A stretch of 64,000 nt of DNA from Methylobacterium aquaticum (GTDB lineage Bacteria; Pseudomonadota; Alphaproteobacteria; Rhizobiales; Beijerinckiaceae), in assembly GCF_016804325.1 (NCBI RefSeq), contig NZ_CP043627.1:2927001-2991000 (forward strand). Reading direction: 5' to 3'. Below, piece by piece: positions 1 to 64,000 of this stretch (the first letter of the stretch is position 1; each line of letters starts with the position of its first letter). The notes beneath the pieces are model-generated. The model was not told the DNA's origin. It saw only the letters and a program-made list of their open reading frames with translations, and ran no database searches. The position numbers and the translations under genes were made by a program.

Positions 1-205
1 CGAGGCGGTCGGCGGAGACCCGGCCCGGATAGGCGACGAGGCCCATCAGCGCCATCATGGTCACGCTCTTGCCCGAGCCCGATTCGCCGACGACGCCGAG
101 CACCTCCCCCTCCTCCAGGGTCAGGCTGACGCCGTCGACGGCCTGGAGCGTGCCGCCGGCGGAGGGGAATTCGACGGAGAGGTTGGTGATCTCGAGGAGC
201 GGCAT
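1..205 (-). CDS. Dipeptide/oligopeptide ABC transporter ATP-binding protein, N-terminal part
   Basis: This is the start of a DppD/OppD-type ATPase that energises import through the adjacent DppB/DppC-like permeases. Only 68 residues lie in the window; the rest runs off the left edge. Residues 37-44 form a Walker A loop (GESGSGKS), preceded by the usual first beta strands. The ATG lies 8 bases beyond the stop of the permease gene, so the genes are co-transcribed in the order binding protein, B, C, D. Family assignment rests on the Walker A and the neighbours; the exact substrate is not visible. Confidence 0.85.
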
Positions 206-213
206 GGGTCGCC

Positions 214-1125
214 TCACCGCTTCAGCTTGGGGTCGAGGGCGTCGCGAAGACCGTCGCCGACGAGGTTGAAGGCGAGCACGGTGATCAGGATGATCAGGCC
301 CGGGAAGGTCACCACCCACCAGGCGCGGAGCACGAATTCGCGGGCATCCGCCAGCATCGTGCCCCATTCCGGCGCGGGCGGCTGGGCACCGAGGCCCAGG
401 AAGCCCAGAGCCGCCGCGTCGAGGATCGCGGTCGAGACGCCGAGGGAGGCCTGGACGATGAGGGGGGCGGCGCAGTTCGGCAGCACCTCGCCCACCATCA
501 GCCGCAGGGGGCCGGCCCCGCCGACCCGGGCCGCCGTCACGTAGTCCTTCGACTTTTCCGCGATCACCGCCGCGCGGGCGATGCGGACGTAATGCGGCAG
601 CACCACCACGGCGACCGCCAGCATCGCGTTCATCAGCCCGGGGCCGAGGATCGCCACGATGACGATGGCCAGTAGCAGCGACGGCAGGGTCAGGATGATG
701 TCCATCACCCGCATGATGACGATGCCGACGGCGCCGCCGACGAAGCCCGCGACCAGCCCCAGCATCGTGCCGACGAGGATCGACACCGTCACGACGGCAA
801 GGCCGATCGACAGCGACAGCCGGGCGCCGTGGATCAGGCGCGAGAGGATGTCGCGGCCGATCGCGTCGGTGCCCAGCGGATAGGTGAGCGTGCCGCCCTC
901 CTGCCAGAACGGCGGCTTGAGGAAGGCCGCGGCGTTGGTGAGGTTCGGCGGGTGCGGGGCGATGAGATCGGCGAAGACCGCCATCAGCAGCACCGCGACG
1001 ATGATCGCGAGCCCGATCACCGCGCCCGTATTGGCGCAGAAGCTCGTCCAGAACTCGGCGAGCGGGTGCGGCGGGCCGGCGGGGGAAGCCGAGGCGGCGG
1101 GAGTATCGAGGAGTTCGGCGCTCAT
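214..1125 (-). CDS. dppC: Dipeptide-type ABC transporter permease (DppC-like)
   Basis: A 303-residue inner-membrane permease of the DppC/OppC family, the partner of DppB in a peptide, nickel or glutathione-type importer. It has an N-terminal membrane segment (about residues 30-50), the DppC-typical [12 protein letters not shown] motif near residue 80, then five hydrophobic segments and the EAA-loop region that contacts the ATPase. It could be read further upstream, but the ATG at 1125 gives the usual family length and overlaps the stop of dppB by four bases (ATGA), which indicates translational coupling. The symbol is by family only; the substrate is unknown. Confidence 0.88.
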
Positions 1126-2132
1126 CGGGCGTGCCGGATGCGGGGGTTCACGAGGCCGTAGGCGAGGTCGACGAGGAGGTTCACCGCCATCACCACCGCG
1201 CCGATCAGCAGGATGCCGCCCTGGAGGACGGGATAGTCGCGCCGGCCGATCGCCTCGATCAGCCACTTGCCGATGCCGGGCCAGGAGAAGATCGTCTCGG
1301 TCAGGATCGCGCCGGTGAACAGCACGCCGACCTGCAGCCCGATCACCGTGACGACCGGGATGAGCGCGTTGCGCAAGGCGTGCAGCCCGACGATGCGCCA
1401 GGACGGCAGGCCCTTGGCCCGGGCGGTGCGTATGTAATCCTCGCCGAGCACCTCCAGCATCGCCGAGCGGGTCATGCGGGCGATGACCGCGAGCGGCACC
1501 GTGCCCAGCACCACCGCCGGCAGGATCAGGTGGCCGAGGGCCGATCGGAAGGCGCCGGATTCGTCCGACAGAAGCGTGTCGATCAGCAGGAAGCCGGTCA
1601 CCGGCTCGATGAAGTACTGCACGTCGATGCGGCCCGAGACCGGTGTCCAGCCGAGCTGCACCGAGAACAGCAGGATCAGCAGCAGGCCCCACCAGAAGAT
1701 CGGCATCGAGTAGCCGGTGAGCGACAGCCCCATCACCCCGTGGTCGAAGACCGAGTTCCGTTTCAGCGCCGCCAGGATGCCGGCCGGCAGGCCGACGAGG
1801 AGCGCGAACAGGATCGCGCAGACCCCGAGCTCGATCGTCGCCGGAAACAGGCTGGCGAATTCCGCGATCACCGGCTCCTTGGTGCTGATCGAGCGGCCGA
1901 GATCGCCGTGCGCCAGCCGCTCGAGATAGATGCCGTATTGCACGAGCAGGGGCTTGTCGAAGCCGTACTCGGCGCGGAGCGCCGCGTGCCGCGCCGGATC
2001 GATGCCCCGCTCCCCCGCCATCGTCTCGATCGGGTCGCCGGGCACCAGGCGGATCAGGAAGAACGCCACCAGGGTGATCCCCAGGAAGGTCGGGATCACC
2101 AGGGACGCGCGGGTCAGGAGGAAGCGGAGCAC
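1122..2132 (-). CDS. dppB: Dipeptide-type ABC transporter permease (DppB-like)
   Basis: A 336-residue inner-membrane permease of the DppB/OppB family. It begins with a membrane segment and the family's LVPGDPI signature near residue 30, and has six predicted membrane spans and the cytoplasmic EAA loop (around [20 protein letters not shown]). The gene overlaps dppC by four bases. The binding-protein gene lies upstream on the same strand across about 300 bases that hold a palindromic repeat, so the permease genes may have their own promoter or be expressed below the binding protein. Confidence 0.9.
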
Positions 2133-2241
2133 GCGGGCGCCCTCTGTGAACGGCTCAGAATGCTACGCATCGGCGAACGCTGGCAATGCGTGCTGGCATC
2201 GGGATTTGTGGAATCGCTCCGACAGGATGCCCACCCTCCGG

Positions 2242-2379
2242 GTCATTCCGGGGCCGCGAAAGTGGATCCCGGAATCCAGACCCTCGGATGGCTCCGACGC
2301 AGGCTGATCGCGTCCCGCCTCATCCTGAACGTCCTGCGGTTCTGGATCCCGGGCTCCGCTGTCGCGGCCCCGGGATGAC
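2242..2379. repeat. Palindromic intergenic repeat, family A, copy 1
   Basis: An inverted repeat with arms of about 40 bases beginning GTCATTCCGGGGCCGCG and ending with its near complement. Each arm can also fold into its own GC-rich hairpin. It sits between the binding-protein gene and dppB, where it could attenuate read-through and lower permease expression relative to the binding protein. Seven related copies occur elsewhere in the window. Confidence 0.85.
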
Positions 2380-2428
2380 TCGGAGGGTATCAGTCTTGTG
2401 GAGTGAGGCAGACTCGTGCCGACCGGAT

Positions 2429-4024
2429 CTACTTCAGGCTCACGCCGTAGAAGGTGTGGCGGCCGAACGGCGACAGCTTGAAGTCCACCACCTCCTTGCG
2501 GACCGGCTTTAGCTGCACCGCATGCGCGATGGTGAACCACGGCGCCTGCTGCTTGAACACCACCTGCGCCTGCTCGTAGAGCTTGGTGCGCTCGGCCTTG
2601 TCGCTGACGGTCTTGGCCTTGGTGACGAGGTCGTCGTAGGTCTTGTCGCACCACTTGGCGGCGTTGCCGCCGCCCTTCTCCGCCGCGGCGCAGCCGAGCA
2701 GGGTGTGGAGGAAGTTGTCGGGATCGCCGTTGTCGCCGGTCCAGCCGAACATCGCGGTCTGGTGCTCGCCGTCCTGGATGCGCTTGCGGTACTCGCCCCA
2801 CTCGTAGGACTTGATCTCGGCCTTGACCCCGATCTTGGCGAGGTCGGCCTGCATCAGCTCGGCGATGCGGCGGGCATTCGGGTTGTAGGGCCGCTGGACC
2901 GGCATCGCCCACAGGTCCATCGCGAAGCCGTCGCCGAGGCCCGCCTCCGTCAGGAGCTTCTTGGCCGCGGCCGGATCGAAGGGATCGTCCTTCACCGCGT
3001 CGTTGTACGACCACAGGGTCGGCGGGATCGGGTTCTTGGCCGCGACGCCGGTCGAGAGGTAGACCGCGTCGATGATCGCCTTCTTGTCGATCGCCATGTT
3101 CAACGCCTTGCGCACCCGCACGTCGTCGAACGGCTTCTTCTTGGTGTTGTAGGCGAGGTACCCGATGTTGAGGCCGGGCTGCTCGAGCACCTGGACGTTC
3201 GCGTCCTTGCGCATCGCGTCGATGTCGGCCGGGTTCGGGTACGGCATGACGTGGCACTCGCCCTTCTGGAGCTTGGCCCAGCGCACCGACGCATCCGGCG
3301 TGATGGCGAAGACCAGGTCGTCGAGGGCGGCCTTCCCGGCATAGTATTGCGGGAAGGCGCGGTAGCGGACGATCGCGTCCTTCTGGTATTGCAGCAGGTA
3401 GAACGGGCCGGTGCCGATCGGCTCCTGGTCGAGCTTGTCCGGCGTGCCGGCCTTCATCATCGCGTCGGCGTATTCCTTCGACTGGATCGCCGCGAAGGGC
3501 ATCGCGAGATCGGCGAGGAACGGCGCCTCGGGCTGGGTCAGGGTGAAGCGGACCGTGTAATCATCCACCTTGTCGAGCGAGGCGAGGAGCTTGGGCAGCC
3601 CCATATCGTTGAAATAGGTGTGGTTGGAGCTGGTCACCCGGAAGAACGGGTGGCTCTCCTTCCACTGCCGCTCGAACGAGAAGATCACGTCGTCGGCGTT
3701 GAAGTCACGGGTCGGCTTGAAGGCCTTGTTGGAATGCCACTTCACGCCCTTGCGCAAGTGGAAGGTGTAGGTCTTGCCGTCCTCGGACACGTCCCACTTC
3801 TCGGCGAGGTCCGGTACCACGTTGGTGGTGCCGCGCTCGAAATTGACGATGTTGGAGTAGATCTGGGAGCTGGCGTCGAACGAGGTGCCGGTGGTGTTCA
3901 CCGCCGGATAGAAGTTCTCCGGGCTGCCCTCGGAGCAGTAGACCAGCGTCTTGGCGCCGGCCGGCAGGCTTGCCGCCAGGGCGGTCGCGGCACCGAGAAC
4001 CACCGCCAGGGACGCGCGCTTCAT
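2429..4024 (-). CDS. dppA: Dipeptide-type ABC transporter substrate-binding protein (SBP family 5)
   Basis: A 531-residue periplasmic binding protein of the DppA/OppA family. Residues 1-24 are a Sec signal peptide ending in LPAGA-K. The mature part has SBP family 5 features: an early YCSEGSPENFYPA segment, the LAEKWDVSEDGKTYTFHLRKGVKWH signature region, and PIGTGPFYL. The ATG at 4024 was chosen because it opens the signal peptide; the frame remains open further upstream but without one. The Dpp-like YCSEG start suggests dipeptide or haem-type ligands, but specificity is inference. Confidence 0.9.
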   Translation of the reverse strand: MKRASLAVVLGAATALAASLPAGAKTLVYCSEGSPENFYPAVNTTGTSFDASSQIYSNIVNFERGTTNVVPDLAEKWDVSEDGKTYTFHLRKGVKWHSNKAFKPTRDFNADDVIFSFERQWKESHPFFRVTSSNHTYFNDMGLPKLLASLDKVDDYTVRFTLTQPEAPFLADLAMPFAAIQSKEYADAMMKAGTPDKLDQEPIGTGPFYLLQYQKDAIVRYRAFPQYYAGKAALDDLVFAITPDASVRWAKLQKGECHVMPYPNPADIDAMRKDANVQVLEQPGLNIGYLAYNTKKKPFDDVRVRKALNMAIDKKAIIDAVYLSTGVAAKNPIPPTLWSYNDAVKDDPFDPAAAKKLLTEAGLGDGFAMDLWAMPVQRPYNPNARRIAELMQADLAKIGVKAEIKSYEWGEYRKRIQDGEHQTAMFGWTGDNGDPDNFLHTLLGCAAAEKGGGNAAKWCDKTYDDLVTKAKTVSDKAERTKLYEQAQVVFKQQAPWFTIAHAVQLKPVRKEVVDFKLSPFGRHTFYGVSLK

Positions 4025-4181
4025 GCTCTGCTCTCCAGGTCTCGCGGGCGGGTGCCCGGCCGTCGCCACTTCTGGCGGGTTTCCGCGCTTGTCCGCAAGG
4101 CCTTGGCGAATGGGACGCACAGGCGGGGCCTCGCATCCGAACCCTCCCCCCTCTGCGGGGGAGGGTTGGGCGGCGGCGCTC

Positions 4182-5027
4182 TCACCCCTCCACGGCCATC
4201 CCGCAGGCCTCGGCGATCTCCCGGGACAGGGCCTTCCGCAGGGACTGCAGCGCCGGATGCCGGGCGCTGGCATAATCCCGCGCCCCGATCCGCCGCACCG
4301 GCGCGAGCAGCCGCAGGGAGTTGGTGAGGAACACCGCCTCGGCCTCCGCCAGACCCGCGGGCGTCATCGATCCCTCGGCCGGCGCGAGGCCGAGGCCCGG
4401 GGCCAGGGCGAGCACCTGCGCCCGCACGATCCCGGCGAGCACTCCGTCGTCGAGGGGCGGCGTGACGATCGTGCGCCCGAACACCGCGAACACGTTGCCG
4501 ATGCCGGCGCAGGCCACCCGGCCCTGCATGGTGAGGAACAGGGCCTCGTCGTGGCCGTCCCGTGCCGCTGCTTCCGCGGCGAGGACCGCGTCGAGATAGC
4601 CGAGCGTCTTGTGGCGCGAGGCCGGCGAGGTTTCGTTGCGGCGGATCGCGCTCCAGCCGAGGGACATCTCCGAGAAGGCCGTGCCGGGCCGCAAAGGCGC
4701 AGCGCTGGCCCACAGGACCGGGCGGGCTTCGGCCGGCGGGCGCAGGCCCCGCGGGCCGGAGCCACGGGTCACGGTGGTGCGGATCGCCGCCCGCTCGTAT
4801 CCGGCCGCCACGGCCCGCATCGCGGTGCGGGCCTCCGTCTCGTCGAGCGCGAAGCCGAGGGCGGCGGCGGCGCGGCCGAGCCGCGTCAGGTGCGCCGCCT
4901 CCGCCACCACCCGGCCGCCCAGCGCCATGGCGGTGTCGAACACCCCGTCGCCGAGCAGCAGGCCGCGATCGGCGAGGTCGAACGGGGCGACCGTTCCCTC
5001 CTGCAAGCGCCCGTCACGCCACAGCAC
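4182..5027 (-). CDS. pabC: Aminodeoxychorismate lyase (aminotransferase class IV)
   Basis: A 281-residue PLP enzyme of the fold-type IV aminotransferases. In this context it most likely eliminates pyruvate from 4-amino-4-deoxychorismate to give p-aminobenzoate for folate synthesis. The early RGLLLGDGVFDT motif and the SRHKTLGYLD segment carrying the Schiff-base lysine are visible. It overlaps pabA by 14 bases and is the last gene of the pabB-pabA-pabC operon. Branched-chain or D-amino-acid aminotransferases share the fold, but the operon makes PabC the best call. Confidence 0.88.
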   Translation of the reverse strand: MLWRDGRLQEGTVAPFDLADRGLLLGDGVFDTAMALGGRVVAEAAHLTRLGRAAAALGFALDETEARTAMRAVAAGYERAAIRTTVTRGSGPRGLRPPAEARPVLWASAAPLRPGTAFSEMSLGWSAIRRNETSPASRHKTLGYLDAVLAAEAAARDGHDEALFLTMQGRVACAGIGNVFAVFGRTIVTPPLDDGVLAGIVRAQVLALAPGLGLAPAEGSMTPAGLAEAEAVFLTNSLRLLAPVRRIGARDYASARHPALQSLRKALSREIAEACGMAVEG

Positions 5028-5625
5028 GGTGCGCCCCTCCCGCCTCGTGCCAGCGCCGGGCGAGGCTTAGAAAATTGCCGAACAGGGCGTGGCCGTGCTC
5101 GGTCAGCACCGATTCCGGGTGGAACTGCACGCCGTAGGTCGGGTGGCGGCGATGCGACAGCGCCATCACCTCGCCCTCGGCCGAGACCGCCTCGACGCTC
5201 AGGTGCTCCGCCATGGCGGGCGTCGGCTCGACGATCAGCGAGTGGTAGCGCCCGACCGTGAGCGGCGCCGGCAGGCCGCGAAACAGCCCCTGCCCGCCAT
5301 GGTCGATCGGCGTGGCATGGCCGTGGAGCGGCTGCCGGGCCCGCGCGACCCGGCCGCCGAAGGCCGCGCCGAGGCATTGGTGCCCGAGGCAGACCCCGAG
5401 CAGCGGCACCGCGCCGGACAAGTCGCGGATCGCCGCCAGCGACACCCCGGCCTCCGCCGGGCTGCACGGCCCGGGCGAGATCACCACCGCCTCCGGCGCC
5501 AGCGCCCGGATGCCCGCCACGTCGAGGGCGTCGTTGCGCGCGACCCGGACCGGGGCGCCCAGTTCCTCGATGTAGCGCACGACGTTGAAGACGAAGGAAT
5601 CGTAGTTGTCGATGACGAGGATCAT
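5014..5625 (-). CDS. pabA: Aminodeoxychorismate/anthranilate synthase glutaminase subunit
   Basis: A 203-residue class I glutamine amidotransferase. It starts MILVIDNYDSF, carries the nucleophile Cys79 in GVCLGHQ, and has the His-Glu pair in VQFHPES. It releases ammonia from glutamine for the chorismate-binding subunit encoded just upstream, and overlaps that gene by four bases (ATGA). Such subunits are often shared between tryptophan and folate synthesis; the pabB and pabC neighbours favour a p-aminobenzoate role. Confidence 0.92.
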   Translation of the reverse strand: MILVIDNYDSFVFNVVRYIEELGAPVRVARNDALDVAGIRALAPEAVVISPGPCSPAEAGVSLAAIRDLSGAVPLLGVCLGHQCLGAAFGGRVARARQPLHGHATPIDHGGQGLFRGLPAPLTVGRYHSLIVEPTPAMAEHLSVEAVSAEGEVMALSHRRHPTYGVQFHPESVLTEHGHALFGNFLSLARRWHEAGGAHRAVA

Positions 5626-7013
5626 GCGCCCTCCCCGGCCGCGAAGGCGGCGAAGACCCGCTCGGCCTTGGTCAGGGTCTCGTGGTACTCGGCCTCCGGG
5701 TCCGACAGCAGCGTGACCCCGCCCCCGGCCTGGAGCACGGCCCGGCTCTCGTCGAGCATCACCGTGCGGATGGCGATGCTGGTGTCCAGGCTGCCGGTAA
5801 ACCCGATCCAGCCGATCGCCCCGCAATAGGCCTCGCGGGCATCGCCCTCGATCTCCGTGATGATGTCCATGGCGCGCAGCTTCGGCGCCCCGGTGATCGA
5901 GCCGCCCGGGAAGGTCGCGGCGAGGAGATCGAGCCCGTCCGCCCCGTCCTTGAGCGTGCCGGTCACCGCCGAGACGAGGTGGTGGACCCCGGCATAGGTC
6001 TCGAGCCCGCAGAGGGTGGGCACCGCGACGCTGTGGGGGGCGCAGATCCGCGACAGGTCGTTGCGCAGGAGGTCGACGATCATCACGTTCTCGGCCCGCT
6101 CCTTGGGGTGGGCGACCAGCGCCTCGGCCCGGGCCCGGTCCTCGGCCGGGTCGGGGGAGCGCGGCGCCGTGCCCTTGATCGGCCGGGTCTCGACCGCGCG
6201 GCCGTCGAGGCGCAGGAAGCGCTCGGGCGAGGAGGACGCAAGGGTGAGGCCATCGATTTCGAGAAAGGCCGCGAACGGCGCCGGGTTGCGCGCCCGCAGG
6301 CGGCGGTAGAACGCGAAGGCGTCGAAGCCCGGCGGCAAAGCCGCCTCGAAGCGCTGGGCGATGTTGGCCTGGTAGATGTCGCCGGCCCGGATGTAGTCCC
6401 GCACCCGGTCGACCGCCCTTGCGTAGGTGTCGGGCGTGAAGTTCGAGCGCCAGTCGAGGGGAGGCACCGGGCCGGCCTCGCCCGCCGGCTCTGGCTCGGC
6501 GAGCGCGGCCTCCAGGGCATCGAGATCGGCGGCGGCCTTTGCCGCGCGGGCGGCAGGGTCGGTCTCGGGGAAGCCGGTGGCGATCAGCACGCAGGTGCCG
6601 GCCCGGTGGTCGAAGGCGACGACCGAGGCGTAGAGGTTGACCGCGAGGTCGTCGGCGAGGCCGGCCCGGCGGAGGGGAGGCGTCACCCGCTCCAGGCAGG
6701 CGCCGAAATCATAGGAGAGGTAGCCGATCGCCCCGCCCTGGAACGGCGGCAGGCCGGGATCCGGTTCGGTGCGGTACGGCGCCAGCACGGCGCGCAACGC
6801 GTCGAGAGGGGCGCCCGGCACCGGGACGCCGTTCCAGAACGCCCGGCCGCCGCGCACCCGGAAGCGCCCGAACGGGTCGGCGGCGAGGTAGGAGTGGCGC
6901 CCGAGGGTGTCGTGCCGCATCGCGCTGTCGAGGAGCGCGAGCCCGGATTGTCGGCCGCGCAGGCGGGCGGCGGCGGCGGCGGGATCGAGGGGGGTGACGA
7001 GGCGGCTCCACAT
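5622..7013 (-). CDS. pabB: Aminodeoxychorismate synthase component I
   Basis: A 463-residue chorismate-binding enzyme that aminates chorismate with ammonia from PabA. The PIKGT motif, whose lysine is characteristic of PabB as opposed to TrpE, lies in the middle of the protein, and the C-terminal chorismate-binding signature FPGGSITGAPK is intact. The ATG at 7013 gives the family length. The gene is first in an overlapping three-gene operon. About 236 bases separate it from the divergent rimO gene, leaving room for both promoters. Confidence 0.92.
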   Translation of the reverse strand: MWSRLVTPLDPAAAAARLRGRQSGLALLDSAMRHDTLGRHSYLAADPFGRFRVRGGRAFWNGVPVPGAPLDALRAVLAPYRTEPDPGLPPFQGGAIGYLSYDFGACLERVTPPLRRAGLADDLAVNLYASVVAFDHRAGTCVLIATGFPETDPAARAAKAAADLDALEAALAEPEPAGEAGPVPPLDWRSNFTPDTYARAVDRVRDYIRAGDIYQANIAQRFEAALPPGFDAFAFYRRLRARNPAPFAAFLEIDGLTLASSSPERFLRLDGRAVETRPIKGTAPRSPDPAEDRARAEALVAHPKERAENVMIVDLLRNDLSRICAPHSVAVPTLCGLETYAGVHHLVSAVTGTLKDGADGLDLLAATFPGGSITGAPKLRAMDIITEIEGDAREAYCGAIGWIGFTGSLDTSIAIRTVMLDESRAVLQAGGGVTLLSDPEAEYHETLTKAERVFAAFAAGEGA

Positions 7014-7249
7014 GGCGCCGTGATAGCGGAGGCGGGGGCCGCAGCGGAAGCCGGCCGTCGGGCCAAGATGCCGACCGGAACAAGATGCCGACCGGATACC
7101 AGCCACGATGCCGGTGCAGGGCCCGGAGAGGAGCGCCCCGTGACGCCCGCCCTCCCCCGTGCTATGGCCTGCCCCAGCACCCTTCCCTAAATCCTTGATC
7201 CCGCTCGCGCCGGCTTGGCCGTGGGCCGGTGTCCCATCACGCCCCCGCC

Positions 7250-8566
7250 ATGAACGCACCCGCCCCCAAGATCTCCTTCGTGTCGCTCGGCTGTCCCAAG
7301 GCCCTGGTCGATTCCGAGCGCATCCTCACCCACCTGCGGGCCGAGGGTTACGAGCTCGCCCGCAAGCACGACGGCGCCGACGTGGTGATCGTCAACACCT
7401 GCGGCTTCCTCGATTCGGCGAAGGCCGAGTCGCTCCAGGCGATCGGCGACGCCATGGCGGAGAACGGCCGGGTGATCGTCACCGGCTGCATGGGCGCGCA
7501 GCCCGAGGAGATCCGCGAGAAATACCCGAACCTGCTCGCGGTCACCGGGCCGCAGGCCTACGAATCGGTGGTGGCGGCGGTCCACGAGGCGGTTCCCCCG
7601 GCCCACGACCCGTTCCTCGATCTCGTCCCGCCCCAGGGCGTCAAGCTGACGCCGCGGCACTACGCCTATCTGAAGATCTCGGAAGGCTGCAACAACCGCT
7701 GCACGTTCTGCATCATCCCGCAATTGCGCGGCGATCTCGTCAGCCGACCGGCGGCGGATGTCCTGCGCGAGGCCGAGAAGCTGGTGAAGGCCGGCGTCAA
7801 GGAACTGCTGGTCGTCTCGCAGGATACCAGCGCCTACGGCATCGACACCCGTTACGCCACCAGCCCCTGGCGCGACCGCGAGGTGCGGGCGCGCTTCTAC
7901 GACCTCGCCAAGGAACTCGGCGAGCTCGGCGCCTGGGTGCGCCTGCACTACGTCTACCCCTACCCGCACGTCGACGAGGTCATCCCGCTGATGGCCGAGG
8001 GCAAGGTGCTGCCCTACCTCGACATGCCGCTCCAGCATGCGAGCCCGACGGTGCTCAAGCGCATGCGCCGCCCCGGCAACCAGGAGAAGATGCTGGAGCG
8101 CATCCGCTCCTGGCGCACCACCTGCCCGGATCTCGCCATCCGCTCGACCTTCATCGTCGGTTTCCCGGGCGAGACCGAGGAGGAGTTCGAGGAGCTGCTG
8201 ACCTGGCTCAAGGAAGCCAAGCTCGAGCGCGTCGGCTGCTTCCAGTACGAGCCGGTCCGCGGCGCCCCGGCCAACGCAGTGGCGGACGCCGTGCCGGACG
8301 CGGTCAAGGCCGAGCGCCAGCGCCGGTTCATGGAGACGCAGCAGGCGGTGTCCTTGAGGCTCCAGAAAGCCAAGGTCGGCAAGCGCCTGCCGGTCATCAT
8401 CGACGCCGCCGGCCCGACCGTCGCCAAGGGCCGCTCGAAGTATGATGCGCCGGAGATCGACGGCAACGTCCACGTCGCCTTCCGCCGGCCGGTCCGTGTC
8501 GGGGACATCGTGACGGTGAAGATCGAGTCGGCGGATGCGTATGATCTGCACGGGGTGGCGGTGTAG
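7250..8566 (+). CDS. rimO: Ribosomal protein S12 methylthiotransferase RimO
   Basis: A 438-residue radical-SAM enzyme that adds a methylthio group to the conserved aspartate of ribosomal protein S12. The N-terminal UPF0004 domain has Cys15, Cys51 and Cys80 for one iron-sulfur cluster. The radical-SAM triad C147/C151/C154 (GCNNRCTFC) follows, and a C-terminal TRAM domain ends the protein. A GTG seven codons upstream is also possible; the ATG at 7250 gives the standard MNAPAPK start. It is convergent with pncA across a family A palindrome. Confidence 0.95.
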
Positions 8567-8604
8567 CCGTAGCTAGTCAGAGTCGTCGCTTCCAACATCT
8601 CCAC

Positions 8605-8744
8605 GTCATCCCGGGGCTCGTCGAAGACGAGAGCCCGGGATCCATAACCTCTGACGATTCTCCAAGAGGCGGACAGCGTTCCACTTCATCCGGGAGCGTC
8701 GGCGTTTATGGATCCCGGGCTCCGCTGCGCGGCCCCGGGATGAC
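8605..8744. repeat. Palindromic intergenic repeat, family A, copy 2
   Basis: It opens GTCATCCCGGGGCTCG, carries an ATCCATAA segment, and closes with the complementary CCCCGGGATGAC. It lies between the convergent genes rimO and pncA, a position where a folded transcript could terminate or stabilise both mRNAs. Confidence 0.85.
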
Positions 8745-8783
8745 ATCGAGGGTGTCGGGGCCGCCGCCCGAACCACCCGGGCT

Positions 8784-9428
8784 TCATCCCCCGATCGCCC
8801 CGCTTCTCTCCCGCTCGACCCCCGCCGCCGCCATGTCGCCCCAGGCCCGTTCCAGCGAGCCGTCGAGGTCGATCGCCCGGCAGGCATCCTCGACCACCAC
8901 CGCCTCGAACCCCGCCTCCCGCGCATCGATGGCGCTCCAGCCGACGCAGTAATCGGTGGCGACGCCGCACAGGAAGACCCGGGTGAAGCCGCGCTCGCGC
9001 AGGTAGCCGGCGAGCCCCGTCGGGGTGGTGCGGTCGGCCTCGCGGAAGGCCGAGTAGCTGTCGATTCCCGGCCGGTAGCCCTTGCGGATGATCAGTTCGG
9101 CATGGGGCAGCTCCAGCTTCGGCGACAGGTCCGCGCCGGGGGTGCCCTGAATGCAGTGCTCCGGCCACAGGACCTGCTCGCCGTAAGCCAGCGCCGTGGT
9201 CTCGAAGGGCTTCTTGCCGGGATGGCTGGTGACGAAGGAGGCGTGGCCGGCCGGGTGCCAGTCCTGGGTCAGGACGACGTGCCGGAACAGGCGCCCGAGC
9301 GCGTTGATCGGCGCGATCACCGCATCCCCGTCCGGCACCGCGAGGGCGCCGCCGGGCAGGAAATCGGGCTGGACGTCGATGACGAGGAGGCAATCGGTCT
9401 CGGTCGCGCGCAGGGCGTAGGAAGTCAT
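8784..9428 (-). CDS. pncA: Nicotinamidase / pyrazinamidase
   Basis: A 214-residue cysteine hydrolase that deamidates nicotinamide to nicotinate in NAD salvage. The catalytic triad is visible as Asp18 (VIDVQPDF), Lys116 (IRKGY) and Cys161 (ATDYC). Metal ligands fit Asp56, His58 and His91 (TQDWHP, WPEHC). Length is normal for PncA. The gene stands alone, convergent with rimO; upstream lie about 245 bases without recognisable genes and then a cloverleaf-like palindrome. Confidence 0.93.
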   Translation of the reverse strand: MTSYALRATETDCLLVIDVQPDFLPGGALAVPDGDAVIAPINALGRLFRHVVLTQDWHPAGHASFVTSHPGKKPFETTALAYGEQVLWPEHCIQGTPGADLSPKLELPHAELIIRKGYRPGIDSYSAFREADRTTPTGLAGYLRERGFTRVFLCGVATDYCVGWSAIDAREAGFEAVVVEDACRAIDLDGSLERAWGDMAAAGVERERSGAIGG

Positions 9429-9673
9429 CGCGTCATGATCTCCGCGCGGCCATTCGGGAGTGATTCGGCCCGGATGCCGCAGGGGATTTTAAGCATAACC
9501 GTGGCGGCGGACCAGGGACTGGCCCGCCTGGATTTGATCCGTGCTACCGAAGATCGTTGCGGGACTGGAAATCAGTATTGCAAAATCTGATTCGCGGTCA
9601 GATGATTCGGTGGTATCCTATCAGAGCCAATTCGACTTGCCAGGATACCATCGTGACGAATTCTTCTAGCCCA
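9429..9673. other. Non-coding stretch upstream of pncA
   Basis: No credible gene. Base composition is noticeably more AT-rich than the surroundings (for example 9560-9660), consistent with promoter sequence for pncA or with a decayed remnant. Nothing specific was recognised. The gene-free stretch continues to 9851 and its right part is the nested palindrome. Confidence 0.5.
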
Positions 9674-9818
9674 ACCCTCGACCTCATCCTGAGGTGTTAG
9701 TCCATCGAAGATGGACTAACCTCGAAGGAGGGCTCCAGGAATCTCAGCGAGGGCTGGAGCCCTCCTTCGAGGTCAGTCGATTTTCAATCGACTAACACCT
9801 CAGGATGAGGTCGAGGGT
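9674..9818. repeat. Nested palindrome with cloverleaf folding potential
   Basis: Perfect 29-base outer arms (9674-9702 and 9790-9818, containing CCTCATCCTGAGGTG) enclose three smaller hairpins. These are 9697-9706/9710-9719, a perfect 19-base pair 9720-9738/9754-9772, and 9775-9782/9786-9793. The CTCATCCTGAGG core is common in Hyphomicrobiales intergenic repeats. The four-armed layout could extrude as a cruciform in DNA or fold as RNA. It lies between the 5' side of pncA and the 3' end of the quinone oxidoreductase gene. Confidence 0.85.
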
Positions 9819-9851
9819 GGGAATGAGTCCCCCGATCGATCAAACAGCCTA

Positions 9852-10826
9852 TCAGGGATGCATCACCGTCGCACCGGTCGTCTGGCGCCCGGCGAGGTCG
9901 GCATGGACCTTCGGGGCGTCGGCGAGCTTCGCCCTTGTATGGACCGGGATCTTCACCGCGCCGCTCTCCACCACCTCGAACAGGTCGGCGGCCATCTCGT
10001 CCAGCACCGCCCGGTCGGCGGTGTGGGTGAACAGGGTCGGCCGCGTGGCGTAGAGCGAGCCCTTCTGGGCCAGCAGGTTGATGTCGAACTGCGTCACCGG
10101 GCCCGAGGCGCTGCCGAAATTCACGAAATAGCCGAAGGGCCGGAGGCAATCGAGCGAGGCCGGGAAGGTCGCCTGGCCGACGCCGTCATAGACGACCTGG
10201 CAGCCCTTGCCGCCGGTGATCTCCTTGACCCGGGCGGCGAAATCCTCGGTCCGGTACAGGATGACGTGGTCGCAGCCATGCTCGCGGGCAAGCGCGACCT
10301 TGTCCTCCGAGCCGACGGTGCCGATCACCGTGGCGCCGAGGTGCTTGGCCCATTGCGTCGCGATCAGCCCGACGCCGCCGGCGGCGGCGTGGAACAGGAT
10401 CGTGTCGCCGGGCTGGACCTTGTAGGTGCGCCGCAGCAGGTACTGGGTGGTGAGGCCCTTCAGCATCATCGCGGCGCCGGTGTCGTCGTCGATGCCGTCG
10501 GGCAGGCGCACCACGGATTTGGCGTCGATCACCACCTCATCGGCATAGGTGCCGGCGGCCGAGCCGTAGGCGACCCGCTCGCCGGGCCGGAAGCCGGTCA
10601 CGCCCTCGCCGACCGACACCACGGTGCCGGCGCCCTCGTTGCCGGGGGTGAAGGGCAGCTGGGGCGCCTTGTACAGGCCGGAACGGAAGTAGATGTCGAT
10701 GAAGTTGACGCCGATCGCGCTCTGGCGCACCCGGATCTGGCCCGGCCCGGGATCGCCGACCGCGACCTCCTCGTAGCGCATCACCTCGGGGCCGCCGTAT
10801 TCGTGAATCCGGATCGCCTTGGGCAT
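9852..10826 (-). CDS. qor: NADPH:quinone oxidoreductase (zinc-free MDR family)
   Basis: A 324-residue medium-chain dehydrogenase/reductase. It opens MPKAIRIHEYGGPEVM, has the quinone-reductase signature NFIDIYFRSGLY near residue 45 and a Rossmann NADPH-binding turn (AAAGGVGLIATQ) in the middle. The structural-zinc cysteines of alcohol dehydrogenases are absent, as expected for the Qor branch. It would reduce quinones or related carbonyls with NADPH in the cytosol. It is divergent from the FAD hydroxylase gene with about 130 bases between them. Confidence 0.9.
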   Translation of the reverse strand: MPKAIRIHEYGGPEVMRYEEVAVGDPGPGQIRVRQSAIGVNFIDIYFRSGLYKAPQLPFTPGNEGAGTVVSVGEGVTGFRPGERVAYGSAAGTYADEVVIDAKSVVRLPDGIDDDTGAAMMLKGLTTQYLLRRTYKVQPGDTILFHAAAGGVGLIATQWAKHLGATVIGTVGSEDKVALAREHGCDHVILYRTEDFAARVKEITGGKGCQVVYDGVGQATFPASLDCLRPFGYFVNFGSASGPVTQFDINLLAQKGSLYATRPTLFTHTADRAVLDEMAADLFEVVESGAVKIPVHTRAKLADAPKVHADLAGRQTTGATVMHP

Positions 10827-10960
10827 TGGTTCGCTCCCGCCTCGGGTCTCGTCGTTCGGGCGGGATCATAGGTGCCGGGGCGCCTGCGGCAATGGCCGGG
10901 ATGGCGGACCGGCCCTGCATGACCCAGATCAGGCACGATGATCGTTCGAGGATCCGTTCC

Positions 10961-12172
10961 GTGAGCCAGACAGCCGAGCCGAACTCTCAAACCCCCCTCT
11001 ACGACGTGGCGGTGGTCGGTGCCGGCGCGGTCGGCCTGGCCTCGGCCCTGGCGCTCGCCCGCGACGGCCTGCGCACCGCGCTCGTCGGCCGCCATGCCCC
11101 CGTGGCCGACGGGCGGACCGTGGCGCTCCTCGACGGCTCGGTGCGGCTGCTCCGCGCCCTCGGTGCCTGGGAGGCGCTGGAGCCCCAGGCGGCGCCGCTC
11201 ACCGAGATGCACCTGATCGACGACACCGGCAGCCTGTTCCGTCCGCCGCCGGCCCGCTTCGTCGCCCGCGAGATCGGCCTCGACGCCTTCGGCTGGAACA
11301 TCGAGAACAGTCGCTTGGTCGAGGCCCTGCGCGCCCGCGCCCGCGAGGTCCCGGACCTGACGCTGATCGAGCACGATTCCGCCGGTTGCACCGTGGCCAA
11401 GGACCGGGCCTTGCTGGCGCTCGACGGCGGCGGGAGCGTCGCGGCCCGCCTCGTCGTCGCGGCCGATGGCGGAGGTTCGCCGTTGCGCGAGGCGGCGGGG
11501 CTGACGGCGCGACGCTGGACCTATCCGCAGAAGGCGCTCACCACGATCCTCGCCCATACGAGCGACCATCGCGAGGTCTCGACCGAGTTCCACACCCGCG
11601 AGGGGCCCTTCACCCTGGTGCCGCTGCCGGGCGGGCGCCGGTCCAGCCTGGTCTGGGTCTCGGCCGAGGCGCGGGCGGAGGCGCTCTCCGCCCTCGACGA
11701 CGACGCGCTGGCCCGCGCCATCGAGCGGCAGGCCCAGTCGATGCTGGGGCAGATGCGGATCGACGGGCCGCGGGGCCTGGTGCCGATGCGCGGCCTGTCG
11801 GTGCCGCGCCCGGTCGGGCCGCGGCTGGCGCTGGTCGGCGAGGCGGCCCACGTCTTCCCGCCGATCGGCGCGCAGGGGCTGAATCTCGGCCTGCGCGACG
11901 CCGCGGCGCTCCGCGACGCGGTGGCGGGGTCGCGGGATGCCGGGGCCGAGTCGGTGCTGTCGGGCTTTGCCCGCGGCCGGGCTCTCGATGCCCGGTTGCG
12001 CACCGGCGCGGTCGATACCCTCAACCGCAGCCTGCTCACCGCCTTCCTGCCGAGCGATTTTGCCCGCGGCGCAGGGCTCCTGGCCCTCTCGACCATCGCG
12101 CCTTTGCGCCGCCTGGTGATGCGCGAGGGCGTGACCCCGCGCCTGGGGACACCGAGCCTGATGCGGGGGTGA
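10961..12172 (+). CDS. UbiH/UbiF-family FAD-dependent hydroxylase
   Basis: A 403-residue flavoprotein monooxygenase of the UbiH/COQ6 family, probably hydroxylating the ubiquinone ring. The N-terminal dinucleotide motif is VVGAGAVGLASALALARD. The second FAD motif appears as GEAAHVFPPIGAQGLNLG (GE instead of the commoner GD). The GTG at 10961 was chosen because GAGGA lies 8 bases upstream; an in-frame ATG at 10919 would add 14 residues. Which ring position it acts on cannot be told from sequence. Confidence 0.85.
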   Translation: MSQTAEPNSQTPLYDVAVVGAGAVGLASALALARDGLRTALVGRHAPVADGRTVALLDGSVRLLRALGAWEALEPQAAPLTEMHLIDDTGSLFRPPPARFVAREIGLDAFGWNIENSRLVEALRARAREVPDLTLIEHDSAGCTVAKDRALLALDGGGSVAARLVVAADGGGSPLREAAGLTARRWTYPQKALTTILAHTSDHREVSTEFHTREGPFTLVPLPGGRRSSLVWVSAEARAEALSALDDDALARAIERQAQSMLGQMRIDGPRGLVPMRGLSVPRPVGPRLALVGEAAHVFPPIGAQGLNLGLRDAAALRDAVAGSRDAGAESVLSGFARGRALDARLRTGAVDTLNRSLLTAFLPSDFARGAGLLALSTIAPLRRLVMREGVTPRLGTPSLMRG

Positions 12173-12204
12173 CGAGGTTGCTCGACGAAGCTCACACCCT
12201 CCTG

Positions 12205-12342
12205 GTCATTCCGGGGCCGCGAAAGCGGAGCCCGGAATCCAGAACCGCAGGATGGTCGGGAGGGAGCGGAACGCTGCCCGTTTCGTCTTGAGCCGACTGA
12301 GTGTCTGGGTTCCGGGCTCGACTCTCGCAGCCCCGGAATGAC
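12205..12342. repeat. Palindromic intergenic repeat, family A, copy 3
   Basis: It opens GTCATTCCGGGGCCGCG and closes with the complement ending CCGGAATGAC. It lies between the convergent FAD hydroxylase and patatin genes. Confidence 0.85.
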
Positions 12343-12391
12343 ATGGAGGACGTCAGATCGGTCGAGCGGAAACCTGCGTCTGACGCGCTCC

Positions 12392-13615
12392 CTACGGCGC
12401 GTTGCTGGCGCTGCGCCCCGTTGCGCTGGTGACCATGGTGTCGGCCGACCAGTCGAAGGCGGTGCCGGCTTTCCCCAGCCGCTCGCCATGGGCGAACAGG
12501 GCCCGCATGTAGCCCTGCTCGAACGGCGCCTGCGAGGTCTGGGAGAAGCGCTGGTCGATGGTGGCGATGTGGACCGGCATGCCCGTGCGCGCGGCGAACG
12601 CCTTCGTCACCGCGACGGCGCCGGCGGTCTGGGCCTTGATCATCGCCGAGAGCGAACGGCCGAGGATGCTCAGCATCGAGCGCTGCGCGACCTGGAAGTC
12701 CGGCGCCAGCGAGGTGTTGACGACGACGTAGATCTCGGGCGCCGGCAGTCGGCCGTCCGCGGGAGGCGTCCCCTCCACCTGATCCAGCATCGTGCGGCCG
12801 GGGGCGACGAAGAACGGCGCCGTGGCGCCGCCATCGGCATGCATCTCCTGGAAGCGCTTGCCCCCGGGACCGGTCGACTCGATCATCACCGGCGGGAAGA
12901 TGCCGGGGATCGCCGCCGAGGCCAGCATCACCTCCCGGAAGAGCTTGAGCCCGGCGGGCCCGCCAGCCGCCGCGATGGCGCCCATGTCCCACAGGGTCGG
13001 GCGCAGGGAATCGAGCTCGGTGGTGACGACGAGGAGGCGCCGCCCCTTGCGGTGCTCCGCCGCCACCGCCTCCAGGAGCGTGGGCGTGACGCTGCGCTCG
13101 ATGCCGCGCTTGAGCGGCCAGGTATCGGTGAGGCTCTCGGAGCCGCCGCCGAACTCGAACACGTCCGCGGCGGAGGTCTCGGTATAGGCCTTCTCCAGGG
13201 CCGCGTCCTGCGAGGCGCCGAGGAAGGCGAAGGGGGCGATGAGCGCGCCGGTCGAGACGCCGGTGACGATGCCGAAATCCGGCCGGGTGCCGGCCCGGCT
13301 CCAGCCCTTCAGGAGGCCGGCGGCGAAGGCGCCGTTCTCGCCGCCGCCGGACAAGGCGAGCCAGGGCGCGCGCGAGGCCATGGCGGCACCGGCGAGGAAG
13401 GCCCGGAACGCCGCCGGGTCGTCGCCCGGCAGCCGCACGGAGGCCGGCAGCCCCTCGGGCCGCGCCGCCGCGAGGTCCCCCGCCGTGAAGCTCGCCCGCA
13501 CGGTCGAGCGCTGCCGGTCCGCCACCGTGCCGGCCTCGGCCGGGAGCGCGAGGCCCAGGGCGAGCATCGTCGTTGCGGCGACGGCAAACCCGCGCCGATT
13601 CCAGTCTCGGGACAT
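12392..13615 (-). CDS. Patatin-like phospholipase, exported
   Basis: A 407-residue patatin-family lipid acyl hydrolase. Residues 1-28 form an export signal with an RR pair, ending PAEA-G. The oxyanion loop GGGENGAF, the nucleophile elbow GVSTG and the DGG of the catalytic aspartate ([10 protein letters not shown]) are all present, so the Ser-Asp dyad looks intact. Target lipids are unknown. The ATG at 13615 was chosen because it opens the signal peptide. No operon partner is visible. Confidence 0.85.
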
Positions 13616-14100
13616 GGTCGTCTGTCCTCCGCCGCCCGCCTCGTCCGGTGAACGCCACGGTGAGGCTCGCGTTCCCTGCCGCATGTGCGAAAGAACACGT
13701 GCGCGCAGATCTCTTGTGCTCGATCCGTCAGATCATGAGGCGGGAGATCCGGGTCGCGGCCAGTCCGGAAGCCGATCCGCCCTGCCTCTGCTGGCCTCAT
13801 TGCGGTCGTGCAAGGATAATCCTCAATCCGCGGCCCGCAACTCGACATCGGACGACTTGCGACGGCGCCTTGAAGACAGGGCGTCGCGCGCATCCGGGGG
13901 AGCCCGGCCGGAGCGTCCCCCGAAGGCATGAGGCTCGCACCCGCCGAGGGCGAAGGGCGGATGACGGTCCTCGGCACGACCATCTGCCGAGAGGCGCCCC
14001 CCTTTACGGCCGCGCCGCCCCTGCACTACCCCTCCGTCACGGCCGGGATTTTTTTCGCGATGCGGGAGACCGATCGCACCGGAAGGTTGGAGACACGCCC
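13616..14100. other. Intergenic region between patatin gene and CoA ester lyase gene
   Basis: 485 bases between divergent genes. Open frames run through it in several directions but none has family similarity that I recognise or a plausible start, and no repeat was noticed. It presumably holds both promoters. A T-rich patch (GGATTTTTTTCGCG, 14046-14059) lies about 45 bases before the lyase gene. Confidence 0.5.
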
Positions 14101-15153
14101 ATGAAACTGCCGCGCCGCTTCTTCCAGCCCCTGGCCTCCGGGGCCCCGGCGCCGTTCCGCGAGCTGCCGGTGCGCCTGGAGCGCATGATCCACTTCGTGC
14201 CGCCGCACAACGACAAGGTCCGGGCCCGGGTGCCGGAACTGGCGACCCAGGTCGACGTGGTGCTGGGCAACCTCGAGGACGCGGTCCCGGCCGACCAGAA
14301 GCTGAATGCCCGCAAGGGCTTCATCGCCATGGCGCGGGACACCGACTTCTCCGCCCACGGCACCGGCCTGTGGACCCGCGTCAACGCCCTCAACAGCCCC
14401 TGGCTGCTCGACGACCTGATCGAGATCGTGGCCGAGGTCGGGGACAAGCTCGACGTCGTGATGGTGCCGAAGGTCGAGGGGCCGTGGGACATCCACTACG
14501 TCGACCAGCTGCTGGCCCAGCTCGAGGCCCGCGCCGGGGTGAAGAAGCCGATCCTCGTCCACGCCATCCTGGAGACGGCGGAGGGCGTGGCCAACGTCGA
14601 TGCCATCGCCTGCGCCTCGCCGCGCATGCACGGGATGAGCCTGGGGCCCGCCGATCTCGCGGCGTCCCGCGGCATGAAGACCACCCGGGTCGGCGGCGGC
14701 CACCCGGATTACAAGGTCATCGCCGACCCCACCCCCGGCTCGTCCGAGCGGTCGAGCGCCCAGCAGGATCTCTGGCACTACACCATCGCCCGGATGGTCG
14801 ATGCCTGCCAGGCCAACGGCATCAAGGCGTTCTACGGCCCGTTCGGCGACTTCTCCGACGGCGCCGCCTGCGAGGCGCAGTTCCGCAACGCCTTCCTGAT
14901 GGGCTGCGCCGGGGCCTGGACCCTGCATCCGAGCCAAGTGGCGATCGCCAAGAGCGTGTTCGCGCCCGATCCCGCCGAGGTCGCCTTCGCCAAGCGCATC
15001 CTGGAGGCGATGCCCGACGGCACCGGGGCGGTGATGCTCGACGGCAAGATGCAGGACGACGCCACCTGGAAGCAGGCCAGCGTGATCGTGAACCTCGCCC
15101 GGCTCGTCGCCGCCAAGGATCCCGACCTCGCCCGCGCCTACGGCCTGGAGTGA
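14101..15153 (+). CDS. HpcH/HpaI (CitE-like) CoA ester lyase, malyl-CoA-lyase-like
   Basis: A 350-residue TIM-barrel CoA ester lyase. The magnesium-binding acidic motif [21 protein letters not shown] and the [18 protein letters not shown] region typical of this malyl-CoA/methylmalyl-CoA lyase branch are visible. Enzymes of this type split malyl-CoA or beta-methylmalyl-CoA into glyoxylate and an acyl-CoA, relevant to the serine cycle and ethylmalonyl-CoA pathway of methylotrophs. It is not next to other serine-cycle genes here, so it may be a paralogue with another CoA substrate. The ATG follows GGAAGG at 14081-14086 at a long spacing. Confidence 0.85.
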
Positions 15154-15239
15154 TGATCCTCCCGGTATCGTGAGCCCTCGGGGGCGGGCCCTGCCCTGGG
15201 TGCAGGCCTGCGCCGGTGCAAACCCGCCCCCGTCATCCT

Positions 15240-15644
15240 ATGTTGACGCCCATGCCCTTCGGACAGACCCTCTCCGCCATGCCCGCCCCGCAGCCCGACG
15301 CCGCACCGTCCGGCGCGGTCATCCGCCTCGCCAAGTTCAACATCGGCGACGTCGTGCGCCACCGGATCTACCCGTTCCGCGGCGTCATCTTCGATGTCGA
15401 CCCGGTCTTCGCCAACACCGAGGAATGGTGGCAGGCGATCCCCGAGGAGGTGCGGCCGTCCAAGGACCAGCCGTTCTACCACCTGCTCGCCGAGAACCAG
15501 GAGACCGAGTACGTCGCCTACGTCTCGGAGCAGAACCTGGTGCCGGACGGCTCGGGCGAGCCCCTGCGCCACGCCCGCATCGCCGAGATGTTCGAGCGCG
15601 ACGCCGCGGGCGGCTACCGCATGCGGATCGACGCGGCGAATTAG
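15240..15644 (+). CDS. hspQ: HspQ / YccV-like protein (hemimethylated-DNA-binding fold)
   Basis: A 134-residue protein whose core (KFNIGDVVRHRIYPFRGVIFDVDP) matches the HspQ/YccV family. The aromatic EEWWQAIP and the YHLLAEN...YVAYVSEQNL segments of the family follow. In enterobacteria HspQ binds hemimethylated oriC DNA and acts as a Lon specificity factor; the role in this organism is inferred. Start is uncertain: ATGs at 15240, 15252 and 15279 are in frame, none with a convincing Shine-Dalgarno, and the conserved domain starts after all of them. Confidence 0.85.
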   Translation: MLTPMPFGQTLSAMPAPQPDAAPSGAVIRLAKFNIGDVVRHRIYPFRGVIFDVDPVFANTEEWWQAIPEEVRPSKDQPFYHLLAENQETEYVAYVSEQNLVPDGSGEPLRHARIAEMFERDAAGGYRMRIDAAN

Positions 15645-15710
15645 GCCCGCCTCCCTCTCACGAGGGAAGCGCCACGGTCTTCGACGATCGCGCCTGCAAT
15701 CCGCACGAGA

Positions 15711-15743
15711 AAGGGCCGGGCGTCGCCGCCCGGCCCTTCTTCG
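15711..15743. terminator. Bidirectional intrinsic terminator
   Basis: A perfect 12-base stem, 15711-15722 (AAGGGCCGGGCG) with 15727-15738, and a four-base loop. It is followed by CTTCTTCG on the plus strand and preceded by A-rich sequence, so it can serve both hspQ and the convergent ialB-like gene. Confidence 0.8.
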
Positions 15744-15798
15744 ATCCGGCCGCGGGCGAACCCGCGGCGCGATGCCGGTCAAAGCTTTCTAAGGGCGC

Positions 15799-16545
15799 CT
15801 ACTTGGCCGGGGCCGCCGCCGGGGCGGCCGCGCCCTTCTGCTCGAGCTGCTTGCGCATCTCCTCGGAGCGCTTCTCCAGCTCGGCCTGGAGCTTCTTCTG
15901 CTGCTCCTCGAGCACCTTCGGGTCGATCGGGGCGCCGTCGAAGGCCTTGCCGAAGCCGGCCAGCGGCACCGCGAAGGTGACCTCGCGCTGCATCTGGTTC
16001 TGGACGCTGACGTGAAGGGTGGTCCCCTTCTTCATCGCGGCGACGACCTCGTCCTTCAGGCCCGGGGCCTCGGCGAAGCAGCCGTTCGGGAAGCAGACGG
16101 CGTAGCGGCCGGGGGTCGGCTGGCCGTTGTCGACCGTGAAGCGGATGCCGGGCTGCAGCAGCAGGCCGAGCGGCATCAGGAAGCGCACGACCTTGGTGCC
16201 CTGCGGGCCCTTCATGTCGTAAACCGCCACGGCCAGAACCGCCTGGCCCTGGTCGGAGACGAAGTCGCGGGTGGTGTAGCAGACCTCGCTGCCGCTGCCC
16301 TGGTCCTTGCCGCAGACCTTGGTCCAGTCGGTCTGGGACGGCTCGGGCTTCACCTGCACGACCATCGGGCCGGTCTGCTGGGCCTGCGCGGCCGGGGCCG
16401 CCTGCTGGGCCGGAGCCGGGGCGGGAGCGGCGGGCTTCTTGGGCTGGGCGAGCGCCGGAGCGGCCGCGAGACCGAGCCCGAGGCCGGCCAGGGCGAAGGC
16501 AATGGCGGCCTGGTTCGGGCGCGCGGGACGATTCGCGAAGAACAT
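15799..16545 (-). CDS. Invasion-associated locus B (IalB) family exported protein
   Basis: A 248-residue exported protein. Residues 1-33 are a signal peptide (cleavage after ALA), followed by an Ala/Pro-rich linker to about residue 60. Then comes the IalB domain (WTKVCGKD...VCYTTRDF...AVAVYDMKG...GIRFTVDNGQP...YAVCFPNGCFAE) with its paired cysteines. The tail is Glu/Lys/Gln-rich and probably helical (EEQQKKLQAELEKRSEEMRK), then Ala-rich. IalB-type proteins sit in the periplasm or outer membrane of alphaproteobacteria; the molecular role is not established. Confidence 0.85.
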   Translation of the reverse strand: MFFANRPARPNQAAIAFALAGLGLGLAAAPALAQPKKPAAPAPAPAQQAAPAAQAQQTGPMVVQVKPEPSQTDWTKVCGKDQGSGSEVCYTTRDFVSDQGQAVLAVAVYDMKGPQGTKVVRFLMPLGLLLQPGIRFTVDNGQPTPGRYAVCFPNGCFAEAPGLKDEVVAAMKKGTTLHVSVQNQMQREVTFAVPLAGFGKAFDGAPIDPKVLEEQQKKLQAELEKRSEEMRKQLEQKGAAAPAAAPAK

Positions 16546-16933
16546 CAGGAGTGGACCCCTCAAACGGCAGGACGTCGGTGGCCTTTGCGCGCGAAACCCG
16601 CTGGATGCGGGTCGCCGGCAGCAAGCGGAGCGCGGCCGAAGGGCTCCGCCCGGCCTCCGGGGCGCCTGCTTTCCCCCGGATTGAGGCGAAGGCAAGGCCT
16701 CGGCCGCCGACCGTGTGGGGGCCTTAACCGATCCCACCGCGGACCGCGAGGGGGCTGGCAGGCTTAAAACGGCATTAACCATGCGTGGGCAGGATGGCGG
16801 GCGCGGCAGGCGGACGGGGTGACGGTGGTGGCGGCTCAGGCGACGATGAGACGAGACGACGCGTCGTCCCTGCTGGATCCGGCATCTCTGCCGGTATTCC
16901 CCCGCCCGGGGCCGGGGGCCCGCCCCCGCTCCG
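16546..16933. other. Intergenic region between IalB-like and AMP-binding-like genes
   Basis: 388 bases between divergent genes. No gene or repeat was recognised; the part at 16735-16800 is AT-richer (TTAAAACGGCATTAACC) and is the likeliest promoter region for one or both genes. Confidence 0.5.
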
Positions 16934-18196
16934 ATGGGCTCCACCATGGGCTTGGGCGCCCTCCTCGCTGCCATCGCCGACCGGCATCCCGCCCGCATCG
17001 CCCTCGTCGACCAGGCGAGCAAGCCCGCCTGGTGCGGCCGCCCGGCCATCGCCTGGACCTATGCCGCCGCCCGCGAGATCGTCGCGCGCCTGGCCGAGGG
17101 CCTGCAGCAATGGCGGCTGCCGCCCAGGAGCCCCATCGGCCTGTGCATGGCCGGCATGGCCGAGGCGCATCTCGCCTTCCTGGCGATCGAGCAGGCCGGG
17201 CACGTCCCCTGCCCGCTGCCGGTCACCTGGGACGAGGACCGTCTGCTCCAGGCCGTCGAGGCGGCGCAGGTCCTCGCCATCCTGACCCAGGGGGTGCTCG
17301 GGGCCGAGCGGCCGGCGGAGACGATCTGCCGGGTCGCCATGCGCTACTTCCCCCTGCGCTTCGTCGCCGCCTTCGGGCCGCACGTGCCGGACGGGGTGAT
17401 CAGCCTCGACCAGGTCGTGCTCGACCATCGCGGCGACGCCGCCGCCCTCGGCACCGGGCCGGCCGCCGGCCTCGTCACCTTCGCGCTTCCGGGCGTCTCG
17501 CCGGCCCGCCCCGGCCCCCAGCCGGAACCCGAGGGTACGCCCGTGCCGGTGCGGCGCGAGGCCGAGGCGCTGACGGCCGCTGCCGCCGGCTGCCTGGTGC
17601 CCCTGCGGGTCGAGCCGGGCGAGCGGATCCTCAGCCTCCTGCCGCCGAGCGACCTGAAGGGCCTCGCCACCGGGCTCGCCGCCGCCCTGCTCGCCGGCGC
17701 CACCCTGGAATGCCACCCGGTCTTCGATGCCGGCGCCCTCTCCGCCGCCCTCGACCAGCCGGTGCCGACCCACCTCGTCGCGCCCGCCTGGATGGAGGCG
17801 GGGTTCTCCCGCACCACTGTGCCGGGCCGCCTGCGCACCCTGGCCTACGTCCACCGGGCGCCCTGCCGCCTCAGCACCCGGCTGCCCGGTCGCTCCGGCG
17901 TCGTCGACATCGTCGCCTTCGACGAGGTCGCCCTGCTCTGCGGCCGGCGCGACGCCCAGGATGTCGGCCTCGTCCTGGCGGCCCCGGAGCGGGCCGCCCT
18001 GGGCACCGACCGGGGCGGCCTGATCCAGCTGCGCCGCGATCCGGACGGGCGCCTGAGCTTCCGTGGTCCCGCCTGCACAGCCGTCATGTTGCGCCGCGGC
18101 ATCACCGGGGACGAAAATCCGGACGGATGGATGGCCTCGCGCTTCCAGGCCTCGCTCTTCGCCGGGGTCGCCACCGCGGTCTCGGCAATGCCATAG
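16934..18196 (+). CDS. Degenerate AMP-binding (ANL superfamily) protein, probably inactive
   Basis: A 420-residue protein resembling the N-terminal half of acyl-CoA synthetases: GALLAAIADRHPARIALVDQ at the start, TYAAAREIVARLAEGLQ, and a GLCMAGMAEAHLAFLAIEQAGH segment. The adenylating P-loop (normally TSGTTGxPK) is not recognisable; the matching region reads LVTFALPGVSPA. The usual C-terminal catalytic lysine domain is missing and the length is well under 500. It therefore probably does not adenylate and may be a binding or regulatory remnant. ATG 16934 was taken; a second ATG at 16946 is possible. Confidence 0.6.
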   Translation: MGSTMGLGALLAAIADRHPARIALVDQASKPAWCGRPAIAWTYAAAREIVARLAEGLQQWRLPPRSPIGLCMAGMAEAHLAFLAIEQAGHVPCPLPVTWDEDRLLQAVEAAQVLAILTQGVLGAERPAETICRVAMRYFPLRFVAAFGPHVPDGVISLDQVVLDHRGDAAALGTGPAAGLVTFALPGVSPARPGPQPEPEGTPVPVRREAEALTAAAAGCLVPLRVEPGERILSLLPPSDLKGLATGLAAALLAGATLECHPVFDAGALSAALDQPVPTHLVAPAWMEAGFSRTTVPGRLRTLAYVHRAPCRLSTRLPGRSGVVDIVAFDEVALLCGRRDAQDVGLVLAAPERAALGTDRGGLIQLRRDPDGRLSFRGPACTAVMLRRGITGDENPDGWMASRFQASLFAGVATAVSAMP

Positions 18197-18391
18197 CGCA
18201 CCGGCAGGGTGCCGGGTACCGCTTCTCGGGCCGAAACGCTCGTTGTTCCAATGGTTTGACGGGCCGTCGCCGAGGCCCGCCCGGGGTCGTCCGGCGGTCC
18301 CGCTTCTGCGACGGAATTGAACCTTCGTCGGCTCACGGCGTTACAGCCCCGGTGCCTTCACGAGAGGCGCGCGATCGGCTAACGCTTTGAC

Positions 18392-18736
18392 ATGGGTGCG
18401 CTGCAAAAAGTTCTCGTCGTCGACGATGGCCACCGCGCCATCGATCGGGCCCTTTCCGCCGAACTGGCCGAGCTGGGCTATGCCAGCGTCACCGCCTCCC
18501 TGGAGGCGGCGGACGACGTGCTGGCGATGATGCCGCGTCCGGCCGCGGTGCTGCTCCACATGCCGCCCCGCGACACCGGCGGCGCCTTCCGGATGATGTC
18601 GGAGCGCCTGCGCGAGCAGATGCGCGGCGCCGGCATCCCGGTGATCGAGGTCGATGCCGCCGGCCAGCAGACCGGCGCGCCGATCGACCTCCAGAGCCGG
18701 ATCGGCACCCGGGTTCTGAACGAGCCGGAATTCTAG
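18392..18736 (+). CDS. Small receiver-like protein lacking the phospho-acceptor
   Basis: A 114-residue protein that starts like a response-regulator receiver (KVLVVDDGHRAIDRALSAELAELGY) but where the phospho-acceptor aspartate is expected it reads AAVLLHMPP. No output domain follows. If it is a receiver it cannot be phosphorylated in the normal way. It may bind a partner constitutively or simply be diverged. No function is proposed; the similarity was judged by eye. Confidence 0.6.
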   Translation: MGALQKVLVVDDGHRAIDRALSAELAELGYASVTASLEAADDVLAMMPRPAAVLLHMPPRDTGGAFRMMSERLREQMRGAGIPVIEVDAAGQQTGAPIDLQSRIGTRVLNEPEF

Positions 18737-18816
18737 GCGCTCTGTCGGTGGTAGGTTGCCTCCGCCGACCTTGTCCCATACATTGTTGACCTAGCGTCAT
18801 CCAATCAGGGGCTCTC

Positions 18817-19773
18817 GTGCTCAAACGGATGTCGGTGCTCATGGCCTTGGGCACCGTAGTTTCGGGCTGCGCCCCTTCCCTCGGCGGCTACGCATCCTAT
18901 GCGTTGGGCGCCCTCTCCCGGCCTCCGGCCGAGGCGCGGGTCGACATCCCGGGCCTTGGTGAACGCATCGTCTACACGGCCATGCTCGGTGACGGGAGCG
19001 GCCGGGACGGCACCCTGGTCTTCCTGAGCGGGTCGGGTTGTCTCTCCCTTGCTTGGCACCTTCGCGAATGGTTCGAAGACATGCCGGGGAACTGGCGCGT
19101 CGTCGGCATGGAGAAACGCGGCGTGCAGCCGCGCGATACCGGCATGGCCGGATGCTCCGATATTTACCGGCGGCACACCGATTACCAGACGCTCACCGAG
19201 GATGCCGCCGCCTTCGTCTGCTGGGCCGTCGCCCGTGATGCGGGCGCCCATCTTGCGAGCGCTCCCCGCCGGGTGCTGATCGGCGTGTCGGAGGGCGGGG
19301 CCATCGCACCGTCGGTTGCCGCCCATGTGCCGGGCATGACCCATCTCGTCGTGATCGGCGCAGGGGCGATCCCGGGCCGGGACAGCCTGCGGCTGATCGC
19401 CGAGGCTCAGGGCTGGGACGACCTCGACGGTGAGACGGCCCGCATCCTAGCGGAGCCGGACGATGCGACGCGGATCTGGCGCGGCCACAGTTCTCGCTAC
19501 TGGGCGTCCTGGCTGCGCGCCGATGCGGGCCCTTTCCTCGCCGCGCTCAAGATCCCGATCCTGATGGTGCATGGCACTGCCGACCGCAGCATGCCCGTAA
19601 CCGCGGCGATCCAGGGGCGCGACCGTCTCCTCGCGCGCAATCCACGGGTGGACCTCACCCTCGATCTGGTCGAAGGCGGCGACCACGCGCTGCGGACGCC
19701 GGACGGCACCGGGCGCGGACGATTCCTGCGCCGGCTGGACGGGTGGCTGCGCGGCGAGGCTGGCCCGGTATGA
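18817..19773 (+). CDS. Alpha/beta-hydrolase-fold lipoprotein
   Basis: A 318-residue protein with a short signal and a lipobox (VVSGC, Cys18), so it is probably an envelope lipoprotein. An alpha/beta-hydrolase fold follows: FLSGSGC oxyanion region, nucleophile elbow GVSEG, an acidic residue after PILMVHGTAD, and His in GGDHALR, giving a plausible Ser-Asp-His triad. Substrate unknown. The GTG at 18817 follows AGGGG by about six bases; the internal ATG codons would cut off the signal. Confidence 0.75.
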   Translation: MLKRMSVLMALGTVVSGCAPSLGGYASYALGALSRPPAEARVDIPGLGERIVYTAMLGDGSGRDGTLVFLSGSGCLSLAWHLREWFEDMPGNWRVVGMEKRGVQPRDTGMAGCSDIYRRHTDYQTLTEDAAAFVCWAVARDAGAHLASAPRRVLIGVSEGGAIAPSVAAHVPGMTHLVVIGAGAIPGRDSLRLIAEAQGWDDLDGETARILAEPDDATRIWRGHSSRYWASWLRADAGPFLAALKIPILMVHGTADRSMPVTAAIQGRDRLLARNPRVDLTLDLVEGGDHALRTPDGTGRGRFLRRLDGWLRGEAGPV

Positions 19774-19801
19774 ACGTCGCCTCACCTCGTCGGCAGCAGG
19801 T

Positions 19802-19926
19802 TTACCGCCGCGCCTGAGCAGAGAGACCGAAGGCCTTGAAGGCTGTCCGCACGCCGACATGGGCCCCGAATTCCTCGGACATACCAGCGACGATGCCGCG
19901 TGGCGTGAGGTTATGCCGCGCCTCAA
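19802..19926 (-). pseudogene. Possible transposase remnant (IS630-like N-terminal helix-turn-helix piece)
   Basis: Read on the minus strand from the C tract to a TAA at 19804-19802, this stretch encodes about 41 residues including EARHNLTPRGIVAG and EEFGAHVGVRTAFKAFG. This resembles the helix-turn-helix region of IS630-type transposases but lacks any start and the catalytic domain. It directly abuts the homopolymer that ends the TfoX gene, suggesting an old insertion or rearrangement. The family call is from memory of such sequences and is weak. Confidence 0.3.
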
Positions 19927-20282
19927 CCCCCCCCCCCCCCCCCCCCCCCTATCTGCGCCCGCTCCGCCGCCGTGCAGGCCCGCCGCGCCCATGCCACGAA
20001 TTCCTCGGGGTCGTCGCTGAGCCGGTCCGGCGCCTGCCAGTAGCTGGCGATGACGGTTACCCGGCCGCCTTTCCCGGCATAGGAGAACGGTGCGCTGCCC
20101 TCGGCCGCGAAGGACGCGGTCTCGTCGGGCGTGACCTTCAGGTACAGCACGTCGCGCACGGCTAGCCCGAACATCAGGCCATCGCGAAACAGCCCGAGCC
20201 CGCCGAACATCCGGCGGATCGAGACGCTGCCGAGGGGCGCCAGCATCTCCTCCAGGAAGGCGCGGTATCCGTGGTCCGTCAT
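19923..20282 (-). CDS. TfoX N-terminal-domain protein with poly-glycine end
   Basis: A 119-residue protein with the TfoX_N fold: SIRRMFGGLGLFRDGLMFGLAVRDVLYLKV near the start, then WQAPDRLSDDPEEFVAWARRA. The family includes Haemophilus Sxy/TfoX competence regulators, but most proteobacterial single-domain members have unknown roles. The last eight codons are all glycine, produced by a run of 23 C on the plus strand, and the stop follows at once. Homologues normally end in a short basic tail, so the tract has probably replaced or shifted the natural C-terminus. Confidence 0.75.
   Translation of the reverse strand: MTDHGYRAFLEEMLAPLGSVSIRRMFGGLGLFRDGLMFGLAVRDVLYLKVTPDETASFAAEGSAPFSYAGKGGRVTVIASYWQAPDRLSDDPEEFVAWARRACTAAERAQIGGGGGGGG
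19927..19949. repeat. 23-base poly(C)/poly(G) tract
   Basis: An uninterrupted run of 23 C on the plus strand (G on the coding strand), inside the 3' end of the TfoX-domain gene. Such long tracts are very rare in bacterial chromosomes and slip readily in replication, and are hard to sequence correctly. A length change would alter the C-terminal frame. Confidence 0.95.
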
Positions 20283-20346
20283 GATTCGCTCAGTGGGATG
20301 TTTCAGAGGCGGTTTGATGGGGCGCCACAGATCTGACGTCCGCTGC

Positions 20347-20482
20347 GTCATTCCGGGGCCGCGCAGCGGAGCCCGGAATCCAGAACCGCGGATGGTTCAG
20401 GACAAAGCGTCTCTTGTTCCGCTTCATCTTCCACCACCTGAGTTTCTGGATTCCGGGCTCCGCTGCGCGGCCCCGGAATGAC
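20347..20482. repeat. Palindromic intergenic repeat, family A, copy 4
   Basis: It opens GTCATTCCGGGGCCGCG and closes CCCCGGAATGAC. Unlike most copies it lies upstream of genes on both sides, between the TfoX-domain gene and the ABC importer operon. Confidence 0.85.
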
Positions 20483-20817
20483 ATGCAGGGTATGAAGACT
20501 GTTGATCAGATCAAACAGGCTCACAGGCTGAGCGTCCCGTCCCGGCGGCGTGCCGGCCAGCCCGGCCGCGCGCCTGTGTCATCATTGTTCCGGTTTCGCG
20601 GCGCCGAGCGGGCGATTCGGCAAGATCCGTCATGATCCCGCTCAAGTCATGCCATCATGGCTCGCTGTCGAGAGACGCTGGACCCGCGCGCAGGACAGGT
20701 CTTCGGGTGACCGGATAGGCAGCGAAGCGGGACGACGACCGCCGACATCGGGCCGGCCATGCCGGGAGCGCGGCTGGATGCGATCCCGATTTCATCCGCC
20801 TGTCACGAAACGGCCCG
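20483..20817. other. Leader region of the glycerol-phosphate-type importer operon
   Basis: 335 bases between the family A repeat and the first permease gene. No gene was recognised. It should contain the operon promoter; I could not pick out a specific one. Confidence 0.4.
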
Positions 20818-21789
20818 ATGACGCGCCGGTCCCGACACCCCCGGCGGAAACCCGTGACCCACGCCCTCGACATGATTCCAGCGGCCCGGCAGGTGCCTGT
20901 CGCCGCGCCCGATGCGGCGCGCCGGCCCCTGGCCGCCCTGGCCCTGCCGCTCGCGCTCCTCAGCCCCTCGCTGATCTTCCTCGCCCTGTTCACCTACTGG
21001 CCGGTGGTCGAGGTCGTGTGGGATGCGACCCACGAGGTGACGCGCCGGGGCACCCGCTTCGTGGGTTTGGCCAACTTCGCCGCCCTCTTCGCCGATCCGA
21101 CCTTCCAGCGCGCCCTCCTCAACAACGCCCTCTACGCGGTCTGCACGGTGGTGCCGAGCCTGGTCCTGGCCCTCGCCTTCGCGCTCGCGCTCAACGGCGC
21201 CGGCCGGGTGCGCGCCGCGATGCGGGCTTTGTTCTTCCTGCCGGTGATGATCCCGCTGGTGGCCGCGGCCGCGCTCTTCCTGTTCCTGTTCCTGCCCGGG
21301 ATCGGGCTGATCGACCACCACCTCGCCCGGCTCGGGCTTAGAGGGGCCAACTGGCTCGGCGATCCCGACCTCGCGCTCGCCGCCATCACGGTGCTCACCG
21401 TGTGGAAGAATGCCGGCTACTACATGCTGTTCATCCTGGCCGGCCTCCAGGCGATCCCCGACGAGGCGAAGGAGGCCGCCCTCCTCGACGGCGCCGGCCC
21501 GTGGCAGCGCCTGCGCTACGTCACCCTGCCGGCGCTTCGCCCGACCTTCGCCTTCGTGGGGGTGATCGCGCTCTTGAACGCCGTGACGCAGGTCGACCAC
21601 GTCTTCGTGCTGACCAAGGGCGGGCCCTCGGACGCGACGAAGCTGCTGCTGTTCTACATCTACGAGCAGGCCGCCGAGCGCTACGATGCCGGCCGCGCCG
21701 CCGCGGCGACCGTGGTGACGTTGGGCCTGCTGGCTGCGCTGACCGGCCTGTCGCTCGCCCGCGGCCAGGGCCCGGAGGCGGCCCGATGA
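20818..21789 (+). CDS. ugpA: ABC transporter permease, UgpA-like
   Basis: A 323-residue inner-membrane permease of the sugar/glycerol-3-phosphate class (MalF/UgpA group) with six predicted spans and the EAA loop AGLQAIPDEAKEAALLDGAG. It would pair with the next gene. Start uncertain: ATG 20818, GTG 20854 (with GGCGGAA just upstream) and ATG 20872 are all in frame before the first membrane segment. The symbol follows the operon context, where a GpdQ-like phosphodiesterase supports a glycerophosphodiester-type substrate, and is an inference. Confidence 0.8.
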   Translation: MTRRSRHPRRKPVTHALDMIPAARQVPVAAPDAARRPLAALALPLALLSPSLIFLALFTYWPVVEVVWDATHEVTRRGTRFVGLANFAALFADPTFQRALLNNALYAVCTVVPSLVLALAFALALNGAGRVRAAMRALFFLPVMIPLVAAAALFLFLFLPGIGLIDHHLARLGLRGANWLGDPDLALAAITVLTVWKNAGYYMLFILAGLQAIPDEAKEAALLDGAGPWQRLRYVTLPALRPTFAFVGVIALLNAVTQVDHVFVLTKGGPSDATKLLLFYIYEQAAERYDAGRAAAATVVTLGLLAALTGLSLARGQGPEAAR

Positions 21790-22631
21790 GCGCCGTCTCC
21801 TCCGGCCCGGTGACCCGCGAGGTCACCCCGCACATCGCCCGCTGGATCGTCGCCGGCCTCGCGCTGGTCTGGGCGGTGCCGTTCTGGTGGATGCTGGTGG
21901 CGGCGTTCCGGCCGGCGGGATCGGGCGCGGATGCCTCGCTCCTGCCCTCCCTGACGCCGACGCTCGTCAACTTCGCCGAGGCCTGGGCCTCGGCCGATTT
22001 CCCGCTCTACTTCCTCAACTCGCTGGTGATCTGCGCCGGCATCCTGGCGGTGCAGCTCGTCACCGCCTCGCTCGCCGGCTACGTCTTCGCGCGCCTCGAA
22101 TTCCCCGGCCGCGGCATCCTGTTCGCCCTGTTCCTGGTCCAGCTGATGCTGGTGCCGGTGGTGCTGCTGGTGCCGAACCTGAAGACGATCGCGGCTCTCG
22201 GCCTCTACGACACCCTGCCGGGCGTGATGGCGCCCTATTGCGCCACCGCCTTCGGCACCTTCCTGATGCGCCAGAGCTTTCGCGAGGTGCCGCGCGAGCT
22301 GGAGGACGCCGCGATGATCGACGGCGCCGGCTGGTGGGCGCGCATCCGCCTGATCTACCTGCCGCTGACGAAGCCGGCTTTGGTCGCCTTCTCGATCGTC
22401 TCGGTCACCAGCCACTGGAACGAGTTCCTGTGGCCGCTGATGGTCATCAACTCCCCCGACAGGCGGCCCCTGACCCTGGGTCTCGCGAGCTTCACGCTCA
22501 GCGCCGAGGGCATGCAGGCCTGGGGGCTGATCGCGGCCGGCACCTTCCTGGTCAGCCTGCCGCTGCTCGCCGCCTTCCTGATCTTCCAGCGCCGGTTCGT
22601 GAACAGCTTCCTCGCCTCCGGCATCAAGTAG
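21786..22631 (+). CDS. ugpE: ABC transporter permease, UgpE-like
   Basis: A 281-residue permease of the MalG/UgpE group. Six hydrophobic segments and the EAA loop FREVPRELEDAAMIDGAG are clear. Its ATG overlaps the TGA of the upstream permease by four bases, indicating coupled translation. It ends 13 bases before the binding-protein gene. Confidence 0.85.
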   Translation: MSAVSSGPVTREVTPHIARWIVAGLALVWAVPFWWMLVAAFRPAGSGADASLLPSLTPTLVNFAEAWASADFPLYFLNSLVICAGILAVQLVTASLAGYVFARLEFPGRGILFALFLVQLMLVPVVLLVPNLKTIAALGLYDTLPGVMAPYCATAFGTFLMRQSFREVPRELEDAAMIDGAGWWARIRLIYLPLTKPALVAFSIVSVTSHWNEFLWPLMVINSPDRRPLTLGLASFTLSAEGMQAWGLIAAGTFLVSLPLLAAFLIFQRRFVNSFLASGIK

Positions 22632-22644
22632 AGGACAAATACAG

Positions 22645-23973
22645 ATGATTTCCTGGTGGAAGGGCGCTGCGCTTGCCCTCGTGGCGGCGGCCGGCCTCGC
22701 CGCGCCGCGCCCCGCGCTCGCGACCGACATCGAGTTGTTCTTCCCGGTCCCCGTGGACGGGGCGCTCGCCCGCAACATGTCGGGGCTGATCAAGGAGTTC
22801 AACGACTCCCATCCCGACATCAAGGCGGTTCCGGTCTTCACCGGCTCCTACGACGACACGCTCCTGAAGACCCGCGCGGCGATCAAGGCCGGCAAGCCGC
22901 CGGCCGCGGTCATCATGTCGGCGAACTTCCTCACCGATCTGGCGATCGAGCACGAGATCGCGCCGATGGACGACCTGATCGCCAAGGACGGCAAGAGCCA
23001 GGACGCCTTCACGGGCCAGTTCTTCCCGGCGCTCCTTCCCAATTCCGTCATCGACCGCAAGGTCTACGGCGTGCCGTTCCACAACTCCACGCCTCTGCTC
23101 TACATCAACGCCGACCACTTCAGGGAGGTCGGCCTCGACCCCGACAAGCCGCCGCGGACCTGGGCCGAGCTGTCCGACGCCGCCCGCAAGCTGACGAAGC
23201 GCGAGGGTGACCGCACCACCCGCTGGGGCCTGATGATGCCTTCGAACTACGATTACGGCGGCTGGATCCTCGAAGCCCTGACGATGTCCAACGGCGGGCA
23301 ATACTACAACCGCGATTACGGCGGCGAGGTCTATTACGACACCCCGACGATGCTCGGCGCCCTCACCTTCTGGTCGGACCTCGTCCACAAGGCTAAGGTG
23401 CATCCGTCCGGCGAGCAGAAGGGCCCGGCGGTGACCGGCGCGTTCCTGGCCGGCCAGGCCTCGATGATGATCATCTCGACCGGCTCGCTCACCTTCATCC
23501 GCGACACCGCCAAGTTCCCGTTCAAGGTCGCCTTCGTGCCGATGAACGTGCGCCAGGCGGTGCCGATCGGCGGCGCCTCGCTGGTGCAGCCGACCGGCCT
23601 GTCGCCCGAGAAGCGCGCCGCCGGCTGGACCCTGATCCAGTGGCTGACCTCGCCCGAGAAGTCGGGCTGGTGGAGCCGAGCCACGGGCTACTTCGCCCCC
23701 AACAAGGCGGCCTACGACTTAGCTGAGATGAAGGCCTTCCTGGAGAAGAACCCCGACGCCAGGATCGCGGTGGACCAGCTCGCCAACGCCCAGCCGTGGT
23801 TTGCCACCTACCGCACCGTGCCGGTGCGCAAGGCGATCGAGGACGAATTGCAGGCCGTGCTCGCGGGCAAGCGCCAGCCGAAGGAGGCGCTCGCCGCCGC
23901 CCAGAAGGCCGCCGACGCCCTGATGCGTCCCTACGTCGAGGACACTGCGCTCCGCCTGCCGGGCGCCGAGTGA
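22645..23973 (+). CDS. ugpB: ABC transporter extracellular solute-binding protein, UgpB-like
   Basis: A 442-residue periplasmic binding protein of SBP family 1. Residues 1-26 are a signal peptide ending ALA-T. The mature start TDIELFFPVPVDGALARNMSGL and the FNDSHPDIKAVPVFTGSYDDTL region resemble UgpB glycerol-3-phosphate-binding proteins. It is the third gene of a tandem operon, after the two permeases. Ligand assignment is by resemblance and context. Confidence 0.85.
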   Translation: MISWWKGAALALVAAAGLAAPRPALATDIELFFPVPVDGALARNMSGLIKEFNDSHPDIKAVPVFTGSYDDTLLKTRAAIKAGKPPAAVIMSANFLTDLAIEHEIAPMDDLIAKDGKSQDAFTGQFFPALLPNSVIDRKVYGVPFHNSTPLLYINADHFREVGLDPDKPPRTWAELSDAARKLTKREGDRTTRWGLMMPSNYDYGGWILEALTMSNGGQYYNRDYGGEVYYDTPTMLGALTFWSDLVHKAKVHPSGEQKGPAVTGAFLAGQASMMIISTGSLTFIRDTAKFPFKVAFVPMNVRQAVPIGGASLVQPTGLSPEKRAAGWTLIQWLTSPEKSGWWSRATGYFAPNKAAYDLAEMKAFLEKNPDARIAVDQLANAQPWFATYRTVPVRKAIEDELQAVLAGKRQPKEALAAAQKAADALMRPYVEDTALRLPGAE

Positions 23974-24054
23974 TCGCCTCGCGCTGAAACGCATCCCCCC
24001 TGTCCCGGGCGTCGTCCGGGACAGGGCCCATTGCCCCCGTGCCGGACGAATCCC

Positions 24055-24882
24055 ATGCTCATCGCCCAGATCACCGACCTGCACGTGCGCCCCCGCGGGC
24101 TGCCGGCCTATCGGGTCTCCGAGACCAACCGGATGGTCGCCCGCGCGGTCGCCCATCTCATCGCCCTCGATCCCCGGCCCGACCTGGTGCTGATCTCCGG
24201 CGACCTGACCGATTGCGGCCTGGCGGAAGAATACGAGGAACTGCGCGGCCTGCTCGCGCGCCTGCCGATGCCGGTCCATGTCATCCCCGGCAACCACGAC
24301 CGGCGCGAAGCCTTGCGCGAGGTCCTGCCGGCGGCCTGGATGCCCGGCGCGAGGAGCGGCTTCATCCAGTACACGATCGAGGATCACCCCGTCCGCCTGA
24401 TCGCCCTCGACACGCTGGTCCCGGGCGCGAGCCACGGCGCGCTCTGCACCGAGCGCCTCGGCTTCCTCGAGCGCGCGCTCGCCGGCGGTGACGGCCGCCC
24501 GACCCTGGTCTTCATGCACCACCCGCCCTTCGAGTGCGGCTTGGTCCACATGGACAATATTCGGCTCCTCGACGGCGAGGCGCAATTCCGGCGGCTGATC
24601 GGGGCTCAGACTTGCATCGAGCGGATCCTGTGCGGCCACCACCACCGGCCGATCGTGACCCGCTACGCCGGCACGATCGCCCAGATCGCCCCGAGCGTCA
24701 CCCATCAGGTCGCCTTCGATCTGGACCCGGAGCACGCGGGCGCCCTGGTCTTCGAGCCGCCGGCCTACCTGCTCCACCGCTACACGCCGGAGACGGGGAT
24801 CGTGAGCCACATGGTCTATGTCGAGAGCTTCGACGGGCCGTATCCGTTCGTGCTGGACGCGGCGTATCCGGGGCAGCATTGA
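24055..24882 (+). CDS. GpdQ/CpdA-like metallophosphodiesterase
   Basis: A 275-residue calcineurin-type phosphodiesterase. All five metal motifs are visible: TDLHV (DxH), SGDLTD, GNHD, FMHHPP and CGHHH. The HHPPFECGLVHMDNI segment is close to the glycerophosphodiesterase GpdQ. Placed 81 bases after the importer genes, it probably hydrolyses the imported glycerophosphodiesters in the cytosol. Cyclic-nucleotide phosphodiesterase activity (CpdA/Icc) is the alternative. Confidence 0.82.
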   Translation: MLIAQITDLHVRPRGLPAYRVSETNRMVARAVAHLIALDPRPDLVLISGDLTDCGLAEEYEELRGLLARLPMPVHVIPGNHDRREALREVLPAAWMPGARSGFIQYTIEDHPVRLIALDTLVPGASHGALCTERLGFLERALAGGDGRPTLVFMHHPPFECGLVHMDNIRLLDGEAQFRRLIGAQTCIERILCGHHHRPIVTRYAGTIAQIAPSVTHQVAFDLDPEHAGALVFEPPAYLLHRYTPETGIVSHMVYVESFDGPYPFVLDAAYPGQH

Positions 24883-24921
24883 GAATATAATTTTTTCGAA
24901 AAAGGTTTTCGCATCCTCCGC

Positions 24922-25061
24922 GTCATCCCGGGGCCGCGCAGCGGAGCCCGGGATCCATAAACGCTGACGATGCAGGATGAAGCGGGACTGGCGCCGCCTC
25001 ATTCTCAAAGGTCGGCGGTTATGGATCCCGGGTTCTCGACTTCGTCGAGCCCCGGGATGAC
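24922..25061. repeat. Palindromic intergenic repeat, family A, copy 5
   Basis: It opens GTCATCCCGGGGCCGCG, with a central ATCCATAA / TTATGGAT pair, and closes CCCCGGGATGAC. It lies between the convergent phosphodiesterase and scoB genes. Confidence 0.85.
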
Positions 25062-25117
25062 ACAGTGTGGTGCCGACGGTGTTGGTCGTCCTGCCTGCTC
25101 GTGCAGGCAGTTCGTCC

Positions 25118-25783
<666 letters not shown>

Positions 25784-25805
25784 GGTGGTCTCCTCTCTCG
25801 CTCGT

Positions 25806-26573
25806 TCAGATGGCGCCGCCGCCCGTCGGGGCGGGCGCGGGCTCGGCGTTGGGGGCGGCCCCAGTGCTTGATTCTTGCCGCTTGCGGGTGGTGCGCTGCT
25901 CGATGCGCTTCTCCGCGTTGGGGACGTGGATCATCCGCTTCACGAACACGCCGGGCGTGATGATGTGGTCGGGGTCGATCTCGCCCGGCTTCACCAGGTG
26001 CTCGACCTGGGCGATGGTCATGCGCGAGGCGGTGGCCATCATCGGGTTGAAGTTGCGGGCGGTCTTCCGGTAGACGAGGTTGCCCTCGTGGTCGCCCTTC
26101 CAGGCATGGACCAGCGAGACGTCGGCGAACAGGCCGCGCTCCATCACGTAGGTCTCGCCGTCGAACTCCCGGGTCTCCTTGCCCTCGGCGATCAGGGTGC
26201 CGACGCCGGTCTTGGTGAAGAAGGCCGGGACGCCGGCGCCGCCGGCGCGGATGCGCTCGGCCAGCGTGCCCTGGGGATTGAACTCGATCTCGAGCTCGCC
26301 GGCGAGGTACTGCTTGGCGAAGGTCTTGTTCTCGCCGACATAGGACGAGATCATCTTCTTGATCTGGCGCGTCTCGAGCAGCACGCCGAGGCCGACGCCG
26401 TCGATGCCGGCATTGTTCGAGATGACCGTGAGGTCCTTGGCGCCGCTCTCCCGCACCGCGTCGATGAGGACGTCGGGAATGCCGCACAGGCCGAAGCCGC
26501 CGGCCATGATCGTCATGCCGTCCCGCAGGACGCCCGCCAGGGCGGCGGTGGCGTCGGGGTATACCTTCTTCAT
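25806..26573 (-). CDS. scoA: 3-oxoacid CoA-transferase, subunit A
   Basis: A 255-residue alpha subunit. It carries the CoA-transferase family 1 signature near the start ([11 protein letters not shown]) and [15 protein letters not shown]. The C-terminal 20 residues are a Pro/Ala/Gly extension not expected in the family core. The ATG at 26573 is preceded by a purine-rich GGGGAAACGAGGG. It is first of the scoA-scoB pair and divergent from the AsmA-like gene. Confidence 0.92.
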
Positions 26574-26878
26574 CCCTCGTTTCCCCAATCCATTCTGGTG
26601 CCGCCGGGGCTCGGATGCCCTCGTTCCCGCACGGATGCGGCGCCTCGCCGCCCTGTTTAGCATCGTTGCGCTGCCGCACCACCGGGCGGTGGGAGGAAAA
26701 TGTCCCGCCGCGCGAGCGGTGCACGCCACGCGGCAAACCGTGCCGGGGAGACAAGCCGCGCGCGAGGGACTATAGGGGGGAGGGAAGGCGTATGCCGCCG
26801 GCAGGCTCGCGAAGAAGCCGCCGGAACGGTGGCCCGGGGGGCGCACGAGTTCTCGTCCAGTCCGGCAGCCGGAGAGCG
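26574..26878. other. Divergent promoter region, scoA / asmA-like gene
   Basis: 305 bases between divergent starts. Nothing specific was recognised apart from a short AG-rich stretch (26775-26790). It must contain the scoA promoter and probably that of the AsmA-like gene. Confidence 0.4.
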
Positions 26879-28762
26879 ATGTCGCGCCGAACCACCCTGG
26901 CCCTCAGCGCCGCCGCCGTCACGGCGCTCGCGGTCGCGGCCGCCTCCCTGTCCTGGACGATCGCGGCCCCGCGGGCGGCCGCCTTCGCGGAACGGGACCT
27001 GGCGCGGCGCTACGGCCTCGGCCTCGCGGTCGCCGGCCCCGCCACCCTGACGCTGCTGCCCGCCCCGCGCCTGACCTTCGCCGGGGTGCGGCTCAGCCGC
27101 GGCGGCCACGACCTCGTCGCGAGCGACGGGCTCCAGGTCCAGCTCGGCCTCGCCGGCCTCCTCGCCGGACGGGCCGAGATCACCGGCCTCGTCCTCGAAC
27201 GGGCCCGGATCGCCCTGCCGTCGGGCGCCGGCGACTGGGCCGAGCCGGCGGCGCGGCTCGCCGGACGGGTCGCCGCCGGGAAGGGCCGGCACCTGCGCCG
27301 CCTCGTCCTCGTCGACGCGACCGTGACCGGGCGCGATCCCCGCACCGGCACCCCCGAGACGGTGACCGGCCTCAACCTGGTGGCGAACTGGCCGCGCCCG
27401 ACCGCCGGCCTCGAACTCTCCGCCGCCTTCACCTGGCGCGGCGTCGCGGCGACCCTGGCCCTGTCGGGCCTGCGCCCGCGCGAGCTCGCGGCCGGCGTCG
27501 AGACCCCGGTCGTCGTCGCCCTCACCTGGAACGGCGCGCGCGCGGGCGCCGATCCGCTCGCCGCGACCGATTCGATCGCCGCCGATTCACGGGTCGCCGA
27601 GGGCAGCGCCGAGATCGAGGGCAGCCTGGTCTGGGCCGGGGAGACGGCCAAGGAAACAGCCAGGGAAACGGCAAAGGAAACGTCCGCCGGCGCGGGCCCG
27701 CGCCTGTCCGGCCAGGGCCGCTTCGTCACCGCCGCCCTGCCCGGCACCCTGGCCTGGCTCGGAATCGCGCCCGGCCCCGCCGTGCTCGCCGGCCCGGTGA
27801 GCCTCGACGGGCGCTTCCTCGCCCGCCCCGGCGCCGTCGAATGGCCCGAGATCCGGGTGCGGGTCGGCGACAACCGGCTCGAGGGCGCGGGCGCCGCCGT
27901 CCTGGCGGGGGGGCGGCTCGGCCTCACCGGCACCCTGGCGGCGGAGCGGATCGACCTCTCGGGCCTGATCCCCGAGGCGATGCCCGAGGGCGCCTGGAGT
28001 CGGGCGCCGCTGGCCCTCGACGGGTTCACCGGCGGCGACCTCGACCTGCGCCTCTCCGCGGCCTCCGCCCGCCTCGGCCCGCTGGAGGCCCAGGACGTCG
28101 CCGCCGGCCTGCTGGTGCGCGACGGCACCGTGGAGGCGACGCTGGGACGGGCCACGGTGCAGGGCGGCACGGTCAAGGGGCGGGCGGCGCTGGCCGCCCT
28201 GCCGTCCGGCCTCGACGCCCGCCTCCAGGGCAGCGCCGACCGGGTCGATCTCGGCGGCCTCTTCGCCGATCTCGGCTGGCCGCGCTGGATCCTCGGCCGG
28301 GCGCAAGCCTCGGTCGCCCTCGACGGGGCCGGATCGAGCCCCGCCGACCTCGTCCGGCGCCTCGCGGGCCGGGCCGTCGCCACGGTCGAGGGCGGGGAGA
28401 TCCTCGGGGTGAACCTCGCCGACCTCGCCCAGCGCCCCGATTCCGCCGCCACCGCCCTGCGCCGGGGCGGCCGGACCCATTTCGAGCGCGCCCGGGTCAG
28501 CCTGACGGTGAGCGACGGCATCGCCGAGATCGGCCAGGGCCAGCTCCGCGGCGCGTCCCTCGCCGCGAGCCTCGGCGGCCGGATCTTCCTGTCCGAGCGG
28601 CGGCTCGGCGCCGAGGCCCGGATCGAGCCCGGGCCCGACGGGCGGGCGGGCGGGAGCTTCGCCGTCGAGGGGCCGTGGCTGCGCCCGAGCCTGCGGCCGC
28701 TCGCCGCCCGCACGGTTCTGCCCACCGCCCTGCCGGCGGCCGCCAGCGCCTACGCGCCCTGA
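26879..28762 (+). CDS. AsmA family protein
   Basis: A 627-residue envelope protein of the AsmA group. An N-terminal membrane segment (about residues 7-28) is followed by the typical start of the periplasmic part (AERDLARRYGLGLAVAGPATLTLLPAPRLTFAGVRLS). The AsmA-like C-terminal region includes VEGGEILGVNLADL. AsmA-like proteins are thought to bridge inner and outer membranes in lipid transport or outer-membrane assembly. About residues 245-265 are a Thr/Glu/Lys repeat (AKETARETAKET), an unusual linker. The ATG at 26879 has GGAGAG close upstream. Confidence 0.85.
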   Translation: MSRRTTLALSAAAVTALAVAAASLSWTIAAPRAAAFAERDLARRYGLGLAVAGPATLTLLPAPRLTFAGVRLSRGGHDLVASDGLQVQLGLAGLLAGRAEITGLVLERARIALPSGAGDWAEPAARLAGRVAAGKGRHLRRLVLVDATVTGRDPRTGTPETVTGLNLVANWPRPTAGLELSAAFTWRGVAATLALSGLRPRELAAGVETPVVVALTWNGARAGADPLAATDSIAADSRVAEGSAEIEGSLVWAGETAKETARETAKETSAGAGPRLSGQGRFVTAALPGTLAWLGIAPGPAVLAGPVSLDGRFLARPGAVEWPEIRVRVGDNRLEGAGAAVLAGGRLGLTGTLAAERIDLSGLIPEAMPEGAWSRAPLALDGFTGGDLDLRLSAASARLGPLEAQDVAAGLLVRDGTVEATLGRATVQGGTVKGRAALAALPSGLDARLQGSADRVDLGGLFADLGWPRWILGRAQASVALDGAGSSPADLVRRLAGRAVATVEGGEILGVNLADLAQRPDSAATALRRGGRTHFERARVSLTVSDGIAEIGQGQLRGASLAASLGGRIFLSERRLGAEARIEPGPDGRAGGSFAVEGPWLRPSLRPLAARTVLPTALPAAASAYAP

Positions 28763-28780
28763 GCGCCGGCGCGACCGGCT

Positions 28781-29266
28781 CTATTGCCGGTAGGCGACGG
28801 CCCTGAACGTCCATGGCCAGCGCGTCCGCGGTACCTTGCAGGAGGCCTGGACCGCGTTGTCGCATGCTCCGGCCGGCGGCTCGACGGTGAGTGCGAAGAC
28901 GATGCGCCGGTCGCCCCTGCGATATCCCTCCACGGTCGAGCCCGGCCCGTCGGCCGCGAAATCCGGGATCGCTTCCCAGCCCTCCACGTGCTTCTGCAGG
29001 CGCTTGAGGGCATCGTCGAAGCGGTGCGTCAGCCCCGTGGCCTGGCCGGAGAACGTGCAGGCCGTCCCGGCGGGCGTATCGTCGATCACCGTGGCCGGCG
29101 CCCCGAGACCGGCCTTGAGCGGGAAGCGGAGGGCGGCGGCGAAGTCCTTGTGCAGGGCGCCGCAGACATCCGCCGGCAGGGGCTCGGCCACCGGACCGGC
29201 CGGTGCCGCCCGCGCCGCCCCGAGGCCGACGGCCGACAGGAACAGCGCCAGAGCGAGTCGAGACAT
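28781..29266 (-). CDS. Exported protein of unknown function
   Basis: A 161-residue protein with a clear signal peptide (residues 1-20, ending ARA). The mature part has cysteines at about 35, 69, 133 and 141 that could form two disulfides, and a C-terminal RWPWTFRAVAY. No family was recognised. It is convergent with the AsmA-like gene, 18 bases from its stop. The compact composition and good signal peptide make it a real gene. Confidence 0.65.
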   Translation of the reverse strand: MSRLALALFLSAVGLGAARAAPAGPVAEPLPADVCGALHKDFAAALRFPLKAGLGAPATVIDDTPAGTACTFSGQATGLTHRFDDALKRLQKHVEGWEAIPDFAADGPGSTVEGYRRGDRRIVFALTVEPPAGACDNAVQASCKVPRTRWPWTFRAVAYRQ

Positions 29267-29600
29267 CCTTCAAGTCCTAGATCGGTGGATTGCTGAGCCG
29301 TCTCCCATCATCGTCGCGGATGCGGAGAGGCATGCGCGATCCCGCATGAGTGTCGATGCGATGTGACTATGACGAGACCTTCCGGGCCGATATGGCTCGG
29401 CGGCAACAAGCACGAGAGCCGTCGTGATTTGAGACGCCCCGCAAGATGATTGGAACGCTCTGTCCTGTTTGCCCAGGCGCATCTCGCGCCTGCGTCGAAA
29501 GCCTGACGACGATCGTCGGGAATGGCGAAGGGCAGGATTTGCGAAGGGGCTGGAGACGACCGGTGGCCGGTCGTCCATTCGGACAGGGCACGGTACCGGT
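29267..29600. other. Intergenic region, lower GC
   Basis: 334 bases between the unknown exported protein (5' side) and cobB (3' side). No gene was recognised. Composition is more AT-rich than neighbouring coding DNA, and the CGACGATCGTCG at 29508-29519 is a small palindrome. It may be decayed sequence. Confidence 0.4.
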
Positions 29601-30320
29601 TCACGGCGTCGATCCGCCGGTCTCGCGCAGGAGGCCGTCGACGAAGGCCGGCACCGCCCGCGTGGCCGGGCCGTAGGTGGCGGCATCGAACAGGCCGGCG
29701 GTGTCGGAGGGGGCGAGGTTGATCTCGTGGGTCGGGATCCCGGCGCCCCTCACCCGCGCCACGAACCCCGCCGCCGGATAGACCGCCCCGGAGGTGCCGA
29801 TGGCGACGAACAGGTCGGCCTCGTCGAGGGCGTCCGCGATGGCGTCGAGATGGAGCGGCACCTCGCCGAACCAGACCACGTCCGGGCGCATCCCGCCCCG
29901 CCGCCCGCAGGACGGGCAGGCGGTCTCGACCGACAGGTCCTCGGGCCAGGGGCGGCCCTCGCCGCAGGCGGTGCAGCGCACCCGCATCAGCTCGCCGTGC
30001 ATGTGGGTGACCGCCCGGGCGCCGGCGCGCTCGTGCAGGTCGTCGACGTTCTGGGTGCAGAGGAAGAGGTGGCCGCCGCGGGCGGCGAGGCCCGCCTCCA
30101 GGCGCACGAGCGCCGCGTGGGCGGCGTTGGGCGCGGCCTCCCGCACGCCCCGGCGCCGCAGGTTGTAGAAGGCGTGGACCTCGTCCGGCTCGGCGGCGAA
30201 GGCCTCGGGCGTGGCGAGCCGCATCGGGTCGAAGCGCCGCCACAGCCCACCCGGATCCCGGAAGGTGCCGAGCCCGCTCTCGGCCGAGATGCCGGCTCCG
30301 GTGAGGACGAAGAGGTTCAC
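29601..30320 (-). CDS. cobB: NAD-dependent protein deacylase (class III sirtuin, CobB-like)
   Basis: A 239-residue sirtuin. It begins with the NAD-binding GAGISAESGLGTFR, has TQNVDDLH with the catalytic His region, and a zinc site formed by two CxxC pairs (CTAC, CPSC). GTSGAVYPAA follows. The Tyr-x-x-Arg motif diagnostic of class III (SIRT5-like) enzymes appears as YNLR in HAFYNLRRR, so removal of succinyl or other acidic acyl groups from lysines is likely as well as deacetylation. It is a single gene with no evident operon partner. Confidence 0.92.
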   Translation of the reverse strand: MNLFVLTGAGISAESGLGTFRDPGGLWRRFDPMRLATPEAFAAEPDEVHAFYNLRRRGVREAAPNAAHAALVRLEAGLAARGGHLFLCTQNVDDLHERAGARAVTHMHGELMRVRCTACGEGRPWPEDLSVETACPSCGRRGGMRPDVVWFGEVPLHLDAIADALDEADLFVAIGTSGAVYPAAGFVARVRGAGIPTHEINLAPSDTAGLFDAATYGPATRAVPAFVDGLLRETGGSTP

Positions 30321-30558
30321 CGGCGGTCCTCCCGTGGGGTGCGCGATTCGGCCGACGACTGGGACACGATTGTGTCAAAGCTCGCGCCCGCCAGAACAAT
30401 GCCGGCGTGAGTGCATCGCGATGCCGTCACTGTGACCTCCGTTGAGACTTTATCAATTCTTGGCATGGACAATCCCTGTCACCCATCCTAAGTGAGGATC
30501 GTGCCCGCGTGCATGGCCGCGGGCGACTGATTCCGAACAGATCGCTTCAGGACATTCA

Positions 30559-31397
30559 ATGACGCGCCACCGCGCGAGACCGTCATTCACGGTCGAGATC
30601 AAGCGCAGCCGCACCTCCCCCCTGCCCGACGGCGAGCGGCCCCAGAGCGAGCGCCCCGCCGGAAAGCCCTCGACGGGCTTCTCGAACCCGGCGGAGGCCC
30701 TCTTCAAGCCGCAAGGCGCCGCCAAGCCCCCTGCCGCGGTCAAGCCTGCCGCCGCCAAGCCGCTGGGCGCCCCCAAGCCGGCGGCGAGCGCGCCCGGCCC
30801 GAGCGAGCCCGAGACCCGGCCCTCCTCCCCAGCCGCAACCTCTGGGCCGGCACCGGCCTCTTCGAGGAGGCCGCCGCGGCCACCCAGTCCGGCCGCTTCG
30901 ACCCGCCGGAGCCGCCGATCTTCGGCAAGGCCCCCGCCGAGACGCAAGCCGACAAGAATCTTGCCGACAAGATCTTCGCCACCAAGGATTCGGCCTCGTC
31001 GAAGACTGCCGCTTCACCCAAGCGCGTCCTGCCGAGCCTGATCGCCCCGCCGGAGCCCGAGCCCGAGCCGGAGGTCGCGCCCGAGCCCGAGCCGAAGCTC
31101 CCCCGCGTCCGCCGCTACCGCACCGCGGAGCCGGCGCCCCGCCGTACTGCCGGCCCGCGCCCGGCCTTCGTGTGGCCCGAGGACTGGCCCGACGAGGCCC
31201 CGATCCAGACGCCCGCGCCGATCACCGTCCCGGCCGCCGCCCGGCGCCCGGAGAGGATCGAACTGCCGAAGACCGAGGCGGCGCCGCAAGGCCCCGAGGA
31301 CGGCGAGACCCGCCCGCGGGTGAAGCGCCGCACCGGCGACGAGGACCTGCGCATCGGCCAGCGCTGGAAGCGCCGGCTGCCCCGCGTGTGCTGGTAA
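30559..31397 (+). pseudogene. Conserved hypothetical protein gene with a -1 frameshift
   Basis: The first frame (from ATG 30559, MTRHRARPSFTVEIKRSR) reads well for about 90 residues. The good reading then moves to the -1 frame near 30820-30840 (LWAGTGLFEEAAAATQ, then PEPEPEPEVAPEPEPK, VWPEDWPDEAP) and ends at TAA 31397. Rejoined, the product is about 279 residues, basic at both ends and rich in Pro, Ala and Glu, so probably disordered. A single base is missing in or near the C-rich GGCCCTCCTCCCC. The function is unknown; the following HAD gene overlaps its stop. Confidence 0.65.
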
Positions 31398-32080
31398 CGG
31401 ACCGGACCGGCCCTCCTCCCTCGAGGGCGGACCGGACCGGTCCGCCCTACCGGCTCGTCATCCTCGATTTCGACGGCACCCTCGCCGACACCTTCCCGTG
31501 GTTCTCCCGGGTGCTCCCCGGCGTCGCCGACCGCTACGGCTTCCGCCGGCCGGCCGCGCACGAGGTCGAGACCCTGCGGACCCTGGAGGCGCGGGCGGTG
31601 CTGCGGCATCTGGGCGTGCCGGCCTGGAAGCTGCCGCTGATCGCCCGCCACATGCGCCGCCTCGCCGCCCGCGACGCCGGCGACCTGTCGCTCTTCCCCG
31701 GCATGCCCGGCCTGCTCGCGGATTTGCGGGCCGGCGGCGTCGCCCTGGTCCTCGTCAGCTCGAACCGCGAGGACGTGGTGCGCCGGGTGCTCGGACCGGA
31801 GAGCGCCGGCCTGATCGACCGTTACGCCTGCGGCGCGGCGCTGTTCGGCAAGGCGCGGCGGTTCCGGGCCATTCTGCGGGCCAGCGGCGTCTCCCCCACC
31901 GACGTCTTGTGCCTCGGCGACGAATTGCGCGACCACGCCGCCGCGACGCAGGCGGGCCTCGCCTTCGGGGCGGTGACCTGGGGCTATACGCGGGCGGAAG
32001 CGCTCGCCAGCGCGGGGCCGGCCCATCTGTTCGCGACGCCCGAGGCGGTGGCGGCGGCGCTCCTGCCTGGCGCGGGGTGA
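31388..32080 (+). CDS. HAD superfamily hydrolase (phosphoglycolate-phosphatase-like)
   Basis: A 230-residue HAD phosphatase with all four motifs: nucleophile DFDGTLADTF, SSNRED, a lysine in GKARRF and GDELRDH. The helical cap lies between motifs I and II, as in subfamily IA (Gph-like) enzymes. It would remove phosphate from a small metabolite in the cytosol; substrate unknown. GTG 31388 overlaps the end of the frameshifted gene, and the frame before it is shared with that gene, so a later start is possible. Confidence 0.82.
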   Translation: MLVTDRTGPPPSRADRTGPPYRLVILDFDGTLADTFPWFSRVLPGVADRYGFRRPAAHEVETLRTLEARAVLRHLGVPAWKLPLIARHMRRLAARDAGDLSLFPGMPGLLADLRAGGVALVLVSSNREDVVRRVLGPESAGLIDRYACGAALFGKARRFRAILRASGVSPTDVLCLGDELRDHAAATQAGLAFGAVTWGYTRAEALASAGPAHLFATPEAVAAALLPGAG

Positions 32081-32135
32081 CGGCCGGAACGGTTGGATCG
32101 GACGGACCGAACTCGAACCCTCCGTCGTCATCAAC

Positions 32136-33116
32136 TCAGTTGGCTTCGGTTGCGAGCGCGATTTTTTGCTCCTCGGCGTAGGCATCGCGCAGGCGTGCGT
32201 TGGCGATGACGAGGAGGCGTCGCATGATGGCGACGATCGCCACGATGGGCTTTTTGCCCGCTGCGATGAGGCGCTGGTAGGTGTCTTTGAGCACGGGGTT
32301 GAAGCGGGTAGCGGTCAGGGCGGGGAGGAACAGAGCCTGCTTGATCTCGGGCCGTCCGCCCTTTGTGCGTCGGTAGCGCTCGGTGGTCCCGCTCTGGTTG
32401 GGATGCGGGGCGAGTCCGGCCAGGGACGTCGCCTGGCGCCGGTCGATACGGCCGAGCTCGGGCATCAGGGCGAGCAGGATGATGGCAGAGGTGTCGCCGA
32501 TGCCCTTGATCGAGGTCAGCGCCTTCTTGGCCCGGCTGAGCGCGGCGGCCTTGCGCAGGGTCTCGGCCATCGCCTCCTCGATCGCCTCGATCTGCTCGGA
32601 CAGGGCGGTGATGAGGGTTTCCAGATAAGCCTGGACGGGTCCAGATCCCGGCGCGGCCAGACGATTGCGGTTGGCGGTGCGCTGAGCCACGAAGTCGGCG
32701 CGGGTGAGCACCAGGCTCTGGAGGTTTTCCTGATCGGGATCAGGGGCTTGCCAGCGGGCCAGGGAGGTGTGGCGCTCCCGGCCGTAAGCCGCCAGGGCCT
32801 TGGCGTCGAGGGCGTCGGTCTTGGCGAGGGTGCCGTAGGAGTGGATGAACGCCTTGACCTTGCGGGCGTCGGCGCGGTGGGCGGGGCATCCGACGGCGAG
32901 GAGAGCGGCCAGCAGAGCATCCTCGTAGCCGCCGGTGGCTTCGCAGATGACGAGGCAGGTCGCATCGAGGTCCGCTTTGGCGGCGAAGGCGGCGAGGTCC
33001 TTGGGCTTGTTGGGGATGGTGTGACGAGCGTTGCCGCGGCTGTCGTGGAGGACGATCTCGGCTTTGCCGACATCGGCTCCGATGAAGCGGGTGGGTGAGG
33101 TGGCGGGTTGGGTCAT
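32136..33116 (-). CDS. IS110-family transposase (DEDD recombinase)
   Basis: A 326-residue recombinase. The N-terminal RuvC-like DEDD domain shows Asp15 (IGADVGK), Glu59 (CEATGG), and Asp101/Asp104 (KTDALDAKAL). The C-terminal Transposase_20 region has the putative nucleophile Ser242 in PNQSGTTERYRRTKGGRPEIKQ. Full length and uninterrupted, so likely functional. IS110 recombinases use a structured RNA made from the element's non-coding end to choose donor and target DNA. Confidence 0.95.
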   Translation of the reverse strand: MTQPATSPTRFIGADVGKAEIVLHDSRGNARHTIPNKPKDLAAFAAKADLDATCLVICEATGGYEDALLAALLAVGCPAHRADARKVKAFIHSYGTLAKTDALDAKALAAYGRERHTSLARWQAPDPDQENLQSLVLTRADFVAQRTANRNRLAAPGSGPVQAYLETLITALSEQIEAIEEAMAETLRKAAALSRAKKALTSIKGIGDTSAIILLALMPELGRIDRRQATSLAGLAPHPNQSGTTERYRRTKGGRPEIKQALFLPALTATRFNPVLKDTYQRLIAAGKKPIVAIVAIMRRLLVIANARLRDAYAEEQKIALATEAN

Positions 33117-33141
33117 CCGGGTCTATCCTGAGGCCGCTTGG

Positions 33142-33339
33142 GATTGTCTGCGGGCGTCGAGGAGAGGCCCAGGCAACTCATCAAGCGTGGCGAGGAATGC
33201 GGACCGGCGAGCCAGATGACGACGGGCGCGAGCCCCATCCCGGGACGCTCGACCGATCCGCGCCCGGTCCGGATGGCCATCCGGACCGGGCATCCCGCCG
33301 AGGCGGAACGGGATCACTCTACAACCGAACCAACAGACA
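33142..33339 (-). ncRNA. Putative IS110 bridge RNA
   Basis: The non-coding end upstream of the transposase, read on the minus strand. From 5' to 3' it holds a strong hairpin (33262-33276 pairs perfectly with 33277-33291), a target loop and a donor loop. In the target loop 33244-33236 gives CCCGGGATG, the same as the left target half. 33225-33215 gives CCGTCGTCATC, complementary to the right target half. In the donor loop 33180-33174 gives TGAGTTG, as in the element's 3' end, and 33150-33142 gives CAGACAATC, complementary to its 5' end. Order and strand polarity match known bridge RNAs. Exact ends are not determined. Confidence 0.8.
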
Positions 33340-33340
33340 A

Positions 33341-33473
33341 TCCCGGGGCTGCGTAGCAGAACCCGGGATCCATGACCGCCAACGAGTCCTGAAAAGGCTG
33401 GCAGCGTCCCGCGTCGTCCTGCATCGTCAACGGTTATGGATCCCGGGTTCCGCTTTCGCGGCCCCGGGATGAT
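33341..33473. repeat. Palindromic intergenic repeat, family A, copy 6 (split by IS110)
   Basis: This is the main part of a family A palindrome, from TCCCGGGGCTGCG to CCCCGGGATGAT. Its first bases (GTCATC) lie at 32127-32132 on the other side of the IS110 element. The arm next to the element has drifted (GCTGCGTAGCAGAAC). Confidence 0.85.
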
Positions 33474-33530
33474 GGGGAGAGGTGTCGGCGGATGCGCCGG
33501 ATCGACTGGAACAGTCGATCGAGCCGTCTT

Positions 33531-34571
33531 TCAATAATGCGGTACCGTCCGGTGTTCGACCAGCGGCGCCTCCATGCGGAAATGCAAGCCGGTCGGCTTG
33601 AAGTCGAAGCGGATGTCGGCGCCGCACTGCATGGTGAGCACCCGTTGCAGCAGGGTCGAGCCGAAGCCCTTGCGGGTCGGTTCGGCGGTACGCGGGCCGC
33701 CGCGCTCGGTCCAGTCGAGGCGCAGGCGCCGGCCGGCCTCGGCCTGGTCGACGGCCCAGGTCACGGTGATGCGCCCCTCGGGCACCGAGAGCGCGCCGTG
33801 CTTGGCGGCGTTGGTGGTCAGTTCGTGGATCGCCATGCCGGTCGGCACCGCGAGGTCGGCGGTGAGTTCGACGAGCGGGCCTTTCAGCGTGATGCGCTTG
33901 CCGGCCTCGTCGTTGTAGGGGCCGAGCTCGTTCTCCAGCATCTCCTGGAGCGAGGCCATCTGCCAGTAATCCTCCGTCAGGAGGTTGTGGGTCTTGGCGA
34001 GCGAGATCACCCGGGCCGAGAAGCCCTGGTAGAACTCGTCGACGCTGGTGGCGCCCCGCGCCGAGGCGCCGAGCAGCGCCTGCACGGTGGCGAGCGTGTT
34101 CTTCACCCGGTGGTGCAGCTCGCGGATCAGCAGGGCCTGGCGCTCGGCGGTCTGCTGGCGCTCGTGCAGGAAGGCCGCCGCCTCGCGCTGGCGCCGCCGC
34201 GCCCGCACGGCGAAGCGCGCCGCGGTGACCAGGGTGGCGGGGTGGAACGGCCGCTCCAGCAGGGTGACGTTGCCCAGCGACTCCATCAGCCGGGCATCCG
34301 GCGGCGTGCCGCGCAAGGTGAGCAGCACGAAGGGATAATCCGACCACGGCTCCTGCCCGGCGAGGTAGGCGGCGAGCCCGTGCCGGTCGGAGGCGCGCAG
34401 GGCCTCCTCGGTGAGGACGGCGCAGCTGCCCTCGTCGAGCCGGGCGACCAGCTCCGGCAGGTCGGGGCAGACCTCCGCCCGCAGGCCGGCCTCGTCCAGG
34501 ATGCTGGCCGCCACCGCGGCGTCGCGCCCGGCGGGGGCGAGGATCAGGACCGGGGGATCACTCTCTCTCAT
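33531..34571 (-). CDS. HWE-family sensor histidine kinase with receiver-like N-terminus
   Basis: A 346-residue soluble kinase. Residues 1-125 look like a receiver domain but lack a clear phospho-acceptor aspartate (CAVLTEEAL in its place). Residues 148-158 carry LIRELHHRVKN with the phospho-acceptor His (about 154). The N box HELTTNAAKHGAL and the later WTERGGP and GFGSTLLQ motifs define the HWE/HisKA_2 family, common in alphaproteobacterial light and general-stress signalling. It overlaps the KaiC-like gene by 14 bases, so the two proteins are probably made together. No cognate regulator lies nearby. Confidence 0.87.
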   Translation of the reverse strand: MRESDPPVLILAPAGRDAAVAASILDEAGLRAEVCPDLPELVARLDEGSCAVLTEEALRASDRHGLAAYLAGQEPWSDYPFVLLTLRGTPPDARLMESLGNVTLLERPFHPATLVTAARFAVRARRRQREAAAFLHERQQTAERQALLIRELHHRVKNTLATVQALLGASARGATSVDEFYQGFSARVISLAKTHNLLTEDYWQMASLQEMLENELGPYNDEAGKRITLKGPLVELTADLAVPTGMAIHELTTNAAKHGALSVPEGRITVTWAVDQAEAGRRLRLDWTERGGPRTAEPTRKGFGSTLLQRVLTMQCGADIRFDFKPTGLHFRMEAPLVEHRTVPHY

Positions 34572-36108
34572 CGCTGTCCCGGCCCGGCCGATCCCCAGGG
34601 GAAGTCTCGCTCTCGGCCAGCAGGCGGCCCAGCGCGCCGTGGTAGCTCGGCACGCCCGTCAGGATGCCCCGGAACCCTGCCAGCGGCTCGCCGACCCGCA
34701 AACCGTCGCCGTCGATCCGAAGTTCCCGGATGGTGTCCTCGTGCGGCCCCACCCTCTTCTTGACCACCGACACCGCCCGGCGCAAGCGCCCATCCGCCTC
34801 GAAGAAGCGAAACAGCATCACGGTGTCGCTGAGGTAGGTGAGATCGACCGTCGTCGACATCTGTCCGACGAGCCCGTGCTGGGCGAGCACGAGCAGCGTC
34901 GTCACGCCCTGCTGGTTCAGGTAGGTCAGCAGTTCGTGCATCTGCAGCATCAGGTACTGCTCGCCCGGCATCGCGTTCTGGTAGCCGGTGAGCGAGTCGA
35001 TCACGACGACGCGCACGTCCTCGCGCTCGACGGCCTCGCGCACCATCGCGGCGAGCTCGCCCGGCGAGACCTCCGCCGGGTCGATCTGCTCGACCCGCAG
35101 CGACCCGTCCGCCATCGCCCCGGTCACGTCCATCCCAAGGCCGGCGGCCCGGCGCACCAGGATCCCGGTCGGCTCGTCGAAGCTCAGGATCAGCCCGCGT
35201 TCCCCCCGCGCCAGGGCCGCCGTCAGGTAGGCGAGCGCGGTCGAGGACTTGCCGACGCCCGAGGGCCCGAGCAGCATCGTGCTGGTGCCCCGGTCGAGGC
35301 CGCCGCCGAGCAGCGCGTCGAGGCCGGCATTGTCGCTGCCGAGACGGTCGATGTCGTAGGCGTGGTGATGCTCGGCCGCGATCAGGCGCGGGAACACCAC
35401 GAGGCCGCCGCGGCGGATGACGTAGTCGTGGTAGCCGCCGCGGAAATGCGTGCCCCGCATCTTGATCACCCGCAGGCGCCGGCGCTCGCCGCCATAGAGC
35501 GGGGCGAGCTGCTCGAGCTGGATCACCGCGTGGCAGAGGCTGTGCAGGTTGAGGTCGTCCTGCTCGGCGGTGAGGTCGTCGAGGAGGAGCGCGGTGGTGT
35601 CGTGGATCAGCAGGTAGCTGCGGAGCGCCAGCACCTGCCGGCGGTAGCGCAGCGAGCCCTGCGAGAGCAGGCGGATCTCCGACAGGCTGTCGAACACCAC
35701 CCGCTGCGGCTTGACCCGGTCGATCTCCGCGATGGCGAGCCGCACGGTCTCGCCGAGTTCGAGATCGGAGGAATGGACAAGGCTCTGCTGCTGGCGCGGA
35801 TCGAGGCTCAGTTCGGGCGGCACCAGCTCGAAGATCTCGATTCCGTCGAGCGACCAGCCGTGGCGCGCGGCGACCGAGATCAGCTCGCGGCGGCTCTCCG
35901 ACAGGGTGATGTAGAGGCAGCGCTCGCCGAGCCGCGCCCCGTCGCGGAGGAATTGCAGCGCCAGCGTGGTCTTGCCGGAGCCCGGCCGCCCCTCGACCAG
36001 GTGGGCGCGGTTGGCCGCGTATCCCCCCTCCAGGATGCTGTCGAAGCCCGGCACGCCGGTCGGGACCGGGGCGGCGTCGTCGGTGGGGGTCGTCACGGGA
36101 TCGGTCAT
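34558..36108 (-). CDS. KaiC-like double-domain ATPase
   Basis: A 516-residue KaiC-family protein with two RecA-like domains. CI has Walker A GRPGSGKTT (40-48) and the catalytic acidic LSES; CII has GPSGVGKSS and the acidic pair in LSFDEP. Near the end the cyanobacterial phosphosite region (Ser431-Thr432) aligns by eye with Thr-Tyr in VDLTYLSDTV, so an autophosphorylation cycle may be altered. No kaiA or kaiB is in the window. The partner is an HWE kinase, suggesting a KaiC-type signalling module rather than a full clock. The ATG at 36108 has GGAGGGCGGGCT-type purine-poor context on its 5' side and no clear Shine-Dalgarno. Confidence 0.9.
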   Translation of the reverse strand: MTDPVTTPTDDAAPVPTGVPGFDSILEGGYAANRAHLVEGRPGSGKTTLALQFLRDGARLGERCLYITLSESRRELISVAARHGWSLDGIEIFELVPPELSLDPRQQQSLVHSSDLELGETVRLAIAEIDRVKPQRVVFDSLSEIRLLSQGSLRYRRQVLALRSYLLIHDTTALLLDDLTAEQDDLNLHSLCHAVIQLEQLAPLYGGERRRLRVIKMRGTHFRGGYHDYVIRRGGLVVFPRLIAAEHHHAYDIDRLGSDNAGLDALLGGGLDRGTSTMLLGPSGVGKSSTALAYLTAALARGERGLILSFDEPTGILVRRAAGLGMDVTGAMADGSLRVEQIDPAEVSPGELAAMVREAVEREDVRVVVIDSLTGYQNAMPGEQYLMLQMHELLTYLNQQGVTTLLVLAQHGLVGQMSTTVDLTYLSDTVMLFRFFEADGRLRRAVSVVKKRVGPHEDTIRELRIDGDGLRVGEPLAGFRGILTGVPSYHGALGRLLAESETSPGDRPGRDSDERE

Positions 36109-36519
36109 GGAGGGCGGGCTGGTCTTTTCGGGTTCGGTGCCGGCATCGCGGCACGAGGGGCGGGGATCGTCCGGCTTGTGACAAACAAATGCGGCGAGGA
36201 CAAAGGGTTCAATCGTCCCGTGCGGCCGGCGCCCCGGAAACGCGCGCGCCTCGCGCCCGGCGTGACCCTGCCTCCACGGCGGGGGAAAACCGCGCCCTGC
36301 CCCTTGACGCGGCGGGGGTTCGCACGCATGTGGCCCTCGTCCGTGGGCGGCCGACGACTCGGCCGTGCGCGGCATCACCGGAATCCTTCATCCCCCATGC
36401 CCAGCGACAGTAGTCGACGGACCGCGCCGCCTCGGTACCGCCTCGCGTGACACGCGCCTGATCGCTGATCGGGCTCGCCCGCGACCGGCGCCGATGCGGC
36501 CGGTCGAACGAGGTGAGCC
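36109..36519. other. Intergenic region upstream of the KaiC-like gene
   Basis: 411 bases without a convincing gene. The part at 36176-36215 is AT-richer (GACAAACAAATGC) and is the likeliest promoter region for the minus-strand kaiC-kinase pair. Nothing else was recognised. Confidence 0.4.
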
Positions 36520-36725
36520 ATGACCCTGATGACGACGGGCGCCCGCTCCGGCGCCGCCGCCACCCGCGACCGCAGCGTCGTGGTGGTCCTTCTTCTCATG
36601 CTGGCCCTGGTCTTCGGACCGGCCATCGGCCTCCACGTGGCCGTCAACCTGCTCGGCCCGGGGCTGCGCCGGACGGCCTCGTCTCGGCCGTCTCCGCCGA
36701 GGCGCCCCGGGGCGGCCGGGGCTGA
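36520..36725 (+). other. Possible small membrane protein gene, 3' end unclear
   Basis: From ATG 36520, after GAGGTGAGCC, about 50 residues read as a basic N-terminus and one membrane segment (VVVVLLLMLALVFGPAIGLHVAVNLLGP). After that the frame becomes Pro/Arg-rich and continues antisense through the YdcZ-like gene without a sensible stop. A one-base shift would end it near 36725. Either a short membrane peptide gene damaged at its 3' end, or chance. Confidence 0.3.
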
Positions 36726-36738
36726 CGCGAGGGGGCCT

Positions 36739-37188
36739 TCAGGCCGGCCCCCGCCCGCGCAGGATCAGGACCGCGCCGCCGACCAGCAAGGCCGCCCCGA
36801 TCCAGGTCTCCGGCCCGAGGCCGCCCTTGCGGCCGGTGAGCCCCATCGCATCGCCGGCGATCCCCGCCGTGAGCTGGCCCGCCACCACCAGAGCCACCGT
36901 GACGGTCGCGCCCTGCTGCCGGTAGCCGTAGAGGCTCGCGGCCACGACCAGGGTGCCGAGGAGCCCCGGCACCAGGAACCAGGGCTCCGCCCGCTCGGCC
37001 AGCCGCAGCGGAAAGGCCGGACCGCTGCGCCAGACCTCGACCAGCCCGAGCAGCGACAGCCCGACGAGAGAGTTGCACAGCAGCGCCCCGGTCAGCCCGG
37101 TGCCCCGCGCCACGATCGCGCCCATCAGGGCATTCTGCACCACCAGGGCCGCCCCGGCGACGAGGCAGAGGAGAGCCGCGCCGGTCAT
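36739..37188 (-). CDS. DMT-superfamily membrane protein (YdcZ/DUF606-like)
   Basis: A 149-residue hydrophobic protein with five predicted spans. Its start (LLCLVAGAALVVQNALMGAIV) and the LCNSLVGLSLL and VALVVAGQLTAGIAGDAMGL segments match the short EamA-like YdcZ family. Such five-span halves work as dimers; substrate unknown. It seems to be a single gene. Confidence 0.78.
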   Translation of the reverse strand: MTGAALLCLVAGAALVVQNALMGAIVARGTGLTGALLCNSLVGLSLLGLVEVWRSGPAFPLRLAERAEPWFLVPGLLGTLVVAASLYGYRQQGATVTVALVVAGQLTAGIAGDAMGLTGRKGGLGPETWIGAALLVGGAVLILRGRGPA

Positions 37189-37283
37189 CGGGCGGCTCCC
37201 GGGGGTGGGAGGATGGGTCGGGACGGCATGGCATGGCTCCTGTCTGGGTCCGATTGTCTCCTATGATGGACGATTGTCAAATT

Positions 37284-37470
37284 CATGAAACGAGGGCGTG
37301 CCATGGCCGGGGCCGCTTTCGGGGTGACTTTTCGCGTGACCGGAAACCCGCGACGTCTGGTCCGGACCGGTTTCGGTAGGCCTCGCGCCCGGCCGGCAAT
37401 GGACCGTGCTCGTCGGTGCGCACTTCGCCGTCGTAAACCGTGACGCGGATCGACGGCTTCCAGAAGACGC
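37284..37470 (-). pseudogene. Possible C-terminal gene remnant
   Basis: On the minus strand, one frame ending at a TGA near 37284 reads KPSIRVTVYDGEVRTDEHG, then PAGREAYRNRSGPDVAGF. It looks more protein-like than the other frames, but it has no start and is cut upstream by the long GC-rich palindromic block. The family is not recognised. It may be the tail of a gene broken by the repeats. Confidence 0.25.
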
Positions 37471-37497
37471 GTTCCCGTAGGCGCAGGGCTGTCCGGG

Positions 37498-37872
37498 AGG
37501 CTTTCGCGGCGAGAGGAGCGCGGTGCGTTCCCCGGGGCGAGGGTGAGCCCCTTCGGAGTTCAGGCCCTCTCCCCGCTCGCGGCAGGGCTGTCCGGGGAAA
37601 AAAGCGCGGGTTTCCCCTCTCCCCGCGGGCGGGGAGAGGCCTGAGCTCCGAAGGGGCTCAGGAAGCCCGCAGGGCGAGGGTGAGGGGGGTGTCAACGGAT
37701 GTGGCTCCTTCGGAAACACCCCCTCACCCTCGCTGCGGCTTTCGCCTCCGCTCCTTTCGTCCCCGACAAGGGGGACGAAAGCCTCTCCCCGCCCGCGGGG
37801 AGAGGGAATTTCCTGCGCCTCGTCTTTCCCCGGACAGCCCTGCGCTCGCGGGGAGAGGGGGATCCCTGCGCC
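37498..37872. repeat. Large imperfect palindrome built of CTCTCCCC/GGGGAGAG repeats (family B)
   Basis: Several hairpin units of the type CCTCTCCCCGC...GCGGGGAGAGG are arranged around a centre near 37700, where GAGGGGGGTGT pairs with ACACCCCCTC. CTGTCCGGGGAAA and its complement TTTCCCCGGACAG occur on either side. The block occupies most of the 877-base gap between the YdcZ-like gene and kdsA. No gene lies in 37189-38065 apart from the doubtful remnant. Confidence 0.75.
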
Positions 37873-38065
37873 ATTCGTTTCCCCCGAGAGCCCCGCCCCA
37901 GGCGTGGGGATGGGCCGGAACGATCACGCTGAGATGAGCCGGCATGATCGAAGACCCGGTGCCGCATCCCTCGCGTTCGGCAAAGCACCCACCCGCGAGG
38001 CGCAGGCACGACTCCACCCCACCACCTTCCCGCGCCCGCCGAAACCCGCTACGCCTCAACCCATC

Positions 38066-38947
38066 ATGCCGACCCAATCCTCCGCGCCCGCCGCCTCGCC
38101 CGTCACCGTCGCCGCCGGCTCCGTCCGGTTCGGCAACCACCTGCCGCTGAGCCTGATCGCCGGGCCCTGCGCCCTGGAGAGCCGGAGCCACGCCCTCGAG
38201 GTCGCGGGCGCCCTCAAGGAGATGGCGGCGCGGCTCGGGATCGGCCTCGTCTTCAAGTCGTCGTTCGACAAGGCCAACCGCACCTCGGCCGGGTCGAGCC
38301 GCGGCCTCGGTCTCGACCAGGCGCTGCCGATCTTCGCGGAGATCCGGGAGACCCTGGGGTTGCCGGTCGTCACCGACGTGCACGAGCCCGGCCACTGCGC
38401 CGAGGCCGCGCAGGCCGTCGACATCCTGCAGATTCCGGCCTTCCTGTGCCGGCAGACCGACCTGCTGCTGGCGGCCGCCGCCACCGGGCGGGTGGTCAAC
38501 GTCAAGAAGGGGCAGTTCCTCGCCCCCTGGGACATGGCCCATGTCGCGGCCAAGATCACCGGGGCCGGCAATCCCAACGTGCTGCTCACCGAGCGCGGCG
38601 CCTCCTTCGGCTACAACACGCTGGTCTCGGACATGCGCGCCCTGCCGATCATGGCGGGGGTGAGCGGCGGCCTGCCGGTGGTGTTCGACGCCACCCACTC
38701 GGTGCAGCAGCCCGGCGGCCAGGGCGCCACCTCCGGCGGCCAGCGGGAATTCGTGCCGGTGCTGGCCCGGGCCGCGGTGGCGGTGGGGGTCGCGGGCGTG
38801 TTCATCGAGACCCATCCCGATCCCGACCGGGCGCCCTCCGACGGGCCCAACATGGTGCCCCTGCGCCAGATGCCGGCTTTGCTCGCCGAGCTCCAGGCCT
38901 TCGACCGGTTGGCCAAAGCGCGGGGATCGGAAGGGGTCGGCGGCTGA
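38066..38947 (+). CDS. kdsA: 3-deoxy-8-phosphooctulonate synthase (KDO-8-P synthase)
   Basis: A 293-residue DAHP-synthase-family enzyme that condenses phosphoenolpyruvate with arabinose-5-phosphate for lipopolysaccharide KDO. It shows IAGPCALES near the start, [25 protein letters not shown] and FDATHSVQ, followed by [15 protein letters not shown]. The ATG at 38066 was chosen because the conserved part begins about 15 residues in; the open frame upstream runs into repeats. It is followed 13 bases later by the MFS gene. Confidence 0.95.
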
Positions 38948-38960
38948 CGAGGCGGCGGCG

Positions 38961-40177
38961 GTGCAGGCCGCAGAGACGCCTCAGGCCAAGATGCCTCGGG
39001 CCGTGGCTTCGCAGCCCGATTCGCCCTCGCGCCTGATCGCGGTCCTGGCCGCCGGGGGCTTCGCCAGCACCTTCGCCGGCCGCGTCGTCGAGCCGCTGGT
39101 CGGCGTGCTGGCCCGCGACCTCGCGAGCCCGCCCGCCACCGTGGCGCTCCTCTCCACCGCCTTCGCCCTGCCCTACGCGCTGATCCAGCCGGTGCTCGGG
39201 CCGGTCGGCGACGCGCTCGGCAAGGAGCGGGTGGTGGTGGCCTGCCTGTTCGTGCTCACCCTGGCGCTCGGGGCCTGCATCGTCGCCGGTGACATCGGCA
39301 CCCTGTTCGGCCTGCGGATGCTCGCCGGGGCGGCGGCGGGCGGGTGATCCCGCTCTCGCTCGCCATGATGGGCGACCGCATCCCGATCGCGCAGCGCCAG
39401 GTGGCGATCGGCCGCTTCCTCGTCGCGGTGATCCTCGGCCAGCTCTCCGGCTCGACCATCGCCGGGCTGATCGAGGGCGCGATCGGCTGGCGCGGGGTGT
39501 TCGGCCTCGCCGCCGGGGTCGGGGCCCTGGGTCTTCTCGGCGTCGCCCTCGGCTTCGCCCGGCGCCTGCGCGCCCCCGGCGGCCGGTTCGCCCTCGCCCC
39601 GGCCTTGTCGCGCTACCGCGCCATCCTGCGCAATCCCCGCGCCCGGGTGCTGTTCGGCGCCGTCTTCGTCGAGGCGATCGCGGTGTTCGGCATCTTCCCG
39701 CACCTCGCCCACCTGATCGAGGCCCGCGGCGAGGGCGGCCCGAAGGAGGCCGGCCTGGTGCTCGCGGGCTTTGCCGCCGGGGGGCTGGCCTACTCGCTCA
39801 CCGTCGGGCTGCTGCTGCGCTTCCTCGGCCAGACCCGGATGCTGATGGCGGGCGGCGCGGTCTCGGGCGGAGCGCTCCTCGTCGTCGGCCTCGCCGGCTC
39901 CTGGCAGGCGGATGCGGCGGCGCTCGTGGCGCTCGGCCTCGGCTTCTACATGCTGCACAACACCTTCCAGGTGCAGGTGACCGAGGTGGCGCCGGAGGCC
40001 CGGGCCTCGGCGGTGGCGCTCCACGCCTTCTCGTTCTTCTGCGGCCAGGCGCTCGGCGTCGCCGTGATGGGGGTCGGCCTCGACGCCCTCGGCCAGTTGC
40101 CGGCGCTGAGCCTCTGCGCCGTCGCGATCCTGGTCCTCGGGCTCGCCACCGCCCGGCGCCTCGCCCGCGCCGGCTGA
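38961..40177 (+). pseudogene. MFS transporter gene with a -1 frameshift
   Basis: The first part (from GTG 38961) encodes about 128 residues with membrane segments and the motif GPVGDALGKERV, ending RMLAGAAAGG at a TGA (39345-39347). The reading continues in the -1 frame (IPLSLAMMGDRIP, then eight or so further spans) to 40177. Adding one G in the GGGCGGGTG run near 39340 would restore a normal 12-span major-facilitator drug/sugar exporter of about 405 residues. Either a broken gene or a sequencing slip. Confidence 0.82.
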
Positions 40178-40332
40178 CGATCCGGCCACGATCGAAGTTC
40201 AGGCTGAGTTCAGGCGGCGCCCGGCAGGATCAGCGACAGTCACGTCCCCTGGTGCGACAGCCGGATCCCGGTCCAGCGCAGCGCAGGCGGGCGGCCCCGG
40301 ACGCAGACGATTGCGGGAACGCTTGATTGCGG

Positions 40333-40357
40333 GAACCTTTGCCGGTCACGCTCGTTA
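40333..40357 (+). promoter_or_regulatory. Sigma-EcfG (general stress) type promoter
   Basis: GGAAC at 40333-40337, a 16-base spacer, and CGTT at 40354-40357 match the alphaproteobacterial general-stress consensus GGAAC-N16/17-CGTT under PhyR/EcfG control. It lies 39 bases before the start codon of the small secreted-protein gene. Confidence 0.7.
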
Positions 40358-40396
40358 TCGGGGTCATATGGCTTGAACGAAAGCAGGAGATCAACG

Positions 40397-40720
40397 ATGC
40401 GCAAGCTGGCGATCATTCCGGCCCTCGCCGTCGCCCTCGGCGCCATGTCCACCGTCGCGCCCTCGCCGGCGCAGGCCCAGGGCTGGCGCGGCCACGGCTA
40501 CGGCCACCACCACGGCTACGGCTATGGCCGCGGCTATGCCGGCCGGCCCTACGCCTATGGCGGCCGCCGCCGCGGCATCTCGCCGGGCGCCGCGGTCGGC
40601 CTCGGCATCGCCGGCGCCGCCGTGGGGGCGATCGGCGCGGCGGCTGCGGCCGACGCGGCCCGCCGCAACGGCTACGGCTATTACGGCGCCCCGGCCCCGG
40701 CCTACGGGTACGGCTACTGA
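40397..40720 (+). CDS. Small exported Gly/Tyr/His-rich protein
   Basis: A 107-residue protein with a Sec signal (residues 1-29, ending AQA). A low-complexity stretch of Gly, Tyr, His and Arg (WRGHGYGHHHGYGYGRGY) follows, then a glycine-zipper-like segment (GAAVGLGIAGAAVGAIGAAAAA) and a GYGYYGAP tail. CAGGAGA at 40384-40390 is a good ribosome-binding site for ATG 40397. Stress-regulated by its promoter; function unknown. Confidence 0.78.
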   Translation: MRKLAIIPALAVALGAMSTVAPSPAQAQGWRGHGYGHHHGYGYGRGYAGRPYAYGGRRRGISPGAAVGLGIAGAAVGAIGAAAAADAARRNGYGYYGAPAPAYGYGY

Positions 40721-40746
40721 GGCCTGACGCGACCGTGAGCTGAAAG

Positions 40747-40780
40747 AGGGCGGCCGGGGTGACCCGGCCGCCCTTCTCGT
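40747..40780. terminator. Bidirectional intrinsic terminator
   Basis: A perfect 12-base stem: 40747-40758 (AGGGCGGCCGGG) with 40763-40774, and a GTGA loop. It is followed by TCTCGTTG on the plus strand and preceded by GAAAG. It sits between the small secreted-protein gene and the convergent queF. Confidence 0.78.
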
Positions 40781-40782
40781 TG

Positions 40783-42711
<1,929 letters not shown>

Positions 42712-42761
42712 TCTGTTTCAAGGGGAGGGGCGTCGAAGGCCCCTCCCCGCTCATGACAGGA

Positions 42762-43793
42762 TCATGCCTTGCAGGCCGCCTCCGGGCGGCCTTTTCGTTG
42801 CGCGCGCACGGCCTGCAGGGGGGCGAACACCACGGCGTTGCCGGCGAGCACCAGGGCGAAACCCAGGCCCGCGAGCGGCGTCACCCGGTAGCCTTCCGCG
42901 AAGACCGAGATCGTGAGCGCCACGACCGGAAACAGCACGGTCATGTAGGCGGCCTTCTCGGGGCCGATCCGGTGCACCACCGTCAGGTAGGCGGTGAAGC
43001 CGATCACCGAGCCCGGGATGGCGAGGTAGAGGAGCGCCCCGACGTAAGCGGGCGACGGATCGAAGCCGAACGGCACCCCGCGCAAGGCCGCGATCGTCGC
43101 CACGAGCGCGGCGCCATACAGCATCCCGTAGGCGTTCACCGTGGCGACGGGCAGCCCGTGGCGCTGGTTGCGGGCCGAGACGAGGTTGCCGGCCGAGAAG
43201 AACCAGGTGCCGAGCAGCGCCAGGCCCAGCCCGATCGCGGTGTCCCGGTCGAGGGCGGTGCTCACCAGCGTGTCCCGGAACAGGCAGGCGATGCCGACAA
43301 GCCCGATCACCGCCCCGGCGAGCACCCGCGGCGCCGGGCGGCGGCGGTGGAAGAGATAGGCGTTGGCGACGTTGAACACGGTGGCGGCGGAGAACACCAC
43401 CGAGACGATTCCGCTCGGGACCGAGCGCGTGGCGAGGTAGAAGCAGGCGAAGTTGCACGAGAACAGGCAGAGCGCCTGCAACAGCATGAAGGGCTGGTGG
43501 CGCCACGGGATGGGTTTGAGCCGCCCGGCGAGGGCCAGGGCACAGACCAGCACCGCGCCGGCGAGCGCGAAGCGATAGGCGATCGAGGCCTCGAAGGCGA
43601 CGGCGCCGAGCTGGTGCTTGATGGCGATCCAGGTCGTGCCCCAGACGAGCACGGTCAGGGCGTAGAGGAAGGCGGTCACGGCGTAGCGGGTTCCGGTGGG
43701 CTGGGATGTGCCGGCATAGGCCGGGTTCACGCCCGCCGGCTTCCCGTTTCCGGTGGCGGCGTTGCCGATTCTTGCGGTCTTTCCGCCCGTCAT
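42762..43793 (-). CDS. EamA/DMT-family transporter
   Basis: A 343-residue membrane protein with ten predicted spans and two EamA domains (first AVTAFLYALTVLVWGTTWIAIK, second GLGLALLGTWFFSAGNLVSARN). Such proteins export amino acids or other metabolites. The ATG at 43793 lies 72 bases from the divergently read AraC-type regulator, a typical regulator-exporter pair. The N-terminal 25 residues are variable, and an ATG at 43817 is also in frame. Confidence 0.83.
   Translation of the reverse strand: MTGGKTARIGNAATGNGKPAGVNPAYAGTSQPTGTRYAVTAFLYALTVLVWGTTWIAIKHQLGAVAFEASIAYRFALAGAVLVCALALAGRLKPIPWRHQPFMLLQALCLFSCNFACFYLATRSVPSGIVSVVFSAATVFNVANAYLFHRRRPAPRVLAGAVIGLVGIACLFRDTLVSTALDRDTAIGLGLALLGTWFFSAGNLVSARNQRHGLPVATVNAYGMLYGAALVATIAALRGVPFGFDPSPAYVGALLYLAIPGSVIGFTAYLTVVHRIGPEKAAYMTVLFPVVALTISVFAEGYRVTPLAGLGFALVLAGNAVVFAPLQAVRAQRKGRPEAACKA
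42774..42795 (+). terminator. Intrinsic terminator for eno
   Basis: GGCCGCC (42774-42780) pairs with GGCGGCC (42785-42791), followed by TTTT. It lies inside the 3' end of the convergent transporter gene. An additional hairpin (42722-42730 with 42740-42748) precedes it. Confidence 0.6.
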
Positions 43794-43865
43794 GGGGCCT
43801 GCCCCGTTGCCGGACACCGCAGCCCGCCCCTACGGTTTTTTCGCGATGTCTTCCTGGCCCACAAA

Positions 43866-44729
43866 GTGACCGAGCCGAATCCCGACGTCCACGATGCCCT
43901 GTCCCGCACCGGCGCGGCGCTCCTGCGCACGGCCGAGATCGGGCGCGGGCTGTCGCTGGCCGAGTGGCAGAACCGCGACAACCGCGCCCGCTACGACCGG
44001 CCGGACCATCACACCCTGAGCCTCTACCTCGAAGGCGGCGAGGGCGTGGTGCGGGAGGACGGCGCCCTGTCGGGCGGCGGGCCGGACAAGCTCTGCCTGC
44101 TGCCGGCCGGCCACGAGAGCCGCTGGCTGATCGGCGGTCGCTTGCGGATGCTGCACCTCTACGTCGCGCCCGAGACCCTGGCCTACCAGGCGGTGAGCGC
44201 GCTGGACGTCGATCCCCGCACTGTCTCCTTGCGCGAATTGACCTTCGCCGAGGATCCCGCCACCGCGATGCTGATGCGCGGCGCGGTCCTGCCCCTCGAC
44301 TGGGCGGCGGGCGCCGACCGGATGGCGCTCGGCAGCGCCTGCCACCTCCTGCTCCACGCCCTGCTGCGGCGCCATGCCGGAGGCGACGCGCGGGCGGTGA
44401 CGGGCGGCCTGGCGCCCGCGATCCGCCGCCGCATCGCGGAACTGATCGAGGCGCGTCTCGCCGAAGCCCTGAGCCTCGAGGTGCTGGCCGACGAGGCGGG
44501 TCTCAGCACCTTCCACTTCGCCAAGATGTTCAAGGCGAGCTTCGGCGTGCCGCCGCACCGCTACGTGACCGAGCGGCGGATCGCCCGGGCCAAGGATTTG
44601 CTGGCGGAGGGCCGGACGAGCCTCGCCGGGATCGCACTCGCCTGCGGCTTCGCCTCGCAGAGCCACTTCACCCGCCGCTTCGCCCAGGCGACCGGCCTCA
44701 CGCCGGCGGCGTGGCGGGGGGCTGCGTGA
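43866..44729 (+). CDS. AraC-family transcriptional regulator
   Basis: A 287-residue regulator. The N-terminal part (about 1-165) is cupin-like (DHHTLSLYLEGGEG, LCLLPAGHESRW). The C-terminal 100 residues are a double helix-turn-helix of the AraC/XylS type (LSLEVLADEAGLSTFHFAKMFK and IALACGFASQSHFTRRF). It probably controls the divergent EamA transporter. GTG 43866 was taken as start because it is the only plausible one; no good Shine-Dalgarno precedes it. Confidence 0.85.
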   Translation: MTEPNPDVHDALSRTGAALLRTAEIGRGLSLAEWQNRDNRARYDRPDHHTLSLYLEGGEGVVREDGALSGGGPDKLCLLPAGHESRWLIGGRLRMLHLYVAPETLAYQAVSALDVDPRTVSLRELTFAEDPATAMLMRGAVLPLDWAAGADRMALGSACHLLLHALLRRHAGGDARAVTGGLAPAIRRRIAELIEARLAEALSLEVLADEAGLSTFHFAKMFKASFGVPPHRYVTERRIARAKDLLAEGRTSLAGIALACGFASQSHFTRRFAQATGLTPAAWRGAA

Positions 44730-44751
44730 GCCTCTACGGTGATGTCCCGCG

Positions 44752-45051
44752 TTACGCCGCCGGCTTGTCGGCCCGCTTGACGCTGAGCTGGAGGCCCAGC
44801 GCCTGCAACACCGCCCGCACGGTCTCGAAGCTCGGATTGCCGGTCTGCGAGAGCGCTTTGTACAGGCTCTCTCGGCTCAGGCCCGCCTCGCGGGCGATCT
44901 GGCTCATCCCGCGGGCCCGGGCAACGATCCCGATGGCGTCGCGGATCAGCGCCGGGTCGCCGTCCTCGAGGACGGCCTCGATGTACAGGGCGACGTCCTC
45001 GTCGGTTCTCAGATGCTCCGCCGTATCGTGCGGAAGGGTCTCCAGCGGCAT
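44752..45051 (-). CDS. HigA-like XRE-type antitoxin/regulator, without adjacent toxin
   Basis: A 99-residue protein of the type often annotated as addiction-module antidote: AEHLRTDEDVALYIEAVLEDGDPALIRDAIGIVARARGM followed by a helix-turn-helix (SQIAREAGLSRESLYKAL). These normally pair with a HigB/RelE-like toxin encoded just upstream, but upstream here is only a repeat block. It may act alone as a repressor or be the survivor of a broken toxin-antitoxin pair. Confidence 0.78.
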   Translation of the reverse strand: MPLETLPHDTAEHLRTDEDVALYIEAVLEDGDPALIRDAIGIVARARGMSQIAREAGLSRESLYKALSQTGNPSFETVRAVLQALGLQLSVKRADKPAA

Positions 45052-45102
45052 CGTCACACCTCCTTCGACGATATTCGATTCGTTGGAAGAAGAGGCGCAG
45101 GT

Positions 45103-45270
45103 CTCCCCTCTCCCGTTTGGGAGAGGGGCCGGGGGTGAGGGTGGCTCGGCTTCCGAAACGACCCTGAGCCGTCGAGCTGCGCAGCTTGACGCTCCGTGCT
45201 TCATCCTGAACCCGAGCCACCCTGCGCGATCTTCGATCGCCCCTACCCCTCTCCCACTCGGGAGAGGGGA
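45103..45270. repeat. Palindromic repeat block, family B (CTCTCCC type)
   Basis: CCCCTCTCCC...GGGAGAGGGG hairpins at both ends (45104-45126 and 45246-45270) enclose a central part with GAGGGTGGCTCGG and its complement CCGAGCCACC. The block fills most of the gap (45052-45373) between the HigA-like gene and ftsB; no gene was seen there. Confidence 0.7.
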
Positions 45271-45373
45271 TCCCGCGCATCATTCTTTTCCCGAACGTGT
45301 TCGGGGACAAACCTGCCTCACAAGAGACCTGTCGACCGAAAGCCCTTTACGCCTTCCTTAACCCTCCCGCCCC

Positions 45374-45697
45374 ATGCTCTCCCGCATGGTAGTCCGTCGT
45401 CGCGCCCGTGCCGTCCTGTTGCCGCTCGGCCTCTACGCCGTGTCGATCCTCGTGGTCGGCTACTTTCTGCACGAGGCCGAGAATGGAAATCGCGGCCTCG
45501 AAGCCAAGCGGGCCTTGAAGATCCAGGCCTACAACCTCCAGCAGGAGCTCGACGCCACCAAGGCCGACCGGGCCGAGTGGGAGCGGCGCGTCGCCCTGCT
45601 GCGCAGCGACCAGATCGACCGCGACCTCCTGGAGGAGCGGGCCCGGGTCGTGCTCGGCCGCGTCCACCCCAACGACGTGGTCATCATCAACCCGTGA
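45374..45697 (+). CDS. ftsB: Septum formation initiator (FtsB/DivIC-like)
   Basis: A 107-residue single-span protein. Residues 12-33 are a membrane segment and residues 40-75 form a coiled coil (KRALKIQAYNLQQELDATKADRAEWERRVALL), followed by DQIDRDLLEERARVVLG. It belongs to the FtsB/DivIC family that links FtsQ and FtsL in the divisome. Its place between eno and pdhA is the standard alphaproteobacterial arrangement, which supports the call. Confidence 0.88.
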   Translation: MLSRMVVRRRARAVLLPLGLYAVSILVVGYFLHEAENGNRGLEAKRALKIQAYNLQQELDATKADRAEWERRVALLRSDQIDRDLLEERARVVLGRVHPNDVVIINP

Positions 45698-45815
45698 GGC
45701 GCAAAGCCTGCGGAGAGACCGCGCTGGGAAGCGGCTTTCCGTCCCGAACCGCTCGATTTGCGCGGCCACCTGCCCTAGAAACGCTCCCAACAGGGTAGCA
45801 GCCGGGAGGGTGCCG

Positions 45816-46859
45816 ATGGATGCCGCGAAAGAGGCCCGCCGCGGGAGCGACAAGACCCGCGAGAAGGCGGCCCCGCCGCCCACGGCCTCGAACGTGCCGG
45901 CCTTCAGCCGGGACGAGGACCTGCACGCCTATCGCGAGATGCTGCTGATCCGCCGCTTCGAGGAGAAGGCCGGCCAGCTCTACGGCATGGGCCTGATCGG
46001 CGGCTTCTGCCACCTCTATATCGGCCAGGAAGCCGTGGTGATCGGGGTCCAGATGGCCTCGAAGGACGGCGACCAGGTCATCACCGGCTACCGCGACCAC
46101 GGCCACATGCTGGCCTGCGGCATGGAGCCGAAGGGCGTGATGGCCGAGCTGACCGGCCGCAAGGGAGGCTACTCCCGCGGCAAGGGCGGCTCGATGCACA
46201 TGTTCTCCCGCGAGAAGAACTTTTATGGCGGCCACGGCATCGTCGGCGCGCAGGTCTCGCTCGGCACCGGCATCGGCTTTGCCAACAAGTACCGCGGCGA
46301 CGGGGCGGTGAGCCTCACCTACATGGGCGACGGCGCGGCCAACCAGGGCCAGGTCTACGAGAGCTTCAACATGGCGCAGCTGTGGAAGCTGCCCGTGGTC
46401 TACGTGATCGAGAACAACCGCTACGCCATGGGCACCTCGGTCTCGCGGGCCTCGGCCCAGACCGATTTTTCCAAGCGCGGCGTCTCCTTCGGCATCCCGG
46501 GCGAGCAGGTCGACGGCATGGACGTGCGCGCCGTGCGCGAGGCGGCGACCCGGGCCATCGCGCATGCCCGCGACGGGGAAGGCCCCTACATCCTCGAGAT
46601 GCAGACCTACCGCTACCGCGGCCACTCGATGTCCGATCCGGCCAAGTACCGGACCAAGGACGAGGTCGCCCGGATGCGCGAGGAATCCGACCCGATCGAG
46701 CAGGTCCGCAAGCGCCTGCTCGGAGCCCACAAGGTGGCGGAGGACGAGATCAAGGCGGTCGACGCCAAGGTGCGGGAGATCGTGAACGAGTCGGCGGATT
46801 TCGCCACCAGCGATCCCGAGCCGGATCCGTCCGAGCTCTGGACCGACATCCTGCTCTGA
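45816..46859 (+). CDS. pdhA: Pyruvate dehydrogenase E1 component, alpha subunit
   Basis: A 347-residue thiamine-diphosphate subunit that decarboxylates pyruvate together with PdhB. It shows LIRRFEEKAGQLYGMG near residue 50, the ThDP motif GDGAANQGQVYESFNMA...ENN, and the phosphorylation-loop-like YRGHSMSDPAKYRTKDE. GGGAGGG at 45804-45810 is an excellent ribosome-binding site for ATG 45816 (a GTG at 45810 lies within it). First gene of the pdh operon. Confidence 0.96.
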   Translation: MDAAKEARRGSDKTREKAAPPPTASNVPAFSRDEDLHAYREMLLIRRFEEKAGQLYGMGLIGGFCHLYIGQEAVVIGVQMASKDGDQVITGYRDHGHMLACGMEPKGVMAELTGRKGGYSRGKGGSMHMFSREKNFYGGHGIVGAQVSLGTGIGFANKYRGDGAVSLTYMGDGAANQGQVYESFNMAQLWKLPVVYVIENNRYAMGTSVSRASAQTDFSKRGVSFGIPGEQVDGMDVRAVREAATRAIAHARDGEGPYILEMQTYRYRGHSMSDPAKYRTKDEVARMREESDPIEQVRKRLLGAHKVAEDEIKAVDAKVREIVNESADFATSDPEPDPSELWTDILL

Positions 46860-46964
46860 CCGCGCCGCTCCGACGCCCCCGGCCGCCCGCCCCTGCGCGG
46901 ACGGCTTCGTCCCTGGCCGGCGCCCGACCCGGCGCGCCCCTCTCCCGGATCGACAGAGTCCCCC

Positions 46965-48412
<1,448 letters not shown>

Positions 48413-48416
<4 letters not shown>

Positions 48417-48706
48417 GCGACATGACCGACGACGCGCCCCGCTTCGAGGCCCTCGACATCCCGCCCGACGCCCTTGAGCAGGGCGGGATCGAGGTGTTGC
48501 GCGCCGCCGTGGTCGACGGGGCGGTGAGCATCGCGCTGCGCCGCTCCTTCGACGACCCGGCGACCTGGGGGCGCCTGTTCATCGACCTCGCCCGCCAGGC
48601 GGCCGTGGTCTATGCCCGCGAGACCGAGATGTCCGAGGAGGAGGCCTTCGCGCGCATCCGCGCCGGGATGGAGGCCGAGAGCCTCGATCCCGAGAGCTTC
48701 AACTGA
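48413..48706 (+). CDS. DUF5076-type small protein
   Basis: A 97-residue acidic protein ([52 protein letters not shown]) of the DUF5076 type that accompanies pdh genes in alphaproteobacteria. The GTG at 48413 overlaps the pdhB stop by four bases; an ATG at 48422 is the alternative. Function unknown; coupling to pdhB suggests a role linked to pyruvate dehydrogenase. Confidence 0.75.
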
Positions 48707-48714
48707 GGCTCCCC

Positions 48715-49322
48715 ATGGCCGAGGCCGCGCCGCGTTGGGCCACCTATGCCGACCTCGAGGCGGTGCCGGACCACCTCGTGGCCGAGATCGTCGATGGGGT
48801 GCTGGAGACCCATCCGCGGCCGCGGCCGCTGCACAGCATCGCGTCGGCGCGGCTGTCGGGTGAACTGGATCGCCCGTTCTCCCGGGGCGCGGTGGCCCCG
48901 GCGGCTGGATCTTCATGATCGAGCCCGAGCTTCACCTCGGGCCTCATGTGGTCGTGCCCGATCTGGCTGGCTGGCACCTCGAACGCTTGCCGGCCATTCC
49001 GAAGACCGCCTTCATCGAGACTCCGCCCGACTGGGTCTGCGAGATCCTGTCCCCGTCCACCACTCGGCTCGACCGCGGGCCGAAGCGGCGGATCTATGCC
49101 GAGTTCGGCGTCGGTCACCTCTGGCTGCTCGATCCCGCCAACGGTGTCCTCGAAGGCTTTGCGCTCGTGGGTGACCATTGGTTGCTCCTCGGCACCGTGG
49201 CGCGGGGTGGGGACGTCGTGCTGCCGCCCTTCGATGCCGCCCCGTTTCCGCTCGACGATCTCTTCCCCATTGAGGCTTCGCCTCCTGACGATCCGGCCGC
49301 CCCTCCTCACGCCGAGACCTGA
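48715..49322 (+). pseudogene. Uma2-family (DUF820) nuclease-fold gene with a -1 frameshift
   Basis: The N-terminal part (from ATG 48715: WATYADLEAVPDHLVAEIVDGVLETHPRP) and the C-terminal part ([49 protein letters not shown]) are in different frames. One base is missing in CGGGGCGCGGTGG near 48885-48893; restoring it gives a continuous protein of about 202 residues. The Glu-x(n)-PDxAxW and EILSPST motifs are those of the PD-(D/E)XK-like Uma2 family. It lies between pdhB and pdhC, all on one strand. Confidence 0.8.
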
Positions 49323-49326
49323 ATCC

Positions 49327-50793
49327 ATGCCGATCAACGTCCTGATGCCCGCCCTCTCGCCGACCATGGAGAAGGGCAACCTCGCCAAGTGGCTCAAGAA
49401 GGAGGGCGACACCGTCAAGTCGGGCGACATCCTGGCCGAGATCGAGACCGACAAGGCGACCATGGAGGTCGAGGCGGTCGACGAGGGCGTGCTCGCCAAG
49501 ATCGTGGTGCCGGAGGGCACCGCCGACGTGCCGGTCAACGACCTGATCGCCCTCATCGCCGAGGAGGGCGAGGACCCCAAAAGCGTGACGGCCGGGGGCA
49601 ACGGGCAGGACAAGGCGGCGAAGGCCGAGACGCCGCCGGCCGGCAACACGGAGGGCGGCAAGGCCGAGGGCGGAAAGCCCCGGGCGCCCGCCGGCAACGA
49701 GACGCCCGGCGGCGGCACGATGTCGTACGAGCGGGTCGACACCGCGCCGGAGGGCGCGCGACCGGCAGCGGCCGGCAAGCAGGAGGGCGGGCGCCTGTTC
49801 GCCTCACCGCTCGCCCGCCGCATCGCCAAGCAGGAGGGCCTCGACCTCGGTGCGGTGACGGGTTCGGGCCCGCACGGCCGGATCATCGAGCGCGACGTGC
49901 GCGCCGCCATCGAGGCCGGGACGGCCAAGGAAACGGGCCAAGGGACGGCCGGTGGGACGGCCAAGCCCGCCCCGCAAGCCGCCGCCCAGGAGGCCCCCGC
50001 CGCCAAGCCCGAGCCCGCACCAGCCCCGAAGCCCGCCGCCCCGCCCTCCGGCATGACCGCCAAGCAGGTGATGGGGATGTTCGAGCCGGGCTCCTTCGAG
50101 GAAGTCCCCCTCGACGGCATGCGCAAGACCATCGCCAAGCGCCTGGTCGAGTCGAAGCAGACCGTCCCGCATTTCTACCTCTCCCTCGACGTCGAGCTCG
50201 ACGCGCTCCTGGCCTTGCGCGAGCAGGTCAATGCCGGGGCCTCCAAGGACAAGGACGGCAAGCCGGCCTTCAAGCTCTCGGTCAACGACTTCGTCATCAA
50301 GGCGCTCGCGCTGGCGCTCCAGCGGGTGCCGGCGGCCAATGCCGTCTGGGCCGAGGACCGCATCCTGCGCTTCCGCCACTCCGATGTCGGCGTCGCAGTG
50401 GCGATCGACGGCGGGCTGTTCACCCCGGTGATCCGCCGCGCCGAGCAGAAGACCCTCTCGACCATCTCGGCCGAGATGAAGGATCTCGCCGCTCGCGCCC
50501 GCACCAAGAAGCTCAAGCCCGAGGAGTACCAGGGCGGCACCACCGCGGTGTCGAATCTCGGTATGTTCGGCATCAAGTCGTTCGGCGCGGTCATCAACCC
50601 GCCCCACGGCACCATCCTGGCGGTCGGCGCCGGCGAGGCCCGGGTGGTGGCGAAGAACGGCGCCCCCGCGGTGGTCCAGGCGATGACGGTGACGCTCTCC
50701 TGCGACCACCAGGTGGTCGACGGGGCGCTCGGCGCCGAATTGCTCGCGGCCTTCAAGGGGTTGATCGAGAACCCGATGGGTATGTTGGTGTAG
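49327..50793 (+). CDS. pdhC: Pyruvate dehydrogenase E2 component (dihydrolipoyl acetyltransferase)
   Basis: A 488-residue core subunit that transfers the acetyl group to CoA. Residues 1-78 form a lipoyl domain (lipoyl Lys about 43 in ETDKATME). The peripheral-subunit-binding domain is at about 157-192 ([21 protein letters not shown]). An Ala/Pro linker and a catalytic domain with DHQVVDGA near the end follow (His and Asp of the HxxxDG motif). Only one lipoyl domain is present, compensated by the one on PdhB. Confidence 0.96.
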
Positions 50794-50797
50794 CACT

Positions 50798-50910
50798 TTC
50801 CCCTCCCCCTTGTGGGGAGGGGGCAGGGGTGGGGGTGGTGCAGAAGGCACCGCTGAGCTTTCTCCGGCACCACCCCCACCCCTAGCCCCTCCCCACAAGG
50901 GGGAGGGGAA
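50798..50910. repeat. 113-base palindrome between pdhC and the DUF559 gene
   Basis: Near-perfect arms: CCCCTCCCCCTTGTGGGGAG followed by GGGGTGGGGGTGGTGC on the left, and the complement GCACCACCCCCACCCC then CTCCCCACAAGGGGGAGGGG on the right, around a 25-base centre. Within the operon it could act as an attenuator that lowers read-through from pdhC to lpd. It is a different sequence family from copies A and B. Confidence 0.8.
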
Positions 50911-50951
50911 GGCGTTCTACTTTCGTCCCGATCAGCGGAAGTGATTGCTCC

Positions 50952-51347
50952 ATGCCCTGGAACGGATCGCCCGATCAGTCGGCATCACCGCGGGCAAAAG
51001 CGAACGCCAAGGTCATGCGGCATGCCCTTACGCCAGCCGAGAAGCGGCTGTGGTGGCATCTGCGCCACCGGTTGCCGGTCGAGGGATCGCACTTCCGCCG
51101 GCAGGTCGCGCTCGGACCATACATCGCCGATTTCTGCTGTCTCGGAGCCCGGCTGATCGTCGAAGTCGATGGCGGCCAGCACGGCTTTCACAATCAGCAA
51201 ACCTATGATGCCGCGCGCACGGCCGCCCTCGAAGCGCGAGGCTTCCGGGTTCTGCGCTTCTCGAATGCGGATGTCATTCGCGCGATCGACAACACCCTCG
51301 ACACGATCATCGCTGCTTTGGCTGCCCCGCCCTCCCCGGAGACCTGA
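50952..51347 (+). CDS. DUF559 (Vsr-like) endonuclease-fold protein
   Basis: A 131-residue protein of the DUF559 family: RHALTPAEKRLWWHLRHR, SHFRRQVALGPYIADFCCLGARLIVEVDGGQH, and RFSNADVIR near the end. The D...E-x-D/H pattern (ADFCC, VEVDGGQH) matches the very-short-patch-repair nuclease fold. It is full length and ends one base before the lpd start codon, so it is translated in line with the pdh operon. Activity is unproven for the family. Confidence 0.85.
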   Translation: MPWNGSPDQSASPRAKANAKVMRHALTPAEKRLWWHLRHRLPVEGSHFRRQVALGPYIADFCCLGARLIVEVDGGQHGFHNQQTYDAARTAALEARGFRVLRFSNADVIRAIDNTLDTIIAALAAPPSPET

Positions 51348-52787
51348 ATGTCCGACACCTACGACGTCCTCATCATCGGCGCCGGTCCCGGCGGCTACGT
51401 GGCGGCGATCCGGGCAGCCCAGCTCGGCTTCAAGACGGCGGTGGTGGACCGCGAGCACTTAGGCGGCATCTGCCTCAACTGGGGCTGCATCCCCACCAAG
51501 GCGCTGCTGCGCTCGGCCGAGATCTACCACTACATGCAGCACGCCAAGGATTACGGCCTCTCAGCCGACAATGTCGGGTTCGACATCTCGGCGATCGTCA
51601 AGCGCTCGCGCGGCGTGTCGAGCCGGCTCAACGGCGGCGTCGGCATGCTGCTGAAGAAGAACAAGGTCGACGTGATCTGGGGCGAGGCGACGATCGAGGC
51701 AGCGCCGAAGGGCAACGAAGCCGGCCGGGTCGTGGTCAAGGAGACGAAGCGCGCCGAGGCCCCGAAGGGCGCCAAGGCCGCGGGCACCTACGGAGCCAAG
51801 CACATCATCGTGGCGACCGGCGCCCGGCCGCGGGCGATCCCGGGCATCGAGCCGGACAGACGCCAGATCTGGACCTATTACGAGGCGATGGTCCCGGAAA
51901 AGATGCCCAAGAGCCTGCTGGTGATGGGCTCGGGCGCGATCGGCATCGAGTTCGCCTCGTTCTACCGCACCATGGGCGTCGAGGTGACGGTGGTGGAGTT
52001 GCTGCCGCAGATCCTGCCGGTGGAGGACCACGAGATCGCCGCCCACGCCCGCAAGCGCTTCGAGAAGCAGGGCATTAAGATCCTCACCGGCGCCAAGGTG
52101 ACCAAGGTCGAGAAGGGCGCCGACGCGATCACCGCCACGGTCGAGACCGAGGGTGGGAAGACGCAAGGCATCACGGCCGAGATCCTGATCTCGGCGGTCG
52201 GCGTCGTCGGCAACATCGAGAATCTCGGCCTGGAGAAGCTCGGCGTGACCATCGAGCGCGGCATCGTCGCCACCGACGGGCTCGGGCGCACCGGCGTGCC
52301 GGGGATCTACGCCATCGGCGACGTCGCCGGCCCGCCGATGCTGGCCCACAAGGCCGAGCACGAGGGCGTGCTCTGCGTCGAGACCATCAAGGGCCTGCAC
52401 ACCCACCCGATGGACAAGGGCAAGATCCCGGGCTGCACCTACTGCCAGCCGCAGATCGCGTCCGTCGGCCTCACCGAGGCCAAGGCCAAGGAGCAGGGTT
52501 TCGATGTCCGGGTCGGCCGCTTCCCCTTCGCGGGCAACGGCAAGGCAATCGCGCTCGGCGAGCCCGACGGCCTGGTGAAGACGATCTTCGACCGCAAGAC
52601 CGGCCAGCTGCTCGGCGCCCACATGGTCGGGGCCGAGGTGACCGAGCTGATCCAGGGCTACGTCGTGGCGATGACCCTCGAGACCACCGAGGAAGAGCTG
52701 ATGCACACGGTCTTCCCGCATCCGACGCTCTCGGAGATGATGCACGAGAGCGTGCTCGACGCCTATGGGCGGGTGATCCACACCTAA
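51348..52787 (+). CDS. lpdA: Dihydrolipoyl dehydrogenase (E3)
   Basis: A 479-residue flavoprotein disulfide reductase that reoxidises lipoyl groups of the pyruvate dehydrogenase complex with NAD. FAD motif IIGAGPGGYVAAIRAAQLG, redox-active disulfide GGICLNWGCIPTK (about Cys40 and Cys45), NAD motif MGSGAIGIEFASFY, and the C-terminal HPTLSEMMHE with the catalytic His-Glu are all present. A short insert (EAPKGAKAAG, about 140-149) is slightly longer than in most E3 proteins. Last gene of the pdh operon. Confidence 0.96.
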   Translation: MSDTYDVLIIGAGPGGYVAAIRAAQLGFKTAVVDREHLGGICLNWGCIPTKALLRSAEIYHYMQHAKDYGLSADNVGFDISAIVKRSRGVSSRLNGGVGMLLKKNKVDVIWGEATIEAAPKGNEAGRVVVKETKRAEAPKGAKAAGTYGAKHIIVATGARPRAIPGIEPDRRQIWTYYEAMVPEKMPKSLLVMGSGAIGIEFASFYRTMGVEVTVVELLPQILPVEDHEIAAHARKRFEKQGIKILTGAKVTKVEKGADAITATVETEGGKTQGITAEILISAVGVVGNIENLGLEKLGVTIERGIVATDGLGRTGVPGIYAIGDVAGPPMLAHKAEHEGVLCVETIKGLHTHPMDKGKIPGCTYCQPQIASVGLTEAKAKEQGFDVRVGRFPFAGNGKAIALGEPDGLVKTIFDRKTGQLLGAHMVGAEVTELIQGYVVAMTLETTEEELMHTVFPHPTLSEMMHESVLDAYGRVIHT

Positions 52788-52883
52788 CCTCGCCTCTGCC
52801 CTTCCGGCAACGCAACCCAGCTTTGCCGCGAACCGGAATGCCGGGTTCGGTGTTGACCCGCCTGGAAGAGCCGGAGAGGTCGA

Positions 52884-53159
52884 ATGTCGTTGCCGTTGAT
52901 CTGCGCCGCCGCCCTGGCGGGAGCCGTCCTGCTCCTCGCGCCCACCGGCGCGAGTGCTCAGGGGACCGAGCGGCAGCGCCTGGCCTGCATGACCGACGCC
53001 ATGACGCTGTGCGCCGCCGACGTTCCCAACACGCGGCGCATCGAGCGCTGCCTGCGCCGCAACTATGCCAGCGTCAGCCCGCCCTGCCAGGGCGAGCTGG
53101 ATGCCGCCAGTGCCGCGTCGGGCCGCGACGCGGGCGGCGCCCCGCGGCAGGGTTACTGA
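52884..53159 (+). CDS. Small exported cysteine-rich protein
   Basis: A 91-residue protein with a signal peptide (1-25, ending ASA) and one cysteine-rich repeat (LACMTDAMTLCAADVP...IERCLRRNYASVSPPCQGEL), four cysteines that can make two disulfides. Similar short periplasmic proteins are common in Methylobacterium and Bradyrhizobium; no function is known. Confidence 0.7.
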   Translation: MSLPLICAAALAGAVLLLAPTGASAQGTERQRLACMTDAMTLCAADVPNTRRIERCLRRNYASVSPPCQGELDAASAASGRDAGGAPRQGY

Positions 53160-53198
53160 GCGTTTGTTCGACCTGATCGACAGTCTTGACCCCTCCTC

Positions 53199-53336
53199 GT
53201 CATTCCGGGGCCGCGAAAGCGGAGCCCGGAATCCAGACACTCGGGTGAGACAGGATCAAGCTGAATCGGATCCGCCTTCTTCTGAACTCTCAGCGGTTCC
53301 GGATTCCGGGCTCCGCTTTCGCGGCCCCGGAATGAC
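53199..53336. repeat. Palindromic intergenic repeat, family A, copy 7
   Basis: The best preserved copy of the GTCATTCCGGGGCCGCG type, with complementary closing arm CGCGGCCCCGGAATGAC. It lies between two genes on the same strand; the 53160-53523 gap has no gene. Confidence 0.88.
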
Positions 53337-53523
53337 TCGGTGGGTCCGATGTCTGTCGGGTTCGATCGCGCAGAGCCTGGGCGATTTCGTTTTCTCGAAA
53401 CGAAGCTCAATTTCCTGACCGTGCCGGCCCGGTGGCCTGAACCGGGACACCGCGCTAAGCTCCCTCGCCTGCGGCGCCGCCGGGATCAACCCGTCCGGTG
53501 ACCGCACGGACGGGAGGAAGACC

Positions 53524-53997
53524 ATGGAACGGACCGAGACCTGCTCGCGGCGCGTCCTGCTGGCCGGCATGACGATGGGGGCGATGGCGGCCCCGATACT
53601 CGGATCGGGCGCGGCCCGGGCCGCGGACGGGACCGAGGCGGTGGCCCAAAAACTCGAGGCCCTGCGGGTCGCGATCGTGGATGGCGACGCCAAGGCGCTC
53701 GATGCCCTCACCCACCCGCAGCTCAGCTACGGTCATTCGAGCGGGCGCAAGATCGAGACCAGGCCCCAGTTCATCGCCAGCCTCGCCGGCAAGACCAACT
53801 ACAAGTCGCTGACCTTCTCGGAGCCGTGGTTCCAGATCGTCGGCGACACCGCCACGGTCCGCCACGTCTGGGACGGCGCCGACATCCTGCCCAACGGCGA
53901 GACCGGCCGCTCCTACATCGCGGTGATGCAGGTCTGGCTGAAGGATGGCGACTGGCGGCTGCTGGCCCGGCAGAGCTGCCCGCTCAAGCCCGCCTGA
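53524..53997 (+). CDS. Exported SnoaL/NTF2-like (DUF4440) protein
   Basis: A 157-residue protein with a Tat-type signal (SRRVLLAGMTMGAMA, cleavage near ARA-A at about 34). An NTF2-fold DUF4440 domain follows: KLEALRVAIVDGDAKALDALTHPQLSYGHSSG and the closing VMQVWLKDGDWRLLARQS. Family members bind small ligands or act as isomerases; the substrate here is unknown. AGGAAG lies just upstream of ATG 53524. Confidence 0.8.
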   Translation: MERTETCSRRVLLAGMTMGAMAAPILGSGAARAADGTEAVAQKLEALRVAIVDGDAKALDALTHPQLSYGHSSGRKIETRPQFIASLAGKTNYKSLTFSEPWFQIVGDTATVRHVWDGADILPNGETGRSYIAVMQVWLKDGDWRLLARQSCPLKPA

Positions 53998-54119
53998 TCC
54001 CGCGCCCTCTCCCGGACGGTGATCCGGGAACGACGCTCAAGCTCGGGCGTTTTCGCTCGCCGCAACCGATGCCCGGTCGCGGCGAGGCGGGAGCGTGAGC
54101 TTTGCGGGCCGACCGGCAG

Positions 54120-54428
54120 GTGAGCACGATCAGGCTGGTCGTCGAGGCCATGCGCCTCGCGAGCAGCCTGGCGGTCAAGGAGATCACGCTGTTCTCCGAC
54201 GAGGTCGACCGGATCATCCGCGTCGTCTCGGGCTGGACCCTGTGGGGCGGCGCGATCCTGCTCTTTGCCTGCGTCAGCGGGTTCCTGCTGCTGATGGCCC
54301 TGGTGAAGGGGCTCGCCGCGCTGCTCGGGTCGGAGCCGATCGCGGCCGTGATCGGGGCGGCGCCCTTCGCCGTCATGGCCGTCCTGCTGACCGTCCGGGG
54401 GCTGCGGAAGATGGACATCCGGCGCTGA
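54120..54428 (+). CDS. Small membrane protein, holin-superfamily-like
   Basis: A 102-residue protein with an amphipathic N-terminal helix (RLVVEAMRLASSLAVKEITLFSDEVDRII) and two membrane segments (about 46-68 and 78-96). The pattern fits the phage-holin-like family PF07332 found as house-keeping membrane proteins. GTG 54120 was preferred; a TTG at 54102 is also in frame. No phage genes are near, so a lysis role is unlikely. Confidence 0.6.
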   Translation: MSTIRLVVEAMRLASSLAVKEITLFSDEVDRIIRVVSGWTLWGGAILLFACVSGFLLLMALVKGLAALLGSEPIAAVIGAAPFAVMAVLLTVRGLRKMDIRR

Positions 54429-54478
54429 TCGGGCCGGCCCCGCGGCGTAGCCTCACCCATGTGCTTCGAGCATGGCCG

Positions 54479-54620
54479 TTTTGCGCTGCAAACCGATTGC
54501 TTTGTGCGCTGCAGCATGAGAGAACGGAGTCGTACCGCAGCGATGGCGTCGCGGCGGTGCAGCCCTCTTTGGGCGTTTCCTCCCTAGACTTCGGGCCGCC
54601 TCGCAAGGGCGGCCTTTTTT
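54479..54620 (+). ncRNA. Possible small RNA or orphan regulatory region ending in a terminator
   Basis: Two copies of a TGCGCTGCA motif (in 54479-54492 and 54502-54516) are followed by about 80 bases without a gene and then a clear terminator. The motif pair resembles boxes of the PHB regulator PhaR, but no phasin gene follows. It could be a promoter plus short transcript. This region belongs to a 492-base gene-free stretch (54429-54920) that otherwise shows nothing. Confidence 0.3.
54594..54620 (+). terminator. Intrinsic terminator not assigned to a gene
   Basis: GGCCGCC (54594-54600) pairs with GGCGGCC (54608-54614) across a seven-base loop, followed by six T. The nearest plus-strand gene ends 165 bases upstream, so it may end a short non-coding transcript. 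Confidence 0.7.
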
Positions 54621-54920
54621 CTGTCCGGTCGGGGTCATAGCCGAGGCGGGCCCGGCCCGACAAGCACAATCGTGCCCTGTCGATCGCGGGATGGCACGAT
54701 CCTGCACGCAATCGGGCAGGCCGGGCGATCGCCCGCCGGCGCCATGCCTGCCGCCGCGCCGCTTCCCCACCCGCGACCGCCCAGTCCCATCGGGCACGGC
54801 ACCGGCCGGAAGCCGCGCCCGTGTCGACGGCGCCACAGGACCGCCTCATCCGCTCTGGTATGAGGGATGCTCCACCGCATGCCCCCATTTCCTGCCCCCA
54901 TCGAGAGTTCAGGACCCCGC

Positions 54921-55661
54921 ATGATCGTCGTCGAGGACACCACCGGTCCGAACGGGCCTCATCCCGTCCTGGCCGTGACCGGCCTGGCCCGCGAGGCGCG
55001 GCTGGCCGCCGGGCCGGGCGTGGCGACGGTGGGGGCCGGGGGCAATCCGGAGCGGTTGCGGGACGTGCTGAAGGGGCGCAGCGGCCCGGGCTGCCGGGCG
55101 GTGATGAGCATCGGCATCGCCGGCGGGCTCGATCCGGCCCTGGTGCCCGGCGACGTCGTGGTGGCGACTGGGGTCGTCTCGGCCGGGCGGCGCTTCGCGG
55201 CGCATGCGGAGGTGGTCGCGGCGCTCGCCCGCCGGCTGGCGGACGCGCCGGGGCGGGTGATCCAGGCGGATGTCGCGGGGGTGGAGGCGGCGGTGCTGTC
55301 GCCGCATGCCAAGGCGGTCCTGCATGCCGAGACCGGGGCTGCCGCGGTCGACATGGAGTCGCAGGTCGCGGCGGCCTTCGCGGAGTTCCACGGCCTGCCG
55401 TTCTGCGCCGTCAGGGTGGTGTGCGACCCGGCCGACCGCGCCCTGCCGGCGGCGATCGCCAAGGCCCTCAAGCCGGACGGCGAGCCCGATATCCTCGCCG
55501 TCCTGTCGGCTCTGGCGCGCCGGTCGGCGAGCGTGGGCGGGCTGGTGCGCCTCGCCCGCGACTCGTCGGCGGCCTTCGCCTCGTTAGGCCGCTGTCGCGC
55601 GCTTCTTGGCGTCGGCCTTGGCGTCCCGGATCTCGGACAGCTTCTGCGCGACGTTGCGTGA
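54921..55661 (+). CDS. hpnG: Hopanoid-associated nucleoside phosphorylase HpnG
   Basis: A 246-residue phosphorylase of the MTA/SAH nucleosidase fold (MSIGIAGGLDPALVPGDVVVAT, VDMESQVAAAFAEFHGLPFCAVRVVCDPAD). In hopanoid synthesis HpnG removes adenine from adenosylhopane, the HpnH product, leading towards bacteriohopanetetrol. ATG 54921 has AGGA six bases upstream; ATGs further upstream exist but lack family similarity. The last 26 codons overlap the convergent hpnH gene. Confidence 0.9.
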   Translation: MIVVEDTTGPNGPHPVLAVTGLAREARLAAGPGVATVGAGGNPERLRDVLKGRSGPGCRAVMSIGIAGGLDPALVPGDVVVATGVVSAGRRFAAHAEVVAALARRLADAPGRVIQADVAGVEAAVLSPHAKAVLHAETGAAAVDMESQVAAAFAEFHGLPFCAVRVVCDPADRALPAAIAKALKPDGEPDILAVLSALARRSASVGGLVRLARDSSAAFASLGRCRALLGVGLGVPDLGQLLRDVA

Positions 55662-56738
55662 GAACACGAACTCGGCCGGGCGCTGGTTCTCGAGGGAGAT
55701 CTCGGGAGCCATCTCGCCCTCGGTCTTGATCCCGCGGAGCGCATAGATCACCGGCTTCCACGGCTTCTTCACCGAGTCGACCACCGAGGACGCCTCGTAG
55801 CCCGAATGCACCATGCAGTCGGCGCACTTCTCGTAGTTGCCGGTGCCGTAGGAATCCCAGTCCGTGGTCTCCATCAGCTCCTTGAAGGTCTTGGCGTAGC
55901 CTTCGCCGAGCAGGTAGCACGGCTTCTGCCAGCCGAAGACCGTCCGGGTCGGGTTGCCCCACGGCGTGCAGTGGTAGGTCTGGTTGCCGGCCAGGAAGTC
56001 GAGGAACAGGCCCGACTGCTGGAAGGTCCACTTCTCGCGGCCCTTCTCCTTGCCGAGGCGGAACACGCCGCGGAACAGGTCCTTGGTGGCCCGGCGGTTG
56101 AGGAAGTGCTGCTGGTCGGGGGCGCGCTCGTAGGCGTAGCCGGGGGAGACGGTGATGCCGTCGATGCCCATCCGGGTCACGCTGTCGAAGAAGTCCGCGA
56201 TCTTGTCGGCCGAGGAGTTGTTGAAGAAGGTGCAGTTGATCGTGACCCGGAAGCCCATCTCCTTGGCCTTCTGGATCGCCGCCACCGCCTTGTCGTAGAC
56301 GCCGCGCTGGCACACCGACTGGTCGTGCATCTCCTTGTCGCCATCGAGATGGATCGACCAGGTGAAATACGGGCTCGGCTTGTACTGCGCGATCTTCTTC
56401 TCGAGGAGCAGCGCGTTGGTGCAGACGATCGCGAACTTCTTCTGGGCGATGATGCCCTCGACGATCTGCGGCAGGTCCTTGTGCAGCAGCGGCTCGCCGC
56501 CGGCGATGACCACCACGGGTGCGCCGCACTCGCGGACCGACTCGAGAGCTTCGTCGACCGGAAGGCGCTTGTTGAGGATCTCGTCCGGATAGTCGATCTT
56601 GCCGCAGCCTGCGCAGGCGAGATTGCACCGGAACAACGGCTCCATCATCATGACAAGCGGGTAGCGCTTGCGGCCGGTGAGGTGCTGCTTGAGGATGTAG
56701 CCGCCGATCTTCGCGACGTACCGGAGAGGAATGCCCAA
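55584..56738 (-). CDS. hpnH: Hopanoid radical-SAM enzyme HpnH
   Basis: A 384-residue radical-SAM protein that adds 5'-deoxyadenosine to diploptene, giving adenosylhopane, the first step of C35 hopanoid side chains. The cluster cysteines are 38, 42 and 45 (FRCNLACAGC). The HpnH-typical VIAGGEPLLH and a C-terminal Cys pair (KCADCM) follow. The start is TTG at 56738: it gives the standard GIPLRYVAK opening and has a perfect AAGGAG eight bases upstream. Its 3' end overlaps hpnG by 78 bases. Confidence 0.93.
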   Translation of the reverse strand: MGIPLRYVAKIGGYILKQHLTGRKRYPLVMMMEPLFRCNLACAGCGKIDYPDEILNKRLPVDEALESVRECGAPVVVIAGGEPLLHKDLPQIVEGIIAQKKFAIVCTNALLLEKKIAQYKPSPYFTWSIHLDGDKEMHDQSVCQRGVYDKAVAAIQKAKEMGFRVTINCTFFNNSSADKIADFFDSVTRMGIDGITVSPGYAYERAPDQQHFLNRRATKDLFRGVFRLGKEKGREKWTFQQSGLFLDFLAGNQTYHCTPWGNPTRTVFGWQKPCYLLGEGYAKTFKELMETTDWDSYGTGNYEKCADCMVHSGYEASSVVDSVKKPWKPVIYALRGIKTEGEMAPEISLENQRPAEFVFSRNVAQKLSEIRDAKADAKKRATAA

Positions 56739-56860
56739 GACCAAGGCTCCTTGTGTCGTGGTTCGTGTCGAGTGCTGTGCCAAGCGGGCTGATTAGCCCG
56801 AAAAGTGGCGGATTTCCAGCAAGCTAGGTTCGAAAGAGTCCAGGCTGGGTGCGTATCGGC

Positions 56861-57811
56861 CTAACTGTGGCCCAAACTCGACGGGAGCGGGAAGCTCGCG
56901 CTCTCGATAACGCCCGGAAGCGTGGAAATCCGCACGGGGGTGCGACGCTGCAGCGCAGCAATCACCTCGGCGATCACCACCTCGGGGGTCGAGGCGCCGG
57001 CGGTCAGGCCCAGCGTGCGCACGCCGTCTAGGGTGAGGCGCTCCAGATCCTCCGCCCCCTCGACGAGGTGGCTCGGCCGGCCGGTCTCGGCGGCGATCTC
57101 GCGCAGGCGGTTGCAGTTCGAGGAGTTCCTCGCGCCGACCACCAGGATCGCGTCGGCGACCTCGGCGAGCGCCCGCACGGCGGCCTGGCGGTTCTGGGTC
57201 GCGTAGCAGATGTCCCGGGTCTCGGGCCCGACGAGGTCGGGAAAGCGCCTGTGCAGGACCGCGATGATCGCCCGGGTGTCGTCGACGCCGAGCGTCGTCT
57301 GGGTGACGTAGGCGAGCGGCGTGCCGGCGGGCAGGTCGAGGCCTTCGGCGTCCGCCACGCTGCCGACGAGATGGACCGTGCCGTCGATCTGCCCGAGCGT
57401 CCCCTCGACCTCGGCATGGCCCGCATGTCCCACCAGGATCACCGTGCGCCCCTGCGCGGCGTAGCGGCGGCCCTGGGCGTGGACCTTGGCGACGAGCGGG
57501 CAGGTCGCGTCGACGACGGCCAGCCCCCGGCGGGCGGCCTCCGCCTCGACGGCCCGCGAGACGCCGTGGGCCGAGAAGATCGTGGTGGCGCCGTCGGGCA
57601 CCGCGTCGAGGCTCTCGACGAAGCGGGCGCCCTTAGCCTCGAGATCGGCGACGACGCGGCCGTTATGGACGATCGCGTGGCGGACATGGACCGCGGGATC
57701 GCCGCGGGCGAGCACCCGCTCGACGATGTCGACCGCCCGCACCACCCCGGCGCAGAAGCCCCGCGGCTGGGCCAGCACGAGGTCGATCCCGGTTTCCCGC
57801 TCTGCCGCCAC
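56861..57811 (-). CDS. ispH: 4-hydroxy-3-methylbut-2-enyl diphosphate reductase
   Basis: A 316-residue iron-sulfur enzyme making IPP and DMAPP in the last step of the MEP pathway. Its three cluster cysteines are visible in PRGFCAGV (Cys20), DATCPLV and SSNCNRL, with the His residues in VHNG and AHGVS and the ARNSSNC and GASTPE motifs. GTG 57811 follows AGGGGAACGG. It is upstream of hpnH on the same strand, linking isoprenoid supply to hopanoid synthesis. Confidence 0.95.
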
Positions 57812-58246
57812 CCGTTCCCCTCGCGACGACGCCCTCGGGCCCCGTCCCTGCCGGGCCGGGCCCTTCCGGTCGCGAGATCTACGGTGCGGCCGGCGGCGGC
57901 GTAAAGCCGAGCCTGCTCGGGGGACGGGGCCGGCGCGGGCCGGCCGGATCGGGGATCCGTTTCGCGCCAATGCGTTGCAATCGGGCCTGCGGGTCATTAC
58001 CTAGCGCGCCACGGACGTTCCCCGGAGCGTTGCCGTGACGCCGATGCACCCCGTGACCATGGCCGTCGCCACCCCGCGCGCTATGTTGGTCCCGGCCGGT
58101 GCGGTCCTTGCAGGATCGCTTCTGCAAGGGAAGCCTCGGCAAGGGGCGCCTTGCACGGGAGATCGCCGTGGCAGGGCCGTCGGGCCGATCGTCAGGATTC
58201 CACCGGGCCGCCGCAGGGCCCGCGAGCTAGAGGCAGGCTTCGCATC
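57812..58246. other. Divergent intergenic region ispH / hpnN
   Basis: 435 bases between divergent starts. No gene was recognised. A perfect inverted repeat CCTTGCAG (58106-58113) / CTGCAAGG (58122-58129) with an eight-base spacer could be an operator or a leader hairpin of hpnN. CAAGGGGCGCCTTG (58139-58152) is a second small palindrome. Confidence 0.5.
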
Positions 58247-60895
58247 GTGATCGAACGGCTCGTGGCGTTTTCCGTACACCGGCGCTGGCTCGTCCTCGTG
58301 GCCGCGCTGCTGCTCACCGTCGCGAGCGCCGTCACGGCGGCGCATCTCTTCCGCATCAACACCGACGTCGAGCGCCTGATCACCTCGGACGTGCCGTGGC
58401 GCCAGGACGAGATCCAGTTCGAGAAGATCTTTCCGCAGCGCAGCAGCCTGCTCGTCATGGTGGTCGACGGGCAGACGCCGGAACAGGCCGAGGAGGCGGC
58501 GACCCGCCTGACCCAGGCCCTCTCGACCCACAAGGACCTGCTACCGATCGTCTACCGGCCCGATGGCGGGCCGTTCTTCGAGAAGAACGGCCTCCTGCTG
58601 ATGCCCCAGAAGGAATTGGACCAGACCACGGAGCGGCTGATCCAGCAGCAGGGCCTGCTCGGGCCGCTCGCCGCCGACCCGTCCCTGCGCGGCATCATGC
58701 AGGCCATGGTGATGGGCGCCCAGGGGGTGAAGGCCGGCCAGGCCAAGCCCGAGGATCTCGTCGGCCCGATGGGCCAGATGAAGGAGGTCTTCGACCGGGT
58801 GCTCAAGGGCGAGCGGGCCCAGCTTTCCTGGCAGTTGCTGCTCGCCGGCGGCAAGGCGGAGCCGAGCGACCTGCGCCGCTTCGTCATCGCACAGCCGGTG
58901 CTCGACTACGACGCCCTCCAGCCCGGCGAGAAGGCGAGCCAGCTCATCCGCGAGACCGCCCGCAGCCTCGGCCTGACCGAGGCCAACGGGGTGCGGGTGC
59001 GCCTCACCGGTCAGGTCGCGGTGGCGGACGACGAGTTCGCGACGCTGGCCGACGACGCGGCGCTGAACTACTCGGTCACCGGCGGCGCCATCGTGCTGTT
59101 CCTGTGGCTGGCGCTCCGCTCGGGCAGCCTCGTCGTCGCGGTGCTCGTCACCACCTTCGCCGGCCTCATCGTCACGGCGGCGCTCGGCCTCCTGATGGTC
59201 GGCGAATTGAACCCGATCTCGGTCGCCTTCGCGGCCCTGTTCGTCGGTCTCGGCATCGATTTCGGCATCCAGTTCGCCGTGCGCTACCGCGCCGACCGCT
59301 TCTCCGAGGGCGATCTCGAACGGGCGATCCGCTCGGCCGCCCGCGGCGTCGGCTGGTCGCTGACGCTGGCCGCGGTGTCGCTGCTCGCCGGCTTCTTCTC
59401 GTTCCTGCCGACCGACTTCCGCGGGGTGTCGGAGCTCGGCCTGATCGCCGGCGTCGGCATGATCGTCGCCTACCTGTTCTCCCTCACCATGCTGCCGGCG
59501 CTGATCGCCGTGCTGCGGCCGCCGGGCGAGAAGCAGGAGGTCGGCACCGCCAGCATGGCCTCGGTCGATCACTGGATCCTCGAGCACCGCAAGCTGGTCC
59601 TGGTGCTCACCGGCGTCGTCACGGTGGCGGGCCTGCCCCTGCTCTACTGGCTGCCCTTCGATTCGAACCCGATGCACCTGCGCAGCGCGAAGGTGGAATC
59701 GGTCGCGACCTATCTCGACCTCGCCAAGGACCCGAAGACCAGCCCGAACTCGATCGACGTGGTGGTGCCCAACCGCGACGCCATCGACCCGATGGTCAAG
59801 AAGCTGACGGCCCTGCCGGGGGTCGCCGGGGTCATCGACATCAACACCTTCGTGCCCGCCGACCAGGACCAGAAGCTCGCGACGATCGAGGACGCCGCGC
59901 AGGTGCTCGGGCCCGTCCTCAACCCGCCCCGCGTCGCTCCCCCGCCGACCGACCGCGAGGTGGTGACGGCGATCCGCAACGCGGTCACGGCGTTGCGCGG
60001 CATCGCGCAAGGGTCGAAGGACCAGGGAGCGGCCGCCTCCGGCCCGCTCGCCACCATCCAGGGCTTCACCGACACCCTCGACCGCCTGGCCAATGCCGAG
60101 CCCCCCGTGCGCGAGGCCGCCGCCGCCGCGGTGGTGCCGAACCTGAAGGTCCTGCTCACCCGCCTGCGCGGCCTGCTCGCGCCGGAGAAGGTCACGCTCG
60201 AGAACCTGCCCAAGCAGATCCGCTCGGAGTGGATCGCCGCCGACGGCAAGGCCCGGATCGAGGTGCAGCCGAAGGGCAACTCGAACGACAACCTGGTGCA
60301 GCGCCGCTTCGCCAAGGAAGTCCTGACCGTCGCCCCCCACGCCACCGGCGCGCCGGTCGCCACCACCCTGTCGAGCCACACCATCCTCGGCGCCTTCATC
60401 GAGGCGGGCCTGCTGGCGCTGCTCTCGATCTTCATCATCCTGTCGGTGGCCCTGCGCCGCCCCTGGGACGTCGCCATGGCGCTCGGGCCGCTGGTGCTCG
60501 CCACGCTGTGGACGCTGGAGGCGCTCTACCTCATCGGCATGCCGCTGAACTTCGCCAACATCATCGCGCTGCCCTTGATGCTGGCGGTGGGCGTGGCCTT
60601 CCACATCTACTACGTGATCGCCTGGCGGGCCGGCGTCGCCGACATGCTGGCCTCGAGCCTGACCCGGGCGATCTTCTTCTCGGCGCTCACCACCGGCACC
60701 GCCTTCGGCTCGCTGGTCCTGTCGAGCCATCCGGGCACCGCCAGCATGGGCAAGCTCCTCGCCCTGTCGCTGTTCTTCACCCTGGTGGCCGCCTTCTTCA
60801 TCGTCCCGGCCTTCCTCGGCCCGCCGCCTAAGCAGAAGGCGAAGGACGGGGTGCCGGAGAATGCGGCGCGAAAGGACCCGTTGATCCCGGCCTGA
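58247..60895 (+). CDS. hpnN: Hopanoid transporter HpnN (RND superfamily)
   Basis: An 882-residue RND/MMPL-type membrane protein that moves hopanoids from inner to outer membrane. It has an N-terminal span (12-33) and a first periplasmic domain. Spans at about 280-440 follow with FVGLGIDFGIQFAVRYR and a central IAGVGMIVAYLFSLTMLPALI. A second periplasmic domain and a second set of spans (LPLMLAVGVAFHIYYVIAW) complete it. GTG 58247 is the likely start, giving MIERLVAFSVHRRW. Its neighbours hpnG, hpnH and ispH support the assignment. Confidence 0.92.
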   Translation: MIERLVAFSVHRRWLVLVAALLLTVASAVTAAHLFRINTDVERLITSDVPWRQDEIQFEKIFPQRSSLLVMVVDGQTPEQAEEAATRLTQALSTHKDLLPIVYRPDGGPFFEKNGLLLMPQKELDQTTERLIQQQGLLGPLAADPSLRGIMQAMVMGAQGVKAGQAKPEDLVGPMGQMKEVFDRVLKGERAQLSWQLLLAGGKAEPSDLRRFVIAQPVLDYDALQPGEKASQLIRETARSLGLTEANGVRVRLTGQVAVADDEFATLADDAALNYSVTGGAIVLFLWLALRSGSLVVAVLVTTFAGLIVTAALGLLMVGELNPISVAFAALFVGLGIDFGIQFAVRYRADRFSEGDLERAIRSAARGVGWSLTLAAVSLLAGFFSFLPTDFRGVSELGLIAGVGMIVAYLFSLTMLPALIAVLRPPGEKQEVGTASMASVDHWILEHRKLVLVLTGVVTVAGLPLLYWLPFDSNPMHLRSAKVESVATYLDLAKDPKTSPNSIDVVVPNRDAIDPMVKKLTALPGVAGVIDINTFVPADQDQKLATIEDAAQVLGPVLNPPRVAPPPTDREVVTAIRNAVTALRGIAQGSKDQGAAASGPLATIQGFTDTLDRLANAEPPVREAAAAAVVPNLKVLLTRLRGLLAPEKVTLENLPKQIRSEWIAADGKARIEVQPKGNSNDNLVQRRFAKEVLTVAPHATGAPVATTLSSHTILGAFIEAGLLALLSIFIILSVALRRPWDVAMALGPLVLATLWTLEALYLIGMPLNFANIIALPLMLAVGVAFHIYYVIAWRAGVADMLASSLTRAIFFSALTTGTAFGSLVLSSHPGTASMGKLLALSLFFTLVAAFFIVPAFLGPPPKQKAKDGVPENAARKDPLIPA

Positions 60896-60923
60896 GTGTC
60901 GGACGACGCTCCGCAATGACAAG

Positions 60924-60955
60924 GCCCGCCCCTCCGCCGAGGGGCGGGCTTTTTT
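60924..60955 (+). terminator. Intrinsic terminator of hpnN
   Basis: A perfect 11-base stem, 60924-60934 (GCCCGCCCCTC) with 60939-60949, and a CGCC loop. It is followed by TTTTTTC. Confidence 0.9.
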
Positions 60956-60975
60956 CTTGATGGCACGACGCCCGA

Positions 60976-61145
60976 ACCCTCCCCCCTCTGCGGGGGAGGG
61001 TAGCGAGCGGATGCGAGCCGGGAGAGGGGCAGCGCGACGCTGCTCCAGCGGGCGCCCTTCATGACGGTCACGACCTCTCCGGAAGCGGTGTCCCCTCTCC
61101 CGCCCCACTCCGTGGGGGCACCCTCCCCCGCAGAGGGGGGAGGGT
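60976..61145. repeat. Palindromic repeat block, family B (ACCCTCCCCC type)
   Basis: ACCCTCCCCCCTCTGCGGGGGAGGGT opens the block, a GGGAGAGGGG / CCCCTCTCCC pair lies inside, and ACCCTCCCCC's complement closes it. A solitary half unit of the same type lies at 4141-4167 between dppA and pabC. The block is part of a 525-base gene-free gap (60896-61420); the remaining part (61146-61420) shows no gene and should contain the sulP promoter. Confidence 0.7.
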
Positions 61146-61420
61146 GAAACCCGCGCCATCCTCGTCTTGGTTGGTTCCCGATAACCCTGCGCCCAGCCGT
61201 CGCGACTTTAATCCCCTCGCCCGGTTGCACCGCAGCGAAGACCCGTGTACGCACGGATCCATGATGCAGGATCGAGCCATTCAGGTCTCGCGGCCCACGC
61301 CGCCGTAGCGCCCCGCTCTCCCGCGTCCTCTTTCCACGCCTGTCCGTCTTGCCCGTCCGCCTCGCGCGGCGGATCGTCCTCGCGCGCGCCGTCGCGCCTC
61401 CATCCGAAAGCTCAGATTCC

Positions 61421-62896
61421 ATGAACCTCGTCCGCCTGCGGCGCGAATGGGCGCCCGACGTCACGCGCGAAATTCTGGCCGGCACCGTCGTCGCCCTCGC
61501 CCTCATCCCGGAGGCGATCGCCTTCTCGATCATCGCCGGGGTCGACCCGAAGGTCGGGCTCTACGCCTCGTTCTGCATCGCGGTGGTCACGGCCATTGCC
61601 GGCGGGCGCCCGGCGATGATCTCGGCCGCCACCGGCGCGATGGCGTTGGTGATGACGACGCTGGTGAAGGATCACGGCCTCGGCTACCTCTTCGCGGCGA
61701 CGATCCTGACCGGCTTGATCCAGCTCGCCGCGGGCGCGTTCAAGCTCGGCAACCTGATGCGCTTCGTCTCGCGCTCGGTCGTCACCGGCTTCGTCAACGC
61801 GCTCGCCATCCTGATCTTCATGGCCCAGATGCCGGAGCTGATCGGCCGCGGGCCTGTCGTCTACGCCATGACCGCGGCCGGGCTCGCGCTGATCTACGGC
61901 CTGCCCTACCTGACGAAGGCCGTGCCCTCGGCGCTGGTGACGATCGTGCTGTTCACCGCCCTGTCGATGAGCCTCGGCCTCGGCATCCGCACCGTCGGCG
62001 ACATGGGCGCCCTGCCGAGCGAGTTGCCGAGCTTTGCCCTGCCACAGGTGCCGCTGACCTTCGAGACCCTGCGGATCATCCTGCCCTACGCGCTGACGCT
62101 GGCCATGGTCGGCCTGCTCGAGAGCCTGATGACCGCGGCGATCGTGGATGAGCGCACCGACACCACCTCGAACAAGAACCGCGAATGTGCCGGCCAGGGG
62201 CTCGCCAATGTCACCGCCGGCCTGTTCGGCGGCATGGCCGGCTGCGCGATGATCGGCCAGTCGGTCATCAACGTCTCGTCGGGCGGCCGCGGCCGGCTCT
62301 CGACCCTGTGGGCCGGCGCCTTCCTGCTGTTCCTGATCGTGGTGCTCGGTCCCTACGTGGCGCAGATTCCGATGGCGGCGCTCGTCGCCGTGATGATCAT
62401 GGTGTCGATCAACACCTTCCAGTGGCGCTCGATCCGTACGCTCGTCACCCACCCGACCACGTCGAGCATCGTGATGCTCGGCACCGTCGCGGTGGTGGTC
62501 GCCACCCACGACCTCGCCAAGGGCGTGCTGTTCGGCGTGGTGTTGAGCGGGCTGTTCTTCGCCCACAAGGTCACGCGGTTCTTCGCCGTCGCCTCCTCGC
62601 GCGAGGGCCGGACCCGCACCTACCGGGTGACGGGCCAGATCTTCTTTGCCACGGCGGAAGCCTTCCATGCCGGCTTCGACTTCCGCGAGGAGGATCTGGA
62701 GCGCGTGGTGATCGACCTGACGCAGGCCCATTTCTGGGACCTGACCGCCGTCAATGCGCTTGACCGGGTGGTGCTGAAGTTCCGCCACCACGCGGTGCCG
62801 GTGGAGATCGTCGGCCTCAACGCCGCCTCGGCGACGCTGGTCGAGAAGCTCGGCACCCACGACAAGCCGGGGGCGGCGCTGGCGTCGGGGCATTGA
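61421..62896 (+). CDS. SulP/SLC26-family anion transporter
   Basis: A 491-residue membrane protein with 10-12 spans, the family signature near the start ([32 protein letters not shown]), and [32 protein letters not shown]-terminal STAS domain ([18 protein letters not shown]...[20 protein letters not shown]) follows. It transports sulfate, bicarbonate or another anion. An ATG at 61421 was chosen over an upstream GTG because the conserved part begins here. Confidence 0.9.
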
Positions 62897-62937
62897 GCGG
62901 CTGATTGGTCGCTCATCACGGAGTTGAAACCCTCCAT

Positions 62938-63076
62938 GTCATCCCGGGGCTCGTCGAAGACGAGAACCCGGGATCCATAACCGCGACGGAGACGAAAAAA
63001 GCGGGATCCGCTCCGCTTCACCCTGCATCGTCAGCGGTTATGGATCCCGGGTTCCGCTGCGCGGCCCCGGGATGAC
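62938..63076. repeat. Palindromic intergenic repeat, family A, copy 8
   Basis: It opens GTCATCCCGGGGCTCG and closes CCCCGGGATGAC, with the internal ATCCATAA / TTATGGAT pair. It lies between the convergent sulP and tetR genes. Confidence 0.85.
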
Positions 63077-63128
63077 CCTGTGGGTATGAATTCCGTCGAG
63101 GACGCCGAAGGGGACCCTGCCCAAGCCC

Positions 63129-63809
63129 CTACCCCGCCCGCGCCGTCGCGCCATGCACCATGGCGACCACCCCGGCCCGCAGGAGGTCGTACTTGGTCGG
63201 CAGGCCCGGCCCGGTCGGCAGCCGGCCGGCGGCGGCGAGCGTCGCGATGCCGTGGGACAAGGCCCAGACTTCCAGCGCGACGAAGCGCGGATCGACGCTC
63301 CCCGAGAATCCATCGGGAAAGGTGCTCCGCAGCGCCTCGACCAGGAGCCCGAAGGCGTCGCGGTCCCGCGGCGCCTGGGCGGGAGCGCAGCCGTCGGGCC
63401 CGAGGGGCCGGGCCTCGAAGATCGCCGCGTAGTAGCCCGGCTCCTCCTCGGCGAAGGTCAGGTAGGCCTCCCCCATCCGGGTGAAGCGCTCCAGCGGCGT
63501 GCCGGGGCCGCGCAGGGCCCGGGCCAGGCGTTCGGCCAGCTCGGTGAAGCCGCGCTCGGCCACCTCTTCCAGCAGGGCCTCGCGGCCGCGGAAATGGCGG
63601 TAGAGCGCCGCCGGCGAGACGCCGACGAGGCGGGCCGCGTCGACCAGGGTGAAGCCGCCGATCCCGCGCTCCGCGATGAAGCGGCGCGCGGCCTCGATCA
63701 GGGCCTCCTTGAGGTTGCCGTGATGGTAGCCGCGCCGGTCGGACGGGTCACTGCGCCAGGGTCGCACCGTGTTCGTGTCTCTTCGCGGGGCCGGGCCGGC
63801 CACCTGCAC
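63129..63809 (-). CDS. TetR-family transcriptional regulator
   Basis: A 226-residue regulator. After a variable 25-residue start, residues 28-75 form the TetR helix-turn-helix (HHGNLKEALIEAARRFIAERG...TLVDAARLVGVSPAALYRHFRGREALLEEVA). The C-terminal part resembles the TetR_C_33/WHG ligand-binding domain (YLTFAEEEPGYYAAIFEA). An in-frame later start near the helix-turn-helix is possible. It may control the probable P450 gene upstream on the same strand or an unseen target. Confidence 0.85.
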   Translation of the reverse strand: MQVAGPAPRRDTNTVRPWRSDPSDRRGYHHGNLKEALIEAARRFIAERGIGGFTLVDAARLVGVSPAALYRHFRGREALLEEVAERGFTELAERLARALRGPGTPLERFTRMGEAYLTFAEEEPGYYAAIFEARPLGPDGCAPAQAPRDRDAFGLLVEALRSTFPDGFSGSVDPRFVALEVWALSHGIATLAAAGRLPTGPGLPTKYDLLRAGVVAMVHGATARAG

Positions 63810-63842
63810 AGCCCATAGAGCATTTTTTCGCCCGCGGCAGGC

Positions 63843-64000
63843 TCAACCGGTGCGGCGTTCGAGATGGAAGCGCGGCACGTGGTCCGGCCGCAAGGTCGTG
63901 GTCGCCACCGGCAGCACCGGGCGGTCGCCGTCGAGGGAGAGCCGAAGGTCGCGCATCAGGCGCGCCAGGACCAGGGTCGCCTCGGCGAGCGCGAGCTGCG
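63843..64000 (-). CDS. C-terminal end of a probable cytochrome P450
   Basis: The window ends inside this gene; the last 51 residues read QLALAEATLVLARLMRD, then LSLDGDRPVLPVATTTLRPDHVPRFHLERR. The LA-E-A-LVLARLMRDL helix and the later TTLRPDH...L-R segment are those of the P450 C-terminus after the haem cysteine, which lies beyond the edge. The identification is tentative because the haem motif is not in view. Confidence 0.6.
   Translation of the reverse strand, partial: QLALAEATLVLARLMRDLRLSLDGDRPVLPVATTTLRPDHVPRFHLERRTG

Follow-up and report, generated by a model that had tools for sequence, protein, structure and literature searches.

The window, i.e. the whole stretch of 64,000 nucleotides of the Methylobacterium aquaticum genome that was analyzed, contains on its minus strand what is, judged from its sequence, a complete insertion sequence of the IS110 family (1.2 kb, IS110 group). 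The element spans from A 33341 to G 32132 and comprises, together with its target halves, the following features:

32132–33341, minus strand: IS110-family element, 1210 bp including one AT core, with ends derived from five copies with differing flanks
33341–33340 and 32131–32130, minus strand: first and second AT core
32136–33116, minus strand: transposase/recombinase CDS, an ORF of 326 aa of the DEDD/Ser type
33342–33347, minus strand: left target half CCCGGG, the end of a REP-like palindrome, identical in five of five copies
32127–32129, minus strand: right target half GAC, followed by G in four of five copies, from the five-copy comparison

The transposase contains the Pfam domains PF01548 and PF02371, both exceeding the cut-off, and is similar to the IS621 chain (8wt6, E = 1.4e-24) and to the ISCro4 chain (9t56, E = 1.5e-26), the latter being the best match to a solved structure by sequence. 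The assignment to IS110 made in an earlier note on this DNA is borne out by these domains and similarities. In the sequence alignment, D15, E59, D101, D104 and S242 correspond to D11, E60, D102, D105 and S241 of IS621, which are given as its catalytic residues in the available passages of PMC11208158; the numbering of the PDB chain is that of the paper plus 2, an offset that was read as a tag. The left non-coding end is long, with 225 nt (33341–33117) that begin at the core A and precede the start codon, and the right end is short, with 4 nt from the stop codon to the right-hand core. The AT core is common to both element ends and to all five rebuilt empty sites. The RNA described below sits in the left end, so the element does not show the trait of the IS1111 group, whose RNA is located in the right end. 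A close copy was not found among plasmid records, of which six matched the query, all with a coverage below 80%. A second, distant match to an IS110-type transposase (33% over 127 aa) is present in the same genome (L018, 1501–1887; G000:C1:3856725–3857111).

The search of the element against its own genome resulted in 12 matches, consisting of five full copies and seven others, namely five self-matches of a 30-nt palindrome, an 80-bp right-end fragment (85%) and a 41-bp match (83%). The 80-bp remnant (L006, 1501–1580; G000:C1:2214564–2214643) is probably a decayed older copy. The five full copies are identical except for one base in L004 and L005, and since they are near-identical, the element has probably been mobile recently. 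Empty sites were rebuilt by joining the left and right flanks of each copy and read (C/G)CCCGGG-AT-GAC(C/G) in all five cases. On the right side, ATGAC recurs in five and ATGACG in four of the five copies, and after ATGAC the copies continue with GACGG, CGTCC, GCCGA, GTTGA and GCGGA. Because the five empty sites agree up to this point and the right flanks then diverge, CCCGGG-AT-GAC(G) represents the conserved target; the target predicted in the earlier note was found at five of five insertions of the element in this genome.

One REP-like palindrome, which begins GTCATCC(C/T)GGG, or ATCATCCCGGG at the window's own copy, harbours four of the five copies, each located at its end. The fifth copy, L004, lacks both the palindrome start and GGATCCCGGG in its left 200 bases and nevertheless carries the same 12-mer CCCGGGATGACG as the other copies. 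The genome contains 72 occurrences of this 12-mer (31 + 41; reversed control 0), and CCCGGGATGAC was counted at 131 unoccupied exact sites (reversed control 1). Within the window, the target 11-mer with at most one mismatch was found 19 times versus 3.8 times expected, and 14 of these 19 sites form seven opposed pairs, whose starts are 125–129 bp apart. The target behaves as the end of a REP-like repeat, so named from the repeat pattern alone; this identity is absent from the earlier note. The opposed pairs at 12205–12342, 20347–20482 and 53199–53336 of the window have the variant end CCCGGAATGAC, one base off the target, and constitute a second REP form, which the guide would mismatch.

For the left non-coding end, four short segments in the order and polarity of a bridge RNA had been described, and all of them were confirmed: each occurs once, in this order, on the minus strand within the 225 nt (33341–33117). 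These are CCCGGGATG (33244–33236), which equals the left target half (its CCCGGG being present in five of five copies), CCGTCGTCATC (33225–33215), an 11-base complement of the right target half, TGAGTTG (33180–33174), which equals the 3′ end of the element (32138–32132), and CAGACAATC (33150–33142), a 9-base complement of the 5′ end (33342–33334). In 200,000 mononucleotide shuffles of the non-coding end, they were recovered in 522, 24, 1520 and 18 shuffles, respectively, figures that flatter the segments because their lengths were picked after looking. The 11-base match stood in its ATGAC(G) part, while the remainder was overstated and is partly due to chance: since the five right flanks diverge past ATGAC(G), it holds insertion-specific bases, and its first two bases (33225–33224) belong to the inner target hairpin stem, outside the loop. 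The shared core, previously given as (G)AT, has to be shortened to AT, because relatives with a CTCGCA flank have A in front of AT on the left side and G in front of it on the right side.

The following features were delimited in the left end as parts of the predicted RNA and of its putative promoter:

33316–33321, minus strand: −10-like box TAGAGT, by consensus score only
33262–33291, minus strand: 5′ stem-loop of the RNA, a perfect 30-nt palindrome
33199–33261, minus strand: target-binding stem-loop, composed of outer stem, left target guide (LTG) loop, inner GGG/CCC hairpin and right target guide (RTG) loop
33236–33246, minus strand: left target guide loop GTCCCGGGATG, containing CCCGGG, the AT core and G
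33213–33223, minus strand: right target guide loop GTCGTCATCTG, complementing ATGAC(G)
33136–33186, minus strand: donor-binding stem-loop, with outer stem GCTTG/CAAGC and inner stem GGGC/GCCC
33171–33181, minus strand: left donor guide (LDG) loop ATGAGTTGCCT, a copy of the 3′ end TGAGTTG at 32138–32132
33141–33151, minus strand: right donor guide (RDG) loop GCAGACAATCC, the complement of the 5′ end ATTGTCTG and the preceding G at 33342–33334

The consensus fold was made here from 22 aligned rows and not from a published bridge-RNA model. The alignment contains loci with recognizable ends that were picked by eye (20 of 21 passed a two-mark pattern), and was completed by L035, added by hand, and the window. 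In this consensus, the LTG, RTG, LDG and RDG loops have 11 nt each, and the 22 relatives agree with the placement of the four segments inside the internal loops of two stem-loops; the strong hairpin noted before at 33262–33291 is the perfect palindrome. In total, 87.8% of the cells pair, versus 36–48% with the partners slid, and 14 of the 27 consensus pairs changed on both sides, which was reached by one of 500 shuffles. For the target-binding stem-loop (columns 5–70 of alignment A2), the outer stem shows changes on both sides in 11 of 14 pairs. The donor helices 3 and 4 are paired in 92.7% and 97.7% of the cells and are mostly invariant, so that covariation is hardly informative for them. The fold of the single sequence recovered the target stem-loop and missed the outer stem of the donor stem-loop. 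The search of the element against Rfam resulted in no family at threshold and nine sub-threshold matches, all with E of at least 0.1, and no bridge-RNA match was obtained for the window, whose sole match at gathering level is a suhB/mmgR-family small RNA located elsewhere (RF00519, 54555–54629, plus strand, 69.4 bits).

Relatives were collected in a first search, in which 264 stretches were obtained, 135 of which encode a relative and 80 loci were kept, and in the genomes of the family, where 52 of 199 (own genome counted) had a match. Outside the 22-row alignment are L034, L038, L075 and L079, which are cut or unlike, the first-search loci from L040 on and the family-genome loci after L100. 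The model R1 detected the RNA in 8 of 385 genomes of the class and in 14 of 397 genomes of the order, the own genome being included in both, and its application to 62 sources yielded 61 matches, all of which were aligned.

The 5′ ends of the relatives were placed by the right donor guide alone, and the test of the left target is therefore free of the left guide. Unique ends were obtained for 53 of the 61 rows (eight were dropped, the end being missing or not unique), and 49 rows remained after removing rows with fewer than six flank bases and two re-finds, L129 and L137, which are the training loci L033 and L030 found again. When each combination of genome and guide was represented by one row (36 rows), the left guide matches the flank at 5.31 of six positions (permuted 2.85), 23 rows having six and 31 at least five matches. 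The held-out set of 17 rows reached 4.59 of six (permuted 2.60), with 5 rows at six and 12 at five or more, and one row per distinct left guide (18 rows) resulted in 5.06 of six (permuted 2.70). None of 20,000 permutations reached the observed value in any of the three sets; relatedness and kinship with the training set are ignored in this figure. As the match drops at positions −7 (6/20) and −8 (4/19), the left guide comprises about six bases plus the core. Misfits are L131 (1/6), L134 (3/6), L135 (1/6, fitting one base out of register) and L035 (2 of 4 available bases).

For the right target, a unique 3′ end was found in 36 of 59 rows (23 dropped, end missing or not unique), with copies of one element counted apart. 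At the four positions after the core, 23 of these rows match completely, nine match at three positions and four at two or fewer (L019, L021, L134 and L152). Guide and flank both read ATGAG in L029 and likewise in L138, where the following base mismatches, and in L144, L147, L148, L151, L158 and L165 the two have ATGACA; the counter-case is L150, with the flank ATGACG and the guide ATGACA. The observed agreement was reached in 147 of 20,000 permutations on five distinct right guides. In the M. platani copy (L019, around 2277–3490), the left flank fits and the right flank ACCGGGGGCC misfits its own RTG; the two flanks together form another palindrome.

Because donor matching was also used for placing the ends, the comparison of own with foreign guides is the sole informative one on the donor side. 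The own guide exceeds the foreign mean in 52 of 54 rows for the RDG and in 39 of 44 rows for the LDG (rows not de-duplicated), and L100 shows matched changes in both donor guides and both ends. The relatives follow the pairing rule of bridge RNAs, in which the first loop corresponds to the target and the second to the donor, the 5′ side to the bottom and the 3′ side to the top strand, with the right target being weaker. With a minority of misfits, the target-loop segments change with the flanks and the donor-loop segments track the element ends, as the earlier note had predicted. Its interpretation of an RNA with donor loop, target loop and core, backed by an actual insertion, is supported by the consensus fold, the copies and the relatives.

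In the circular form only, TTG (32134–32132) and ATT (33341–33339) would be joined to TTGATT-17-TAGAGT. Of 29 distinct junctions, 24 have a TTGATT that spans the junction as their best −35 hexamer, followed at 16–18 bases by a −10-like box; compared with the linear end, the junction scores higher in 21 cases, the same in 8 and lower in none. Since the right end terminates in TTG in nearly all cases, this score is weak evidence. The junction promoter predicted from this consensus match agrees with the promoter across the joined ends of IS621 that is described in the available passages of PMC11208160.

Taken together, we consider it highly probable (about 0.93) that this IS110-group element moves by bridge-RNA-guided recombination. 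At the level of sequence, this is supported by the ends, the target, the loops, the guides and the guide/flank covariation, while expression, binding, catalysis and the circular form are expected by homology to IS621. Excision would yield a circle in which the left and the right end meet at the AT core, and the joined ends would constitute the promoter TTGATT-17-TAGAGT for an RNA from the left end with an estimated length of 175–180 nt. The donor loop would pair with the joined ends and the target loop with CCCGGG-AT-GAC(G), and the DEDD/Ser recombinase would swap strands at AT.

The occurrence of four of the five copies at the same palindrome would also be expected if the transposase read the REP hairpin itself, by its structure or by protein-DNA contacts, with the likeness of the RNA being a captured flank or shared GC-rich sequence, and REP-targeting IS elements of other families, e.g. 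IS3 and IS4, are described in the passages available from PMC1525189. This explanation is improbable, however, as L004 keeps the 12-mer and has no palindrome within the 200 bases on its left, guide and flank correspond from position −1 to −6 (weakest at −6, with 14/20) despite the variation of both among the relatives, and the guides occupy constant places in the loops of a structured RNA, away from the element edge. A main function of the left-end RNA in the regulation of transposase expression, with the guide matches being secondary, is very improbable, since regulation would not make loops track the flanking host DNA. The RNA region does extend to just before the start codon, small RNAs of ISPpu9 regulate its transposase according to the opening of the abstract of PMC8450116, and the two roles are mutually compatible.

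In relatives from other hosts, the left guide is re-written to different sequences. The elements of the window and of M. platani share 88% protein identity, that of Methylobacterium platani being the nearest named element, and nest in a clade of 13 (support 99/98). The left guides of the other clade members are CTCGCA (9), CTCGCG (L021) and CTCAGG (L025), each matching its own flank at 6/6. In the tree of 33 proteins, the left guide 5-mer has 14 states and requires at least 17 changes; among the 29 rows for which a flank is available, 15 changes are needed for the guide and 15 for the flank. The deeper forks are weak, with 13 of 30 inner branches open, and independent-pair sign tests were never against covariation, the 2–4 pairs per position on supported branches being too few for significance.

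The counts of CCCGGGATGAC are 131 in the own genome, 62 in M. platani and 35 in G886, whereas CTCGCAATGAC was counted 532 times in the Inquilinus genome of L024, 163 times in G146, 150 times in G673, 19 times in the Novosphingobium genome of L028, and not at all in the window's genome and M. platani. ACAGGAATGAC occurs 36 times in G960, 33 times in G962 and at most twice in the other 13 genomes. In total, the motif of the own element is an abundant repeat in nine of the 12 genomes tested (G721, G931 and G008 were outside this test), and for this reason the left guides appear to be re-aimed at host REPs. Among the 12 genomes, the own motif is not abundant in G961 (ACAGGAATGAC, 2) and G959 (CACGGGATGAC, 1), and G872 contains its own motif CGGAGGATGAC 8 times, with up to 9 occurrences in unrelated genomes and 32 in G931, which has other guides. 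For CCCGGGATGAC, G673 also has an elevated count (32), the two elements found there having a CTCGCA guide, and 11 occurrences each were counted in G008 and G957. Using a degenerate pattern, CTCAGGATGAC accounts for 18 of 36 matches in the genome of L025 and CTCGCGATGAC for at least 18 in that of L021, among the 22 matches listed of 99; the window's genome has the latter form as well (10 of 31 matches), and so does M. platani (10 of 19). In the genome of L029, the CTCAGG form was found in none of three matches. The G886 elements L146, L157, L164 and L167 differ in their donor-guide class (TTGACTTG) and have the CCCGGG left guide of the window; with the 35 CCCGGGATGAC sites of that genome, a convergent target is possible.

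We give even odds to the wider reading that, within one alphaproteobacterial IS110 set, the left guide was repeatedly re-written to the REP of the host and co-diversified with it, with the right half ATGAC being near-fixed. It is made less likely by the motif abundance, which is not one to one, and by the fact that re-targeting is already in print. A record of natural re-targeting is provided by 18 different left guides of six bases and the flanks belonging to them, and the relatives make it testable how targets change and whether a safe harbour in host repeats drives guide evolution. Since the element is complete and present in near-identical copies, with an AT core, a bridge RNA that can be read and a target known from five natural insertions, it immediately offers itself as a candidate programmable recombinase; the apparent re-aiming of its left guide at host repeats is of added interest.

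The bridge-RNA mechanism (2024), its polarity, natural re-targeting and REP targeting have been published, and this element adds a member. Among the titles and abstract openings listed from an open-access library, neither the element nor a set-wide match of IS110 guides with host REPs is described. According to the available passages of PMC11208160 and PMC11208158, the element resembles IS621 in the RuvC-like DEDD and Ser recombinase, the RNA in the left end, the order of 5′ stem-loop, target loop and donor loop, the REP targets and the junction promoter, as well as in the correspondence of the 5′ side of the loops to the bottom strand and of the 3′ side to the top strand (8–9 and 4–7 nt). It differs from IS621 in its core, which is AT here and CT in IS621, in target and REP, and in its distant transposase (1.4e-24); AT cores are reported in the same passages to support recombination by IS621. 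In that work, 5,511 and 2,201 pairs were used to show the covariation of the loops with target and donor, and the legend of Extended Data Fig. 5 lists the target motifs of 16 distinct guides (PMC11208160). The likeness to ISCro4 (PDB 9t56) concerns the transposase sequence only (1.5e-26). A report from 2006 (PMC1525189) describes IS110 elements as targeting REPs, and its table lists insertions in host REPs for ISRm19 (4/4), ISPpu9 (7/7), ISPpu10 (7/7) and ISPa11 (6/6); these elements are REP-inserted like the present one and are likened to it by description, the available passages being without an RNA. The element also shares the RNA-guided choice of target with the seekRNA systems of IS110/IS1111, and the longer non-coding region upstream of tnp with their IS110 type, as far as described in the available passages of PMC11187229. 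There, natural reprogramming was reported in 2024, e.g. for ISEc11 and ISXne4; this example belongs to the IS1111 family, whereas the changes described here occur inside one alphaproteobacterial set of the IS110 group.
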